A DNA stretch of 53,823 nucleotides, taken from Planctomycetota bacterium. Its GTDB lineage: Bacteria; Planctomycetota; UBA1135; GCA-002686595. The DNA lies in assembly GCA_029248265.1 (NCBI GenBank), contig JAQWJQ010000298.1:1-53823 (forward strand). The letters are read 5' to 3'. A program made the position numbers and the translations under genes. The notes under the pieces are model-generated. The model ran no database searches and was not told where the DNA came from. It saw only the letters and a program-made list of their open reading frames with translations. Positions 1 through 53,823 of this stretch are shown one piece after another. Positions within the stretch are counted from its first letter, which is position 1; every line of letters starts with the position of its first letter.

Positions 1-1
1 C

Positions 2-667
2 TTCCCGGGGACCGGCGAGACCGCATCCACCGACGTCTTTGGCCGCCGGAAGAGCGCGACCGAGGCCCGGTCTCCGCAGGAACTCCTCGTGGGAGGCTGG
101 CAGCTCAAGAGATTCAAGCTCCGCAAGGGGCCCACTTCAAACACCGGCGTGAGGGGCCTCCTCGTCATCAGCGAGAGCTTCCTGTCGCTCGAACTCCACG
201 GCAGCGGGGACCCCACCTCCCGCACCAACGGGCTGGCCTTTCACATGTCCCTTGGCGGCGAGTACGTCATGAAGGCTGATGGACAGCTGACCCTGCAGAC
301 CATGATCGGCAGCTACCAGGACTCCGACAGCGACGGACTCGCCTGGGAACGCGCCGGCCAGCCGCGTGAATTCAAGGCCGTCTTCACCGAGCGCCAGCTA
401 CTCCTCTCCTGGGGCGGGAACACCAACCAGTTGACCTTCAACCGACGCACCCCGCAGATGACCGGCAGGACCGACATCTTCGGACGCAAGGTCCAGCCCA
501 CCGAGGGCTCCCCCGCCCTGGACACTGACATCTTCGGGCGGAGCATCCCTGGCGAGGACGCCGGCGGCGGCGCGACCGACATCTTCGGGAGGCGGATCCC
601 CGGCTCGAAGAAAGAGCAGACTCCGCCAAAGCGGGACGACAGCCGCTCGAACTCCAGGCGGCGCTAG
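2..667 (+). CDS. Partial protein with beta-rich core flanked by TD(I/V)FGR repeats
   Basis: The reading frame is open to the left edge, so the gene begins outside the window and the GTG at 89 is not a convincing start. A beta-rich core (about positions 80-450, alternating hydrophobic strands such as LLVISESFLSLEL and EFKAVFTERQLLLSW) looks like a small lipocalin-like or barrel domain; this is inference from composition only. The core is bracketed by a six-residue motif: TDVFGR at 29-46, then TDIFGR at 470-487, 524-541 and 575-592, joined by Pro/Gly/Ser-rich linkers. The C-terminus is basic (ending in SRRR). The stop lies 7 bases from the convergent nrdJ stop. I do not recognise the family. 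The repeats could be short binding motifs for a partner protein, or linkers between further core domains upstream. Confidence 0.7.
   Translation, partial: FPGTGETASTDVFGRRKSATEARSPQELLVGGWQLKRFKLRKGPTSNTGVRGLLVISESFLSLELHGSGDPTSRTNGLAFHMSLGGEYVMKADGQLTLQTMIGSYQDSDSDGLAWERAGQPREFKAVFTERQLLLSWGGNTNQLTFNRRTPQMTGRTDIFGRKVQPTEGSPALDTDIFGRSIPGEDAGGGATDIFGRRIPGSKKEQTPPKRDDSRSNSRRR
470..592 (+). repeat. Three coding repeats of TDIFGR
   Basis: Three copies of the codon string for Thr-Asp-Ile-Phe-Gly-Arg begin at 470, 524 and 575 (spacings of 54 and 51 bases). A fourth, TDVFGR, lies at 29-46 on the other side of the core domain. Synonymous codons differ between copies (for example gga-cgc, ggg-cgg, ggg-agg), so the peptide motif appears to be under selection rather than being a recent DNA duplication. 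Confidence 0.8.
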
Positions 668-674
668 GGCCGGA

Positions 675-3302
675 TCAGCACTGGCTGAACCCGCAGGAGT
701 GGCACATGACGCAGCCCTCCTCGAAGGAGATCCCGCCCTCACACTGGGGGCACTTCACCTTGTAGCGCTCAGCGTCGCTGACCTTGGTCGAGGTGGAGCG
801 CTTCTGGTTCGGATCCCCTTCCAGCTCCTCGGCGGAGACGCGCCCGAGCAAGAGCGCTTCCAGGCCGTAGGTGTCCTTGGCCCGCTTGTACCGGAGCAAG
901 GCGGTCGCGAGCCCGTCGGCGAGCGACATGATCCGCCCATCCTTGGTGGGAACGGTCAGGCTGGAGCCGATCCCGGAGAGCTGGGAGACGGCCTTCTCGA
1001 GGCTCCCGTTGGAGCGGAGCCAGAGCGAGAGGATGCGACAGATGGCCTCGAGGTCCGAGTTGGCCACGTCCCCCCCCTTGCCGAGCTGCGCGAAGACCTC
1101 GCGCTCACGGCCGCTCTGGGGATCCACCGACACCTTGACGTGCATGTTGCCGAAGGGCGTCATCTGCCGGATCCGCAGGGACGGCATGATCTCCGGCAGG
1201 CGAACGGGGTCGAGCTGGGCTCCCCCTTGGATGACTTCAGCGGCAGGAGTCGGGTGTGCGGTCCCGGCCCCCGCCGCGTCAGTCGCCATCCCTCCCGTGG
1301 GACGGTCGGCGCCCTTGAGCGCCATGGGCTGCATGTCACGGCAGCCGTCGCGATACACAGTGACACCTTTCACGCCCATGTCGATAGCCATGTCGTAGAT
1401 CTGGCGAACATCCTCGACGCTGGCGGACTTGGGGAAGTTGATCGTCTTCGAGATCGACGCGTCACAGTGCCGCTGGAACGCGGCCTGCATGCGGACGTGC
1501 CACTCCGGGGCGATGTCATGGGCCGTCACGAACAGTCGCTGGTCCGCCTCGGGGATGCCGTCGATGTGCGCGAGGGTCCCGTCGGAGAGGATCTTTTCCA
1601 CGAGGTCCTCGGTGAAGTAGCCGGCGGCCTGCGCAGCCTGCTCGAAGACCTCGTTGACCTCCCGCATGACGGTGGGCGTACCGTCCGCGTCCTTCATGAT
1701 CTGGCGCTCAAAGGCGAGGCTGAACATGGGCTCGATGCCGCCCGAGCAGCCGGCGATGATCGAGATCGTCCCTGTGGGCGCGATGGTGGTGGTGTAGCTG
1801 TTCCTGAGCCTCTTCCCCTGGGCCTCGAACTCCGATCCCTCCCAGGCCCCGAAGACGCCGCGCTCCTCTGCGAGGACCTCGGAGGCGAGGTGCGACTCCT
1901 CGTTCAGCACACGCATGATCTCCTCGCCGAAGGCGCAGGCCTCCTGGGAGTCATAGGGGAGGCCGAGCGAGTACAGGGCGTCCGCGAAGCCCATGACGCC
2001 GAGGCCGATGCGCCGCGTCGCCCGGGACATCTCGGCGATCTCACGCAGGGGGTATTCGTTCACCTCGATGACGTCATCCAGGAACCGCGTGCAGGTGTGG
2101 ATGACCTCGCGATACGCCTCCCAGTGGAAGCTCGACGTGGAGGCACCGGTGGCCTCATCGACGCCGGGGATCACAAACCGGCCGAGGTTGATCGAACCCA
2201 GGTTGCAGGAGTCCCACGCGTGGAGCGGTTGCTCGCCACACGGGTTGGTCGCCTCGATCTGGCCGACGTTCTTGATGGGGTTCGCCGCGTTGATGCGGTC
2301 AATGAAGACCACCCCGGGCTCCCCTGAGGCGTGGGCGTGCTCGGTGATCGAGCCCCACAGGTCGCCGACGCTACACACGGCGCCATCGCGCTCCAGCGGG
2401 GACCACTCACCGGTGAGGGGGTCGCAGACCTGGTGGGTCGCGCTCGGATCCTCCTTGAGCTGCTCCATGAAGCGGTCGGTCACCGCCACGCTGACGTTGA
2501 AGTTGTTCAGGCGCGAGCGGTCGTCCTTGCAGACGATGAAGTCCGCAATATCCGGGTGATCCACCCGGAGGATGCCCATGTTGGCGCCCTTGCGGAACGC
2601 GCCCTGCTGGATCGAGTCCGATGCCTTGGAGAAGACGTCCATGAACGTGAGCGGGCCAGCACCCTTACCCCCGGAGCTCTTCACGAGGCGCCCCGCGGGC
2701 CTGATACGGGAGAAGTTGAAGCCGGTGCCGCCGCCCGCCTTCTGGATGAGCGCAGTGGCCTTGACGGCCTCGTAGATGCCCTCGACCGAGTCCGGGACCG
2801 GGAGCACGAAGCAAGCGGAGAGCATCCCGCTTCCTCGGCCAGCGTTGGTGAGGCAGGGGCTGTTCGGGAGGAACATCCGCTGGCTCATGAGCGTGTAGAA
2901 GTCCCGGGCGACCTCGACGGCCTCCTCCGGGTCCGCGTCGAACTTCACCTCGGCGCCCGCAACGGTACGCGCCACGCGCCAGAACATCTGGCGCGGCGTC
3001 TCGTCCAGCTCGCCCTCCTCGTCACGGATCAGGTAACGGCGCTCCAGCACCTTGAGCGAGTTCTCGCCGAGGTCCGGGTCGGGCAGGTCCGCGGGCGGGT
3101 CGATCTTCCCGAGGAGCGCACCGGCGTCCTCGGAGGCTCGCAGCTCACTCGCAGGGTCAGAGGCCTCAGCGCCGCTTGTGATGGCGCTCACCCCCGTTGC
3201 GTTGAGGTCGTGCTGGAGAAGGTCGGATGCTTGCGGCTGCGTCGAGGTCACGTGATGTGGACTGGGCTGAGGACTCTTCGTCAACGTCGCCCCATCAGGC
3301 AC
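675..3302 (-). CDS. nrdJ: Adenosylcobalamin-dependent (class II) ribonucleoside-diphosphate reductase
   Basis: Makes deoxyribonucleotides from ribonucleotides in the cytoplasm using a B12-derived thiyl radical, so it works with or without oxygen. Of 875 residues, the first 80 or so are a variable extension. The class II signature follows: PNSPCL at 146-151, the redox-active cysteine pair C164 and C366, and the radical site NPCGE at 353-357 (C355 with N353 and E357). The 11-residue spacing between C355 and C366 matches the family. The C-terminus carries a cysteine-rich tail (CPQC at 851-854, CHSC at 867-870, final residue Cys), typical of this subgroup and thought to pass electrons from thioredoxin or bind zinc. 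The start is GTG; shorter starts are possible because the N-terminus is not conserved. It lies downstream of murJ, with a hairpin between them. Confidence 0.95.
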   Translation of the reverse strand: MPDGATLTKSPQPSPHHVTSTQPQASDLLQHDLNATGVSAITSGAEASDPASELRASEDAGALLGKIDPPADLPDPDLGENSLKVLERRYLIRDEEGELDETPRQMFWRVARTVAGAEVKFDADPEEAVEVARDFYTLMSQRMFLPNSPCLTNAGRGSGMLSACFVLPVPDSVEGIYEAVKATALIQKAGGGTGFNFSRIRPAGRLVKSSGGKGAGPLTFMDVFSKASDSIQQGAFRKGANMGILRVDHPDIADFIVCKDDRSRLNNFNVSVAVTDRFMEQLKEDPSATHQVCDPLTGEWSPLERDGAVCSVGDLWGSITEHAHASGEPGVVFIDRINAANPIKNVGQIEATNPCGEQPLHAWDSCNLGSINLGRFVIPGVDEATGASTSSFHWEAYREVIHTCTRFLDDVIEVNEYPLREIAEMSRATRRIGLGVMGFADALYSLGLPYDSQEACAFGEEIMRVLNEESHLASEVLAEERGVFGAWEGSEFEAQGKRLRNSYTTTIAPTGTISIIAGCSGGIEPMFSLAFERQIMKDADGTPTVMREVNEVFEQAAQAAGYFTEDLVEKILSDGTLAHIDGIPEADQRLFVTAHDIAPEWHVRMQAAFQRHCDASISKTINFPKSASVEDVRQIYDMAIDMGVKGVTVYRDGCRDMQPMALKGADRPTGGMATDAAGAGTAHPTPAAEVIQGGAQLDPVRLPEIMPSLRIRQMTPFGNMHVKVSVDPQSGREREVFAQLGKGGDVANSDLEAICRILSLWLRSNGSLEKAVSQLSGIGSSLTVPTKDGRIMSLADGLATALLRYKRAKDTYGLEALLLGRVSAEELEGDPNQKRSTSTKVSDAERYKVKCPQCEGGISFEEGCVMCHSCGFSQC

Positions 3303-3360
3303 GGGTGCCGACCTGCGCCCATGATTCGCGCCAGGCGCCTCGGTTGCAAGGGGGGCATTC

Positions 3361-3385
3361 CACCGAGTGCTCGGAGCCCTCGGTG
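3361..3385 (-). terminator. Hairpin after murJ
   Basis: CACCGAG (3361-3367) and CTCGGTG (3379-3385) form a 7-bp stem two bases beyond the murJ stop, with a small inner hairpin in the loop. There is no clear T-run. It could be an intrinsic terminator or an attenuator, since nrdJ begins 59 bases further on. Confidence 0.4.
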
Positions 3386-3387
3386 AA

Positions 3388-5103
3388 TCACGCCTCCGTG
3401 CGCCGCGGGCGGAGCCGGCTCAGCACCTTGGAGGTGATCGCTCGCACGTCCTCAATACCCAGCGCGAACGCCGCGCCCACGTAGACGACGGCGCCTGCGC
3501 CGATCGCGCAAAACAGGGCAAGCACCGGCCCGAGGAGCCCGTCGAGCAGCCCCTCGGCGCCCCAGGCCGCCGAGCCACAGATCAGGGACGCCGCCACGAT
3601 CCTGGGCAATGCGTGCCCGAACGGCACCTCGCTCCTGGGGAGGTCGAGCCGGCGCGAGAGGCCAGGAAGTAGCATCGCGACGTTCAGGGCGCTCGTCACC
3701 GCCGTGGCCACGGCCAACCCCTCGACGTCCATGCCGAGCACCACGAGGAAGAGCACGTTGAGCATCCCGTTGAGCACCAGCATCGCAGCTGACACCTTCA
3801 CCGGCGTGGAGAAGTCCCCGACGGAGTAGTACGTGCGGGCGATCAGCCCCGTGGCGCCCGCAGGGACGATGGCGAAGCAGAGGGCCTTGAGGGCCAGCGT
3901 GGTCCGCGCCACCCCCTCGGCACCGAAGGCGCCGTGCTGGAAGGAGACCTCCACCACGGGGCGCGCGAGGACAAAGAGCCCCACGGCCGCCGGGAGAGCC
4001 ACCGACAGGATGGCGAGGTGAGTGCGATCGTGGAGGCGCCGCAGCGCACCCCGCTCTCCCCGGTGCCCGAGCTGCTGGAGGGCCGGGAAGACCGCGCTGG
4101 TGGCGGCGATGGCCACCAGCGCGAGGGGGAACTGCTGGACCCGGTTGGCGTAGTAGTGGGCGGTCGGGCCGCCGTTGGAGAGGAGACTCTCGGCCATGAG
4201 GCCGTCGACCATCACGTTGATCTGATAGACGGCGGCTCCGAGCGCCAGGGGAGCCGAGCGGCGGAGGACCTCTCCAGGGCCGGGCGCGGCGTCCGGGAGG
4301 GCCCCTGGGCCCTGGCGGCCGCCGAGCAGGCCAGCGGCGCGGAGGGCGGGCCACTGGACCGCGAGCTGGACGATCCCGGCCACGAGGAGGCCCCAGGCCA
4401 GCCATCGAGCCATGGCCACGTGCCGCTCCACCAGGGCTGGGCTGCCTTCGTCCACTGTGGGGGCCTCACCCCACCCGAAGTGCCAGGCGATCACGAGCAA
4501 CGTCGCGATCCAGGCGAGGTTCATGGCTGCCGGGGCGAACGCCGGCGCGCCGAAGCGGCCTCGCACATGGAGCGCGCCGGTCACGAGCGAGGAGAGGCAG
4601 ACCAGAACCAGGAACGGCATGACCCGAATGGTGAGGTCTCGAACCGCGCCAGGGTCCGCCCCAAGCCACGCCCACCCGGTGCCCGGGAGCTGATCGGGGG
4701 CCATGGAGACCGCGATCATCACCAGCAAGCTCAGGCCGAAGGACACCACCGCCATGAGCCCCAGGGTCCTCCGGAAGAGCACGCCCCCTGCGGGCTCGCC
4801 GTGGCTCTCGTCCACCTCCGTCAGGGCCGTCTGGAAGCTCGTCGCCAGGGCCCCCTCCCCCAGGAACCGGCGAAAGAGGTTGGGCACACGAAAGGCCGTG
4901 AGGAAGGCGTCGAAGATCCCTGAGGTGTCCCCGAAGAGCGCCGCTGCGAGCATCTCGCGCGCGTAGCCGAGCACGCGACTGACCAGAGTCAGGCTGGAGA
5001 CCAGCGCCGTACGGAGCGCGAGGCGGCGGTGTCGGCCAGGGCCCTTGCGCCGCACGGCCGCCCCTTCGGACGCATGTTCGGTGTCTGGCTCGGTACGTTC
5101 CAA
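3388..5103 (-). CDS. murJ: Lipid II flippase MurJ (MviN family)
   Basis: Integral inner-membrane protein that moves the peptidoglycan precursor lipid II to the periplasmic face. The frame encodes 571 residues, slightly longer than the usual 500-550, with about 14 hydrophobic segments. The family signature near the N-terminus is clear: a run of TALVSSLTLVSRVLGYAREM, then FDAFLTAFRVPNLFRRFLGEGALATSFQ split between helices 1 and 2. The start given is TTG at 5103; a GTG in frame at 5055 would give a 555-residue protein beginning MRRKGPGRHRR and is equally plausible. The basic N-terminus fits the positive-inside rule. The presence of murJ supports a peptidoglycan-containing wall in this organism. 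Confidence 0.93.
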   Translation of the reverse strand: MERTEPDTEHASEGAAVRRKGPGRHRRLALRTALVSSLTLVSRVLGYAREMLAAALFGDTSGIFDAFLTAFRVPNLFRRFLGEGALATSFQTALTEVDESHGEPAGGVLFRRTLGLMAVVSFGLSLLVMIAVSMAPDQLPGTGWAWLGADPGAVRDLTIRVMPFLVLVCLSSLVTGALHVRGRFGAPAFAPAAMNLAWIATLLVIAWHFGWGEAPTVDEGSPALVERHVAMARWLAWGLLVAGIVQLAVQWPALRAAGLLGGRQGPGALPDAAPGPGEVLRRSAPLALGAAVYQINVMVDGLMAESLLSNGGPTAHYYANRVQQFPLALVAIAATSAVFPALQQLGHRGERGALRRLHDRTHLAILSVALPAAVGLFVLARPVVEVSFQHGAFGAEGVARTTLALKALCFAIVPAGATGLIARTYYSVGDFSTPVKVSAAMLVLNGMLNVLFLVVLGMDVEGLAVATAVTSALNVAMLLPGLSRRLDLPRSEVPFGHALPRIVAASLICGSAAWGAEGLLDGLLGPVLALFCAIGAGAVVYVGAAFALGIEDVRAITSKVLSRLRPRRTEA

Positions 5104-5273
5104 GGGCGCGGGGCTCGGTTGCGGCCCCGGCGCAGCGCTCGCCCCGTCGGGACGAGCGCGGACTTGAGTTCAGCCAGGGGAGACGAGGTCGCTGAAGGTA
5201 TCGAGTCCGTCCGCGGGTACGCGACCGCCCGGATCAATTCCTGGTCACGGGCTCCCCTGGCCCCCGGGTGGCC

Positions 5274-7865
5274 TCACGGGCAGAACGTGATCTCGAGGCC
5301 GTCCGAGAAGTTGAAGGCCGCGCCGCCGACGTCCCGGAGCCAGAACTGGAAGTTCCAGGTCTCGCCATTCGCGATCACGACGGGCAGCGAGGGGAAGTCC
5401 AGGGCGTAGGACGCTGCGCCAGCGGCGTCGGTCTGGACCACCGGGAGGCGCTGGAAGGCGCCGCCGATACAGATCGAACCGTTGCCAGCCGGGACCTGGG
5501 CCCGACCCTGCCCGTAGAAGAACAGCCCGAAGCCCGACGGGTTCGCGTCGGCGACCGTCAGGGACAGCTGGTTCAAGGTGACGTCGGTGGACCCCGTGGC
5601 CCCCATGACTGCGCCAGCGGTCCACTGGTTGGGGGACAGCACGCAGTAGTTCTCGGGCTGAGGGCAGCCCGGATCCGTGGCCTCCACGCGCACGTCGTCC
5701 ACCGCCGCCTCGACGATGGAGCCGCTGCCGAGGTCCGACTCGACGAAGCGCACCCTCACCTGGTCGGTCAGCGCCACGTACGCGCCGATGTCCACCGAGG
5801 CTTCGATCCACCCCCCGGTCGTTCCGGCCCCCGTGGGCCCCACGACCTCGGCGCTGGTCCAGCTCACGCCACCATCGTCGGAGAGGTCCACGTTGAACAC
5901 GTCGGCGCCCGGCGATGCGCCCTCGTCGTTCGAGTACCAACGCACGTACCGCAGGGTGGCCGTCGCCGAGCCGTCGAGGTCGAAGAGGGGAGAGAACAGC
6001 GCCGTGCTGCCGCCGTCCACGTCGTTCTCACCGAGGCCTCCGCCCACGCTCCCCTGGCCCGTGAACCAGCAGCGAGTGCCAGGACTCGGCGAGTTGTCGT
6101 TCTCCGGCTGCGCGGCGGTCCCGATCGGGTCCGCCCGGGTCCACTCCCCCGTGGTCGCGTTGTTCGGCGACCCGATGGTCCAGCCCTGGTCGCCCGCCGC
6201 CTCGAAGTCGTAGGCCGCGACCACGCGCACGCCCACTGTCAGCTGACCGTCGAGGACCTCGGCTCGGCCCCCCTCGGTGATGGTGACCGTGAAGTTCACG
6301 ACCTCGCCCACGGGCGTCGAGGGGTCGAGGAGCAGCTGGAGCGGAGCCGCGCCCGTCCCAGTGGTGAAGGACGGCACCAAGAGGGAGGACTGGGCCGTGG
6401 TCACCGTCGCAAACGGGCTCGAGGTGGCGAGGTCGATGGTCGCCGCTGCCGAGTCCCCGCGTCCGGAGTTGCGCACGAAGGCCGAGACGTCCACGGGCTC
6501 GCCCGGCTCGAAGGACCCATCCCCGTCGCCGGCATCCGTCACCGTGACCGCCTCAGGCCGGAGCCAGGCGCCCGCCGCGAGCACGGTGCGGGCGAAGCTG
6601 GTGAGGTTCTCCTCCGCCAGGGGCACGATCCGGTTCTGCAGCGGCCAGAAGCCGTCGTTGCCGTTCCCGATCTCGGGGGTCCAGCCGTAGGTGCCCTTGA
6701 CCCCATACTCGTAGTCGAACGTGACGCCGTCCGCCTGGTAGAGGACGATCGAGGCTGGACCGTGGACGTAGCCGTTGTCCGCCACCGCGAGGTCGCCGAT
6801 CTCACCGATCTCGTCCCAGTCGGGCGGGTACTGGGTCACATAGCCCCAGGGCGCGAGCCACAGGTCGGAGAACGTGTGCACCGACAGGGAGGTCTCGAAC
6901 TCGCGGCTGTCGATGAACTGGACCATGGCCTGGACCTCCGGCTCGGACGCCGGCGCAGCCCCCCGATACGTCTCCGAGGACCCGGATCCGCTGGAGCCCG
7001 ATCCACCCCACTGGAAGGGGTAGTTCCGGTTGAGGTCCACCCCCGTGCTGCCGCCGTTGTTACGGCGGTTCTTGCGCCACAGGCCGCCGCCGACGGGGTC
7101 GGTCAGGCGATTGAACTCATAGCCGTCCGGGTTCACGCAGGGCACCACGTAGATCTCGCGCTCGTCGAGGAGATAGGTGGCCACGGGGTCGCTGCCGTAC
7201 TCCTCGAGCAGGTAGCAGAGGAAGTAGAGGGTCGTCTGCATGCCCATGGGCTCGCGCGCATGGTGCAGCGCGTCGATGCGCATCTCCGGCTCGGGCTCAT
7301 CCACGCCGGGGTTGTCGGACACCTTCACCATCCAGAGGTCTCGGCCCTGGAGTGACTGCCCGATGGAGGACTTGGCGGAGACGAACTGGGGGTACGCCGC
7401 CGTCAGCTGATCGAGGACCGAGACGACCTCGGCAAAGGTGTAGTACCCCGACATCGACCCCTGCCCGTAGGGCGGGTTGAGCCACTGGCCGTACCCCACC
7501 CCGGCGTTGTCCTCGGAAGCGCCAGCGGTGAGCCGCCGCGCGTAGTACCCCGCGAGGTCCTCGATGAGCACCTCCGGCGTGAGCCGCACCCCGCGGATCT
7601 GCTCCATCTGCTCGTCGGTGACCAGCAGGGTCGCCTCGCCGCCCGCGAGGTCCACCGACACCAGATCGAGGTCCAATCGCTGCAGTCGCAGGAGGCCCCT
7701 CGGGTCCGAGCTCACCTTGACCAGGTGCTGGACCGTGCCCGTGCTCACCGGAACCGGAACCGCCGGGGCCGCGTCGAGGGGCGCGAGCTCAGGGCCGACG
7801 CCCGCCTGGGGCATCGCGGCAGGCGAGAGGGCGAGAAGGGAGGCGGTGAGGATGGAGATCGTCAT
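5274..7865 (-). CDS. Secreted M14 zinc carboxypeptidase with C-terminal beta domains
   Basis: Predicted extracellular metallocarboxypeptidase, 863 residues. The ATG at 7865 is chosen because it starts a good signal peptide (MTISILTASLLALSPAAMPQAG); the open frame runs 43 codons further upstream without one. The M14 domain spans about 140-440 with zinc ligands H202 and E205 (motif HHAREP) and H330 (SVHTFSD), and general base E398 (TPEIG). It is followed by a CARDB-like segment (about 450-545), a jelly-roll segment (about 550-730; FEAAGDQGW, RVRFVESDL, VDDVRVEATD) and a last 125-residue domain that starts NYCVLSPNQWTAG and ends EITFCP, with paired cysteines. From memory, such a terminal domain recurs in secreted proteins of one planctomycete lineage; a surface-anchoring role is inference. 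Confidence 0.9.
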   Translation of the reverse strand: MTISILTASLLALSPAAMPQAGVGPELAPLDAAPAVPVPVSTGTVQHLVKVSSDPRGLLRLQRLDLDLVSVDLAGGEATLLVTDEQMEQIRGVRLTPEVLIEDLAGYYARRLTAGASEDNAGVGYGQWLNPPYGQGSMSGYYTFAEVVSVLDQLTAAYPQFVSAKSSIGQSLQGRDLWMVKVSDNPGVDEPEPEMRIDALHHAREPMGMQTTLYFLCYLLEEYGSDPVATYLLDEREIYVVPCVNPDGYEFNRLTDPVGGGLWRKNRRNNGGSTGVDLNRNYPFQWGGSGSSGSGSSETYRGAAPASEPEVQAMVQFIDSREFETSLSVHTFSDLWLAPWGYVTQYPPDWDEIGEIGDLAVADNGYVHGPASIVLYQADGVTFDYEYGVKGTYGWTPEIGNGNDGFWPLQNRIVPLAEENLTSFARTVLAAGAWLRPEAVTVTDAGDGDGSFEPGEPVDVSAFVRNSGRGDSAAATIDLATSSPFATVTTAQSSLLVPSFTTGTGAAPLQLLLDPSTPVGEVVNFTVTITEGGRAEVLDGQLTVGVRVVAAYDFEAAGDQGWTIGSPNNATTGEWTRADPIGTAAQPENDNSPSPGTRCWFTGQGSVGGGLGENDVDGGSTALFSPLFDLDGSATATLRYVRWYSNDEGASPGADVFNVDLSDDGGVSWTSAEVVGPTGAGTTGGWIEASVDIGAYVALTDQVRVRFVESDLGSGSIVEAAVDDVRVEATDPGCPQPENYCVLSPNQWTAGAVMGATGSTDVTLNQLSLTVADANPSGFGLFFYGQGRAQVPAGNGSICIGGAFQRLPVVQTDAAGAASYALDFPSLPVVIANGETWNFQFWLRDVGGAAFNFSDGLEITFCP

Positions 7866-7894
7866 GGGGACTGGACGCCACGTCCGAGGGTTGG

Positions 7895-7958
7895 GTTCCC
7901 ATGCAAGTATGGGAACGCAGCCCCGAAGGCGCTTGCCAGAGACGCCTGCAGAGACGCC
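7895..7958 (-). promoter_or_regulatory. Inverted and direct repeats upstream of the M14 peptidase
   Basis: A perfect 8-bp inverted repeat, GTTCCCAT (7895-7902) and ATGGGAAC (7909-7916) with a 6-base spacer, sits 30 bases upstream of the chosen start. Just beyond it a 10-bp direct repeat, CAGAGACGCC, occurs at 7937-7946 and 7949-7958 (period 12). This may be an operator plus an activator site, or a leader hairpin. Function is inferred only from position and symmetry. Confidence 0.4.
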
Positions 7959-8030
7959 AACGTCTCGAAACAGAGCCTCTTCGCTCACCCTCACGCGGTC
8001 TCGGGCCTCCGCCCGCGCGCCCCCCGAGGA

Positions 8031-9323
8031 TCAGCTGCGGCCGCGCGCCAGAGTCGTCGAGCTCGACATCGCCCGGATCTCGTCCACCTCCAATCGGAAG
8101 GGACCCGCCTTCTTGTCGTAGACGTAGAACTCGAGCCCGCGGATCCGCTCCGGGGTGATCGTGCCGCTCATCTTGCGGCCGAAGAAGTGCCGCTCCATAT
8201 CCTTGATCCGGACGTCCACGGTCTGCCACTCGCCGTCCACCGTGGCGAAGCGGGTCCAGAAGGAGTCGCCGCCCATCCCGCTGGAGGTCCGCGCGCCGAA
8301 GATGTACGTCCGGCCGTCCCCCTTGACGCGCAGCTGGATCGTGTCTGCGCCGGCGAACGCGCCGTCCGCGACGCCGCAGCGAATCGAGGAGAAGCCCCCG
8401 TTGTTCTCGAGCGAGGTGACCCCCTCGAAGATCATCGCGCCCTCGGCCTGACCGATCCGGCCCGTGGACCGGCCGCCCATGACGCCGTCGAGGACGGTGT
8501 CCCATCGGCGAGTCTCGGCCACGCCACCGAAGCTGAAGACCACGCGGCCTGCTTCGTCGACCTCAGGCGCGGGGCGCGGCAGCTCCCCGGCGAGCACCGC
8601 GTCGATGATGCCCCGGTAGGCCCAGGCCAACTCCCGTGCCCCGGCCGACCGGTTGGCCTCGCTCACCATTCCCAGGAGGACCTCACGCTCCCAGTCCAAC
8701 AGGCCGAAGCCGCCCCCAAGCCGAAGGGCGTCGAGGGCCGTGGCGTAGACGGCGCAGCAGCCCGCCTCGTCGCCGTTGTTGAACAGCGCCACGCCACGCT
8801 CCACCGCGCCTACGAGCAGCGCCTCGAGCGCCGCCGAACGCGCCGGCGGGAGCAGGACCCGGTCGATCACGTGGATCACTCCGTTGCTGGCTCGCAGGTC
8901 CGCGGCCTCCACCGCTGCCCCATCGACGATCACCCGCCCGAGCGCCGCCTGCGCGGCGAGGCGAGTCCCGGCGAGAGTCTCCAGCCCACCTGCCTGGACC
9001 ACGTCCTCCGCCAGCACCTCTCCAGCCACCACGTGGTGCAGGAGGATGCGCGTCAGCTGCGGCCGGCCGCGCTCCGTGAGGAGCTCCTTCAGGGTGTCCT
9101 CGCCCAGGGCCGAGAAGGCCGCATCCGTGGGCGCGAACACCGTCAGCGGGCCGTCGCCCGAGAGCGCGTCCGCGAGCCCCGCGGCCTCGACCGCGGCCAC
9201 GAGCGTGGTGAAGTTCCCGGCGCCCACCGCCAGGTCCACCAGAGTCCCGCCGTCCTGCGGGCGGGCCTGAGTCGTGAGCATGAGGAGGCCTGAGAGGCCG
9301 AGGGTGGCGAGGGTCTGATGCAT
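8031..9323 (-). CDS. Exported fasciclin domain-CIA30 domain fusion protein
   Basis: 430 residues from the ATG at 9323, which begins a signal peptide (MHQTLATLGLSGLLML); upstream in-frame codons lack one. Residues about 28-165 form a fasciclin (FAS1) domain, with the diagnostic LTVFAPTDAAFSAL, LLHHVVAGE and SNGVIHVIDRVLLP segments, usually an adhesion module. A helical linker (about 170-255) follows. Residues about 262-420 form a CIA30/galactose-binding-like beta domain: DTVLDGVMGGRSTG, FEGVTSLENNGGFSSIR, IQLRVKGDGRTY and the closing LEVDEI are its hallmarks. In eukaryotes CIA30 assists complex I assembly; bacterial versions are poorly known and probably bind ligands. It stands alone, 204 bases from the preceding minus-strand gene. 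Adhesion or carbohydrate binding at the cell surface is inference. Confidence 0.85.
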   Translation of the reverse strand: MHQTLATLGLSGLLMLTTQARPQDGGTLVDLAVGAGNFTTLVAAVEAAGLADALSGDGPLTVFAPTDAAFSALGEDTLKELLTERGRPQLTRILLHHVVAGEVLAEDVVQAGGLETLAGTRLAAQAALGRVIVDGAAVEAADLRASNGVIHVIDRVLLPPARSAALEALLVGAVERGVALFNNGDEAGCCAVYATALDALRLGGGFGLLDWEREVLLGMVSEANRSAGARELAWAYRGIIDAVLAGELPRPAPEVDEAGRVVFSFGGVAETRRWDTVLDGVMGGRSTGRIGQAEGAMIFEGVTSLENNGGFSSIRCGVADGAFAGADTIQLRVKGDGRTYIFGARTSSGMGGDSFWTRFATVDGEWQTVDVRIKDMERHFFGRKMSGTITPERIRGLEFYVYDKKAGPFRLEVDEIRAMSSSTTLARGRS

Positions 9324-9504
9324 AGCGGCCGTCCAGAGGTGGGGATGCGAGGTGAAACCAGCGGCCGAGGTCAGTCCGCGCGCCATCGGCTCCACGCCCA
9401 CGACTTCGGCCCCCCCGAGGGACTGGATTCACCGTGAACAGTGATCGAACGGCACACCGCTCGGGGAGTCGCTGAAGCGGGACAGGCGCGGGCGCCCTGC
9501 GACC

Positions 9505-9525
9505 CGGCGCCACGGCGCGGCGCCG
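9505..9525 (-). terminator. Hairpin at the end of the three-gene redox operon
   Basis: CGGCGCC (9505-9511) pairs with GGCGCCG (9519-9525) around a 7-base loop, starting two bases beyond the stop of the large LamG/CxxCH gene. No T-run follows, as with other candidate terminators in this GC-rich window. Confidence 0.4.
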
Positions 9526-9527
9526 CC

Positions 9528-12500
9528 TCAGTCGAAGGACTGCGACCAGGTCGCGTCCCCGCAGCGAATGCGGAAGTCCCAGCTGAACAGATCCGCCGCG
9601 CTCGTCTGCCCCGGGGCCATGACCACCCAGATCACGTCCCCCGGCTCCATCCATGTGGGATCTGAGGTGAGCGCAGGCGGCCCCGAAGCCGGGAGCGACT
9701 GCTCGAAGAGGGTCGTCGGGGCACTGCCTGACTGATGGGCATGGAGCACCCGGGCGATCAGCTCCGAGCTCCCCACCTGGGTGGAGGCGAGCCCCTCCAC
9801 CAGATAGAAGCCCGCGAGCTTCACGGAGTACCCGGCGGCCACGACCCCCTGCGGCACACCCGGCGGCAGCTCGAGCACGCCCTGACCGGGTCGCCCGTAG
9901 CCTTGACCAAGCCAGCCGCTCGCGGGGGTGGGGCCGGCGTAGCGGCGGTTCAGGGCATCCCAGGTGAGCGCCACGTACTCATCAGGATCGAGGGCGGCAG
10001 CGACGTCGTTGCGCCGGAGGAACCAACCGTCGGGGGGGGACCCCTGGCGGAACAGGTCTGTGGACGCAGCGACGGTCCGCGGCGAGCCGTCCACGACGGT
10101 GAACGGAACGGAGAAGGTCGCGCCCCCCGCCGGGGTGGCGTCCAGCCGGTAGGCGCCTGGCTGGAGGTCGAAGCCCGGGACCCCCGAGCCAAAGGCACGG
10201 AAGGGACCGTGGGGGACCGTCGAACGGCGCAGCTCCACCGGAGCCCCCGAACCGACGTCGAGCAGGACGAGCTCGACCTCTCCCTGGGCCACATCGAGGT
10301 TCACCCGAAGGTCGACCGTCGCCGCCCCGAGCCGGGCTGGATCGAGCTGCTGACCGGACTCCAGCGCGCCGATGACCCGGTCCCTGGACATCAGTGAGAC
10401 CCCGCGAACCGCGGCGACGCGCGCCCCCCAACGATCGAGGAGCCAGCGGTCCACGAGCACCGGCGAGCCATCCACAGGGCGCTGCTCGTCGGGGCGCGGC
10501 CGCGGCGAGCCCCCGGCGTCGACGATCCCGTTGGGGATCGCTCCACCCATCCTCGCGGGGGGCTGCGACGGCTGGCGCCGAGGGTCGCGGAGGGCCGCGA
10601 GCCCCGGACGATAGGCGAGCGCATCGAGCCCGAGCCCGCCGGGCGCTCCCGCGGTGTGGCAACTGAGGCAGAAGCGATTCGTCCTGGAGTCCGGCCGCGG
10701 CCGGTCCTGAAAGATCGGACCCTCAGGGAAGTGCATGGCCGCCCTTTGGTGGTGCGCGCCCGCGGGGATCGAGCCCCGGTGCACGCCCAGGTCCCTTGAA
10801 GCGTCCACGAAGGACGCATAGCGCTCCTCCGTCGGTTCCCCGCGACGCCGCAGGGCCTCACTCACCTCCTCGTGGGCCCAGGCCGGGAAGCGGGCCGCGA
10901 GCCGGTCCATCCAGCGCGAGGACTGGGCGTCCTCAGGGAAGCCGATCAGCGTTCCCCGGGCGTGGTTGGCCGCGGACTCTGGATCCACGTCGTGGGCCAG
11001 GACCTTGAACTCATCGATCCAGCCCCGCAGGGAGGACGCGCCACCGGCCACCGCTCCACCCACGGTGACGGCGCCGGCCGGCGCGAGCGGCTGGAAGATG
11101 GAGCGAGCGGGGTCTTGCCAGCGATCCAGCGGGAAGCCGTCGAGGAGCAAGGTGACCCGCTGGCCCGCGCGCTCGATCCGCAGGCCCACGTGGGTCCAGG
11201 CCCCCGCGCGGAAGAAGCCGTGCACCGCGGGTGCCTGGCCGCCGTCCGGGTCGTAGCTGAAGTCTCCGGGCAGGAGGACTCGGTGGATCACGCGATCGCC
11301 GTCGACGTAGCGGACGGATGACCTCCCGAGCAGCTCGACCGACGTGCCGTCGGGGAAGGTGACCAGGGGGCGGCGCTCACCGTCGTCATCGAAGCGGCAG
11401 TCCACGAACAGCCCCACGTAGAAGGCCTCGGGCTGGGGAACCCCGGGCACAGCCCGGTCCGGAGCGTCAAAGCGCAGGCTCAGCCCCCCATCAAGCCAGA
11501 GACCCCGACCGTACACGCCGCCCAGGGCCGCGGGCTCGAGGCGGCCAACGGTGCCGCTGGTCGGGATCAGTTCGCCGAAGGCCGGCACGCGCCAGGTGTC
11601 CGCGTCGGTCGCCGAGTTCTGCAGCTGCACCGGGAGGTCAAATGCACGGGTGACGGGGTTCCACCCGGAGCGGTGCTCCAGGTCGTTGAACCCTGACCCG
11701 GCGAGGTCCGGGAGGGTGAGCCGCCCGTTCATCTCCGCCACGATGAGCGCGTCGGGGTCGAGGAGGTCGTCGAAGGCCACCTCGTCGGTGTGCTTGCCGT
11801 TCTGGACGTGCCACACGACGTCCCGGAGGAGCAGCGGCCGCAGGCGCTCCGAGGCGTGCAACTTGCTCTCCGTGGACTCGATCACCGAGCTGTTCCCGTT
11901 GACGCCCGAGGGCAGGCCCGGGGTCTCTGACGCCCTGCCGTAGCCGAGCCGAACCCAGCCGCTGGTCGGGTCCAGGGAGGGCACCCCTGACCCCTCGAAC
12001 AGGCGCACCAGTCGCTGTTGCGGCCCGACGTTGTAGGGCGCTCCGCCGTACGAGCTCGCCTCGGAGTGGCCGATGGCGAAGTCCATGTCGTTCAGGAGCC
12101 CATCCAGCAGCACGGTCTTACCCCGGGTCCAGAGGCCCGCCACCGCCACCCCCTGGAACGTCCGGCTCGACTCCGCCCCCCAACGCTCCCTCGGGTCGCC
12201 GGGGACGCCCACGGCCTCGTAGCGAGTCTGGGTCCACTCCGCGGCGCTCTGCGGGTCGCGGTTGGGGAACTGTGGGTTGAGGTCCTGCAGGTGCAGGGTG
12301 TCGCCAATCGTGGTGTAGAAGAGGTTGCGCGCACCGCGGTCGATCCAGGGGTAGGCACCACCGAGGTCCTCCCAGTCCGGCACGACCTCCCCATCCGGCG
12401 CGCGGAAGGGGAACTGCGCGAAGCCGAAGCCCCCCAGCTCCATGGGTCCGTTCAGCCGCGGGTCATGGGGCGCGTGACTGATCGGGTACACCGCGGTCCA

Positions 12501-13313
12501 GTGGGCCGGGTTGGCGCTCCCCCGGGTCCCCGCGGGGTCCTCATAGTAGGAGTAGACGATGTCCGCCGCCCCCGGCCCCGACGGGGTCGGGAGGTCACCG
12601 GAACGAATCCGCATGACGAGCAGGCGGCCGTCCCCGGCGATCATGGGCTCGAAACCGCCGCCCGAGTGGAAGGCGCCCGTGGCGAGCTCGGAGAAGTTCG
12701 GCCCCGCGATCGTGGGTCCCTCCACCTCGATGCTCGCGATGTGCGCCCGCGCCGTCTTGGGCGCGGCGACCTCGATGGCGAGCGGCGTCATGAACAGCTG
12801 CAGGCTGCCGCCAGGTCCCCGCGTGGTCACCACGGCCTTGACCTGGTAGCGATCCCGCCCGGCAGGCGTGCGGGTAGGGAGCTCGTCGTCCCAGAAGCAG
12901 CTCTGAATGATCTCACGCCCCGTGCCAGCGGCGAGAATCTGCGCCTGCGTGACCGGGTCACCGCCCACGTAGGCCCAGCCGGTCCAGCGCAGGTTCGCCT
13001 CACCGGCGGGCTGCAGCATGAGGGGCGCGCCCCCGCCCCGGCGACGGAGCTTCTCCGGAGTGAAGAGCGTGAAGCGCGGCGCCCGCGCCACCGTCATGGC
13101 CAGGCGGCCATCCTGCGAGGTCCGGAAGGCCGGCAGGTGAGGTCCCTGGAAGCGGGGGTCGTGGTCCTGCTCCAGCGGGCCCCCCTCGTCGAGGACCCCC
13201 GTCACCTCCCGCCAGATCGAGGGCCGCTCCGGCAACGCCTGCCCGGGCGACAGGGAGACCAGCTGGCATGAGAGCAGCGCGAGCGCCCCGAGACTCCTCC
13301 TGCTCACCATCAT
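9528..13313 (-). CDS. Giant exported protein with LamG-like domain and one CxxCH site
   Basis: 1261 residues, third gene of the redox operon, starting 5 bases after the peroxidase stop. The N-terminus (MMVSRRSLGALALLSCQLVSL) is a signal peptide. Residues about 50-560 are beta-rich and resemble the propeller-like middle region of large planctomycete cytochromes. Residues about 600-800 look like a LamG/concanavalin-type jelly roll (HVGLRIERAGQRVTLLLDG, GWIDEFKVLAHDV). A single class I c-type haem motif CLSCH is at 882-886, in a segment similar to PSCyt1 cytochromes. The C-terminal 250 residues are beta-rich and unassigned. With only one haem site it is probably an electron donor, acceptor or substrate for its neighbour rather than a multihaem wire. 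Function unknown; partnership is inferred from the operon. Confidence 0.8.
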   Translation of the reverse strand: MMVSRRSLGALALLSCQLVSLSPGQALPERPSIWREVTGVLDEGGPLEQDHDPRFQGPHLPAFRTSQDGRLAMTVARAPRFTLFTPEKLRRRGGGAPLMLQPAGEANLRWTGWAYVGGDPVTQAQILAAGTGREIIQSCFWDDELPTRTPAGRDRYQVKAVVTTRGPGGSLQLFMTPLAIEVAAPKTARAHIASIEVEGPTIAGPNFSELATGAFHSGGGFEPMIAGDGRLLVMRIRSGDLPTPSGPGAADIVYSYYEDPAGTRGSANPAHWTAVYPISHAPHDPRLNGPMELGGFGFAQFPFRAPDGEVVPDWEDLGGAYPWIDRGARNLFYTTIGDTLHLQDLNPQFPNRDPQSAAEWTQTRYEAVGVPGDPRERWGAESSRTFQGVAVAGLWTRGKTVLLDGLLNDMDFAIGHSEASSYGGAPYNVGPQQRLVRLFEGSGVPSLDPTSGWVRLGYGRASETPGLPSGVNGNSSVIESTESKLHASERLRPLLLRDVVWHVQNGKHTDEVAFDDLLDPDALIVAEMNGRLTLPDLAGSGFNDLEHRSGWNPVTRAFDLPVQLQNSATDADTWRVPAFGELIPTSGTVGRLEPAALGGVYGRGLWLDGGLSLRFDAPDRAVPGVPQPEAFYVGLFVDCRFDDDGERRPLVTFPDGTSVELLGRSSVRYVDGDRVIHRVLLPGDFSYDPDGGQAPAVHGFFRAGAWTHVGLRIERAGQRVTLLLDGFPLDRWQDPARSIFQPLAPAGAVTVGGAVAGGASSLRGWIDEFKVLAHDVDPESAANHARGTLIGFPEDAQSSRWMDRLAARFPAWAHEEVSEALRRRGEPTEERYASFVDASRDLGVHRGSIPAGAHHQRAAMHFPEGPIFQDRPRPDSRTNRFCLSCHTAGAPGGLGLDALAYRPGLAALRDPRRQPSQPPARMGGAIPNGIVDAGGSPRPRPDEQRPVDGSPVLVDRWLLDRWGARVAAVRGVSLMSRDRVIGALESGQQLDPARLGAATVDLRVNLDVAQGEVELVLLDVGSGAPVELRRSTVPHGPFRAFGSGVPGFDLQPGAYRLDATPAGGATFSVPFTVVDGSPRTVAASTDLFRQGSPPDGWFLRRNDVAAALDPDEYVALTWDALNRRYAGPTPASGWLGQGYGRPGQGVLELPPGVPQGVVAAGYSVKLAGFYLVEGLASTQVGSSELIARVLHAHQSGSAPTTLFEQSLPASGPPALTSDPTWMEPGDVIWVVMAPGQTSAADLFSWDFRIRCGDATWSQSFD

Positions 13314-13318
13314 CTATC

Positions 13319-14338
13319 TCAGCGTGACATCGCCTTGAGGAAGGCCACGAGCTGCGCGGCCTCCTCGTCGGTCAGCTCGATGGAGCCCATGCGTTCGGAG
13401 AGGTGCGGGTTGGCGTTGCCGCCCTCGCGGTAGAAGTCGACGACCTCGGCGAGGGTCGCCAGGCTCCCGTCGTGCATGTACGGCGCCGTCTTGGTCAACA
13501 TGCGGAGCCCGGGGGTTCGGAAGCGCCCCTGGTCCCCATCCACTCCGGTGATCGCGAAACGGCCCGGCTCCGGCGCACCGTCGGCGACGCCGACGCCAGT
13601 GTTGTGGAACGACTCGTCGCTGAAGTTCGGGCCGTTGTGACACCGCCAGCAGCGGCCGCGGCCCTCGTAGATCCAGAGCCCCGCCTCCTCATCGGCCGAG
13701 AGGGCCTCGACGTCACCGTCGCGGAAGCGATCCACGGGGGAGTCGCCCACGGTCAGGCCACGGACGAAGCCAGCCAGCGCGGCGGCGAGCGCCGCGTCGT
13801 CCACCTCTCTCCCGAAGGCCTTCTGGAACTCGGCCGCGTAGGACGGGTCGCTGGAGAGGCGGTTCACCGCCGCGGCCTTACCGAGCCCCATCTCCTCGGG
13901 GTTCTCGATGGGCATCAGGACCTGATCCTCGAGGGTCGCCGCACGGCCGTCCCAGAGGACCTTCTCGCTGAGGCCCTTGTTGAGCAGCGAGGGCGCGTTG
14001 CGGAGGGTCAGGTAGCCCTCGATCCCGCGCGAGAGCTTGCGGTTGTCCGCAAAGCCGAGCTCGGGCTGGTGGCACGAGGCACAGGAGACGGACCGTCGCG
14101 GGGACAGCACCGGGTCGAAGAAGAGCCGCCGGCCGAGGTCAAAGACCTCCTGGGTCGCTCCAAAGCCCTCCGCGAGCTCCTCCACGCCGAGGGGCGCGGT
14201 GCGCACGAAGGGTGTGGGGAGGGAATCCCGTGGAATCAGAGGGGGGCCCTCGTCGTCCTGCGCGAGCTGCGCGGCGGCGAGGAGCGGCAGAAGGGCCAGC
14301 CACCCGAGGCGCCCCACTCCGATTCCACGGTCTCCCAT
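13319..14338 (-). CDS. Di-haem cytochrome c peroxidase / MauG family protein
   Basis: Periplasmic enzyme of 339 residues, the usual length. An N-terminal hydrophobic segment (about 8-24) should direct export. Two haem sites are visible: CASCH at 86-90 and CWRCH at 230-234. The family hallmarks follow: [13 protein letters not shown] before haem 1, LRNAPSLLN and [12 protein letters not shown] after it, and [21 protein letters not shown] near the C-terminus, where the methionine is a usual haem ligand. Relatives either reduce hydrogen peroxide (CcpA) or oxidise protein side chains at long range (MauG); sequence alone does not decide. It starts 6 bases after the selenoprotein-like gene and ends 5 bases before the giant CxxCH gene, so the three are almost certainly cotranscribed. 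This context makes a modifying role on the giant protein worth considering. Confidence 0.92.
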
Positions 14339-14344
14339 GTCGGT

Positions 14345-15424
14345 CTACTTGCCCTTGGCCTTGGCCAGGAGTTCCTCGACGACCGCGTCGATCGCCGTCC
14401 CGTCGTGGCCGCGATAGGCGATGGTGCCGTCCGTGTCGAGCACGAGGTAGGTGGGGTAGCCCCGGACCTTGTAGAGGTCCGAGATCGGCGTCATGGCCAT
14501 GCCCTGATAGGCGCTCAGCCAGGTCAGGCCGAACTCCTTGACGCCGTCGTGGTACGCGTCGGGCTCGTCGCCAGTGTTGATTCCGATGAGGGCGAAGGGG
14601 TCGTTTTCGTGACGCTCAACGAGCGTCTTAAGGTGCGGCATGCCGCGCCTGCAGGGGGGTCACCAGAACCCGTAGAAGTCGAGGGCCACGACCTTGCCGC
14701 GGTAGTCCTCGATGGAAAACTGAAAGCCGTCGATCGTCTCGCCGACGAACGTGGGGGCGACCTTGCCGACCTCGGAGTCCTCAGCCGTCGCCCTGGAGGC
14801 GCGGGCCGCGGTGCCGTACACGGTGTTCGAGTACTTCTCGCCGATCTCGGCCATCAGCTTCTCGGAACGAGCAGCGTCGCTGTCCGCGAGCATCATTGCG
14901 GTGAAGAACAGGGAGGCCGCCTTGGCGTTGTCCGACTTGGCGGTCTGGGCCGCCTTCTCGAGCATGGCCACGGCCTCGTCGACGCCGACGTACTTCTTGT
15001 TGGCCGCGAGGCTCTTGACCGCGCTCGTGAACCACTCGGCGTCCGCGTGGTTGTCGATGATCGACTTGAACAGCGGCGTGAGCACCGCCCCGCGGTCCTT
15101 GGAGCGGACGTCGCGGTTCTCCTTGATGTGCTCCACGAGCCACAGCGTCGCGCGGCCCTCACCCGCAGCAGACATCGCCTCGAACTTAGGCCAGTAGCGC
15201 TTGATGGGAGAGTTCCCACGGAGCGCCCGGCGCTGCGCCTTATCGGCGCCCTTGAGCTCCTTGGTGTGCACGACGAGCGCAGCTTCGAACTCCTCGTCGA
15301 GGGCGGCAAAGTCGTCGACCGGCGCGGCCACCGCGAGCGCGGTGGGCACCGTCTCGACGACGGGGTTGGCCGCATAGGCGGCCACGGGAATCAATGCGAC
15401 TCCCAGGATGAACTTGAATCTCAT
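14345..15424 (-). CDS. Exported thioredoxin/TlpA-like protein with in-frame TGA at the active site (probable selenoprotein)
   Basis: Read through one TGA (14660-14662), this is a 359-residue protein. The ATG at 15424 starts a signal peptide ([18 protein letters not shown]); a TTG 14 codons upstream is less likely. Residues about 25-205 are helical. Residues about 210-359 are a TlpA-like thioredoxin fold: [25 protein letters not shown], then TGA-Pro-Pro-Cys, RRGMPHL, and the cis-Pro loop [11 protein letters not shown]. The TGA is codon 255 and replaces the first cysteine of the expected WCxxC; C258 remains. Both halves are in one frame, the downstream half keeps every expected motif, and the next gene starts 6 bases after its stop. 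Selenocysteine in a U-x-x-C redox motif is a known selenoprotein arrangement. Alternatives are a sequencing error or nonsense mutation of TGC or TGT. Other genes here use TGA as a stop, so genome-wide recoding is unlikely. Confidence 0.75.
14611..14650 (-). promoter_or_regulatory. Candidate bacterial SECIS hairpins just after the in-frame TGA
   Basis: Two hairpins lie within the coding sequence after the TGA. The first (14631-14650) pairs AGG-C-GCGG with CCGC-A-CCT, seven pairs with one C-A mismatch and a CATG loop that begins 18 bases after the TGA, the same distance as the loop in the E. coli fdhF SECIS. The second (14611-14627) is a perfect 7-bp stem, GACGCTC with GAGCGTC, around a GTT loop starting 40 bases after the TGA. 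Known SECIS loops carry G or GU and lie roughly 16-37 bases from the UGA. The first fits by distance, the second by loop. Neither is proven. Confidence 0.45.
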
Positions 15425-15471
15425 GGGTACTTGTCTCGGATGAAAGGGTGGTCCGAGCGTACCCAAAAAAA
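15425..15471 (-). promoter_or_regulatory. Leader hairpin abutting the selenoprotein start codon
   Basis: On the minus strand seven T residues (15465-15471) are followed by GGGTAC (15459-15464), CTCGGA (15452-15457), an 11-base loop, TCCGAG (15435-15440), a 4-base bulge and GTACCC (15425-15430). The last base touches the ATG. Twelve pairs in two helices would hide the ribosome-binding region, and no strong Shine-Dalgarno is visible, so translational control is plausible. Function is inferred. Confidence 0.5.
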
Positions 15472-15531
15472 CTGACTTCGTCGGCGCGGAGCCCCGATGT
15501 CGAGCGAGCAGAGTAGAGGTTATGTAGCCAA

Positions 15532-15554
15532 CAGAGCGCCTCAGAGGCGCTCTG
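15532..15554 (-). terminator. 10-bp hairpin spanning the YqeY stop codon
   Basis: CAGAGCGCCT (15532-15541) and AGGCGCTCTG (15545-15554) form a perfect 10-bp stem with a 3-base loop. The TGA stop (15541-15543) of the YqeY-domain gene lies at the tip, so its last codons encode one arm. It probably ends the gyrA transcript; there is no T-run immediately after. Confidence 0.6.
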
Positions 15555-15981
15555 CCGCGAGGCGGTTCACGAGCTTGCCATCGATCACATCCCGGTGGCT
15601 CGCCATGACCGCCTTCATCACCTTGCCGATGTCACACTTCTCAGTGGCGCCGGTCTCGGCGATCGCTTGCTCCACCACGACGGCGGTGGCCGCCTCGTCG
15701 AGCATCGTGGGCAAGTAGCCCTCCAGGAGGGCGATCTCCGCCTCCTCCTTCTCAGCGAGATCGAGACGGCTGGCCGCACGGTACTGCTCTGCGCTGTCCT
15801 TGCGCGACTTCACGCCGCGCCGGACCACCGCCATGACGCCTGCCTCGTCGAGGTCTGAGCCTCGCTCGATGCGCTCGTTCTTCATGGCGGCGATGAGCAT
15901 CCGAAGGGTGTCGCGGCGCAGGGTCTCACCGGCCTTCATGGCCGCCTTCAGGTCATCGTTGATGGTCTGCTCGAGGGACAT
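15541..15981 (-). CDS. yqeY: GatB/YqeY-domain protein
   Basis: 146-residue cytoplasmic protein of the GatB/YqeY family, whose helical C-terminal domain resembles the tRNA-binding tail of the GatB subunit of the amidotransferase. Hallmarks are the N-terminal SLEQTINDDLKAAMKAGE, RRDTLRMLIAAMKNERIERG, and the C-terminal GKVMKAVMASHRDVIDGK with the final LVNRLAAERL. The length is standard (about 148). The ATG at 15981 is preferred: it follows the gyrA stop by a single base (TGA-T-ATG), and the frame further upstream only shadows gyrA. Translational coupling to gyrA is likely. Its exact role in bacteria lacking GatCAB partnership is uncertain; it may affect tRNA-dependent amidation. The stop lies in a terminator-like hairpin. 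Confidence 0.9.
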   Translation of the reverse strand: MSLEQTINDDLKAAMKAGETLRRDTLRMLIAAMKNERIERGSDLDEAGVMAVVRRGVKSRKDSAEQYRAASRLDLAEKEEAEIALLEGYLPTMLDEAATAVVVEQAIAETGATEKCDIGKVMKAVMASHRDVIDGKLVNRLAAERL

Positions 15982-15982
15982 A

Positions 15983-18580
15983 TCAGTCCTCCTCCGGGGC
16001 CTCGGGGTCGCTCGCGCTGTCGTCCTCGGGCGTCGCGCCCGCCTCCGGCTCAGCGGCGGGGGCGATGCCTCCCTCCGTCTCCCCGTCCTCGGACGCTTCA
16101 CCCTCCTCATCGGCAAACCGCTCGAGGTCGGCGCTGGAGATGATCTCCACCGAGACGAGGCTGTCGCCGTCCTTCAGGTTCACCAGTCGCACCCCTTGGG
16201 TGTTGCGGCCCACCGTGTAGATGTCCGCGATGGACGTCCGCACGATCATGCCGCTCTCGGTGATGAACATGGCTTCGTCCTCCTCGCGGCAGAACTTCGC
16301 GGTGATCACCTTGCCGTTCCGCTCCGTGGTCCGGATGTCGATCACACCCTGGCCTCCGCGCCCCTTGATGGGGTAGTCGGAGAGCGGCGTGCGCTTGCCG
16401 TACCCGTTGACCGAGGCCGTGAGCAGGAACGCGTCGGGCTCCGCCACGACCATGCCAACGACCTGGTCGTCGGCCAGGAGCTTGGCACCCTTGACCCCCC
16501 GTGACGAGCGGCCCGTAGCGCGGACGCCGGATTCGTCGAAGCGAATCGCGCGACCACACGCCATCGAAAGCATGACGGTGTCGCCGGGGCTCGCCAGGCG
16601 AACCGACACGACCTCGTCGTCCTCGTCCACGAGGATGGCCCGAATGCCGCCCTTCTTGGGGCGCGAGTAGGCCTCAAGCTTCGTCTTCTTCACCACCCCC
16701 TTGCGGGTCGCGAAGACGATGAAGCGCTCCTCGTCGAACTCCGGAACGCGGAGGATCGTGTGAATCTCCTCGCCCTCACGGAGCTTGAGCAGGTTCGTGA
16801 TCGCGCGCCCTTTCGAGCTCCGGCCCGCCTCGGGGACCTGGAAGCCCTTCTTCCAGAAGACCTGGCCGTAGTTCGAGAAGAACAGCAGGTAGTCATGCGT
16901 CGAGGTCACGAAGAGGGACTTGAGGACGTCGCCCTCCTTGGCCTCAGAGCCACGGATCCCGCGGCCACCGCGGGCCTGAGTGCGGTACGTGTCCAGCGGC
17001 GTCCGCTTGACGTAACCGTCCCGGGAGAAGGTGACCACCGTGAGGTCCTCGGTGATGAGGTCCGCGATGTCGACACTCCCGTCCACCTCCTCGAGGCTGA
17101 TCTGGGTGCGGCGCTCGTCGCCGTACTTCTCGACGACCTCGATCAGGTCCTCGCGGATCATCTCGGTCACGCGCTCGGCGCGCTCGAGGATGTCCTTGAG
17201 GTCGGCGATCCGGGCCATCAACTCCGCGTGCTCGGCCTCGAGCTTGTCCCGCTCGAGCCCGGTCAGGGAGCCGAGGCGCAGGTCGACGATGGCCTGGCTC
17301 TGACGGTCCGAGAGGCTGAACTCCGCGGCCAGGGCCTTCTTCGCCGTGTCGCGATCGGCCGACCCACGGATGATCTCGATCACCCGGTCAATGTTGTCGA
17401 CGGCGATCCGCAGGCCGTCGACGATGTGCTTGCGCTCCTCGGCCTTGCGCAGGAGGTACTTCGTCCGGCGCCGGAGGACTTCGCGGCGGTGCACCAGCCA
17501 GGCGTTCATCAGCTCGCGCAGCGAGAGCGTGCGCGGCTGGCGGCGGTCGATGGCCAGGTTGATGATCGAGTACGTGCTCTGGAGCGGCGTGAACTTCCAC
17601 AGCAGGTTGAGGACCACATGGGGGTCCTCGCCCTTCTTGATCTTCACCACCAGCCGCATGCCGTCGCGGCTGGAGTAGTCCGTCACGTCGGAAATGCCGG
17701 TGATCCGGCCGTCCTTCACGACCTGGACGATCTTCGCGATGATCCCGGAGTCCTGCCCGCCCTTCTTGGTCTGGTAGGGGATCTCTGTGAAGACGATCTC
17801 CTCGCGGTTCTTCTCCTCCTCGATGTGGTACTTCGCCCGTACGCGGACGAGCCCGCGGCCCGTGCGGTAGGCCTGGACGATCCCGCTGCGGCCCATGATG
17901 GTGCCGCCCGTGGGGAAGTCCGGTCCGGGGACGAGGCTGAAGAGCTCCTCCTCCGGCAGCTCCGGGTCATCGAGCAGCGCGATCAGGCCAGCGCCGATCT
18001 CACGCAGGTTGTGCGGCGGGAGGCTGGTGGCCATGCCGACGGCGATGCCGTCGGAGCCGTTGCAGAGCAGGTTCGGGAAGCGCGAGGGCAGCACCGTCGG
18101 CTGCATGCGCGTCTCGTCGTAGTTGGGCTCGAGGTCGACGGTCTCCTTGTCCAGATCGGACAGGACCTCCATCGTGATCCCCGCCATGCGCGCCTCGGTG
18201 TAACGCATGGCCGCCGGCGGGTCCGCATCGATGGAGCCGAAGTTCCCCTGGCCGTCCACGAGGGGATAGCGCAATGAGAAGTCCTGGGCCATGCGGACCA
18301 GGGTCGGATAGATCACCGACTCGCCGTGCGGGTGGTAGTTACCGGACGTGTCGCCCGCGACCTTGGCGCACTTCCTGTACTTGGCCCGGGGGCTCAAGTT
18401 CAGATCGTTCATCGCGACGAGGATGCGTCGCTGCGAAGGCTTGAGGCCGTCGCGAACATCAGGGAGCGCGCGCGAGTGGATGACCGAAAGGGCGTACGTG
18501 AGGTACGACTCTTTCATCTCGCGCTCGATGGAGCGCTTGGTCGTATTGCCCCCGAACTGGGGTGCTTCCGTGTCGGTCAT
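15983..18580 (-). CDS. gyrA: DNA gyrase subunit A
   Basis: 865 residues, full length. It cuts and rejoins DNA and, with GyrB, introduces negative supercoils. The N-terminal breakage-reunion domain holds the catalytic tyrosine Y127 ([10 protein letters not shown]) and the segment [13 protein letters not shown]. The C-terminal beta-pinwheel carries the GyrA box QARGGRG (about 545), which marks a true gyrase rather than topoisomerase IV. In the quinolone-resistance region the residue matching E. coli S83 is Ser (S88), but the residue matching D87 is Pro (P92). The C-terminus ends in a long acidic tail rich in Glu, Asp, Ala and Pro, a variable region in the family. gyrB is not adjacent. The downstream YqeY gene is coupled by one base. 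Confidence 0.97.
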
Positions 18581-18641
18581 TGGTGGTCCCGGGAGAGTGT
18601 CTCCCCGGCCCCTTCGGGCGCGGCGGAGAATGCGGGCTTGC

Positions 18642-18679
18642 GGACCCCATCAGCGGGGTCCAGCGGGGCATCTATTATC
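18642..18679 (-). promoter_or_regulatory. Possible gyrA promoter and leader hairpin
   Basis: In the 253-base gap upstream of gyrA the only AT-rich patch reads GATAAT on the minus strand (18674-18679), a plausible -10 element, though I see no good -35. Just inside the transcript GGACCCC (18642-18648) pairs with GGGGTCC (18655-18661) around six bases. Weak evidence. Confidence 0.25.
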
Positions 18680-18804
18680 GCGGTTCAGGGGAGGCGCGGC
18701 TAGGCTCCAGAGGCCATTCCATGGCCGTTCTGGGCTGATTTAGCCACTGTCAGAGGGCGCCAGAGGACCCCCGCCTACGGCGACCGCGCCCGGCGACCTG
18801 CCCG

Positions 18805-18821
18805 GCCCCCGTCGAGGGGGC
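18805..18821 (-). terminator. Hairpin after the eIF-2B-like gene
   Basis: GCCCCC (18805-18810) and GGGGGC (18816-18821) form a 6-bp all-GC stem with a GTCGA loop, 12 bases beyond the stop of the eIF-2B-like gene. No T-run. Confidence 0.45.
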
Positions 18822-18833
18822 AACCAGGAGGCT

Positions 18834-19865
18834 CTAGAGTGCCCGCAAGGGCGTGTTCTGGAGGTCGCTCGAGAGCATCAACCCCACCTCGGTCGCGACC
18901 CCATCCACCCACTCGAGGCCCACCGTCTCGAAGGGTTGCGCCTCGACCTCGACGTTCCGCGGGGCACTCTCCCAGAGGTGCCAGGCCTCCCCCTCCGCCC
19001 AGTCGGGGAGCGCCACATCGCCGTCCGGCCTCAGCTTGTCCGTGGTCGCCAGGAGCGTCGTCATTACCCCCAGTTCCCGCGCACGCTCGACCAAGGCACT
19101 CGTCCCGACGCGGCCGAGGAAGTCCGTCGCCCCGAGGGCGTCCGTCCCCAGCCAAACACGGTCGGCCCGGCGGACCGCTGCGACAAGGGCCGCGTCATAG
19201 ACGAAGCGGATGGCCATGCCGCTGGCGACCAGTCGCCGGGCCAGCCGCCGACCACCCAGGTCGGGGCCGCCTTCCGAGACGATCACCTCAGGAGCGAGCC
19301 CCCGGGCCTGCACCAGCTCGAGCCCCCTCGCGACGGTCTCGGACCACCCATGCACGAGGAAGACCTCCCCTCGCTCGATGGCCGCAGGGCCCTCGAGGAG
19401 CGCCCGGGCGCAGTCCGCGCGATCAGGCAGCCGGAGGCGGGGGCGCTCGTCGGCGCCCTCCCAACCCGGACCAGCGAGGGTCTCGGCCGTCTCAAGCCAG
19501 AGGGCACACTCGGCCGCGAGGGCCTCCCGCAGCGCCGAATCCCCGTCGTCCGGGACCGCCGCCTCGATCGCCGCGATGGACGCCCGGAAGCGGTCGACCG
19601 GCCCTCTCCAGCCCTGTGACTCCAGGAACTCATCCAGGCCCTGGCGCAGCGCGACTCCGGCACCCGCGTCGACGCATGAGGACCCTACCAGCCACCCATG
19701 GCAGGTGCGCGCGGTGCGCCGGACCAGCTCCGCCGCCGAGGAGGCGCGGTCCTCCGTGAGAGAACTCAGGAGCTCGGAGAGTGGCTCCCCGGTCTCGGCC
19801 TGCGGCACGCCGGCGGAGGCCGGGGTCCATTCGAAGGTCGAGAGGGGCGTGGACTGGTGGCTCAT
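18834..19865 (-). CDS. eIF-2B alpha/beta/delta family protein (sugar-phosphate isomerase-like)
   Basis: 343 residues. The C-terminal half shows the Rossmann-like fold of the eIF-2B family: LAPEVIVSEGGPDLGGRRLARRL, the nucleotide-like strand MAIRFVYDAAL, ADRVWLGTDAL with the conserved Asp, and VGTSALVERARELGV. In bacteria and archaea this family includes methylthioribose-1-phosphate isomerase (MtnA) and ribose-1,5-bisphosphate isomerase. The cysteine-containing catalytic loop of MtnA is not visible, so I do not assign that reaction. The N-terminal half is helical and divergent. The ATG at 19865 is preferred because GAGGAA lies about 9 bases upstream; a TTG at 19880 would add five residues. It is a single-gene unit, divergent from the flavin reductase gene with about 100 bases between them. 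Confidence 0.75.
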   Translation of the reverse strand: MSHQSTPLSTFEWTPASAGVPQAETGEPLSELLSSLTEDRASSAAELVRRTARTCHGWLVGSSCVDAGAGVALRQGLDEFLESQGWRGPVDRFRASIAAIEAAVPDDGDSALREALAAECALWLETAETLAGPGWEGADERPRLRLPDRADCARALLEGPAAIERGEVFLVHGWSETVARGLELVQARGLAPEVIVSEGGPDLGGRRLARRLVASGMAIRFVYDAALVAAVRRADRVWLGTDALGATDFLGRVGTSALVERARELGVMTTLLATTDKLRPDGDVALPDWAEGEAWHLWESAPRNVEVEAQPFETVGLEWVDGVATEVGLMLSSDLQNTPLRAL

Positions 19866-19969
19866 GGTGGTGTTCCTCAATTCTCACCGGAGGCCCCCGG
19901 ACGGGCAAGGTGATTCCCCGCACCACAGAAGAGGGAGCGCGTGGGAGCCGCGTCTGTCAGGATGCGCCC

Positions 19970-20464
19970 ATGTCCACCCAAGATCCCGCCTCGCTAGACG
20001 CCATCGGCCCTGCCCTCGGGCGCGTCTCAAGCGGCCTGTTCATCGTCACCACACGCGACGAGGCGGGCGCCCCGATGGGCTTCCTGGGCTCCTTCGTGCA
20101 GCAGGTCGCCCTCACGCCCCCGACGCTCTGCGTCGCGATCGGCACCGACCGCGAGCACCTGACCCAGGTCCGCAGGGAGCAGCGCTTCGGCATCTCGGTC
20201 CTCGGCGAGGACGACAAGGCGCTGATGAAGCCCTTCTTCAAGGGCCCTGGGGATGGCTCCCCCTTCGACGATGTCGAGCATGCCGCCGCCCCTGGCGGCT
20301 CCCCCATCCTGTCCGGGGCGCTCTCCTGGCTCGAGTGCCGGGTCACCGGTGAGCACGTCGCGGGCGATCACGTGGTCGTCTTCGGCGTCGTCGAGGCCGG
20401 ATGCCTGCAGGGTGCATCACCGCCCCTGACCCACGCTCGTAAGAACGGCCTCCGCTACTCCTGA
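19970..20464 (+). CDS. Flavin reductase-like (FMN-binding split barrel) protein
   Basis: 164-residue cytoplasmic protein. The sequence MSTQDPASLDAIGPALGRVSSGLFIVTT, GAPMGFLGSFVQQVALTPPTLCVAIG and FGISVLGEDD is typical of flavin reductase-domain proteins that bind FMN in a split beta-barrel. Members reduce flavin with NAD(P)H for partner oxygenases, or act as flavoproteins of unknown substrate. A nearby WLECRVTGEHVAGDHVVVFGVVEAG strand pair is the expected C-terminal part. The ATG at 19970 begins the conserved region; longer upstream frame lacks homology-like features. The stop overlaps the convergent M48 protease gene by 10 bases (20455-20464), so the two mRNAs share complementary ends. Confidence 0.85.
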   Translation: MSTQDPASLDAIGPALGRVSSGLFIVTTRDEAGAPMGFLGSFVQQVALTPPTLCVAIGTDREHLTQVRREQRFGISVLGEDDKALMKPFFKGPGDGSPFDDVEHAAAPGGSPILSGALSWLECRVTGEHVAGDHVVVFGVVEAGCLQGASPPLTHARKNGLRYS

Positions 20465-22098
20465 GCGTCGAGCGCCGCCCGAAGCAGCAGCCCCCACGCC
20501 CCCTCCTGCCCCCTCGCCTGCTCCCGCGCCCCTGCCGTGTCCCCCTCGCGGACCTGGCCCAGGGCCTCGGCCAGGGGCCTCACCCCGACCACCTCGCGCA
20601 GCAACGCCAGCTCAGCCAGGGCCCACGCACGGTCCAGGTCCCCCGCCTCCAGCGCGGCCACGAGCCCGCCCCTGACGGCGGCCGCAGTGGCGTCCGGGAG
20701 GCTCCTCGCGGCGAGCACCAGGGGCTCCAACTCCCGCGCTTCTGCGCCATCGAGGCGGCGGAGCGCTGACTGCGCGCCCGCGTACTCACCCCGCGCCAGC
20801 TGGACGACCGCCCGATCGCCAGGGAGGTCTGCCGAGAGCGACCAGCCCTGGAGAGCGAGGCCCAGGAGGGCCACGACAACGCCCGCCGTCCGGAACCGGC
20901 CCAGCCGCTCCTTGAAGTCCGCGCGAAACGCCAGATCCACGAGTGCTCGCTCGAGGAAGGCCACCCGGCGCGCGGTGCTGAAGTGACGCCAGCTTGTCGC
21001 GTCGCGCCCCCGGCCCCCGACTCGCTCGAGGGCGCTGATCAGCGCAGGGAGATCGCCCTGAACCTCGACACTGAACAGATCGGCCTCCAGCTCGAAGCGG
21101 CGCGAGAGCCACCCGAACCCAGCAAACCAGATCAATAGCAGCGCCACCCCTGCCCCACCCTGAAGCCAGAACGCTTCCCCCTCCAAGACCTCGCGGAACA
21201 GCACGTCCCCGGAGAAAGCCACGCCGCACATCCACGCGATGAACGCGCCCACGTGTCGGCACTTTGCGTGGCCAATCTCATGGGCATAGACGGCGCCAAG
21301 CTCGCGCATGTTCAAGAGCGACAGCAGGTGGTCCGTGAAGAGGACGGTCTTCCCGCGCTCACGGAAGCCGACGATCGCGGCGTTGGCCACGAGGTCTCCT
21401 GTCTGCCACTCGAGGAGGCGCGCCGGCTGGAAGTCCGCTCGGCCAGCGACCACGTCCAGCGCGTCACGCCGGGCATCGTCGGGGAACGGGCGGGTGTTCC
21501 ATGACCAGGTGAGCAGTCGGGGCAGCATCATCCCGATCACGCAGACCATGAGCACGGTGAAGGCGAAGGCGGCGAGCCCCACGTACTGCACCTCTGTCCG
21601 GAGCCAGGGGCTCTGGCCGACCAGGAGGCTGAGGCCCACGACGAGCCCGATGGGCGCGCAACAGGCGAGCAGCAAGCGCGCCTGGAAGCTCCGCAGCTGT
21701 CGGCGCATCAGGGGGGTGCCCCCGTGCACCCTGGCGGAAGCGTAAATGACCGACACCTCGAAGAGGAGGAAGGGGGCCAGCGCATAGACCAAGCCCCGGT
21801 CCGGCCACGAGTCGAGGTCCATGGGCTCACCGGTCCACTGCTGGATCGAGCCGAGCCAGTCCGCCCCGAGGACAAGGAGCGAGTAGCTCACCCAGCCCGC
21901 GCCGGACAGGACGCGCTCCAAACGCCGGGCTCGGGCGGCCTGGCCCGCCAGCGAGGCTCGGCGGGCGGCCAGGCCGATCCCGTGGGGCAAGAGGAGCCCG
22001 AAGAGCAGCGCCTCGGGGTGTGGCCCGCTCGCGCCAGCCCCCCCCTGGGCGAGGGTGAGCGCGACCAGCGCGGCGATGACGGAGAGGACGGGGCCCAT
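20455..22098 (-). CDS. Membrane M48-family metalloprotease
   Basis: 547 residues from the ATG at 22098 (GTG at 22137, abutting the rnhC stop, would add 13). The N-terminal part has about six hydrophobic segments (for example VLSVIAALVALTL, LVYALAPFLLFEVSVIY). The zinc motif HEIGH occurs near residue 275 within YAHEIGHAKCRH, and a downstream RRFELEADLFSV supplies the third ligand, as in HtpX, BepA and Ste24-type M48 proteases. The C-terminal 150 residues are helical and contain a repeat-like run of Ala, Arg and Leu, perhaps TPR-like. Likely role: membrane protein quality control or peptide processing. It follows rnhC on the same strand, probably in one transcript. Confidence 0.85.
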   Translation of the reverse strand: MGPVLSVIAALVALTLAQGGAGASGPHPEALLFGLLLPHGIGLAARRASLAGQAARARRLERVLSGAGWVSYSLLVLGADWLGSIQQWTGEPMDLDSWPDRGLVYALAPFLLFEVSVIYASARVHGGTPLMRRQLRSFQARLLLACCAPIGLVVGLSLLVGQSPWLRTEVQYVGLAAFAFTVLMVCVIGMMLPRLLTWSWNTRPFPDDARRDALDVVAGRADFQPARLLEWQTGDLVANAAIVGFRERGKTVLFTDHLLSLLNMRELGAVYAHEIGHAKCRHVGAFIAWMCGVAFSGDVLFREVLEGEAFWLQGGAGVALLLIWFAGFGWLSRRFELEADLFSVEVQGDLPALISALERVGGRGRDATSWRHFSTARRVAFLERALVDLAFRADFKERLGRFRTAGVVVALLGLALQGWSLSADLPGDRAVVQLARGEYAGAQSALRRLDGAEARELEPLVLAARSLPDATAAAVRGGLVAALEAGDLDRAWALAELALLREVVGVRPLAEALGQVREGDTAGAREQARGQEGAWGLLLRAALDAQE

Positions 22099-22137
22099 GG
22101 ATCTCGAAATGTAGGCGCACCGCGCCCGGCCCGGCAC

Positions 22138-23055
22138 CTAGAGACGGTCGAGGATCTTCCCGGTGTTCTTGAAGTGGAGCTTCGCCGCGCCCCGCAGCGC
22201 GTCCTCCCCCTGCTCCTCCACGAGACGCCGACCGACCGCGTCCGTCGGCGCGCCGGCGCCCTTGTGCAGGGGCATCCCGAAATCCTCCGAGAGCTCCGCG
22301 AGCCCGAGCAGGAACTCCTGACGGGCGATGATGCTCGCGGCGGCGACGGCGGCGTGGCGCTCCGCGCGCGGCACCTCGGTGAGGCGGATCTTCAGGGGCT
22401 CCAGGCGCTCGCGGACCAGCCCACGGCGCTCGAATTGATCGACCAGGACATTCTCACCGGGCAGCGCGAGCTTCCCGATCACCTCAGCGTGGAGGTCCGC
22501 GAGCATCGGGTTGAGCGCCGGATAGTCCGGATAGAGGGCGTTGTACTCGTTGGGGTCGACCCGCCGGACAGCGAACTCGACCTCCTCCCTGAGCTTCGCG
22601 CCGAGCTTGAGCGCACGGCTATCAGTCAGCGTCTTGGAGTCCGCCGCGCCCCACTCCTGGAGGCGCGCCAGCATGTCGCCGTCCGCCCGCACGGCCGCCA
22701 CCACCAGCGGGCCGAAGTAGTCCCCCTTGCCCGCCTCGTCGCTGCCCGTCACCGGCGGGTCCAGGTCCAGGGGCGCGTCCACGGGCGCCGACTTGCGGGC
22801 CTTGGGGGCGGACGCGGCCCCGGGATCGAGGTCGGTCCAACGCGCCACAAAGGCGCTGGGGTCCGCGCCCTGGACGACAAACTTCCCCGAGGAGTACAAG
22901 GTCGCCACCACGCCCTCTCCCTTCGCGCGGAACTCCGCGTAAGGCACCGTGCCGTACTCAAAGCTACCTGCAGAGAGCCGCGCCCGCAGGGCGGCGAACT
23001 GTCCCCGGGGGACCTTGGTCACGAACGTGTCTTGGGCCATCGCTTGGAGGACCAT
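22138..23055 (-). CDS. rnhC: Ribonuclease HIII
   Basis: Cuts the RNA strand of RNA-DNA hybrids in the cytoplasm. 305 residues, normal length. The N-terminal TBP-like substrate-binding domain (1-85, with SFEYGTVPYAEFRAKGEGVVATLYSSGKFVVQG split over strands) distinguishes HIII from HII. The catalytic domain begins GSDEAGKGDYFGPLVVAAV, with D106, E107 and the HIII-specific Gly-Lys-Gly-Asp loop, and includes AAADSKTL-like (AADSKTLTDS), AAASIIAR and the C-terminal KLHFKNTGKI, all family marks. Start could be ATG 23055 or ATG 23040. It is divergent from the Rieske gene with only 11 bases between start codons, so each promoter must lie inside or across the other gene. The M48 gene follows directly. 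Confidence 0.95.
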   Translation of the reverse strand: MVLQAMAQDTFVTKVPRGQFAALRARLSAGSFEYGTVPYAEFRAKGEGVVATLYSSGKFVVQGADPSAFVARWTDLDPGAASAPKARKSAPVDAPLDLDPPVTGSDEAGKGDYFGPLVVAAVRADGDMLARLQEWGAADSKTLTDSRALKLGAKLREEVEFAVRRVDPNEYNALYPDYPALNPMLADLHAEVIGKLALPGENVLVDQFERRGLVRERLEPLKIRLTEVPRAERHAAVAAASIIARQEFLLGLAELSEDFGMPLHKGAGAPTDAVGRRLVEEQGEDALRGAAKLHFKNTGKILDRL

Positions 23056-23066
23056 ACGTTGGCGGC

Positions 23067-23432
23067 ATGACCGAGCACGAACCCCGGGTACCCGAAGTCT
23101 TCGCCACCGGTATCGCCGCGGACGACGTCACCGACCGGGCGCCGCGCCTCGTGGAGTCCCCACGCGGCAAGCTCGCCCTCGTGCGGGACGGCGACCAAAT
23201 TGTGGCCATCGACGCCTGGTGCCCCCACCTGGACGGTCCCCTCTGGGAAGGGTCCAGCGCCGGCGGTGAGATCGCCTGCCCCTGGCACCGCTGGCGCTTC
23301 TCCCTGGAGACAGGGCGCTGTACCTGGGCACCGAAAGGAGACGCCGAGGAGGCCGCGGAGACGTCCATCGACGTCTACGCGACCGCCCTGGACGCCGCCG
23401 GGCGGGTCGAGGTGACCCTGGGCCCACGTTGA
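23067..23432 (+). CDS. Stand-alone Rieske [2Fe-2S] protein
   Basis: 121-residue soluble protein. A complete Rieske cluster site is visible: C52 and H54 in CPHLDGPL, and C71 and H74 in CPWHRWRF. The pattern and length resemble the small ferredoxin-type Rieske proteins (NirD-like or dioxygenase ferredoxin components), not the membrane-anchored bc1 subunit. No oxygenase or reductase gene is nearby, so its electron partners are unknown. A hairpin CCGGC (23439-23443) with GCCGG (23450-23454) follows the stop and may aid termination. Confidence 0.9.
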   Translation: MTEHEPRVPEVFATGIAADDVTDRAPRLVESPRGKLALVRDGDQIVAIDAWCPHLDGPLWEGSSAGGEIACPWHRWRFSLETGRCTWAPKGDAEEAAETSIDVYATALDAAGRVEVTLGPR

Positions 23433-23548
23433 TGCCTCCCGGCAAGCTCGCCGGCCACTACACTCTTGCCCGAGAGCGGGCGGCGTGGGTCGTCGCCTGA
23501 TCGTCCCCTCCCCATCTAACGGCGCGGCCAGCGCCTAGGTCACTCCCC

Positions 23549-24913
<1,365 letters not shown>

Positions 24914-24970
24914 GGCCTCAGGCTCTTCGATCTGGACCGGGCCTCATCGGGCCGGAACAGGAGCTCGCCT

Positions 24971-25003
24971 GACGGGCGCGACCGCTCAGCGGTCGCGCCC
25001 GTC
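24971..25003. terminator. 15-bp perfect hairpin between convergent genes
   Basis: GACGGGCGCGACCGC (24971-24985) and GCGGTCGCGCCCGTC (24989-25003) pair perfectly around a 3-base loop, TCA. On the minus strand that loop is the TGA stop (24986-24988) of the sulfatase-fold gene, so its last five codons encode one arm. It can work for both this gene and cbs. Confidence 0.75.
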
Positions 25004-27367
25004 GGCGTATCCGATCTGCTCGAGCTGCTGCTGCCCCTGGGCACCCACGCCGAGGACCAGCGGCGGCCGTGACTCCGCCGCCTCCTCGACGAGCTCGCGG
25101 ATTCGCCGCTCGCCCTCTTCGTCCCTCGCGGGACGCATGCCCGCGAGATCGCGGAGCTGGGCGGCGTCTCCGACGACGTCGAAGACGCGCAAGTTCCCCT
25201 CCGCGGCGGGCGATACGCCGAGCGGGTCCTCCGGGGTCGGCACCACGCGCCAATGGGTCGAGGTCGACCCTCGGCGGAGTCCGAACAGCTGCTGGTAGCG
25301 TGCGGTCCCCCAGACCCCCTTCGTGGTCTCGTAGAGCGCCTCGTCAGCGAGCTGACCGTCGACGAGCTGAATCTGGAGGCCCGGCGTGCGGAGGGTCGCG
25401 CCCGCCAGCGTCGCGAGCGTCGTCGGAATGTGGCGGTTCGAGACCACGCCGAAGCGCCGATCGGTCGGGATCCCCGGTCCGCGCATCACCAGCGGCGCTC
25501 GCACGAGCTCATCGTAGACCTCGTGTCCGTGGCCGTGCCGGCCGTGATCGAAGAGCTCCTCACCGTGGTCCGAGGTGAAGACGACGATCGTCCGCTCGGT
25601 GAGGTCCAGGCGGTGGAGAGCATCCAGGACCTCGCCGAACCAACGGTCCCCGGTGGCCACGCTCGCGTCGTAGAGCTGACTCGAGTAGTCGCGAATCGCT
25701 GGGCCCGGCGCAGGCTCTGACGGCACCCCGTCGAGGCCTCGCTCAGGCCAGCCGACGGGGGGCAGCGGGAGCTCAAGCCGAGCGGCTTCCGCTGGATGGG
25801 GTCGGTGCGGCGTGTGCGGATCCACCAGGTGGAGATAGAGGAAGAAGCGGACCGGCGCGTGGACCTCAAGCCAGTCGAGGGCCGCCGGAACCACCTCGTC
25901 AGACATGCGGAACTTCGGCACCTCGACCGAGAAGGTCTCGAAGCCCTGATCGAAGTAGCGATTGGGCTCGACGATCGGGTTCCCGACGAAGGCGGCGGTG
26001 CTGTAGCCACGGGCCTGTAGGGCCTCGGCGAGGGTGGGGAGGCGCTGGCTCAGGGTGCAGGCCTTGGAGCTCTTGACGCCGTGCGACTCTGGGAGGCGCC
26101 CCGTGAGCAGGGACGCCGTGGAGGGCCACGTCCAGCTCGATGTGGTGTAGGCGTCGTCGAACACCAGACCGTCCCGAGCGAAGGCGTCGAGGCGAGGCGT
26201 CGTCGGTCGGTCGTAGCCGTACACGCCGATCCGGTCGCGGCGCAGGGTGTCCATCACCACATATACGATGTTGGGCGCCTCGGGCGTGGCGAGCTGGCGT
26301 GGCTCCCGAAACTCCTTCTCGAGCGTCACGCCGCCGAAACCGACCTGGAGGGCCTCGCCCCCGAGGCCTTCCACGAGCTCGCGCTCCGCCTCCGTCTCCC
26401 ACAGCAGAGCGGTCTCAAAGCGAATCGTCTGCCCGCCAAGCACGGGGAGTCCCACGCCGTCCGCGCCCGCCACGTGGCGCCACTGGAAGACGCTCGGATC
26501 CCAAACTCCGGGAGGCATCCGCCGGTGCTCAACCACCTCGGACCAGGCCTCGGTGTCGTCCACCAGGATCCGGTATCGAACCCTCAGCGCCTCAAGGGCA
26601 CGGGGCATGCGCTGGACGACAGATCCGTCCGCCCCCACCGCGGCCATGAGCCGGACCGCACCTGCCGACACAGGCACCGTCATGACCTGAGCTGCGGGGG
26701 GCGGCAAAATCAGGGCCGGCTTGTCGCCCGTGTCGGTCTGCTGATCCACCGCTGGCGTCAGGACGCCAGGTCCAGGAGCCGCATCTGCCCGCCCGTTGAC
26801 GGTCTCGAACAGGTCGGGCGCTGCCACGAGGTCGTACAACACGACCCGCACCGGGATCCCCGGGGCCCTCGCCTCGACCCGGGCGGCCAGGCGCCACACC
26901 GGGACCACGCCGAGCAAGACCCCGACCACCAACGCCACCCGTCCGCGAAACCTGATCAGGTTGATGAGCAGCGCTCCCCCGACGAGGGCCAGGGCCGCGG
27001 TGACGCTCGCCGCGCTGAAGCCCACGTTCCCGGCTGGGAAGCCCGACACGTAGGTCAGCATGACCAGGAACGCCACGCTGGTGACCCCGAGCCGGACCGA
27101 ACGCTGCCCGGACCGCGAGCCGGCGGAGAGCATCAGCAAGGCGACGGTCGAGGCGAAGAGCGCCTCAGCCAGGACGTCGACCCAGCCCACCGCCAGGGCG
27201 ACCCGCTCGAGGCTCTTCGCCTCCTCCCCCAGGTGGCTGGGGACCGCTGCGACCCGCAGGGCCCCGCCGATCAGCGCGCCCAGCCCGCCGAGGAGGAACG
27301 CTCCAGGGAAGACCTCGAGGAGCGTGTTGGGTTCACCAGAGCGAGCGGTCGATTCAGAGCCTTCCAT
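24986..27367 (-). CDS. Membrane sulfatase-fold (alkaline phosphatase superfamily) hydrolase
   Basis: 793 residues from the ATG at 27367. Five hydrophobic segments in the first 170 residues (for example FLLGGLGALIGGALRV) are followed by a loop and a C-terminal sulfatase-fold domain of about 450 residues outside the membrane. Metal-binding motifs are VVMDTLRRDRIGVYGY (about 370) and TSDHGEELFDHG (about 600). The nucleophile loop reads T-W-P-S-T-A-S-L-L-T-G (about 413): Thr replaces the Cys or Ser that normally becomes formylglycine, and the usual Arg is Thr. It is therefore unlikely to be a classical sulfatase; a Thr nucleophile suggests phosphotransfer, as in LtaS or phosphoethanolamine transferases. 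The substrate is unknown. It may modify a lipid or cell-envelope polymer. A promoter is placed upstream, inside the end of the VWA gene. Confidence 0.82.
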   Translation of the reverse strand: MEGSESTARSGEPNTLLEVFPGAFLLGGLGALIGGALRVAAVPSHLGEEAKSLERVALAVGWVDVLAEALFASTVALLMLSAGSRSGQRSVRLGVTSVAFLVMLTYVSGFPAGNVGFSAASVTAALALVGGALLINLIRFRGRVALVVGVLLGVVPVWRLAARVEARAPGIPVRVVLYDLVAAPDLFETVNGRADAAPGPGVLTPAVDQQTDTGDKPALILPPPAAQVMTVPVSAGAVRLMAAVGADGSVVQRMPRALEALRVRYRILVDDTEAWSEVVEHRRMPPGVWDPSVFQWRHVAGADGVGLPVLGGQTIRFETALLWETEAERELVEGLGGEALQVGFGGVTLEKEFREPRQLATPEAPNIVYVVMDTLRRDRIGVYGYDRPTTPRLDAFARDGLVFDDAYTTSSWTWPSTASLLTGRLPESHGVKSSKACTLSQRLPTLAEALQARGYSTAAFVGNPIVEPNRYFDQGFETFSVEVPKFRMSDEVVPAALDWLEVHAPVRFFLYLHLVDPHTPHRPHPAEAARLELPLPPVGWPERGLDGVPSEPAPGPAIRDYSSQLYDASVATGDRWFGEVLDALHRLDLTERTIVVFTSDHGEELFDHGRHGHGHEVYDELVRAPLVMRGPGIPTDRRFGVVSNRHIPTTLATLAGATLRTPGLQIQLVDGQLADEALYETTKGVWGTARYQQLFGLRRGSTSTHWRVVPTPEDPLGVSPAAEGNLRVFDVVGDAAQLRDLAGMRPARDEEGERRIRELVEEAAESRPPLVLGVGAQGQQQLEQIGYADGRDR

Positions 27368-27436
27368 CGGGGGTGAGCCTACCAGTCGAAGCCGCACGAT
27401 CACCTCTGGGGTGCCTGAATGGGGCCCCCGCAACAA

Positions 27437-27465
27437 ATAGTCTACTCAGGATTATTGTACTTCAA
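27437..27465 (-). promoter_or_regulatory. Candidate sigma-70-type promoter for the sulfatase-fold gene
   Basis: Minus strand TTGAAG (27460-27465) and GACTAT (27437-27442) are 17 bases apart, in an unusually AT-rich stretch for this window. It lies about 70 bases upstream of the sulfatase-fold start and partly overlaps the 3' end of the HEAT-VWA gene. Confidence 0.4.
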
Positions 27466-29326
27466 GGTATTCTCCACCGGAGTCTTCCGCGAGGCCCCTC
27501 AGCAAGGCGCTGGCCTTCCCCACCGAAATGCAGTGGATCCGGATTCCCCGCACCGAGTTCCAGCGCTCCACCTCCTCCCTGAGCTCCACCGGATCGGTGA
27601 TCGCGCCGGCGCTCGGGTCCCCGTCGGTGAGGAGGTAGATCGTATCCACGTACTCATCCTCGAACGCCGCCGCGAGGCCCTCATGGACGTTGGTCCCACC
27701 CGCCGCCCTCAGCCCCTCGACGAAGAGCGTCGCATCCTCACGGAGCACGTCGTCCATCTCGATCAGGACCTCCTCCATGGGGAGCGCGTTGTCCGAGAAG
27801 GGGATCACGTTGAAAAGGAAGCCGTCCCTGATCCGGCCGATCGTTCCTGCGATCTGCTCCTTGGCGATATCCAGTCGGCTCTTGCCGTCCTTGACCGGCG
27901 CGGTCATCGAGCCCGAGGTGTCCACCACGAGCGCGAAGCTGTTCGAGATCACGGTCAAGCCATAGAAAGACACCGAGGTCTCGCCGGTGCTGTTCATGCG
28001 CTCCGCCAGGTCCGCGGCGGCCTTGCGGGATTCTTCGACCGTGGGCATGACGAAGCCCTCCCCCTCAGCGCGCCAGAAGGACTGCCAGGCACCGACGCGA
28101 AGCCCGAGGTCCATCCCGGTCATCATGGTCAGCACGTAGTGCACGTCCCCTCTCAGCCGCCCCTTCTCCCTCGCGAGGCAGCTGATCAGCGGAGCGATCG
28201 AGTCCATCTCCCGTCGCCGCCCGGCCTGTCGAATCGCCTCAGCACGAACCGAGGTGTCCGCATCCTCGAACAGCCCATGGAGGGCCTCCAATGACTCTGA
28301 AGAGGCGTCCTCGGCCAGATAGATCGCCGCCGCCTGCCGCGCCACAGGATCCGAGGACCGGGCCAGGCCCTGGGCCCCCTTGCCGTTCGAGTTGCTCCGG
28401 AGGACCACGAGGAGCGCGAGGCGCCGCACCGCGGGGTCGCGGTCCTTGGTGAGCCGGGTGACCGCGGGCAAGCTCTCCGTCCCTCCGCGGGTCGCCATCG
28501 CGTCGAGCGCGTAGTAACGCAGCCGTGAGTCCTTGCTCTGGGTGCCGCGATAGAGGACCTGTTCCACCCCTTGGTCGAGTTGCGGGCTCGTCCCGAGGGG
28601 GTGAGCCGCCATCGAGAGCAGGATGATCTGGGACATCTGGTAGCGGGCCTTCTTCGATGCGAGGTACTTCGCCATTCGCTTGAAGGCCTCTGGCTCGCGG
28701 AAGGACGAGATCAAGGCGCATGCCTGGGCCTGGCTCCCCGAACGAGGCGTCTTCCAGGAGTCAAGGACCAGCGACAGTGACTCCTCGCCACCGCGCTCCA
28801 CGAGCACCGCTTGCAGGCCCTTGAGCGCGATGGCCCGCGAGTCCGGGAGCTTCCCCTCCTGCGCCAACTCGAAGAGGGCCGCCTCAGCCTTCGGACCAAA
28901 GCCGACCAGGGCGGTCGCCGCCTGGCGCGACTCCACCTTGTCCCCGCCCTTGGCGTAGCGCAACGTCACCCGCAGGGCCTTGGGGCCGAGCTCCTCATCC
29001 GGCAGGAAGTGCCGCATGGCCGTGAAGATCGCGCCAAACTTCCTGGCGGACTTGACCTGAGAGAGTGAGCGCTCGAGCAGCCCAAGAGCCTGAGCCGTCT
29101 TCAGCGACCCTAGCTCCTCAAACAGGGCGGCAGGCGTCTTGTCCTTCTCCCGCCGGATGGTGGAGGAGATCTCCTGGGCGCGGTTCTGGGGCGCGGCGCC
29201 AGCCGGGGCTCCGGCACTGAACAGGACCGCGACGAGGAGGACGAAGAGCCGGAGGAGCCTGCAGCCGAGGAGGGCGATCACGGAACGGTGGGCGTACGCC
29301 TGAACAGAGATTGAGGTCTGAGCCAT
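27452..29326 (-). CDS. Exported HEAT-repeat and von Willebrand A domain protein
   Basis: 624 residues from the ATG at 29326, which begins a signal-peptide-like stretch (VIALLGCRLLRLFVLLVAVLFS at about 15-35); the frame continues 13 codons upstream. Residues about 60-420 are HEAT-like helical repeats (for example SRLRYYALDAMATRGG, DPAVRRLALLVVLRS, DTSVRAEAIRQAGRR). The C-terminal VWA domain has a complete MIDAS metal site: DTSGSM (about 469), the Thr in GGTNVHEG (about 544) and TDGDPSAG (about 569). It is probably a periplasmic or surface scaffold that binds a partner protein through a divalent metal. Function unknown. It is divergent from the next gene on the plus strand. Confidence 0.88.
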   Translation of the reverse strand: MAQTSISVQAYAHRSVIALLGCRLLRLFVLLVAVLFSAGAPAGAAPQNRAQEISSTIRREKDKTPAALFEELGSLKTAQALGLLERSLSQVKSARKFGAIFTAMRHFLPDEELGPKALRVTLRYAKGGDKVESRQAATALVGFGPKAEAALFELAQEGKLPDSRAIALKGLQAVLVERGGEESLSLVLDSWKTPRSGSQAQACALISSFREPEAFKRMAKYLASKKARYQMSQIILLSMAAHPLGTSPQLDQGVEQVLYRGTQSKDSRLRYYALDAMATRGGTESLPAVTRLTKDRDPAVRRLALLVVLRSNSNGKGAQGLARSSDPVARQAAAIYLAEDASSESLEALHGLFEDADTSVRAEAIRQAGRRREMDSIAPLISCLAREKGRLRGDVHYVLTMMTGMDLGLRVGAWQSFWRAEGEGFVMPTVEESRKAAADLAERMNSTGETSVSFYGLTVISNSFALVVDTSGSMTAPVKDGKSRLDIAKEQIAGTIGRIRDGFLFNVIPFSDNALPMEEVLIEMDDVLREDATLFVEGLRAAGGTNVHEGLAAAFEDEYVDTIYLLTDGDPSAGAITDPVELREEVERWNSVRGIRIHCISVGKASALLRGLAEDSGGEYLEVQ

Positions 29327-29460
29327 TCGAGCAGAGGGGGGAGGCCTTTGAGGGGCCGGTCCCACCCGCCCAGCTTACTTGAGAGGCTGACTCCGCAGGG
29401 ACGGGGCCCGATGGAGCCGATTCCAGTTCAGTGCGAACGCGTATCTGGACGAGGAGGCTC

Positions 29461-29994
29461 ATGGAGAGACACCCCAAGATGACCGATCACGACTCCGTCG
29501 ACAGCGAACTCGACCCCGCAGACCCCCAGGTGGAGAGGGCGGCGCCGCTTTTCCGGCTCGTCGCAGGCCCCGATGGGGAGAGGGACTCGCTGCCCGAGGC
29601 GTCCTCGGGCGCGCCGGAGAGTCGCTGGCTGGAAGTCTCCAAGTACCTGCTGATCAACGGCGAGCCCTGGCTGGCCCGCTGGTCCAAGGCTCCGGAAGGC
29701 TACGTCAAGGTCAAGGCCTCCATCCCGCTGATCGCCTCGCTGACGAGGATCCGCAGCCGCTCTGACGCTGCCCTGGCCCTGACCATGGTGATCGAGACCC
29801 TGTACGTGGACTTCCACGTGCAGCTGCCCTGTGGCGCCGTGGACGACTCGGAGATCGCCTTCCTGCTCCCTGAGCGCTGTGACCTCGAGCGGGTCACCGA
29901 GGCGATCGACCAGGCCCTTGCGACCCAGGTTCGAGCCACGGATCTGCAGGGTGGCATGCGAGACCGCACCAAGTCTCGAATCTGTCCCTTCTGA
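29461..29994 (+). CDS. Conserved-looking hypothetical protein
   Basis: 177 residues from the ATG at 29461, which follows GAGGAGG by 3 bases; an ATG at 29479 with weaker signals is an alternative. No signal peptide or membrane segment. The protein is mixed alpha-beta: LEVSKYLLINGEPWLARWSKAPEGYVKVKASIP, then DAALALTMVIETLYVDFHVQ, ending DRTKSRICPF. A run of acidic residues lies at the N-terminus. I do not recognise a family. It stands between the divergent VWA gene and korA, 207 bases before korA, which suggests its own promoter. Confidence 0.6.
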   Translation: MERHPKMTDHDSVDSELDPADPQVERAAPLFRLVAGPDGERDSLPEASSGAPESRWLEVSKYLLINGEPWLARWSKAPEGYVKVKASIPLIASLTRIRSRSDAALALTMVIETLYVDFHVQLPCGAVDDSEIAFLLPERCDLERVTEAIDQALATQVRATDLQGGMRDRTKSRICPF

Positions 29995-30201
29995 GCCAGT
30001 CCTGGCTCCTCCTCCGCCTCCCCCGGGGCCGAAGAGTCGAACCTAGGGACGTCCGAGGGCCATCTCCCCGTGCCCCAAAGGGCCTCTGGGTGAGGTTCCG
30101 TCGACGATGATCCGTCTTCTGTTCGGAAGGGGGCTCATCTGGACGGGCGTCGGGCCTATCCTCTCCTGCGATTTTCCGGCGCCCCCGCCCCAGACAAACA
30201 G

Positions 30202-32079
30202 ATGACTCCGCCGACCGCCCAAGACACCTCCGCAGGCGAGCTCCCGCTCCAACAGCTCGACCGCGTCGTGATCCGCTTCGCCGGTGACTCCGGCGACGGC
30301 ATGCAGGTCACGGGGAACCAGTTCACGCGCACCAGCGCGCTCTTCGGGAACGACCTCGCGACCCTCCCTGACTTCCCGGCGGAGATCCGCGCGCCAGTCG
30401 GGACACGCCCCGGCGTCTCCGGGTTCCAGCTGCAGTTCAGCTCGTCGGACATCCACACGCCTGGAGACCAGCCGGATGTCCTCGTGGCCATGAACCCGGC
30501 AGCGCTGATGGTGAACATCGGCACGCTGAAGACGGGCGGGATCGTCATCGTCAACAACGACGCCTTCAAGTCGACAGACCTCAAGAAGGCGAAGTGCGAG
30601 ACGAACCCCCTCGAGGACGGCAGCCTCGACGGCTTCCGGGTGATCGAGGTGGGCATCAACTCCCGGGTGTCCGAAGCCCTCGCTGACTCTCCGCTCTCCA
30701 ACAAGGACAAGCAGCGCTGCAAGAACTTCTACACCCTCGGCCTCATGTACTGGGTGTACAGCCGCCCCCTCGAGCCGACGCTCGAGTGGCTGGAGGAGAA
30801 GTTCAAGGGCAAGGATGACCTGATCGCGGCCAACCAGACCGCCCTCCGCGCGGGCTACAACGCCGGCGACATCCGAGAGCTGTTCCAGGGGCAATACGAG
30901 GTCCCGAAGGCGACCCTGCAGCCCGGCACCTACCGCAACGTGATGGGCAACCAGGCCCTCGCGATCGGACTGGTAGCGGGGGCACGGCTGGCTGGCCTCA
31001 AGCCGGTGTACTGCTCGTACCCGATCACCCCGGCCTCCAGCGTCCTCGAGTTCCTCGCGGGCTACAAGAACCACGGCGTCGTGACGATCCAGTCCGAGGA
31101 CGAGATCGCGGCCATCTGCTCTGCCATCGGCGCCTCCTTCGCCGGGACCCTCGGGATGACCGGGACGTCCGGTCCCGGCATGGCGCTCAAGGGCGAGGCT
31201 ATGGGCCTCGCGATCTCAACCGAGCTCCCGCTGGTCATCGTTGATGTGCAGCGCGCCGGCCCCTCGACGGGCATGCCGACCAAGGTCGAGCAGTCGGACC
31301 TCCTGAGCAGCATCTTCGGTCGCAACGGCGATGCTCCGATGCCGGTCGTCGCGATCAGCAAGCCCAGCGACGCGTTCGAGCTGTCAATCGAAGCCTGCCG
31401 CATCGCGGTGCAGTACATGACCCCGGTCATTCTGCTGTCCGACAACTTCATCGCGAACGGCGCCGAGCCGTGGGCGCTCCCCGACCTCGAGAGCCTCGAG
31501 CCCTTCCCGGTCCAGTTCACGACCGAGAAGACCGAGGACTTCCAGTCCTTCGGACGCGACGAGAAGCTCGCGCGCCCCTGGGTCAAGCCCGGCACAGAGG
31601 GGATGGAGTTCCGGATCGGGGGCCTCGAGAAGGCACCCAGTAGCAACATCAGCTACGACCCGGACAACCACCAGGCCATGACGGACATTCGCCACCAGAA
31701 GGTGCGCAACGTCGCCGACTCGATCCCGACCCCGGAGGTGCACGGCGCCGACTCAGGTGACCTGCTCGTGCTCGGGTGGGGCTCCACCGTCGGCATCCTG
31801 CGGCAGGCGGTCGAGAACGCCCGCGCCAACGGCCAGAGTGTCTCGCGGATCCACCTGACCCACGTCTGGCCGCTGCCCCACGGGCTCGACGAGATCTTCG
31901 CTCGGTTCAAGGCCATCCTGATCCCCGAGATGAACGTGGCTCAGATGACCTACCTCCTGCGCGGCGAGCTCCCGGACCACAACTACATCCCCTTCAACAA
32001 GGTCACCGGCCAACCCTTCCTCGTCACCGAGGTCGAGGCCGAGATCAAGCGCGTCCTCGACGAGCACGCGGGAGCCTGA
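30202..32079 (+). CDS. korA: 2-oxoacid:ferredoxin oxidoreductase, fused gamma-alpha subunit
   Basis: 625 residues. The N-terminal gamma domain (1-190) carries GDSGDGMQVTGNQFTRTSALFG and AEIRAPVGTRPGVSGFQLQ. The alpha domain (about 215-600) starts GNQALAIGLVAGARLAGLKPVYCSYPITPASS and ends in the transketolase C-like part (VLGWGSTVGILRQAVENA, HVWPLP). With KorB it oxidatively decarboxylates a 2-oxoacid, most likely 2-oxoglutarate, to an acyl-CoA while reducing ferredoxin, replacing or complementing the NAD-linked dehydrogenase in the TCA cycle. No typical ferredoxin domain or delta subunit is encoded nearby, which fits the two-subunit KorAB type. The stop (32077-32079) is 14 bases before korB. 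Exact substrate (2-oxoglutarate versus pyruvate or another 2-oxoacid) is inferred. Confidence 0.93.
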   Translation: MTPPTAQDTSAGELPLQQLDRVVIRFAGDSGDGMQVTGNQFTRTSALFGNDLATLPDFPAEIRAPVGTRPGVSGFQLQFSSSDIHTPGDQPDVLVAMNPAALMVNIGTLKTGGIVIVNNDAFKSTDLKKAKCETNPLEDGSLDGFRVIEVGINSRVSEALADSPLSNKDKQRCKNFYTLGLMYWVYSRPLEPTLEWLEEKFKGKDDLIAANQTALRAGYNAGDIRELFQGQYEVPKATLQPGTYRNVMGNQALAIGLVAGARLAGLKPVYCSYPITPASSVLEFLAGYKNHGVVTIQSEDEIAAICSAIGASFAGTLGMTGTSGPGMALKGEAMGLAISTELPLVIVDVQRAGPSTGMPTKVEQSDLLSSIFGRNGDAPMPVVAISKPSDAFELSIEACRIAVQYMTPVILLSDNFIANGAEPWALPDLESLEPFPVQFTTEKTEDFQSFGRDEKLARPWVKPGTEGMEFRIGGLEKAPSSNISYDPDNHQAMTDIRHQKVRNVADSIPTPEVHGADSGDLLVLGWGSTVGILRQAVENARANGQSVSRIHLTHVWPLPHGLDEIFARFKAILIPEMNVAQMTYLLRGELPDHNYIPFNKVTGQPFLVTEVEAEIKRVLDEHAGA

Positions 32080-32093
32080 GGAGGAACACGAAC

Positions 32094-33098
32094 ATGACCG
32101 ACATCGCACAGCCCACACGTACGAAGAAGGACTTCGCCTCCGATCAGGAGGTGCGCTGGTGCCCCGGCTGCGGGGACTACGCCATCCTCAACGCCCTGCA
32201 GAAGCACATGGCGGAGTCCGGCGCGGACCCCGCCAAGACCGTGTTCGTCTCGGGGATCGGCTGCTCAAGCCGCTTCCCGTACTACATGAACACGTACGGC
32301 TTCCACACCATCCACGGCCGCGCTCCGGCCGTCGCCACGGGGGTCAAGGTCGCCAACCCTGAGCTCGACGTGTGGATCGTGACCGGTGACGGAGACTCCC
32401 TCTCCATCGGCGGCAACCACCTGGCCCACATCCTGCGCCGTAACCTCGACGTGAACATCCTGATGTTCAACAACGAGATCTACGGGCTGACCAAGGGGCA
32501 GTACTCGCCCACCTCGCCGGTCGGAACGAAGAAGAAGTCGACGCCCATGGGCTCCATCGACCGCCCCTTCGAGCCCGCTCAGTTCGCGGTCGGTTCCCAG
32601 GCGACGTTCGTCGCGCGGACCATCGACCAGGACATGAAGCACATGTCGAAGACCCTCCAGGCGGCCGCCGCGCACAAGGGGACCTCGTTCATCGAGATCC
32701 TTCAGAACTGCGTGATCTTCAACAAGGACTTCTACGCCAACACGGTGGAGAAGAAGGTCCGGCCCGATCGCACCGTGGACCTCGTTGCGGGGGAGCCGAT
32801 GATCTACGGCGCGGACCGTGACAAGGGCCTGCGCTTCAACGGGTTCACCGTCGAGCGCTGCGCCGCCGAGGAGGCTGACGTCTGGCGCCCCGACACTCCC
32901 TCTCACGCGCCCACGGTCCTGATCGCCGGCATGCGTGACGACCCGGAGATGCCCGTCCCGGTCGGGATCCTGCGCTCCGTGGAGGCCCCGGTCTACGAGA
33001 CCGGCGTCAACGCGCAGGTGGAAGACGCCATCGCGACCAAGGGCGCAGGCGACCTGAAGGACCTCGTCTATGACGGCGAGATCTGGACGGTCGACTGA
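32094..33098 (+). CDS. korB: 2-oxoacid:ferredoxin oxidoreductase, beta subunit
   Basis: 334 residues; the ATG at 32094 follows GAGGAGG (32078-32084) by 9 bases, and the longer upstream frame only shadows korA. Beta subunits bind thiamine diphosphate and one [4Fe-4S] cluster. Cluster cysteines are C23 and C26 (CPGCGD), C57 (GIGCSS) and about C206 (LQNC). The thiamine/magnesium site is GDGDSLSIGGNH followed by FNNEIYGLTKGQYSPTSP. Its partner is KorA. A large hairpin at 33116-33160 follows the stop. Confidence 0.95.
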   Translation: MTDIAQPTRTKKDFASDQEVRWCPGCGDYAILNALQKHMAESGADPAKTVFVSGIGCSSRFPYYMNTYGFHTIHGRAPAVATGVKVANPELDVWIVTGDGDSLSIGGNHLAHILRRNLDVNILMFNNEIYGLTKGQYSPTSPVGTKKKSTPMGSIDRPFEPAQFAVGSQATFVARTIDQDMKHMSKTLQAAAAHKGTSFIEILQNCVIFNKDFYANTVEKKVRPDRTVDLVAGEPMIYGADRDKGLRFNGFTVERCAAEEADVWRPDTPSHAPTVLIAGMRDDPEMPVPVGILRSVEAPVYETGVNAQVEDAIATKGAGDLKDLVYDGEIWTVD

Positions 33099-33115
33099 GG
33101 CCTCGCCCCCCTCAA

Positions 33116-33160
33116 CGCGAACGGCGCGCCATCCCGGATCGGGCGGGCGCGCCGTTCGCG
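33116..33160. terminator. Large composite hairpin between korB and the lipoprotein gene
   Basis: CGCGAACGGCGCGCC (33116-33130) and GGCGCGCCGTTCGCG (33146-33160) pair perfectly over 15 bp. The 15-base loop contains an inner 4-bp stem (CCCG/CGGG). Lying between convergent stops at 33098 and 33180, it probably terminates both transcripts. No T-run. Confidence 0.7.
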
Positions 33161-33179
33161 TGTCGGAGCTCGACGGAGC

Positions 33180-33464
33180 TCAGTCCTCGTCGCCGCCCTT
33201 CTTCGAGAAGCCGGGGAACGGACCCGGAGCGTCGACGGGGTTGCCGCCGCCCCAGTACTCGATCGTGTTGAAGACGAGCACGTCGGCCGCGTAGGCGATG
33301 GGGTAGACCGGGATGAGGGTCATCCCGATGAAGATGGCTTCGTTCACGATGTCCTGGTCGGACACCTCAGCGTTCCAGTTGAGGAGGCTGTTGGCAGCGT
33401 TGTTCGGGCCGAGGCAGCCCGTGGCGCCGAGCGTGAGCGCGGCGGCGGCGAGGATCTTCTTCAT
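33180..33464 (-). CDS. Small DUF3332 lipoprotein
   Basis: 94 residues, with an N-terminal lipoprotein signal MKKILAAAALTLGATG and lipidation Cys (LGATGC at 13-18). The body matches the DUF3332 pattern: NSLLNWNAEV, VNEAIFIGMTLIPVYPIAYAADV, VFNTIEYWGGGNPV. The hydrophobic middle could be a membrane hairpin. The family has no known function. It is monocistronic, bounded downstream by a terminator hairpin, upstream by a gap of about 98 bases that includes the terminator-like hairpin of the next gene. Confidence 0.85.
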   Translation of the reverse strand: MKKILAAAALTLGATGCLGPNNAANSLLNWNAEVSDQDIVNEAIFIGMTLIPVYPIAYAADVLVFNTIEYWGGGNPVDAPGPFPGFSKKGGDED

Positions 33465-33544
33465 GGTCTGATAGTTGATTAGGGGGTGTTCAGGACGCTT
33501 CTAGCCATCGGCTGTGTGCCACACGAGTGCGGCCACTGGCGCCC

Positions 33545-33559
33545 CTGACGTCGCGTCAG
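33545..33559 (-). terminator. Short hairpin after the cytochrome-propeller gene
   Basis: CTGACG (33545-33550) pairs with CGTCAG (33554-33559) around TCG, three bases beyond the stop at 33563. Weak candidate. Confidence 0.3.
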
Positions 33560-33562
33560 AGA

Positions 33563-35983
33563 TTAGCGAGCGCCATCAATCACGAGAAGGTTTGAAAGTC
33601 CATTCCCGAAGCGATCGAAGTCCTTGAAAGTCCACTCCACGTCACCATCCGGACGGATCTCGATCGCCTGGGGCTGCTGATCGCCCGCGTGGCAGTTACC
33701 CAGGACCAGGTGGCCATTCTCGAGCTCCTGCACGGTCGTGACCCAGGCGAGCTCGAACCCGTCGAGATCCTCCGACCCCTTCCGCCAGCGCACCTCGCCC
33801 TCTGGCGAGACACGGAGCAGGCTGCTTCCGTTGCCGGTGGTGATCAGGGTGTCGCCATCCGCGCACCGAATCGCCCCGAAGCACTGATTCCCATGCCCCT
33901 CGGGTCCGTGGCCGGGCGCCCGGTCCTGACCGAAGAGTGGGACCGCGAAGGTCCACACCACGGCGCCCTTGCGGTCGTACTCACGTACCACGCCGTCGTT
34001 CTCATGAGCGACCAGGAAGGTCCCTGCTGGCGTGACCCGTACCAGCCGCGTGTCGTGGTGGGGATCAGGGCGGTCCAGCTTCAGCGGAAAGGCACCGACC
34101 AACGTTCCGGCTCGGTCGACGAAGACGAGGCGCCCTCGACCCGACTCCGCCACCATGGTCGTGCCGTCGCCGAGGCGCTGGAACGAGTGGATCTCAACAC
34201 GCTCACCTTCCACCGGGCGGGCGTCATACGACCAGAGCGTCTCGTTGGTACGCGTGTCCACCTCGACGATCTTCGTCCATGACTCCTGGACAAGGACGCG
34301 GCCATGGCCGCCACCCGTCTCGCCCAGCCACTGAAGATCGTGCAGCGCCTGGACCGGTCGTTCCCAGAGGACCTCCGGGCGACCGATGGCGACCTCTCTC
34401 AGCAGGGCGACACGGCCCTTGCTCGCATCCGCAGCGAGGATCCTCCGGGGCTGTCCGTTCACGAACACCCGTGGAGCAGACGCGCCGATGGTCACCTTGA
34501 CCCGCGGAGCGTTCGCCGAGAACGCCTCCGCCTGAGCGGTCGTGATCGAGGTGCCGAAGAGCACGAGGCGGCGCAAGCTCCCGAGGCGCTCGATGGCGTC
34601 GAGCCCCGCGGCTGAGACCTCAGTGGAGTGCAGGTTGAGGTACTCCAGTGACGGAGCCCGCTCCACGAGCGAGACCATCGCCGCGTCGGTCACGGCAGTG
34701 GATTCAAGGTGGAGCCTCGTCAGGCCCCCCATCGCCGGGAGCCCTCGGACGGTGGCGTCGGTGACCCCAGGCCTCGCGAGGTCCAGCTTCAAGACCCGGT
34801 CGGCGATCGGCGCCAGGGCTGCCACCTGGGCGACACTGGGGGGGGCGTCCGCGTGGCGCCAGCTCACGTCCAGCCGCTGCTGCCCCATGGGCGCGAGGAG
34901 GTCCTCCGCGATGGGTTCGATGCGCGCGCCGCTGTCCTGGCGCAGCTCCTCCATGCTCGACGCCTGCTCCTCCTGGTCCTCCGCCACCTCGCCGAGCAGC
35001 AGGCGCAACTCACCGGTGGGCGCGCCGGCCTCGATCCAGCCCTTCAGGGCCTTGATGGCCTCATCATCGAGGGCCGCCCCCTTGGGGGGCATGGCATCCA
35101 CGTCGTCCCGCGGGAGCAGGATCCGGTAGAGCAGCTCGCTGTCGTCCGGTGACTCGAGGTCGACCCCGTCCTGCCAGCCTGCGAGCTCATCGAGCCGCAG
35201 GCCCCCCTTGGACTTGTCCTCGTTGTGGCACTCAAAGCAACGCGCCCGAAAGGACGAGACGAGGAGCTCGAGGTCGGCATGGTCGGCGACGATTTGGGGG
35301 GCGGCAGGGCGCGCTGCGACGTCCTGATCAGCGCCGCCAAGCCTCGAGTCGGAGCCCGAGAGGAAACCCTGACTCGCATCGGCGACCACGCCCGGGGCGG
35401 CGCCGGAAGAGGCACTGGAAGAGACGGCCGACTGGACGGCCGACTGGACGGGCGGAGCGGATGGCTCCACCGCGCGCGGGGGAGCCCCGCCCTCGGTCAG
35501 GTACGGCGCGAGCCAGGGGGGCGCAACGGAGGACAGGAAGGTCCTGCCGTGGGTGATCATCCCACCGTGGTGACCCGCCGTCCCGATCACCCCGGCGCAG
35601 AGCAGCGCCAGGACGCCCCGCGCCGCCGCGGCCCGGCGGCTCCGCGCCACCAGATCCAGGGTCATCACGGCGAGCGCCAGGACCGCCGCCGCGACGCCGA
35701 AGCGCCGGTGCTCGTCGACCAACTCACCCGAGTAATCGGGGCTCTCGCCAAGGAGCCAGCCGCTGGACGCCGCGAAGACCGTCGACGCCGCCAGGAGCCC
35801 GTACATCCCGCGCCGTGAGCCTCGGGCCGCAGGTGATACCAGGGCCACGCACTCCATGAAGACGGCGGCGACGGCCAGCCCGATCGGGAGGTGCAACAGC
35901 ACGGGGTGGAGGCGCGCGTAGAACTCAATCCACTGCTCCGCGGTGAACGCCGCCTCCTCGGCGACGAGGATGAGCCCGATCAA
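33563..35983 (-). CDS. Membrane protein with DUF2231-like, planctomycete cytochrome, leucine-rich and propeller domains
   Basis: 806 residues if it starts at the TTG (35983) that overlaps the DUF1501 stop by four bases (TTGA). Upstream frame only shadows DUF1501. The N-terminus has about four hydrophobic helices: FYARLHPVLLHLPIGLAVAAVF (DUF2231-like), then three more by about residue 150. A low-complexity linker leads to a PSCyt1-type cytochrome region with one CxxCH (FECHNEDKSKGGLRLDELAG, about 250). Next come leucine-rich repeats (LHLESTAVTDAAMVSL, LNLHSTEVSAAGL, about 400-470). The last 300 residues form a beta-propeller-like region (VLVQESWTKIVEVDTRTNETLWSYDA, LITTGNGSSLLRVSPEGEVRW). Likely an inner-membrane redox or sensor protein acting with the two upstream genes. 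Function unknown. Confidence 0.8.
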   Translation of the reverse strand: MIGLILVAEEAAFTAEQWIEFYARLHPVLLHLPIGLAVAAVFMECVALVSPAARGSRRGMYGLLAASTVFAASSGWLLGESPDYSGELVDEHRRFGVAAAVLALAVMTLDLVARSRRAAAARGVLALLCAGVIGTAGHHGGMITHGRTFLSSVAPPWLAPYLTEGGAPPRAVEPSAPPVQSAVQSAVSSSASSGAAPGVVADASQGFLSGSDSRLGGADQDVAARPAAPQIVADHADLELLVSSFRARCFECHNEDKSKGGLRLDELAGWQDGVDLESPDDSELLYRILLPRDDVDAMPPKGAALDDEAIKALKGWIEAGAPTGELRLLLGEVAEDQEEQASSMEELRQDSGARIEPIAEDLLAPMGQQRLDVSWRHADAPPSVAQVAALAPIADRVLKLDLARPGVTDATVRGLPAMGGLTRLHLESTAVTDAAMVSLVERAPSLEYLNLHSTEVSAAGLDAIERLGSLRRLVLFGTSITTAQAEAFSANAPRVKVTIGASAPRVFVNGQPRRILAADASKGRVALLREVAIGRPEVLWERPVQALHDLQWLGETGGGHGRVLVQESWTKIVEVDTRTNETLWSYDARPVEGERVEIHSFQRLGDGTTMVAESGRGRLVFVDRAGTLVGAFPLKLDRPDPHHDTRLVRVTPAGTFLVAHENDGVVREYDRKGAVVWTFAVPLFGQDRAPGHGPEGHGNQCFGAIRCADGDTLITTGNGSSLLRVSPEGEVRWRKGSEDLDGFELAWVTTVQELENGHLVLGNCHAGDQQPQAIEIRPDGDVEWTFKDFDRFGNGLSNLLVIDGAR

Positions 35984-37461
35984 GCGATGACCTCGTGGAT
36001 TGGCTCGGCGCCCTCGGTCCCGACCAGCTTCTGGTCGAGCCCGTTGAAGAAGTAGGTCAAGCCGTTCGGGTCGAGCCCCAGCAGGTGGAGGATCGTCGCG
36101 TGCAGGCGGCGCACGTGGAAGCGGTCCTCGACCGCCTTCGAGCCAAGCTCGTCGGTCTGCCCGACGCTGGTGCCGCCCTTGATGCCACCCCCGGCCATCC
36201 ACATGGTGAAGCCCCAGGAGTTGTGGTCCCGGCCGGTGCCTTCGGCGTACTCGGCCGTCGGTTGTCGGCCGAACTCTCCACCCCAAACAACCAGGGTCTC
36301 CTCCAGGAGCCCGCGGCGCTCGAGGTCCACGAGGAGCCCCGCGATGGGCTTGTCGGTGCGGCCGGCGTGGCGGGTGTGGTTGAAGATCAGGTCGCCGTGG
36401 GCGTCCCAGTTGTCGTCGTTGTGCCCCCCGCCCGAGTAGACCTGGACGAAGCGCACGCCGCGCTCCACGAGGCGGCGGGCGAGCAGACACTTGGAGCCGA
36501 AGCGGCGGGTCTTCTCGTCGTTGAGGCCGTACAGGTCACGGGTGCCCTCATCCTCGCTGGCGAGGTCCACGGCCTCGGGGGCGGTGGACTGCATCCTGTA
36601 GGCGAGCTCGAACTGCTCGATGCGAGCCTGCAGCTGGTCGTTGCCCGCGCGGCTGGCCGCGTGGAGCTCGTTCTCGGAGCGGAGGTGATCGAGGAGGGCG
36701 CGCTGCGCTCCGTCCGTCATCCCATCCGGCCGGTCGAGCCCGAGGATCGGCGTCCCCTCGGTGCGCACCTGCACCCCCTGGAGCGACGCCGGCATGTAGC
36801 CATTGGTCCAGTTCTTGGCGCCGCTGATGGGCCCGCCCGCCTCGTCCAGCATGACCACGTAACCCGGCAGGTCCTTGTTCACGGACCCGAGCCCGTAGTT
36901 CACCCACGAGCCCAGGCTCGGGTGCCCGGAGATCAACCGACCGCAGTTCATGTTCAAGAGCGCCGAACCATGGATCGGGCTCTCCGCATACATGGAGTGC
37001 AGGAAGGCGATCTTGTCGACCTGGGTGCCCACATGGGGGAAGAGGTCCGAGACGTACTTGCCGCACTCGCCGTACTGCCGGAAGCGCCACTTCGGCCCCA
37101 CCACGCGCCCCCCGTCTCGCTTGCCCCCACGCCCGAAGGTCGGGACGCTCACGGTCTTACCATCGAGCCGGTAGAGGTCCGGCTTGTAGTCGAAGGTGTC
37201 AACCTGGCTCGGGCCGCCATACATGAAGAGGAAGATCACGTGCTTCGCGCGTCCCAGCGCGGCGGACGTGATCGGCTTCCCCGCCAGCGGGTTGGGCCCG
37301 CCCGTCGCCGCGGTCGCCGAGGAGGCGAGGAACTCGGACCCGAGCATCCCCGTCAACGCCACGGAGCCGAAGCCTCCGGCGGAGTTCCAGAGGAACTGTC
37401 GCCGACTCATGTCACATCCGCGGCCTTGGCCCTCTCGTTGCTGCTGTTCGTTCATGGTCAT
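35980..37461 (-). CDS. Tat-exported DUF1501 protein (first copy)
   Basis: 493 residues. The N-terminus carries a twin-arginine motif SRRQFLW (19-25) and a hydrophobic stretch, so it should be exported folded. The DUF1501 domain belongs to the alkaline phosphatase superfamily: KHVIFLFMYGGPSQVDTFDYKPDL near the front and GGEFGRQPTAEY, GRDHNSWGFTMWMAGGGIKGG near the end are standard. These proteins are nearly always next to PSCyt1/DUF1549/DUF1553 genes in planctomycetes. Its ATG overlaps the preceding stop by one base (TGATG), and its own stop overlaps the next start by four, so the three genes are translationally coupled. Substrate unknown; sulfate or phosphate ester cleavage is a guess. Confidence 0.93.
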   Translation of the reverse strand: MTMNEQQQREGQGRGCDMSRRQFLWNSAGGFGSVALTGMLGSEFLASSATAATGGPNPLAGKPITSAALGRAKHVIFLFMYGGPSQVDTFDYKPDLYRLDGKTVSVPTFGRGGKRDGGRVVGPKWRFRQYGECGKYVSDLFPHVGTQVDKIAFLHSMYAESPIHGSALLNMNCGRLISGHPSLGSWVNYGLGSVNKDLPGYVVMLDEAGGPISGAKNWTNGYMPASLQGVQVRTEGTPILGLDRPDGMTDGAQRALLDHLRSENELHAASRAGNDQLQARIEQFELAYRMQSTAPEAVDLASEDEGTRDLYGLNDEKTRRFGSKCLLARRLVERGVRFVQVYSGGGHNDDNWDAHGDLIFNHTRHAGRTDKPIAGLLVDLERRGLLEETLVVWGGEFGRQPTAEYAEGTGRDHNSWGFTMWMAGGGIKGGTSVGQTDELGSKAVEDRFHVRRLHATILHLLGLDPNGLTYFFNGLDQKLVGTEGAEPIHEVIA

Positions 37462-40388
37462 CAGTCGAGCCAGGTGAACTCGTTCCGGTTGAAGAGGCCG
37501 AGGGCGAAGAGGCTGAGGGCGCGCTGCTGATCCATGCCGTGGGCGTTCACGAGGTCGGTCATGAGGGCCGCAGCGCGGTCCAACTCGTCCTCCTCCGGCG
37601 CCCGCGAGAGGGCGCGCTCCATGGCCTCCGCGAGGGCCGGCCGCAGGGTCTCGTGCTCCGCGAGCGAGGCCGCGAGGGCCTCCGCCCGGACCTGCGAGAA
37701 GTCGCCGTTGAGGGTCAACAGCGCCTGGGTGGGCACGTTGGTCGGGAACCGCTCCGGGCAGGGCATGTCCGGATCCGGCTGATCCAGGACCGCCAGCAAC
37801 GGCTCGCGCAGGGAGCGCTTCACGTGGATGTAGACGCTCCGCCGGACGGAGTCCTCCTTGGACGAGCGGCCCCAGGCGGCGCCCGGCCGGGATGCGCTCG
37901 CGAGCACCTCCTTGGGGAGGGGCGGGAACACGCTGGGCCCGTGGCGGCGCAGGTTCAGCTCGCCGCTGGCCGCCAGCATCGAGTCACGCACCTCCTCGGC
38001 CGTGAGGCGGCGTGGGTTGAAGCGCCAGAACAGGTCATTGCGGGGGTCCGCCTCGAGAGCCTCGTCAGGGCCGACCGTGGCCATGCGGTAGGCCTCGCTC
38101 TCCATGAGGAAGCGCTGCAGCGACTTGCGTGACCAGCTGCGCTCCAGGAGCTCTGCCGCGAGGAAGTCCAGCAGCTCGGGGTGGGTCGGGCGCTCCCCGA
38201 GGCGCCCGAAGTCGCCCGTGGATCGACACAGGCCGCGCCCGAAGAGGAACTGCCAGGTCCGGTTGGCCTCCACCCGCGCCGCGAGGTGCGCGCCGTCGCT
38301 GAAGATCCACTCCACCAGGGCGCGCCGCCGGCCGCTGGTGGGCGCGCCGTCCGGGCCGTGCTCTGGAGCCCCGTAGGGGCCGTCTCCCGAGGAGCCCTTG
38401 ACCCAGGCCATGGGGACTGCAGGCCCCACCTTGTCCGCCAGCGCATGGACGCTCCCGCGCAGGTTGATGTGCTGCGCGGGTGGACGCGACCCCACCTCCC
38501 GCACGACCTGGGCGGGATAGGGCTTGTTGACCCGCTCGCCCCTCAGCTGCTCACGGCGCGCGAGCAACTCTCGGCCAGGCTCGAGGGCGGCGTCGCCCTC
38601 ACGGGCCGCCGCCGCCGCCTCGAGGAGCGCCACGGGCCCACCCTCCGCGTTGGGGTCACAGCCGGTGTCGAGTCCGATGTCGATGTACTGCCCGCCGAAG
38701 TCCTGCAGGCACGACACGGCCACCACGTTGCGCCCCACGACCAGCGCGTCACGGGCGGCCTGAGGCAGCTGATGCGTGCCATAGTCCACGATGTACCCGG
38801 TGCGCTCCATCACGAGCTGACCGTTGATGAAGACGCGCACGTCGTCGTCGTAATGGAGCGTGAGGCGCAGCGAGTCCGGGATCTCCTCCAACCGGAAGGT
38901 GGTCCGCAGCTGGACGAACTTCGTGTGCCAGTCCGTGCGCACGACGGACTTCGGGGTCCCACGTCGACCGAAGCCAGCCTTGCCCTCCTTCCAGTCCCTG
39001 TGGTCGAAGCCTGGCATCTCCCAGCCGTCCACGGCCTCGCCGAAGCGGTAGCGCCAGCGGTGCTCGCCGGCGCGCGCGTCAGGGATCAGGACCTCGACCT
39101 CGCGCCCCGGGGCCGGGGCGTCCAGCCCGAGCCGATGCGCCTCGGCGACGATGTCGCGCTCCACCGCCGCGAGGTCGGCGTCACGCTCGCTCACGTGCCG
39201 GATTCCGTCCTCTGCGCGGTCGATCAGGTCGGCCTCGGGCCGACCGCCGTAGTGGCGCACGCCGCGTACGTGAGCGGTGAGCTCGTAGTACTCCTTCTGG
39301 GTGACCGGGTCCGCCTTGTGGTCGTGGCACCGGGCGCAGCCCATGGTGGTCGCCATGACCACCTGGCTGAAGGTGTCCACCACGTCCGCTCGCCCGTCTG
39401 CAGCAGCCTGGGGACGGTCCACCGGCTCGTCGTCCCAGACCCCGAGCCGAAAGAACCCGGTGGCGAGCGTCGCCTGGTCACGCTCGCGGGAGTCCTCGAA
39501 GTCAGAGGCGTACTCGTCCCCGGCGAACTGGTGCTTCACGAACTGGTCGTAGGGCAGGTCCGCGTCGAACGCCCGCACGACCCAGTCGCGGTAGCGCCAC
39601 ATGTTCTGCTTCGGATTGTCGCGCTCGTAGCCGTTGGTCTCGCCGTAACGCACCAGATCCAACCAGTGCCGCGCCTGATGCTCGCCGTAGTGGGGGCTCG
39701 CAAACAGGCGGTCGAGGAGCCGCGACCACGCCGCGTCGAACCCCTCCTCTTCGACGTCCGCCAGGAACGCCCCTCGCTCGGTGAGGGTCGGCGGGAGACC
39801 CGTCAGGTCGAACGTGGCGCGCCGAAGCAGCGCAAGCGGGTCGGCCTCGGCCGCGCATGGGAGCCCGGCGGCCTCCCGGCGAGCCGTGAGGAACGCATCC
39901 ACAGGGTGCCCTTCGCCGCCGCCTGGGGTCGCGTCCGGCGCGAGCGGGCCGTAGGCCCACCAATCGTCTTCAAGATTCACCCTCACGGCCTCGAGCGGGT
40001 GAGCCCCTGGGTCCGCGAGGCGCCCTTCCGGGCCTTCAGGCCAGGGAGCCCCCGCCTTCACCCACCCCTCCAGGACCTCGCGCTCCTCCTCCGAGAGACG
40101 CCCCGAGGGGGGCATCGCCAGGTCAGGATTGGCGTAGCTGATGACCTCGAGCAGCCGGCTCCGCTTGGGGTCATCAGTCAGGACAGCGGGCCCGCGCGCG
40201 CCGCCCTCCCTGAAGGTCGCCGCGTCGGCGAACGACAGGCCACTCTCCCGGCGATCTCCTCCGTGGCAGGTCAGGCAGCGGCTCTCGACGATCGACCTGG
40301 CGGAATCAAACCCATCCCCGCCGGGGCCAGCCTGGATCGGTCCGGAGAATGCAGTGGCGAGGGCGAAGACGAGCAGAGGGCGATTCAT
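37461..40388 (-). CDS. PSCyt1-DUF1549-DUF1553 planctomycete protein (first copy)
   Basis: 975 residues from the ATG at 40388, the only start giving a signal peptide (MNRPLLVFALATAFSGPIQA). Residues about 25-105 form the cytochrome c-like PSCyt1 domain with CLTCH (38-42). DUF1549 (about 160-375) includes LRRATFDLTGLPPTL, HWLDLVRYGETNGYE, and a second CxxCH site CARCHDHKADP (about 350). The middle (about 420-600) has a jelly-roll-like region, WRYRFGEAVDGWEMPGFDH to VRVFINGQLVMERTGY. DUF1553 (about 690-950) follows, with ANRTWQFLFGRGL, DFGRLGERPTHPELLDFLAAE, FWRFNPRRLTAEEVRDSMLAA. Two haem sites suggest electron transfer outside the membrane. The enzymatic role is unknown for the whole family. 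It is first in a coupled three-gene operon. Confidence 0.92.
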   Translation of the reverse strand: MNRPLLVFALATAFSGPIQAGPGGDGFDSARSIVESRCLTCHGGDRRESGLSFADAATFREGGARGPAVLTDDPKRSRLLEVISYANPDLAMPPSGRLSEEEREVLEGWVKAGAPWPEGPEGRLADPGAHPLEAVRVNLEDDWWAYGPLAPDATPGGGEGHPVDAFLTARREAAGLPCAAEADPLALLRRATFDLTGLPPTLTERGAFLADVEEEGFDAAWSRLLDRLFASPHYGEHQARHWLDLVRYGETNGYERDNPKQNMWRYRDWVVRAFDADLPYDQFVKHQFAGDEYASDFEDSRERDQATLATGFFRLGVWDDEPVDRPQAAADGRADVVDTFSQVVMATTMGCARCHDHKADPVTQKEYYELTAHVRGVRHYGGRPEADLIDRAEDGIRHVSERDADLAAVERDIVAEAHRLGLDAPAPGREVEVLIPDARAGEHRWRYRFGEAVDGWEMPGFDHRDWKEGKAGFGRRGTPKSVVRTDWHTKFVQLRTTFRLEEIPDSLRLTLHYDDDVRVFINGQLVMERTGYIVDYGTHQLPQAARDALVVGRNVVAVSCLQDFGGQYIDIGLDTGCDPNAEGGPVALLEAAAAAREGDAALEPGRELLARREQLRGERVNKPYPAQVVREVGSRPPAQHINLRGSVHALADKVGPAVPMAWVKGSSGDGPYGAPEHGPDGAPTSGRRRALVEWIFSDGAHLAARVEANRTWQFLFGRGLCRSTGDFGRLGERPTHPELLDFLAAELLERSWSRKSLQRFLMESEAYRMATVGPDEALEADPRNDLFWRFNPRRLTAEEVRDSMLAASGELNLRRHGPSVFPPLPKEVLASASRPGAAWGRSSKEDSVRRSVYIHVKRSLREPLLAVLDQPDPDMPCPERFPTNVPTQALLTLNGDFSQVRAEALAASLAEHETLRPALAEAMERALSRAPEEDELDRAAALMTDLVNAHGMDQQRALSLFALGLFNRNEFTWLD

Positions 40389-40691
40389 CGGGAAGCGTGG
40401 GGGGGGGCGACTAACCAGAGGATAGGGCAGTCCCTCCAATCCCGAAACGTCGAGCGGCCGCCCAGACATTCCCCAGGGGCACCGGCGGGGACCCCAAACC
40501 AGGACACCCCGGGGGAGGGCAACCCGGGGGAGGGCAACCCAGCCAGGCCCGTGGACCCCCGCAGCGAGACGTCGCGCGCGGACCTCCGCCCGTGAGGGTT
40601 GAGAAATTGGCCCGCACGGGCGATCCTCTCTCCTCACACGGACCCCCCTTCACCCGCTGGAGCGCCCGAGCGCCCTCGACCCCAACCACCC
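40389..40691. other. Intergenic region between divergent PSCyt1 and sod genes
   Basis: About 300 bases without a credible gene; the frame running through it lacks coding features. It holds a 15-bp tandem repeat with G-quadruplex potential (40508-40537). TTGAGA at 40599-40604 has a poor -10 17 bases on (GATCCT) and may be part of the sod promoter; very weak. Confidence 0.5.
40508..40537 (+). repeat. 15-bp tandem repeat with G-quadruplex pattern
   Basis: The unit CCCGGGGGAGGGCAA occurs twice in tandem (40508-40522, 40523-40537) and a third copy begins but breaks off (CCCAG). The plus strand has four G-runs (40511-40515, 40517-40519, 40526-40530, 40532-40534) with loops of 1, 6 and 1 bases, fitting a canonical G-quadruplex. 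It lies between divergent genes, about 120 bases upstream of the PSCyt1 start. Confidence 0.7.
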
Positions 40692-41303
40692 ATGGCCTTC
40701 GAAGTCCCCGCCCTCTCCTTCGCGCACGACGCCCTCGAGCCCTTCATCAACACACGCACCATGGAGCTCCACCACGGGCTCCATCACGCGGCCTACGTGG
40801 CGAAGTTCAACGGCGCGATCGCCGGCACGGAACTCGAGTCCAAGACCGCTGAAGAGATCGTCTCCAACCTCGACGCGGTTCCCGAAGACATCCGGACCGC
40901 GGTTCGTAACAACGGCGGCGGGCACGTGAACCACTCGATCTTCTGGTCGATCATGGGCCCCGGCAAGGGTGGCGAGCCCACCGGCGAGCTCGGCGAGGCC
41001 ATCAACAGCGCCTTCGGTTCCTTCGAGAACCTGAAGGAGAGCTTCAACGGCAAGGGCGCGACCCAATTCGGGTCTGGCTGGGTCTGGCTCACGATGAACC
41101 CCGAGGGTCGCCTGGAAGTCGTGGCCACGCCGAACCAAGACACGCCCATGAGCCACGGGCACAAGATCCTGATGGGGAACGACGTCTGGGAGCACGCCTA
41201 CTACCTGACGTACGAGAACCGGCGCCCCGAGTACCTGAAGGCATGGTGGAGCTGCGTGGACTTCGACGCCGTGTCCGCCCGCTTCGCGGCGGCCAAGGCC
41301 TGA
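40692..41303 (+). CDS. sodA: Superoxide dismutase, manganese type
   Basis: 203 residues, normal length, cytoplasmic by the absence of a signal peptide. It converts superoxide to hydrogen peroxide and oxygen. Metal ligands are H27, H81, D164 and H168 (ELHHGLHH, GGHVNHSIFW, DVWEHAYYL). Type clues favour manganese: Gly at 76-77 (GGG before HVNHS) with Gln at 149 (TPNQDTP), as in E. coli SodA, rather than the FeSOD pattern. Cambialistic activity cannot be excluded. The ATG at 40692 has no strong Shine-Dalgarno. Single-gene unit. Confidence 0.95.
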   Translation: MAFEVPALSFAHDALEPFINTRTMELHHGLHHAAYVAKFNGAIAGTELESKTAEEIVSNLDAVPEDIRTAVRNNGGGHVNHSIFWSIMGPGKGGEPTGELGEAINSAFGSFENLKESFNGKGATQFGSGWVWLTMNPEGRLEVVATPNQDTPMSHGHKILMGNDVWEHAYYLTYENRRPEYLKAWWSCVDFDAVSARFAAAKA

Positions 41304-41709
41304 TCCCGCCGGGGCGTGCCCCCGCCCCCTTACCTGGGGCCACACTCGCCCCTCCCCGCCGCCCGGCCCAGGTCCTCCTGGTTCGGGCGGCGCTCGGTTC
41401 CGGGCTGACCCGCGCTCAGGACGGCGTCGGCTCCCTCCGACCTCAAGGCGGACCCTGGAGCCAGTCGGCGCCCGCCCACGGCTCTGCCCAGCCGTTCCTG
41501 TCGAACCGTTACCGAACAGCACCCCCGCCCCGCCGAACTCGGTCAAGAAGCGCCGCGAGTCGGCCACGGGCCATCTGCGCCCCCCGGGGGACCATCACCC
41601 TCGAGGGCGCGACGTTGCCCCTCCCCCGCAGGCCGGACGGCGCCGAGTCCTCCTTCGCCGGGTCAGGGCCCGCAGCAGCAGGGCGGAGGGAAGGGCGCCC
41701 CAGGCTCCC
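41304..41709. other. 406-base intergenic region between sod and the sulfatase-fold lipoprotein gene
   Basis: No credible coding frame, RNA gene or promoter is apparent; open frames here are extensions of sod-region shadows. A 5-bp hairpin CGGGG/CCCCG at 41310-41324 follows the sod stop and may help end its transcript. The rest is GC-rich without repeats I can recognise. Confidence 0.5.
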
Positions 41710-44025
41710 CTAGCGGTAGGAGACGCAACGTGGACAGTTGCAATCCGGATCGATGAGCCGGTCACCGATCGTGCTCGACTCCCCGGTGGCATACCCCAGG
41801 GCCGCCACATCAGCGGTCGCCGCAGCGCCGGTCGGAGCGCCGCCTGCGAGCGAGGTCGACGGGTCCGCGCTGGCGAGCCAGCAGACCAGCCCCCGCCTCA
41901 GCCCCCGGAGCACCTCGGGGTGCTCCGCCGCGACGTTGACGAGGCAGTCCGGATCCGCGTCGAGGTCATACAGCTCCAGCGAGTGCTCGGGCTGCCCCGG
42001 CGGGTTCCCCCACCCCTTCTTACGGAGGTGGAGCAGGAGGTACCAGTGGCCCGCGAACGCGCCTGCGCTGAGCGCGTTGGCGCCCACCACATAGCGAGGC
42101 TCCTCGAGGGTCCCCTCGAGGATGTCCTCGTCGAGCAACGACCGCCCGATGAACGGACCGTCTCCCTCACCGGCCAGCGCCAGACCGTGGAGCGTGCGAG
42201 CGATGGCAGCGTTCTGCACGGGGTTGCTCACGGACTGCCCGACAGGGACGCCTGGACCCACGAGAAAGAGCGGCACGCGCAGGGTGTTGGGGTAGAGGCC
42301 CGTGTGCTTCCAGTACAACCCAAGCTCGCCGAGCGCCTCGCCGTGATCCGCAGTGAACGCGATCAACCCTCGGCCGAGCCGTGGCACGTCTGCCAGCAGG
42401 TCGCCGACGAGGCTGTCCATGTAGCTCACCTCGCCCTTGTAGAGCGCGATGAGATACTCAGCGTCCCGGATACGCTTGTCCCACTTGGCCTGCGCACGCG
42501 GGTCTATCGCGGCCAACTTCTCGGCGAACGGATCCCCGGTGTAGTACCGCTCTGTGATGCCGTCGTGCGGCTGGTAGGGGGCGTGAACATCGAAGAGGTG
42601 AAGCCAGATGAAGACGTGCTCGTTCTCCCCGAGCTCCTGAAACATCCCGCGCGCCGCGTCCGTCGTCAGCTGCCCATCGCGGGTCATGCGCCCTCCCGGT
42701 GCATTCACGACCTCAAACCCCTGACCGAGCCCGCTCCGCCACGGCATGAGGTGGCGCGCAGAGACCGCGGCGACCGTCCGATATCCGGCGGCTCGAAAGG
42801 ACTCGGCGAGCGTCTCGGCACGGTCCGAGAGCGTGGCGACGTTGCCCACCACGCCGGTGTCCCGCACCGAGAGCCCCGTGAAGATCGAGGCGTGCGAGGG
42901 GTTCGTAATCGACGTCGAGGAGATCGCGTCGTGGAAGATGGTCCCGCGCGCCGCCAGCGAGTCAAGCATCGGCGTCAGGGCGCCACGGTTCTCCTTTGAG
43001 AAGCCCACGAAGTCTGCGCGGTGCGTGTCGCTCGTGATGAGCAAGACCGTCTCAGGCCGCTCTTCGCGCCGTTCGAGGCCCACCTGGACGGGGGGGGTCA
43101 CGACCACCGGGTGGCCCCCCTCGGACTCGATGCGCAGGAGGCAATCCCCCTGCCCGCTACCCTCTGGCGGAGCGATCTCGACCTTCGACCACCCCACTCC
43201 CAATGGAACCACCGTCCGGGTCGGCGGCCTCCCCGTAGCCTCCAGGGTCAACGCCACACTGGACTTCGAACCCTCTGGTGCTGGCGAGGTGAGGCCGGCG
43301 TACACGACGAAGCGCGTCCCCTCCTCCGCCAGGACCGGCCCCTCGAGACGAACGCCGGGGAGCAGCCCGCGCGCCGGACGCGACTCGTCTCCGATGACGA
43401 TGTACTCCGCCGGACCGGTGGGGTCGGGGACCGTCGCAGCGACCGGCCGCCGGACCAACTGAACCTCATGAAGGCGCATGTCGTGGGTGAGCCGCTCGAA
43501 GAAGAGAGTGACCTCCTTCGAGTCGGACACGTCGATGAACGACATCTCGATGAGCTCTGGCTCGATCGGCGCCTGACGCTCCATGGACTCGGAAGAGCGC
43601 TGCGCGCTCGTCTCCCAGCCCGTCGCCGCGAGCAGCCGCATGTACCCCTCCGACGAGACAACGAGCCGTACCGTGTCAAAGGGCGCATCGTCCGACCGTG
43701 GGATCGTGACGCCGAACGGTTTCCTCCCCACCGGGATCAACACCCCAGCAAGCTGGTTCCCCTCGGCCTCCACCCATCTCAGGGGTGCACCGGACGAGCT
43801 CAAGCCCCCCAGCTCAGGGCCGTTGAGCTCGAGCCGCTGGACCACGACCGGCGTGCTGTCGGGCCACTCCCCAATCGCCTCCAACTCCACCGCGGCGCTT
43901 CGGCGCGGGCCGCCCTGCGGAGCATCCTCCGGCGCGCAAGCTGTGGCGATTGAGAGGGCCACGGCAAGCATGAGCCCGCGGGCAGAGTCAGACCTGAGGG
44001 CGCAAGGAGGACGGAGATGAGTCAT
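41710..44025 (-). CDS. Sulfatase-fold (alkaline phosphatase superfamily) lipoprotein
   Basis: 771 residues from the ATG at 44025. The start fits a lipoprotein signal (ARGLMLAVALSIATAC), with lipidation at C30. A beta-rich N-terminal half (about 40-310; repeated strands such as VTLFFERLTHDMRLHEVQLV) may bind the substrate or the cell surface. The catalytic half contains VLLITSDTHRADFVGFS (about 330), the nucleophile loop T-N-P-S-H-A-S-I-F-T-G (about 374), HLFDVHAPYQPHDG and FTADHGEALGE (about 560). As in the other sulfatase-fold gene here, Thr stands where Cys or Ser would be modified to formylglycine, and Arg is His, so sulfatase activity is doubtful; phosphoester transfer is possible. It is divergent from the second PSCyt1 gene with 173 bases between starts. 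Confidence 0.85.
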   Translation of the reverse strand: MTHLRPPCALRSDSARGLMLAVALSIATACAPEDAPQGGPRRSAAVELEAIGEWPDSTPVVVQRLELNGPELGGLSSSGAPLRWVEAEGNQLAGVLIPVGRKPFGVTIPRSDDAPFDTVRLVVSSEGYMRLLAATGWETSAQRSSESMERQAPIEPELIEMSFIDVSDSKEVTLFFERLTHDMRLHEVQLVRRPVAATVPDPTGPAEYIVIGDESRPARGLLPGVRLEGPVLAEEGTRFVVYAGLTSPAPEGSKSSVALTLEATGRPPTRTVVPLGVGWSKVEIAPPEGSGQGDCLLRIESEGGHPVVVTPPVQVGLERREERPETVLLITSDTHRADFVGFSKENRGALTPMLDSLAARGTIFHDAISSTSITNPSHASIFTGLSVRDTGVVGNVATLSDRAETLAESFRAAGYRTVAAVSARHLMPWRSGLGQGFEVVNAPGGRMTRDGQLTTDAARGMFQELGENEHVFIWLHLFDVHAPYQPHDGITERYYTGDPFAEKLAAIDPRAQAKWDKRIRDAEYLIALYKGEVSYMDSLVGDLLADVPRLGRGLIAFTADHGEALGELGLYWKHTGLYPNTLRVPLFLVGPGVPVGQSVSNPVQNAAIARTLHGLALAGEGDGPFIGRSLLDEDILEGTLEEPRYVVGANALSAGAFAGHWYLLLHLRKKGWGNPPGQPEHSLELYDLDADPDCLVNVAAEHPEVLRGLRRGLVCWLASADPSTSLAGGAPTGAAATADVAALGYATGESSTIGDRLIDPDCNCPRCVSYR

Positions 44026-44198
44026 GGTGCCGAACCGCGGGAACCGCCGAAGCGAGCGTCCCTGGTGAGGAGCGCGGCCGTGGTATTCATCGACTTCGAG
44101 CCCAGGTGAAACATGCACCGGAGCGCGGGAATACTTCCTGAACCGGCTGATTTGGCCCGCCTCCACCATCCCACGGCCTTGCGCGTAGGATGTCGTGA

Positions 44199-47100
44199 GT
44201 GTTCCTCCGCCCCCGACACCTCTTCCAGGTGGCGCTGCTCGTGGCGCCCGCGATCGGCCAGGAGGCCCGCGTCGACTTCGCTGCGGAGGTCCGGCCACTC
44301 CTCTCGGACCGGTGCTTCCCGTGTCACGGACCGGGCCTCGCTGACCCCGCAGCCGGGCTGCGACTCGACCAGCGGAGCTCCGCCGTGGACGAGCTCGGCT
44401 TCGCTGCGATCGTCCCTGGCGACGCTGAGGCCAGCGAGCTCTTCTCCAGACTGCAACACGCTGACCCCGAGCGGCGTATGCCCCCCGTCTCCTCCAAGCT
44501 GGAGCTTGAGGAGCACGAGGTCGCGCTCCTGCGCCGCTGGATCCAGGAGGGAGCTCCCTACGGTGAGCACTGGTCCTTCACTCGACCAGAGCGCGCGGCC
44601 CGGCCGGCCGTCGATGGGAACGAGTGGGTCCGCGATGAGCTCGACCGGTTCATTCTCGGCGGCCTCGAGAGCCGCGGTCTGACGCCGGCCCCCGAAGCCG
44701 CCCCAGCAACCCTCCTGAGGCGCGTCTACCTCGACCTCACGGGCCTCCCCCCGACGCTCTTCGAGCTCGACGCCTTCCTGGCGGATGACCGCCCCGGTCG
44801 CCTCGAGCGAACCGTGGACCAACTCCTTGGCTCCGACGCTCACGCCGAGCACCTGACCGCTCACTGGATGGATGTCGCCCGCTACGCCGACACGTTCGGC
44901 TACCAGTCAGACGTCGACACCCACCTCTGGCCATGGCGTGACTGGGTGATTGACTCCTTCCGCGAGAACCTCCCCTACGACCGCTTCCTGACCGAACAGT
45001 TGGCGGGCGACCTCCTGCCCGACGCGGACGAGAGTTCCCGCCTCGCGACGGCCTTCAACCGGCTCCACCGGCAGACCAACGAGGGGGGGAGCGTCGAGGA
45101 GGAGTTCCGTGTGGAGTACGTCTGTGACCGCGTGGAGACCATGGCGGGCGCCTTCCTGGGCCTCACGGTGGGCTGCGCACGCTGCCACGACCACAAGTTC
45201 GATCCGATCACCCAGCGCGACTACTTCGGCCTCTTCGCGCTCTTCGACGACATCGATGAGTCGGGTCTCTACTCCCACTTCACCAACGCCACCCCCACGC
45301 CGACCCTCGAGCTCCCCACCGAAGTGCAGGCCCGACGCACCGTTGAGCTCGAGCAGAAGGTCGCGGCCGCGATGACCAGCGCCCGCGGGGAGTCGATTCC
45401 GTGGCGTGAGGTCCTCACGACGAACTTCGAGAACGCCGGCGAAGAGGGCAGCTCCGTGGAGCTTCGCGGCGGCGCACAGCTCGTCGAGCACGAGGCCGGT
45501 CGGTCCATCGAAATGGACGGCGAGAACTCCGTGGTCTTTCCCGGAGTGGGCGTCTTTCGTCGCGCCGACCCCTTCCGGATCAAGCTCGACCTGCGCTCCC
45601 CGGAGGCCTTCGAGCGGGCGGTGGTGCTCCACCGGACGAAGTCCTGGACCGACTCCGGCAGTCGGGGCTATCAACTCCTCATCGACCAGGGCCGGCTCAT
45701 GTTCGCCCTCGTGCACTTCTGGCCGGGGGACGCTGCGGCGGTTCGGACGTTGGCCCCGCTGCCCTTGGATCAGTGGACGACCGTGGAGCTGCGCTATGAC
45801 GGCTCCAGCCTCGCGGCTGGAATGGAGATCTGGTTGGACGGCGAGCCGGCGCCCCTCGAGGTCATCCGCGACCACCTCACGCGAACCATCCGCGGTGGGT
45901 CCATCGAGCACCTGACCATCGGCAGCCGCTTTCGCGACCGGGGCTTCAAGGGCGGTGCGGTCCGCTCGATCACGGTCATGGACCTGGCCCCGGAGATCCC
46001 CCACGCCACCAACACCCTCCGCGCCGCCCGCGCCGTGCTCGACGACCACCGTGACCGCATCCGGCAGATCATGACCATGCGCGAGTCGCCGGCCCTGCCG
46101 GCGGCCCAGCGGACGGCCCATGTGCTCGGACGGGGCCTCTACTCGGACCGCCGCGAGGCGGTGGAGCCGGCGACCCCGGCCTTCCTCCCGGCCCTCCTGG
46201 AGGGCCCCGTGACCTCGCGCCTGGACCTGGCTCGCTGGTTGACCCACCCGGATCACCCCCTGACGGCCCGGGTCCATGTGGATCGCCTCTGGCGCCTCAC
46301 CATGGGGCAGGGCCTCGTCCCCAGCCCGGAGGACCTCGGGAGCCAGAGCCGCCCGCCGGTGCAGGCCCAACTCCTGGACACCCTCGCCCGCGACCTGATC
46401 GAGTCCGGTTGGGACTCACGGGCGCTGCTCCGCCGCATGGTCCTCTCGGCCACCTACAGGCAGGCCGCCGACCATCCGGAGAGCCTCGCCGCCGACCCCA
46501 ACAATGACCTCCTGGGACGCGCGAGCACGCGCCGGTTCGCGGCGGAGGTGATCCGCGACGCTGCGCTTCAAGCCGCGGGCTTGCTCGTCGAACGTCGGGG
46601 CGGGCCCCCCGTGCGGCCGTATCAACCACCGGGCCTCTGGCAGGAGAAGAGCGGCAAGGTCTACCGGGCCGGAAGCGGCGATGATCTCCGGCGCAGGAGC
46701 CTGTACACCTTCTGGCGGCGCACCTCACCGCCCCCGGCCATGACCATGTTCGACGCACCGGCCCGGGAGATCTGCCGCGTCGATCGCCCCGCGACGACCA
46801 CCCCGCTCCAGGCGCTGGTGCTGTGGAACGACCCGCAATTCGTCGAGGCCTCCCTCGCCCTGGCCAAGCGCGCCGTGGACCTCGCTCCACGCCGCGACGA
46901 GCCGAACAGTGGCGACCGGCAGCGCGTGGAGTTCCTGGTCCGCTCGCTCGCCTCGAGGGCCCCCTCGACGTCCGAGCTCGAGGCCATGACCGCGCTGCTC
47001 GCCGCCCAACGGGAGGCCTACCGCGGGGACCTGAACGCCGCCCACCAGCTCGCGAGCTTCTCCCTGGAGCGGGCCGCGCACCCGGACGCTCAAGCCGAAG

Positions 47101-47201
47101 AACCTGAGCCCCTCGACGATGGCTCCGCCGTCGAGACCGCGGCCACGGCCGTGGTGGCCAGCGCCCTCCTCGGGCTCCCAGACGTGGTGCAACGGCGATG
47201 A
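44199..47201 (+). CDS. PSCyt1-DUF1549-LamG-DUF1553 planctomycete protein (second copy)
   Basis: 1000 residues with a GTG start and a signal peptide (MFLRPRHLFQVALLVAPAIGQ). PSCyt1 (about 24-120) has haem site CFPCH (39-43). DUF1549 (about 140-370) has LRRVYLDLTGLPPTL, HWMDVARYADTFGYQ and a second CxxCH, CARCHDHKFDP (about 326). A concanavalin/LamG-like domain (about 425-600; GYQLLIDQGRLMFALVHFWPGD, WTTVELRYDGSSLAAGMEIWLDGE) replaces the jelly roll of the first copy. DUF1553 (about 660-930) has HVDRLWRLTMGQGLV, ASTRRFAAEVIRDAALQAAG. The architecture is standard for planctomycetes. The stop overlaps the DUF1501 start by four bases (ATGA). Function of the family is unknown; carbohydrate or sulfated polymer processing has been suggested. 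Confidence 0.92.
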   Translation: MFLRPRHLFQVALLVAPAIGQEARVDFAAEVRPLLSDRCFPCHGPGLADPAAGLRLDQRSSAVDELGFAAIVPGDAEASELFSRLQHADPERRMPPVSSKLELEEHEVALLRRWIQEGAPYGEHWSFTRPERAARPAVDGNEWVRDELDRFILGGLESRGLTPAPEAAPATLLRRVYLDLTGLPPTLFELDAFLADDRPGRLERTVDQLLGSDAHAEHLTAHWMDVARYADTFGYQSDVDTHLWPWRDWVIDSFRENLPYDRFLTEQLAGDLLPDADESSRLATAFNRLHRQTNEGGSVEEEFRVEYVCDRVETMAGAFLGLTVGCARCHDHKFDPITQRDYFGLFALFDDIDESGLYSHFTNATPTPTLELPTEVQARRTVELEQKVAAAMTSARGESIPWREVLTTNFENAGEEGSSVELRGGAQLVEHEAGRSIEMDGENSVVFPGVGVFRRADPFRIKLDLRSPEAFERAVVLHRTKSWTDSGSRGYQLLIDQGRLMFALVHFWPGDAAAVRTLAPLPLDQWTTVELRYDGSSLAAGMEIWLDGEPAPLEVIRDHLTRTIRGGSIEHLTIGSRFRDRGFKGGAVRSITVMDLAPEIPHATNTLRAARAVLDDHRDRIRQIMTMRESPALPAAQRTAHVLGRGLYSDRREAVEPATPAFLPALLEGPVTSRLDLARWLTHPDHPLTARVHVDRLWRLTMGQGLVPSPEDLGSQSRPPVQAQLLDTLARDLIESGWDSRALLRRMVLSATYRQAADHPESLAADPNNDLLGRASTRRFAAEVIRDAALQAAGLLVERRGGPPVRPYQPPGLWQEKSGKVYRAGSGDDLRRRSLYTFWRRTSPPPAMTMFDAPAREICRVDRPATTTPLQALVLWNDPQFVEASLALAKRAVDLAPRRDEPNSGDRQRVEFLVRSLASRAPSTSELEAMTALLAAQREAYRGDLNAAHQLASFSLERAAHPDAQAEEPEPLDDGSAVETAATAVVASALLGLPDVVQRR

Positions 47202-48595
47202 GCAAGCACGACCCCGACCTCCCTCCGAGCGCGCTCCCCAACCTCGGTCGCCGCACCCTCCTCAAGGGCGCCTCGATGGGCCTCGCGGGGGCGGCCCTCG
47301 CCCGAGTGGGAGGGGCTCAGGACCAACGGGCCGCGCACCACCCCCCCCGGGCAAAGCGGGTCATCCACCTGTTCATGAGCGGGGGCCCGTCCCAGCTCGA
47401 CCTCTGGGACCCCAAGCCCCTGCTCCGGGAGCGAAACGGCGAGGAGCTACCCGCTTCGGTTCGCCAGGGGCAGCGGCTCACCGGGATGTCCGGCAACCAG
47501 GCCTCCCTGCCCCTTGCGGGCTCGCTCTTCGAGTTCAAGCAGCACGGGCAGAGCGGCACCTGGGCGAGCGAACTGCTGCCCCACACCGCGGGGATCGTCG
47601 ACGACCTGTGCGTGGTTCGCACCATGGTCACGGACGCGATCAACCACGACCCCGCGGCGACCTTCCTCCTCACGGGCTCCGAGATCGCTGGTCGACCCTC
47701 TGCCGGGGCCTGGACGAGCTACGGGCTGGGCTCACTCAACCCGGACCTCCCCGAGTTCTGCGTGATGGTCACCCAGGGAAAGGGAGGGCAGCCCCTCTAT
47801 GAGCGACTCTGGGGCTCAGGCTTCCTGAGCGCCCAACACGCGGGCGTCCAGTTTCGAAGCGGCGAGGACCCGGTGCTCTTCCTCAACGACCCCCCCGGGA
47901 TCGACCGGGCCACGCGCCGCCGCATGCTCGACGCCCTCAAGGGTGCCGGTCGCAGCGCGGCCAAGACCGCCCAGGCGGAGCTCGCCTTCCGCATGCAGCT
48001 CTCCGTCCCCGAGGTGGCGGACCTGTCGAACGAACCGGACTCCACCTTCGAGCTCTACGGGGAGGACGCCCGGCGGCCGGGGTCGTTCGCAGCGAACTGC
48101 CTGATCGCGCGCCGCCTGATCGAACGTGACGTCCGCTTCGTCCAGCTCATCCACCAGGGGTGGGACCAACACGGCAACCTGCCCGGCGCCATCCGAACGC
48201 AGTGCCGAGAAACGGACCAGGCCTCCGCTGCGCTGGTGACGGACCTCAAGCGGCGAGGCCTCCTCGACGACACCCTGGTGGTCTGGGGCGGTGAGTTCGG
48301 GCGGACCTGCTACAGCCAGGGAGCCCTGACCCCGACCAACTACGGCCGTGACCATCACCCCAGGTGCGCGAGCCTGTGGATGGCGGGCGGCGGTGTGCGG
48401 CCGGGGACGACCTTCGGGGAGACGGATGAGTTCGGCTACAACGTGGCCCGAGACCCTGTGCATGTGCACGACCTCAACGCGACGGTCCTGCACCTGCTCG
48501 GGATCGATCACGAGCGCCTCACCTACCGCCACCAGGGACGCCGGTACCGGTTGACGGATGTACACGGTTCGGTCGTCGAGCCCCTCATCGGCTGA
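47198..48595 (+). CDS. Tat-exported DUF1501 protein (second copy)
   Basis: 465 residues. The twin-arginine-like signal is GRRTLLKGAS (about 17-26), followed by a hydrophobic GLAGAALARVGGA. The DUF1501 core is complete: KRVIHLFMSGGPSQLDLWDPKP, TDAINHDPAATFLLTG, VVWGGEFGRTCYSQG, YGRDHHPRCASLWMAGGGVRPG. It starts four bases inside the preceding gene, so the two are translationally coupled. Compared with the first copy at 35980, domain order and motifs are the same but the sequences differ along most of their length, so the two are old paralogues. Stop at 48593-48595. Confidence 0.93.
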   Translation: MSKHDPDLPPSALPNLGRRTLLKGASMGLAGAALARVGGAQDQRAAHHPPRAKRVIHLFMSGGPSQLDLWDPKPLLRERNGEELPASVRQGQRLTGMSGNQASLPLAGSLFEFKQHGQSGTWASELLPHTAGIVDDLCVVRTMVTDAINHDPAATFLLTGSEIAGRPSAGAWTSYGLGSLNPDLPEFCVMVTQGKGGQPLYERLWGSGFLSAQHAGVQFRSGEDPVLFLNDPPGIDRATRRRMLDALKGAGRSAAKTAQAELAFRMQLSVPEVADLSNEPDSTFELYGEDARRPGSFAANCLIARRLIERDVRFVQLIHQGWDQHGNLPGAIRTQCRETDQASAALVTDLKRRGLLDDTLVVWGGEFGRTCYSQGALTPTNYGRDHHPRCASLWMAGGGVRPGTTFGETDEFGYNVARDPVHVHDLNATVLHLLGIDHERLTYRHQGRRYRLTDVHGSVVEPLIG

Positions 48596-48755
48596 GGGCG
48601 ATCGTCAGGGGCCAGGGGGGTGAGGGCTCCTCTGGGGCTCCTCTGGCAGCGCGCCTTACCCTGCCCGAACATTGGGGAGGCTACGCCTAAAGCGAGGCGC
48701 GGGAAGCGTCGATGCGAGTCCAAAAGGGCCGCGTCTTCGTGGCCCGACCTCCATC

Positions 48756-49652
48756 ATGAGCTCAGAAAAGCGCCCCAACATCGCGACGCTCGCCATCGCT
48801 GCGGCCATCGCCCTCTGCCTCTTCGTCTACACCTCTGGCAGGCCGGCGGCCGAGCCTTCGCCGGAGCCCGAGGTGCTGGCCTCCATCCAGGTCGCCCCGC
48901 TCGGAGGTCGGATCGAGATCACCCAGGGTCCGAGCCACCTCAACCAGGTGACCCCGCCTGACAGCCACTCCGTCCGGGACCAGGAACTTGAGGCCTCGGG
49001 TCCAGCCGTCCAGCAACCCGACCCGACCGACGTGGCCGCTGCACGGGCGAGCGAAGCGCGCGCCGCGCAGACCCTGCGCACCATCGCCATGGCCCAGGAG
49101 CAATTTCAGGCCGCGCGCTCGATCGACCTCAACGGCGACCACGTCGGCGAGTTCGGCTACCTCGCCGAGCTGATGGGGACCGCTCCCCTCCGGAGCGTGA
49201 GTCACCACTCGACCGTGGACCTCTCCGAGCTCAACGCCTTCCTCCCCCGTGACTTCGCAGAGGTCATCTCCACCTCAGCGGGTGGCGCCTTTGAGGTCAG
49301 CGGCTACATCTATGCCCTCTACCTCCCGGCGACGCCGCGACACAACGGGGAGATCGAAGGGCTCCAAGAGGCCCTCCACGGTGGCTGCGGCGAGGCGCTC
49401 CCCGACCCGTACCAGAGCGCCCACCACTGGTGCGCCTACGCTTGGCCCTCCAGCGAGACCCTTCCGGCGCGCCGAGCCTTCTTCCTCGACGCCAGTGGGC
49501 TGAGCCTGAGCACCTTGAACGCCGCCGAGTCGCCGAGCCCTTACATCGGCGCTGCCCAGGCGCCGAGGTGGGACGCGGCCTACGCGCGCGCGGACATGTC
49601 CGGCCAGGCCGGCGGCAGCGAGACCTGCGACGGGAACGTCTGGGACCGCTAG
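48756..49652 (+). CDS. Membrane-anchored pilin-like/secretion-type protein
   Basis: 298 residues from the ATG at 48756. A single N-terminal membrane helix (ATLAIAAAIALCLFVYTSG, about 9-27) leads into a Pro/Glu-rich stretch. At about 105-145 the segment AAQTLRTIAMAQEQFQAARSIDLNGDHVGEFGYLAEL resembles the soluble start of type II secretion pseudopilins and DUF2950-type proteins (helix, then acidic N-G-D-G-like turn and Y). The rest is beta-rich, with cysteine-containing loops (GGCGEAL, WCAYAWPSSETLPARRAFFLDASG). No prepilin peptidase site is visible. The exact family is uncertain. The stop overlaps the convergent GH20-like gene by four bases (CTAG). Confidence 0.65.
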   Translation: MSSEKRPNIATLAIAAAIALCLFVYTSGRPAAEPSPEPEVLASIQVAPLGGRIEITQGPSHLNQVTPPDSHSVRDQELEASGPAVQQPDPTDVAAARASEARAAQTLRTIAMAQEQFQAARSIDLNGDHVGEFGYLAELMGTAPLRSVSHHSTVDLSELNAFLPRDFAEVISTSAGGAFEVSGYIYALYLPATPRHNGEIEGLQEALHGGCGEALPDPYQSAHHWCAYAWPSSETLPARRAFFLDASGLSLSTLNAAESPSPYIGAAQAPRWDAAYARADMSGQAGGSETCDGNVWDR

Positions 49653-50845
49653 CGACCCGAGTCAGAGCGAGGGCTCGGGGCGCCCCCTTTCTGCTCGCCA
49701 GGGGCCAGGGCGTCGGGAGCGACCGTGACCGGGCCCGCGCAGCGCTCGACCAATGACCTCAGCGCCGCCGCTCGCGGCGTGAACTCGCCCAGCGTCTCCG
49801 GCGCGGAGGAGGCGCCCCAAGCTCTCTCGGAGAGGCAAGGGAGCACACGCATGAAGGCGTGAAGGCCCTCGGCGCCACGGACCTCCAGCTCCGACCCGAG
49901 GACGAGCGGCGAGGCCGCCCTCGCGAGGTCCGAGTCCGCCGCCCCGAGGAATCGCAGCGGGCTCCAGCTGTAAGCCGCACCGTCAGGCGCGATGTCCTCC
50001 ACCGGGTCCCCGGCCGAGGGCTCCGGGCGCCAGGGGAAGTCGGCGCTGATCAACAGCCGACCCGCGCGGGTGAAGGGGGCCAGATCGGCTGGGTCCCCTG
50101 GTCGGCACAGGAGCGGGCGCTGGCTCTCCCCCTCGCCTGCCCGGGCGAAGGGGAGAGGGCCCGACGAACGGTCTCGCACGAGGGCGATCCCCCGAGCCGC
50201 CGCGTCCTCGGCGAGCGCCTCGGCGAGCGCCCGCTGGCGGGCTCGCGCGCCTTCTCCGCCCTCCCCATCGAGGACGAGCGCATTGAAGGAGCCCAGGAAG
50301 AGCAGGTCGAGCAGGCGCACCGCGCTGGGGAGGTCGACCTCTCCACTGAGCCGGATGGCGCGCCAGCGAAAGCGCGGGGCGTCGTCCAGGCGGACGGGGG
50401 GCAGGGACCATGCTCCCGCACTCGCAGGGTCCTCCGACGGGACCCTCGCGAGGAGCTGCAGCATTCGAGCTGCGGCCCGAGCGACCCCATCAGGGGTGCG
50501 CCCCGAGAGGGCCACGTGATCCTCGAAGACCTCGATCGAGAGCGCTTCTGGACCCTCACCGACCTCGTCCGCCGTGTAGCCAAGGGTGAGCACGACGTCC
50601 CCAGCCCGGGCTGGGGGACTTCCAATCAGCACCTCCCGCTCAAGCCGCGCGGAGAGCAGCTCGGCCACCACTCCGGCGAGGGGCTCCAGCTCGGCGACCT
50701 GGGTCACCACTCGGAGCTCATCCGGGAGGACGAAGGGCGAGAAGCGCGGCTGAGCCATGGCCACGGTCGGGACCGTGGGAGGCGGCGGAGGCGGCGTCCA
50801 ATCCTGGACGAGCGGAGCAGAGAGGACGAGGAGGAGATGGAGCAC
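49649..50845 (-). CDS. Degenerate GH20-like (beta-N-acetylhexosaminidase-fold) protein
   Basis: 398 residues with a signal peptide (MLHLLLVLSAPLVQ). The first 160 residues fit the GH20b domain that precedes GH20 catalytic domains: VVLTLG, ALSIEVFEDHVALSGRTPDGVARAAARMLQLL, and the hallmark LDDAPRFRWRAIRLSGEVDL. The following barrel is much shorter than the normal 350-400 residues. I see no Asp-Glu catalytic pair; the later SELEVRGAEGLHAFMRVLPCLSERAW segment resembles the end of the barrel (E-x-x-x...P-R-x-A-x-x-E-x-x-W). It is probably catalytically dead or has a different activity, perhaps polysaccharide binding. Last gene of a minus-strand set, 87 bases after the hydrolase stop. It is read here as intact, not a pseudogene, because it keeps an open frame and signal peptide. 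Confidence 0.6.
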   Translation of the reverse strand: MLHLLLVLSAPLVQDWTPPPPPPTVPTVAMAQPRFSPFVLPDELRVVTQVAELEPLAGVVAELLSARLEREVLIGSPPARAGDVVLTLGYTADEVGEGPEALSIEVFEDHVALSGRTPDGVARAAARMLQLLARVPSEDPASAGAWSLPPVRLDDAPRFRWRAIRLSGEVDLPSAVRLLDLLFLGSFNALVLDGEGGEGARARQRALAEALAEDAAARGIALVRDRSSGPLPFARAGEGESQRPLLCRPGDPADLAPFTRAGRLLISADFPWRPEPSAGDPVEDIAPDGAAYSWSPLRFLGAADSDLARAASPLVLGSELEVRGAEGLHAFMRVLPCLSERAWGASSAPETLGEFTPRAAALRSLVERCAGPVTVAPDALAPGEQKGGAPSPRSDSGR

Positions 50846-50932
50846 GGCTGGATCGTAGGCGCAGCGGGTGCCGCCGACGAGTCCTGCCCTGGTGGCTCTG
50901 CCGCAGGCCGTCTCCGCTGTCCCCCTCTGGGC

Positions 50933-51814
50933 TCAGCCCCGCCCGGCGTGCTGCAAGGCGAAGGTCACGGTGCTCTCCACCGCGACCTCCAGGGTCGAGA
51001 TCGACTCAGGGGCCTGGAGCGGATGGGAGGCGCCGAGGCCATGGTCTGCGCCCTCAATCAGGAGCGCCTCTCCACGGCGAGCATGATCGCTGAGCGCGAC
51101 CGCCGCCGAGTACGGGACGGTCGCATCCTCGAGGCCGTGGATCGCAAGGAGCGGGACATCGAGCCGCTGGGCCGCGTTGGCGATATTCAGGCGAGCGCGG
51201 TTCTGCTCGAAATCCTCGAGGCCCGCGATCCCCATCCGGTGGACCTGTCCGGTCCGCGCGTTGGGGACCTCGAGGTACCCCTGTGCCCGCCACCGAGCCT
51301 TCATCCCCTCATCGAAGCGGTCCGCGTCATCGATCGCCGCCCAGGTCACCAGCGCCGTGGGGGGGTCCTCGGCGGATGAGAGCACCGCCATCCCGCCCCC
51401 GCGGCTATGCCCCATCAGGACCTCTCGTCCATGGGCGACCCCCGGCAGCGCGCGCGCGAATACCCGGACCCGCGCGATGTCCTCCAGCTGCCGGGAATAG
51501 GAGTCATTGAAGAACGCGTCCTCGTCCTCCATCTCCATGGGGTCGTCCCCCACGCCTGACCCGGAGCTGTTCATGGAGACGACCACGAAGCCCGCCGCCG
51601 CGAGCCGCCGGCTCAGGTGTGGAAAGAATCCCCAGTCCATGAAGCCCTTGAAGCCGTGGATGAGCACCGCGATCGGTCGGCTCGAACCGCCACCGGACGC
51701 CGTGGACGACGCCGACTGCTCGACGCGGACACCGATCCTCCGTCCGGGCTCCTCGGCGTATGTGAGAAAGGTCCGCTCCTGGTGGAGCCCGTCGGGGCGC
51801 GATGCATCTTCCAT
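50933..51814 (-). CDS. Alpha/beta hydrolase (dienelactone hydrolase/acyl-hydrolase-like)
   Basis: 293 residues. No signal peptide. Core motifs: VLIHGFKGFMDWGFFPHLSRRLAAAGFVVV (oxyanion-side His-Gly), nucleophile elbow GHSRGG (Ser near residue 145), an Asp in HGLEDATVP and a histidine in GADHGLG. It fits the serine hydrolase family used for esters, lipids or peptides; substrate unknown. Start ATG about 16 bases after the DUF72 stop, so cotranscribed with it. The frame extends upstream only as a shadow of DUF72. Confidence 0.88.
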   Translation of the reverse strand: MEDASRPDGLHQERTFLTYAEEPGRRIGVRVEQSASSTASGGGSSRPIAVLIHGFKGFMDWGFFPHLSRRLAAAGFVVVSMNSSGSGVGDDPMEMEDEDAFFNDSYSRQLEDIARVRVFARALPGVAHGREVLMGHSRGGGMAVLSSAEDPPTALVTWAAIDDADRFDEGMKARWRAQGYLEVPNARTGQVHRMGIAGLEDFEQNRARLNIANAAQRLDVPLLAIHGLEDATVPYSAAVALSDHARRGEALLIEGADHGLGASHPLQAPESISTLEVAVESTVTFALQHAGRG

Positions 51815-51830
51815 GACTTCGAGGCGGACC

Positions 51831-52661
51831 TTAGTCGCCCCCGAGGTCGAGCAAGGGCTCGAGATGGGGGAAGACCTCGATGATCCTCCCCCAGCCAGGC
51901 ACGGGCTGCTCCCCGGCCAGGACATACTTGACCTCGAGAGCTGCGGCGAGGGCGCTGGCGGGCGCCGCCCCGGGGTGCCCCGCGTTGTCCGCGACGATGT
52001 AGAGGTCCTCCACCTCCGACGAGATCTCCAGCCCCCGTCGCACCGCATCTCCGATGCGGGCGGGACTGTAGGGCTGCGTCCCCGTCAGGCGAAGCATGCC
52101 CACCGCTCCTGTCGCACGGTGGCGGCGGGGCGGCGCGTCCCACCGCTCATCCCCGTCGAGGTGGGCGAGAGACCACCCCGCCCCAGCGAGCACGTCCAGC
52201 GCGCGCCGCTCGTACCACGACCTGTGCGCGGCAGAGAGGATGAGAGGTGCGGGCGCCAGGACGCGGGCGAGATCTCCGAGCGCCCGAGCCTCCGAGGGCC
52301 CAAAGAGCGCCCCGTCGGCCAGGGTCGCCACCAGCCCCCCGAGGCGTTCACGGCGCACGAGCGGCGTGATGGACTCGCGGAATTGCTCCGCGCTCGAAAC
52401 GCGCTCCCCCGCGTCCCTGGAGAGGTCCAGGATGGAGGATGGGACCCGCACGAGCAGCCGCGTCCTTGGACGATCCTGGAGCGCAGCCGACCAGCGCACG
52501 ATGTGCTCGGCCCGGGGGAGCACGTGGGCGGTCACGTCCACCTCGACCGCGCCGAAGAACTGGCCGAGGAAGCTGAGCGGTTCGAACTCGACGCCGCGCT
52601 GAAGCGGCCAAGCTCGATCGAGGCCAGGGTGCGTCCAGCCAGAGGGTCCGATACGGATCAC
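51831..52661 (-). CDS. DUF72 (YecE-like) protein
   Basis: 276 residues of the DUF72 family, a TIM-barrel-like fold of unknown activity found across bacteria. The opening IRIGPSGWTHPG matches the family start (I-x-x-G-T-S-G-W), with later RLLVRVPSSIL and the closing YIVADNAGHPGAAPASAL pattern, where the family usually has Y-F-N-N. The asparagine motif is partly changed here (ADNAGH). It starts inside the end of the acyltransferase gene (four-base overlap, ATGA). Cytoplasmic. Confidence 0.85.
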   Translation of the reverse strand: MIRIGPSGWTHPGLDRAWPLQRGVEFEPLSFLGQFFGAVEVDVTAHVLPRAEHIVRWSAALQDRPRTRLLVRVPSSILDLSRDAGERVSSAEQFRESITPLVRRERLGGLVATLADGALFGPSEARALGDLARVLAPAPLILSAAHRSWYERRALDVLAGAGWSLAHLDGDERWDAPPRRHRATGAVGMLRLTGTQPYSPARIGDAVRRGLEISSEVEDLYIVADNAGHPGAAPASALAAALEVKYVLAGEQPVPGWGRIIEVFPHLEPLLDLGGD

Positions 52662-53452
52662 CAGTCAGCCTCCACGCCCAGGAGCGCCGCGGCTTCCTCC
52701 TCGGCGGCGACGAGGGCCGCGCCGATCTCCTCACTGACCTCTCGAAGGTCCCCATCCGTGGCGTCCGGATCCACACGAATCGGGTCTGCAATGACCACCT
52801 GCACCCGACTAAAAGGGAGCGGAATCATGAAGCGATCCCAGGAGTGGAGCCGCGCTGCGCGCCCGGCAGCGAAGCCGAAGGGGACAATAGGCAGACCCGA
52901 ATCACGCGCGAGGAACGCCGCTCCACGGTTCACCTTGTGCATGGGCCCCCGGGGTCCATCCGGCGTGATGGCCACCGCGCCACCGCCTCGGAGCATCTCG
53001 CGCATCGCCTTGAGCGCTCGAACACCGTAGCGGCTGGAGGACCCGCGCAGGGTGCGGTAGCCGAGGCGCTCCAGCGTCGTGTTGGCGAGCTCGCCGTCCC
53101 CCGACATCGACACGAGGATCACCGTGTTCACGCCGGCAAAGACGGGCGCGGCCGCGGCCATCCGCCCGTGCCAGAGGACCGCCACGCACCCATCTCCAGC
53201 CTCGAGGACCTCCTCTCTCCGCTCGCTGTTGGCCACCTCGACACGCCATGTCCAGCCGAGCCCCCGCAACAGCGGCGGGACCAGCAGCGGCACCAGAGGC
53301 GACAGCACCCGGCGACGCAGGTCCCTGAAGCGCCGACGCAGCGGCCCGTTCCTTCGGGAACGGTCGCTGCGCTTGTACTCCCAGCCAGGATCATCGGCGC
53401 CCTGGGGTGAGCGGACATCCGAGGACTCCCCCTCACGGCCCCCGGACCTCAC
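52658..53452 (-). CDS. DUF374/LPLAT-family acyltransferase
   Basis: 264 residues. A basic N-terminus is followed by a hydrophobic stretch (VLSPLVPLLVPPLLRGL) and the acyltransferase motif WHGRMAAAAPVF near residue 95; ITPDGPRGPMHKVNRGAAFLARDSGLPIVP (about 160-190, split here for length) is the classic DUF374 block. DUF374 proteins resemble lipid A and lysophospholipid acyltransferases and act at the inner membrane. Substrate unknown. It overlaps its neighbours by four bases on each side, so coupled translation with the pseudopilin-like gene and DUF72 is expected. Confidence 0.9.
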   Translation of the reverse strand: MRSGGREGESSDVRSPQGADDPGWEYKRSDRSRRNGPLRRRFRDLRRRVLSPLVPLLVPPLLRGLGWTWRVEVANSERREEVLEAGDGCVAVLWHGRMAAAAPVFAGVNTVILVSMSGDGELANTTLERLGYRTLRGSSSRYGVRALKAMREMLRGGGAVAITPDGPRGPMHKVNRGAAFLARDSGLPIVPFGFAAGRAARLHSWDRFMIPLPFSRVQVVIADPIRVDPDATDGDLREVSEEIGAALVAAEEEAAALLGVEADW

Positions 53453-53823
53453 TTGATCGGGCTCACGAAAGTGCGGACGGGGTCATCACCCAGCCCCTCA
53501 TCGTCCACGGCGTCGGCACCCAACGACCAGGCCTTGTAGCCGCTCTCTGTCCGCTTGTAGCGCAGCAAGCGTCCCCACCCGTCGCTGAGCCCCCCGACGA
53601 GGTAGGCGGGCTGGCCAGCCTCGCCCCGCGTGAGCTCGCTGAGGGTCGAGGGGAGCTCTCCGTTGTGGTCGAGCTGGTACACCCGCACCGCGACCTCCAG
53701 GCCCATCAGGGCAGCCTGCGTCTCTTCCATTGCCTGGGAAGGCAAGAGGGGAATCAGAGGCTCCCCGGGCTCTTCAACCTCGAGGGCGGATTCGTCCCAG
53801 GCCTCCGCACCCATGGTCTTCGG
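53449..53823 (-). CDS. Partial GspG-like pseudopilin C-terminal region
   Basis: The frame is open to the right edge, so the gene begins outside the window. The visible ATG at 53814 would give 121 residues without a prepilin signal. The sequence LEVAVRVYQLDHNGELPSTLSEL and the ending DGWGRLLRYKRTESGYKAWSLGADAVDDEGLGDD match the C-terminal half of type II secretion pseudopilin GspG (helix, then D-x-W-G and the calcium-binding S-L-G-A-D). Its stop overlaps the acyltransferase start by four bases. Confidence 0.75.
   Translation of the reverse strand, partial: PKTMGAEAWDESALEVEEPGEPLIPLLPSQAMEETQAALMGLEVAVRVYQLDHNGELPSTLSELTRGEAGQPAYLVGGLSDGWGRLLRYKRTESGYKAWSLGADAVDDEGLGDDPVRTFVSPIK

Follow-up and report, generated by a model that had tools for sequence, protein, structure and literature searches.

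A predicted active-site selenocysteine in a thioredoxin-like protein from a planctomycete

Introduction

Does an in-frame TGA at the catalytic centre of a thioredoxin-like gene mark the end of a broken protein, or does it specify selenocysteine (Sec)? The question arises from a contig of a Planctomycetota bacterium (GenBank assembly GCA_029248265.1, contig JAQWJQ010000298.1), the whole 53,823-nucleotide stretch of which is called the window here. A sequence-only reading of the window had proposed that a gene for an exported TlpA/thioredoxin-like protein carries Sec in place of its first catalytic cysteine. We have followed up this proposal in homologues of the gene, in the Sec machinery of the genome and in the RNA structure downstream of the TGA.

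Results

Positions 15424-14345 of the minus strand form a frame that begins with ATG, ends with TAG and contains a single internal stop, the TGA at codon 255 (14660-14662, minus strand); with UGA read as Sec, it would encode a TlpA/ResA-like protein of 359 amino acids. The TGA occupies the first catalytic position of the thioredoxin domain, FYGFW-U-PPC, and the resolving cysteine of the UxxC motif is Cys258 (TGC, 14651-14653, minus strand). One frame broken solely by a TGA at the place of the first catalytic cysteine was what the sequence-only reading had described, together with an intact, cis-proline-containing thioredoxin domain in the downstream half and a neighbouring gene that starts 6 nt past the stop, and all of this was confirmed. 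The read-through protein scores above the Pfam cut-offs for AhpC-TSA (7.4e-15), Redoxin (1.4e-13) and Thioredoxin_8 (2.2e-12), the loop is GYPT with Pro324, and the neighbour encodes a MauG-type di-haem cytochrome c peroxidase (13319-14338, minus strand). We also scanned the window against its relatives for conserved in-frame TGA codons, filtering by the coding-frame G+C pattern and reading the outcome by eye; the same scan without coding-frame composition was swamped by the shadow frames of this G+C-rich genome. The TGA at codon 255 was the only conserved in-frame TGA in the window with a coding-frame G+C pattern on both sides, apart from one at 24911 that resembles a gene's own stop.

The N terminus of the protein (15368-15424, minus strand) resembles a signal peptide, judged by eye and by hydrophobicity, and the structure model has low confidence at residues 1-34; export is predicted on this basis. 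The model as a whole (mean pLDDT 90.9) is confident in an all-helical domain at residues 39-217 (14774-15310, minus strand), which is TPR-like at best: it had no PDB match with E <= 0.001 and only weak TPR-like matches to YfgM, CpoB and kinesin light chain. A thioredoxin fold of the ResA/CcmG kind follows at residues 218-359 (14348-14773, minus strand), and Pro324 and Thr325 of its cis-proline loop are invariant or nearly so among the homologues. Residues 213-358 of the model match the DsbE and ResA structures with Z of about 21 and an rmsd of 1.6 Å, and the protein lies below the NCBIfam cut-offs for ResA (73.5 against 170), TlpA (50.9 against 230) and DsbE (29.2 against 123), so we call it ResA/CcmG-like in working but do not file it as such. 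It shares with ResA, CcmG (DsbE) and TlpA the fold, the position of the active site and the cis-proline loop; it differs from them in its predicted Sec for the first cysteine and in its additional helical N-terminal domain.

The TGA is conserved well beyond this genome. We searched 61 genomes (the window's own plus 60 others drawn from its genus, family and order) and found homologues in 61/61, mostly with exactly one TGA. The relatives were expected to show TGA at this codon and not TGC or TGT, and they did so in 30/30 retrieved loci, consisting of the window's own and its 29 nearest relatives in other genomes. Among 122 distinct homologues the active-site codon is TGA in 98, TGC or TGT in 22 and something else in 2, and the second active-site cysteine (TGC/TGT), and with it the UxxC motif, is kept in 98/98 of the TGA homologues. 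The named sources of the homologues are Planctomycetota, except for seven sequences from Verrucomicrobiota and one from Armatimonadota. There are six such TGA genes in the window's own genome (G000); the five further TlpA-like genes (L151, L152, L153, L154 and L155) lie on contigs C99, C156, C141, C304 and C51. One relative (G013) has three homologues in tandem (L156:1-9356), with TGT as the active-site codon in one of them and TGA listed for the others.

The sequence that follows the TGA is under purifying selection. In the nearest orthologues dN/dS downstream of the TGA is 0.09-0.31, similar to the upstream value; one near-identical pair with four changes fell outside this range and is uninformative. 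Synonymous change is also scarce immediately after the TGA, having occurred in 1/19 codons of the first 20 as against 69/184 upstream (Fisher p = 0.004), and this near-halt appears to be due to a hairpin that is located there.

The genome has the machinery that Sec insertion would need. It is a bin of 4.2 Mb in 313 contigs, 83% complete, and the sel genes lie on contigs other than the window's. We found selB (a 677-amino-acid open frame scoring 349.5 bits, with its neighbours in frame, against a cut-off of 242), selA (455.5 bits), selD (326.6 bits, on the same contig as selA) and a tRNA-Sec with anticodon TCA (70.5 bits against a gathering threshold of 47); all four components that the sequence-only reading had said should be sought are therefore present. 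Among the outcomes that this reading had named as counting against it were a genome devoid of selB and selC and close relatives that all have cysteine, and we saw neither. Among the tRNA-like matches examined, which are part of the genome's tRNAs, no other tRNA had a TCA anticodon. A TGA also breaks the frame of selD, at codon 20 (AACAG-U-AAKM; L018:1474-2550), where one would be expected, and this gene is predicted to encode a selenoprotein too; a hairpin with a GGUGC loop is located 32 nt downstream of that TGA. In the set of 61 genomes selB was found in 59; two TGA-bearing relatives (G031 and G033) had no selB match, perhaps because they are incomplete. Across Planctomycetota selB exceeded its cut-off in 190/294 genomes, and Sec use appears to be common in this phylum.

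A conserved SECIS-like hairpin downstream of codon 255 had been sought as a check on the proposal, and one was found. The proposed SECIS, GACGCU-CGUUG-AGCGUC, has a loop of the form N1-G-U-N-N2 and is located at 14611-14627 (minus strand), 38 nt past the UGA. A hairpin of this type, with a stem of at least 5 pairs, is present at +38 in 30/42 members of the window's group, where redrawing of synonymous codons leads one to expect 3.7. All 56 members of the other group, distinguished by the motif HERSLV, have instead a hairpin at +31 with a GGUC loop (2.7 expected under the same redrawing and stem threshold), and the codons GAG CGG TCG CTC are identical in every one of them. Neither type occurs in the Cys homologues (0/22; p = 9e-16). 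When 37 sequences are aligned without gaps, three pairs of the +38 hairpin show both partners changed; cells with such compensatory changes number 21, shuffles giving 9.5 (0/500), and one pair is broken in 7/35 distinct rows. The RNAalifold consensus consists of the +38 hairpin and nothing else. The pairing shows through in the protein: with R at 271, the residue at 267 is T, A or S 21 times, and with L at 271 it is never one of these three, while E or K is found with both.

Another hairpin, AGGCGCGG-CAUG-CCGCACCU, is located at +17, between the UGA and the proposed SECIS (14631-14650, minus strand). It is variable in the relatives, is absent from the RNAalifold consensus and lacks a leading G in its loop, and we rejected it as the SECIS.

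Like the consensus bacterial SECIS (PMC13188914; E. coli formate dehydrogenase genes), the hairpins described here are stem-loops 3' of a UGA with G and U at the apex, the apical loop being GGUC in the large clade and C-GU-U-G in the window's gene. They differ in the position of the loop, which is at 31 or 38 nt. The bSECIS criteria, as set out in a 2026 review, place the loop 16-37 nt from the UGA (PMC13188914), and G is called for within the first two positions of the loop; the sister type at 31 nt falls within this range, whereas the window's hairpin has a covarying N-G-U-N-N loop but, at 38 nt, lies one nucleotide past it. The window contained no match to any RNA family of Rfam. We counted 84 occurrences of the pattern TGA-N27-GAGCGGTCGCTC, spread over 53/294 Planctomycetota genomes and 78 of them as UxxC, and selB accompanies the TGA-hairpin-UxxC motif in 45/48 genomes, as against 145/246 of the others (p = 7e-7).

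A quick tree of the family needs ten changes between Sec and Cys, their direction unpolarised, and well-supported branches force three of the ten. A Cys homologue in the complete genome of Adhaeretor mobilis (L074:6001-6585) has what appears to be a decayed hairpin, CACGAGCGGTATCTCGTT, and selB did not exceed its cut-off in that genome; together these observations suggest a reversal from Sec to Cys. An apparently decayed hairpin, CAAGAGCGGTCTATGGTG, is found in another Cys homologue (L130:6001-6405). Both homologues are probable Sec-to-Cys reversals.

Discussion

From the frame, the machinery genes, the conservation of the TGA, the selection after it and the covariation of the hairpin, all read in sequence, and from a fold supplied by a model, we infer that Sec is inserted at the UGA of this putatively exported TlpA-like protein, with a probability of roughly 0.95. 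With SelD supplying selenophosphate, SelA would convert the selC product to Sec-tRNA-Sec, and SelB would bring it to the ribosome and bind the hairpin 38 nt past the UGA, resulting in Sec where translation would otherwise stop. The protein would then be exported and its signal peptide cleaved off, and the U-P-P-C site may cycle through a selenenylsulfide as it reduces, or exchanges, disulfides in exported proteins. A cysteine codon that has mutated or been misread, giving a truncated protein, would need only one base to change (TGC to TGA), and the window does come from a metagenome bin. Sequencing error is untenable because nine genomes of the genus, each assembled separately, share this TGA. 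The purifying selection downstream, the suppression of synonymous change, the absence of the hairpin from Cys homologues and the presence of TGA in 98 of the 122 distinct homologues also argue against a truncated protein; we regard an explanation of this kind as scarcely credible. Suppressor tRNAs and reassigned UGA codons occur in bacteria, and an opal suppressor that inserts cysteine or another amino acid, or a genome-wide sense meaning for UGA, would account for read-through with no involvement of selenium. This is very improbable: tRNA-Sec is the sole TCA-anticodon tRNA among the matches examined, TGA serves as the normal stop in members of the family, in-frame TGA is otherwise unconserved in the window, and the hairpin and its association with selB favour SelB-dependent recoding.

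What the predicted selenoprotein does is less clear-cut than its recoding, and gene linkage provides the pointer to a client. The order gyrA-yqeY-tlpA(Sec)-mauG, anchored upstream by a YqeY-like gene (15541-15981, minus strand) and further upstream by gyrA (15983-18580), recurs in every genus member whose contig is long enough. Going by this linkage, the likeliest client would be the c-type di-haem MauG-like protein encoded next to it. The CxxCH cysteines of that protein would have to be reduced for haem attachment, a task that ResA and CcmG perform elsewhere. A role in cytochrome c maturation is our leading guess, and a tentative one: the assignment of the client is a guess because the linkage holds only within the genus, the paralogues being located elsewhere. 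The selenoprotein could instead be a general exported disulfide reductase or isomerase, or a peroxide-handling redoxin that contributes to oxidative-stress defence, and we rate this at slightly better than even odds. The many paralogues (six genes in one genome), the confinement of the MauG linkage to one genus, the AhpC-TSA and Redoxin matches and a TPR-like domain that could bind other partners are in agreement with such a general role, while the strictness of the linkage within the genus and the closeness of the thioredoxin domain to the ResA, DsbE and CcmG structures speak against it. The MauG gene adjoins, on its other side, a gene (9528-13313, minus strand) for a 1261-amino-acid protein that has no Pfam match, contains a haem-like CLSCH motif and is syntenic in the nearest genus members.

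Selenoproteins of this general description have been catalogued before. A thiol-disulfide isomerase-like selenoprotein with UxxC (cd02966/PF13905) was initially described on the basis of four sequences from the Sargasso Sea (PMC1088965) and is also listed in PMC9312934; among the predicted selenoproteins tabulated in the 2026 review are a UxxC 'thiol-disulfide isomerase-like protein' (cd02966) and a 'Prx-like thiol:disulfide oxidoreductase' (PF00578) with UxxC or UxxU (PMC13188914). The first resembles the window's protein in its TlpA-like thioredoxin domain, its UxxC and its prediction from TGA and homology; the comparison is by description only, and the entries in these sources mention neither a SECIS type nor a lineage nor an N-terminal domain. 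The second, as listed, shares the Pfam family and UxxC, whereas the window's protein is nearest to the ResA/CcmG fold and has an extra helical domain and a signal-like N terminus. The window's protein therefore joins a known kind. The sequence-only reading had called such proteins little studied: this is fair for Planctomycetota, where a search, with most subscription literature and preprints outside it, found no publication on planctomycetal Sec-containing TlpA proteins, and it is too sweeping for UxxC TlpA-like selenoproteins at large (PMC13188914, PMC1088965). The family is large, widespread in Planctomycetota and present in Verrucomicrobiota too, and what is little described is its scale, its paralogy, its helical N-terminal domain, its hairpin types and its Cys homologues with decayed hairpins.

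On balance we lean towards seeing in this family an ancient exported thiol-disulfide system, multi-copy and selenium-based, across Planctomycetota and their relatives, lineages with haem-copper oxidases included. Such a system would have its own SECIS types, one of them past the accepted range, base-pairing that limits the choice of amino acids beside the active site, and Cys homologues that have reverted from Sec and retain the hairpins in decayed form. Because gene callers end these proteins at the UGA, the annotation of a major environmental phylum may show a large class of exported redox enzymes as broken or split in two. Two hairpin types in one family, accompanied by apparent fossil hairpins, make SECIS evolution and Sec-to-Cys reversal directly testable. 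The review describes Sec-rich bacteria as mostly anaerobic, and no planctomycete is named in it (PMC13188914); in Planctomycetota we found selB in 190/294 genomes and Sec-TlpA genes in several copies per genome. In two seaweed planctomycetes sel genes and a few selenoproteins have been reported (PMC4807772). A gene of the haem-copper oxidase family was found in the window's genome, and an aerobic or microaerobic way of life is therefore possible for its organism.
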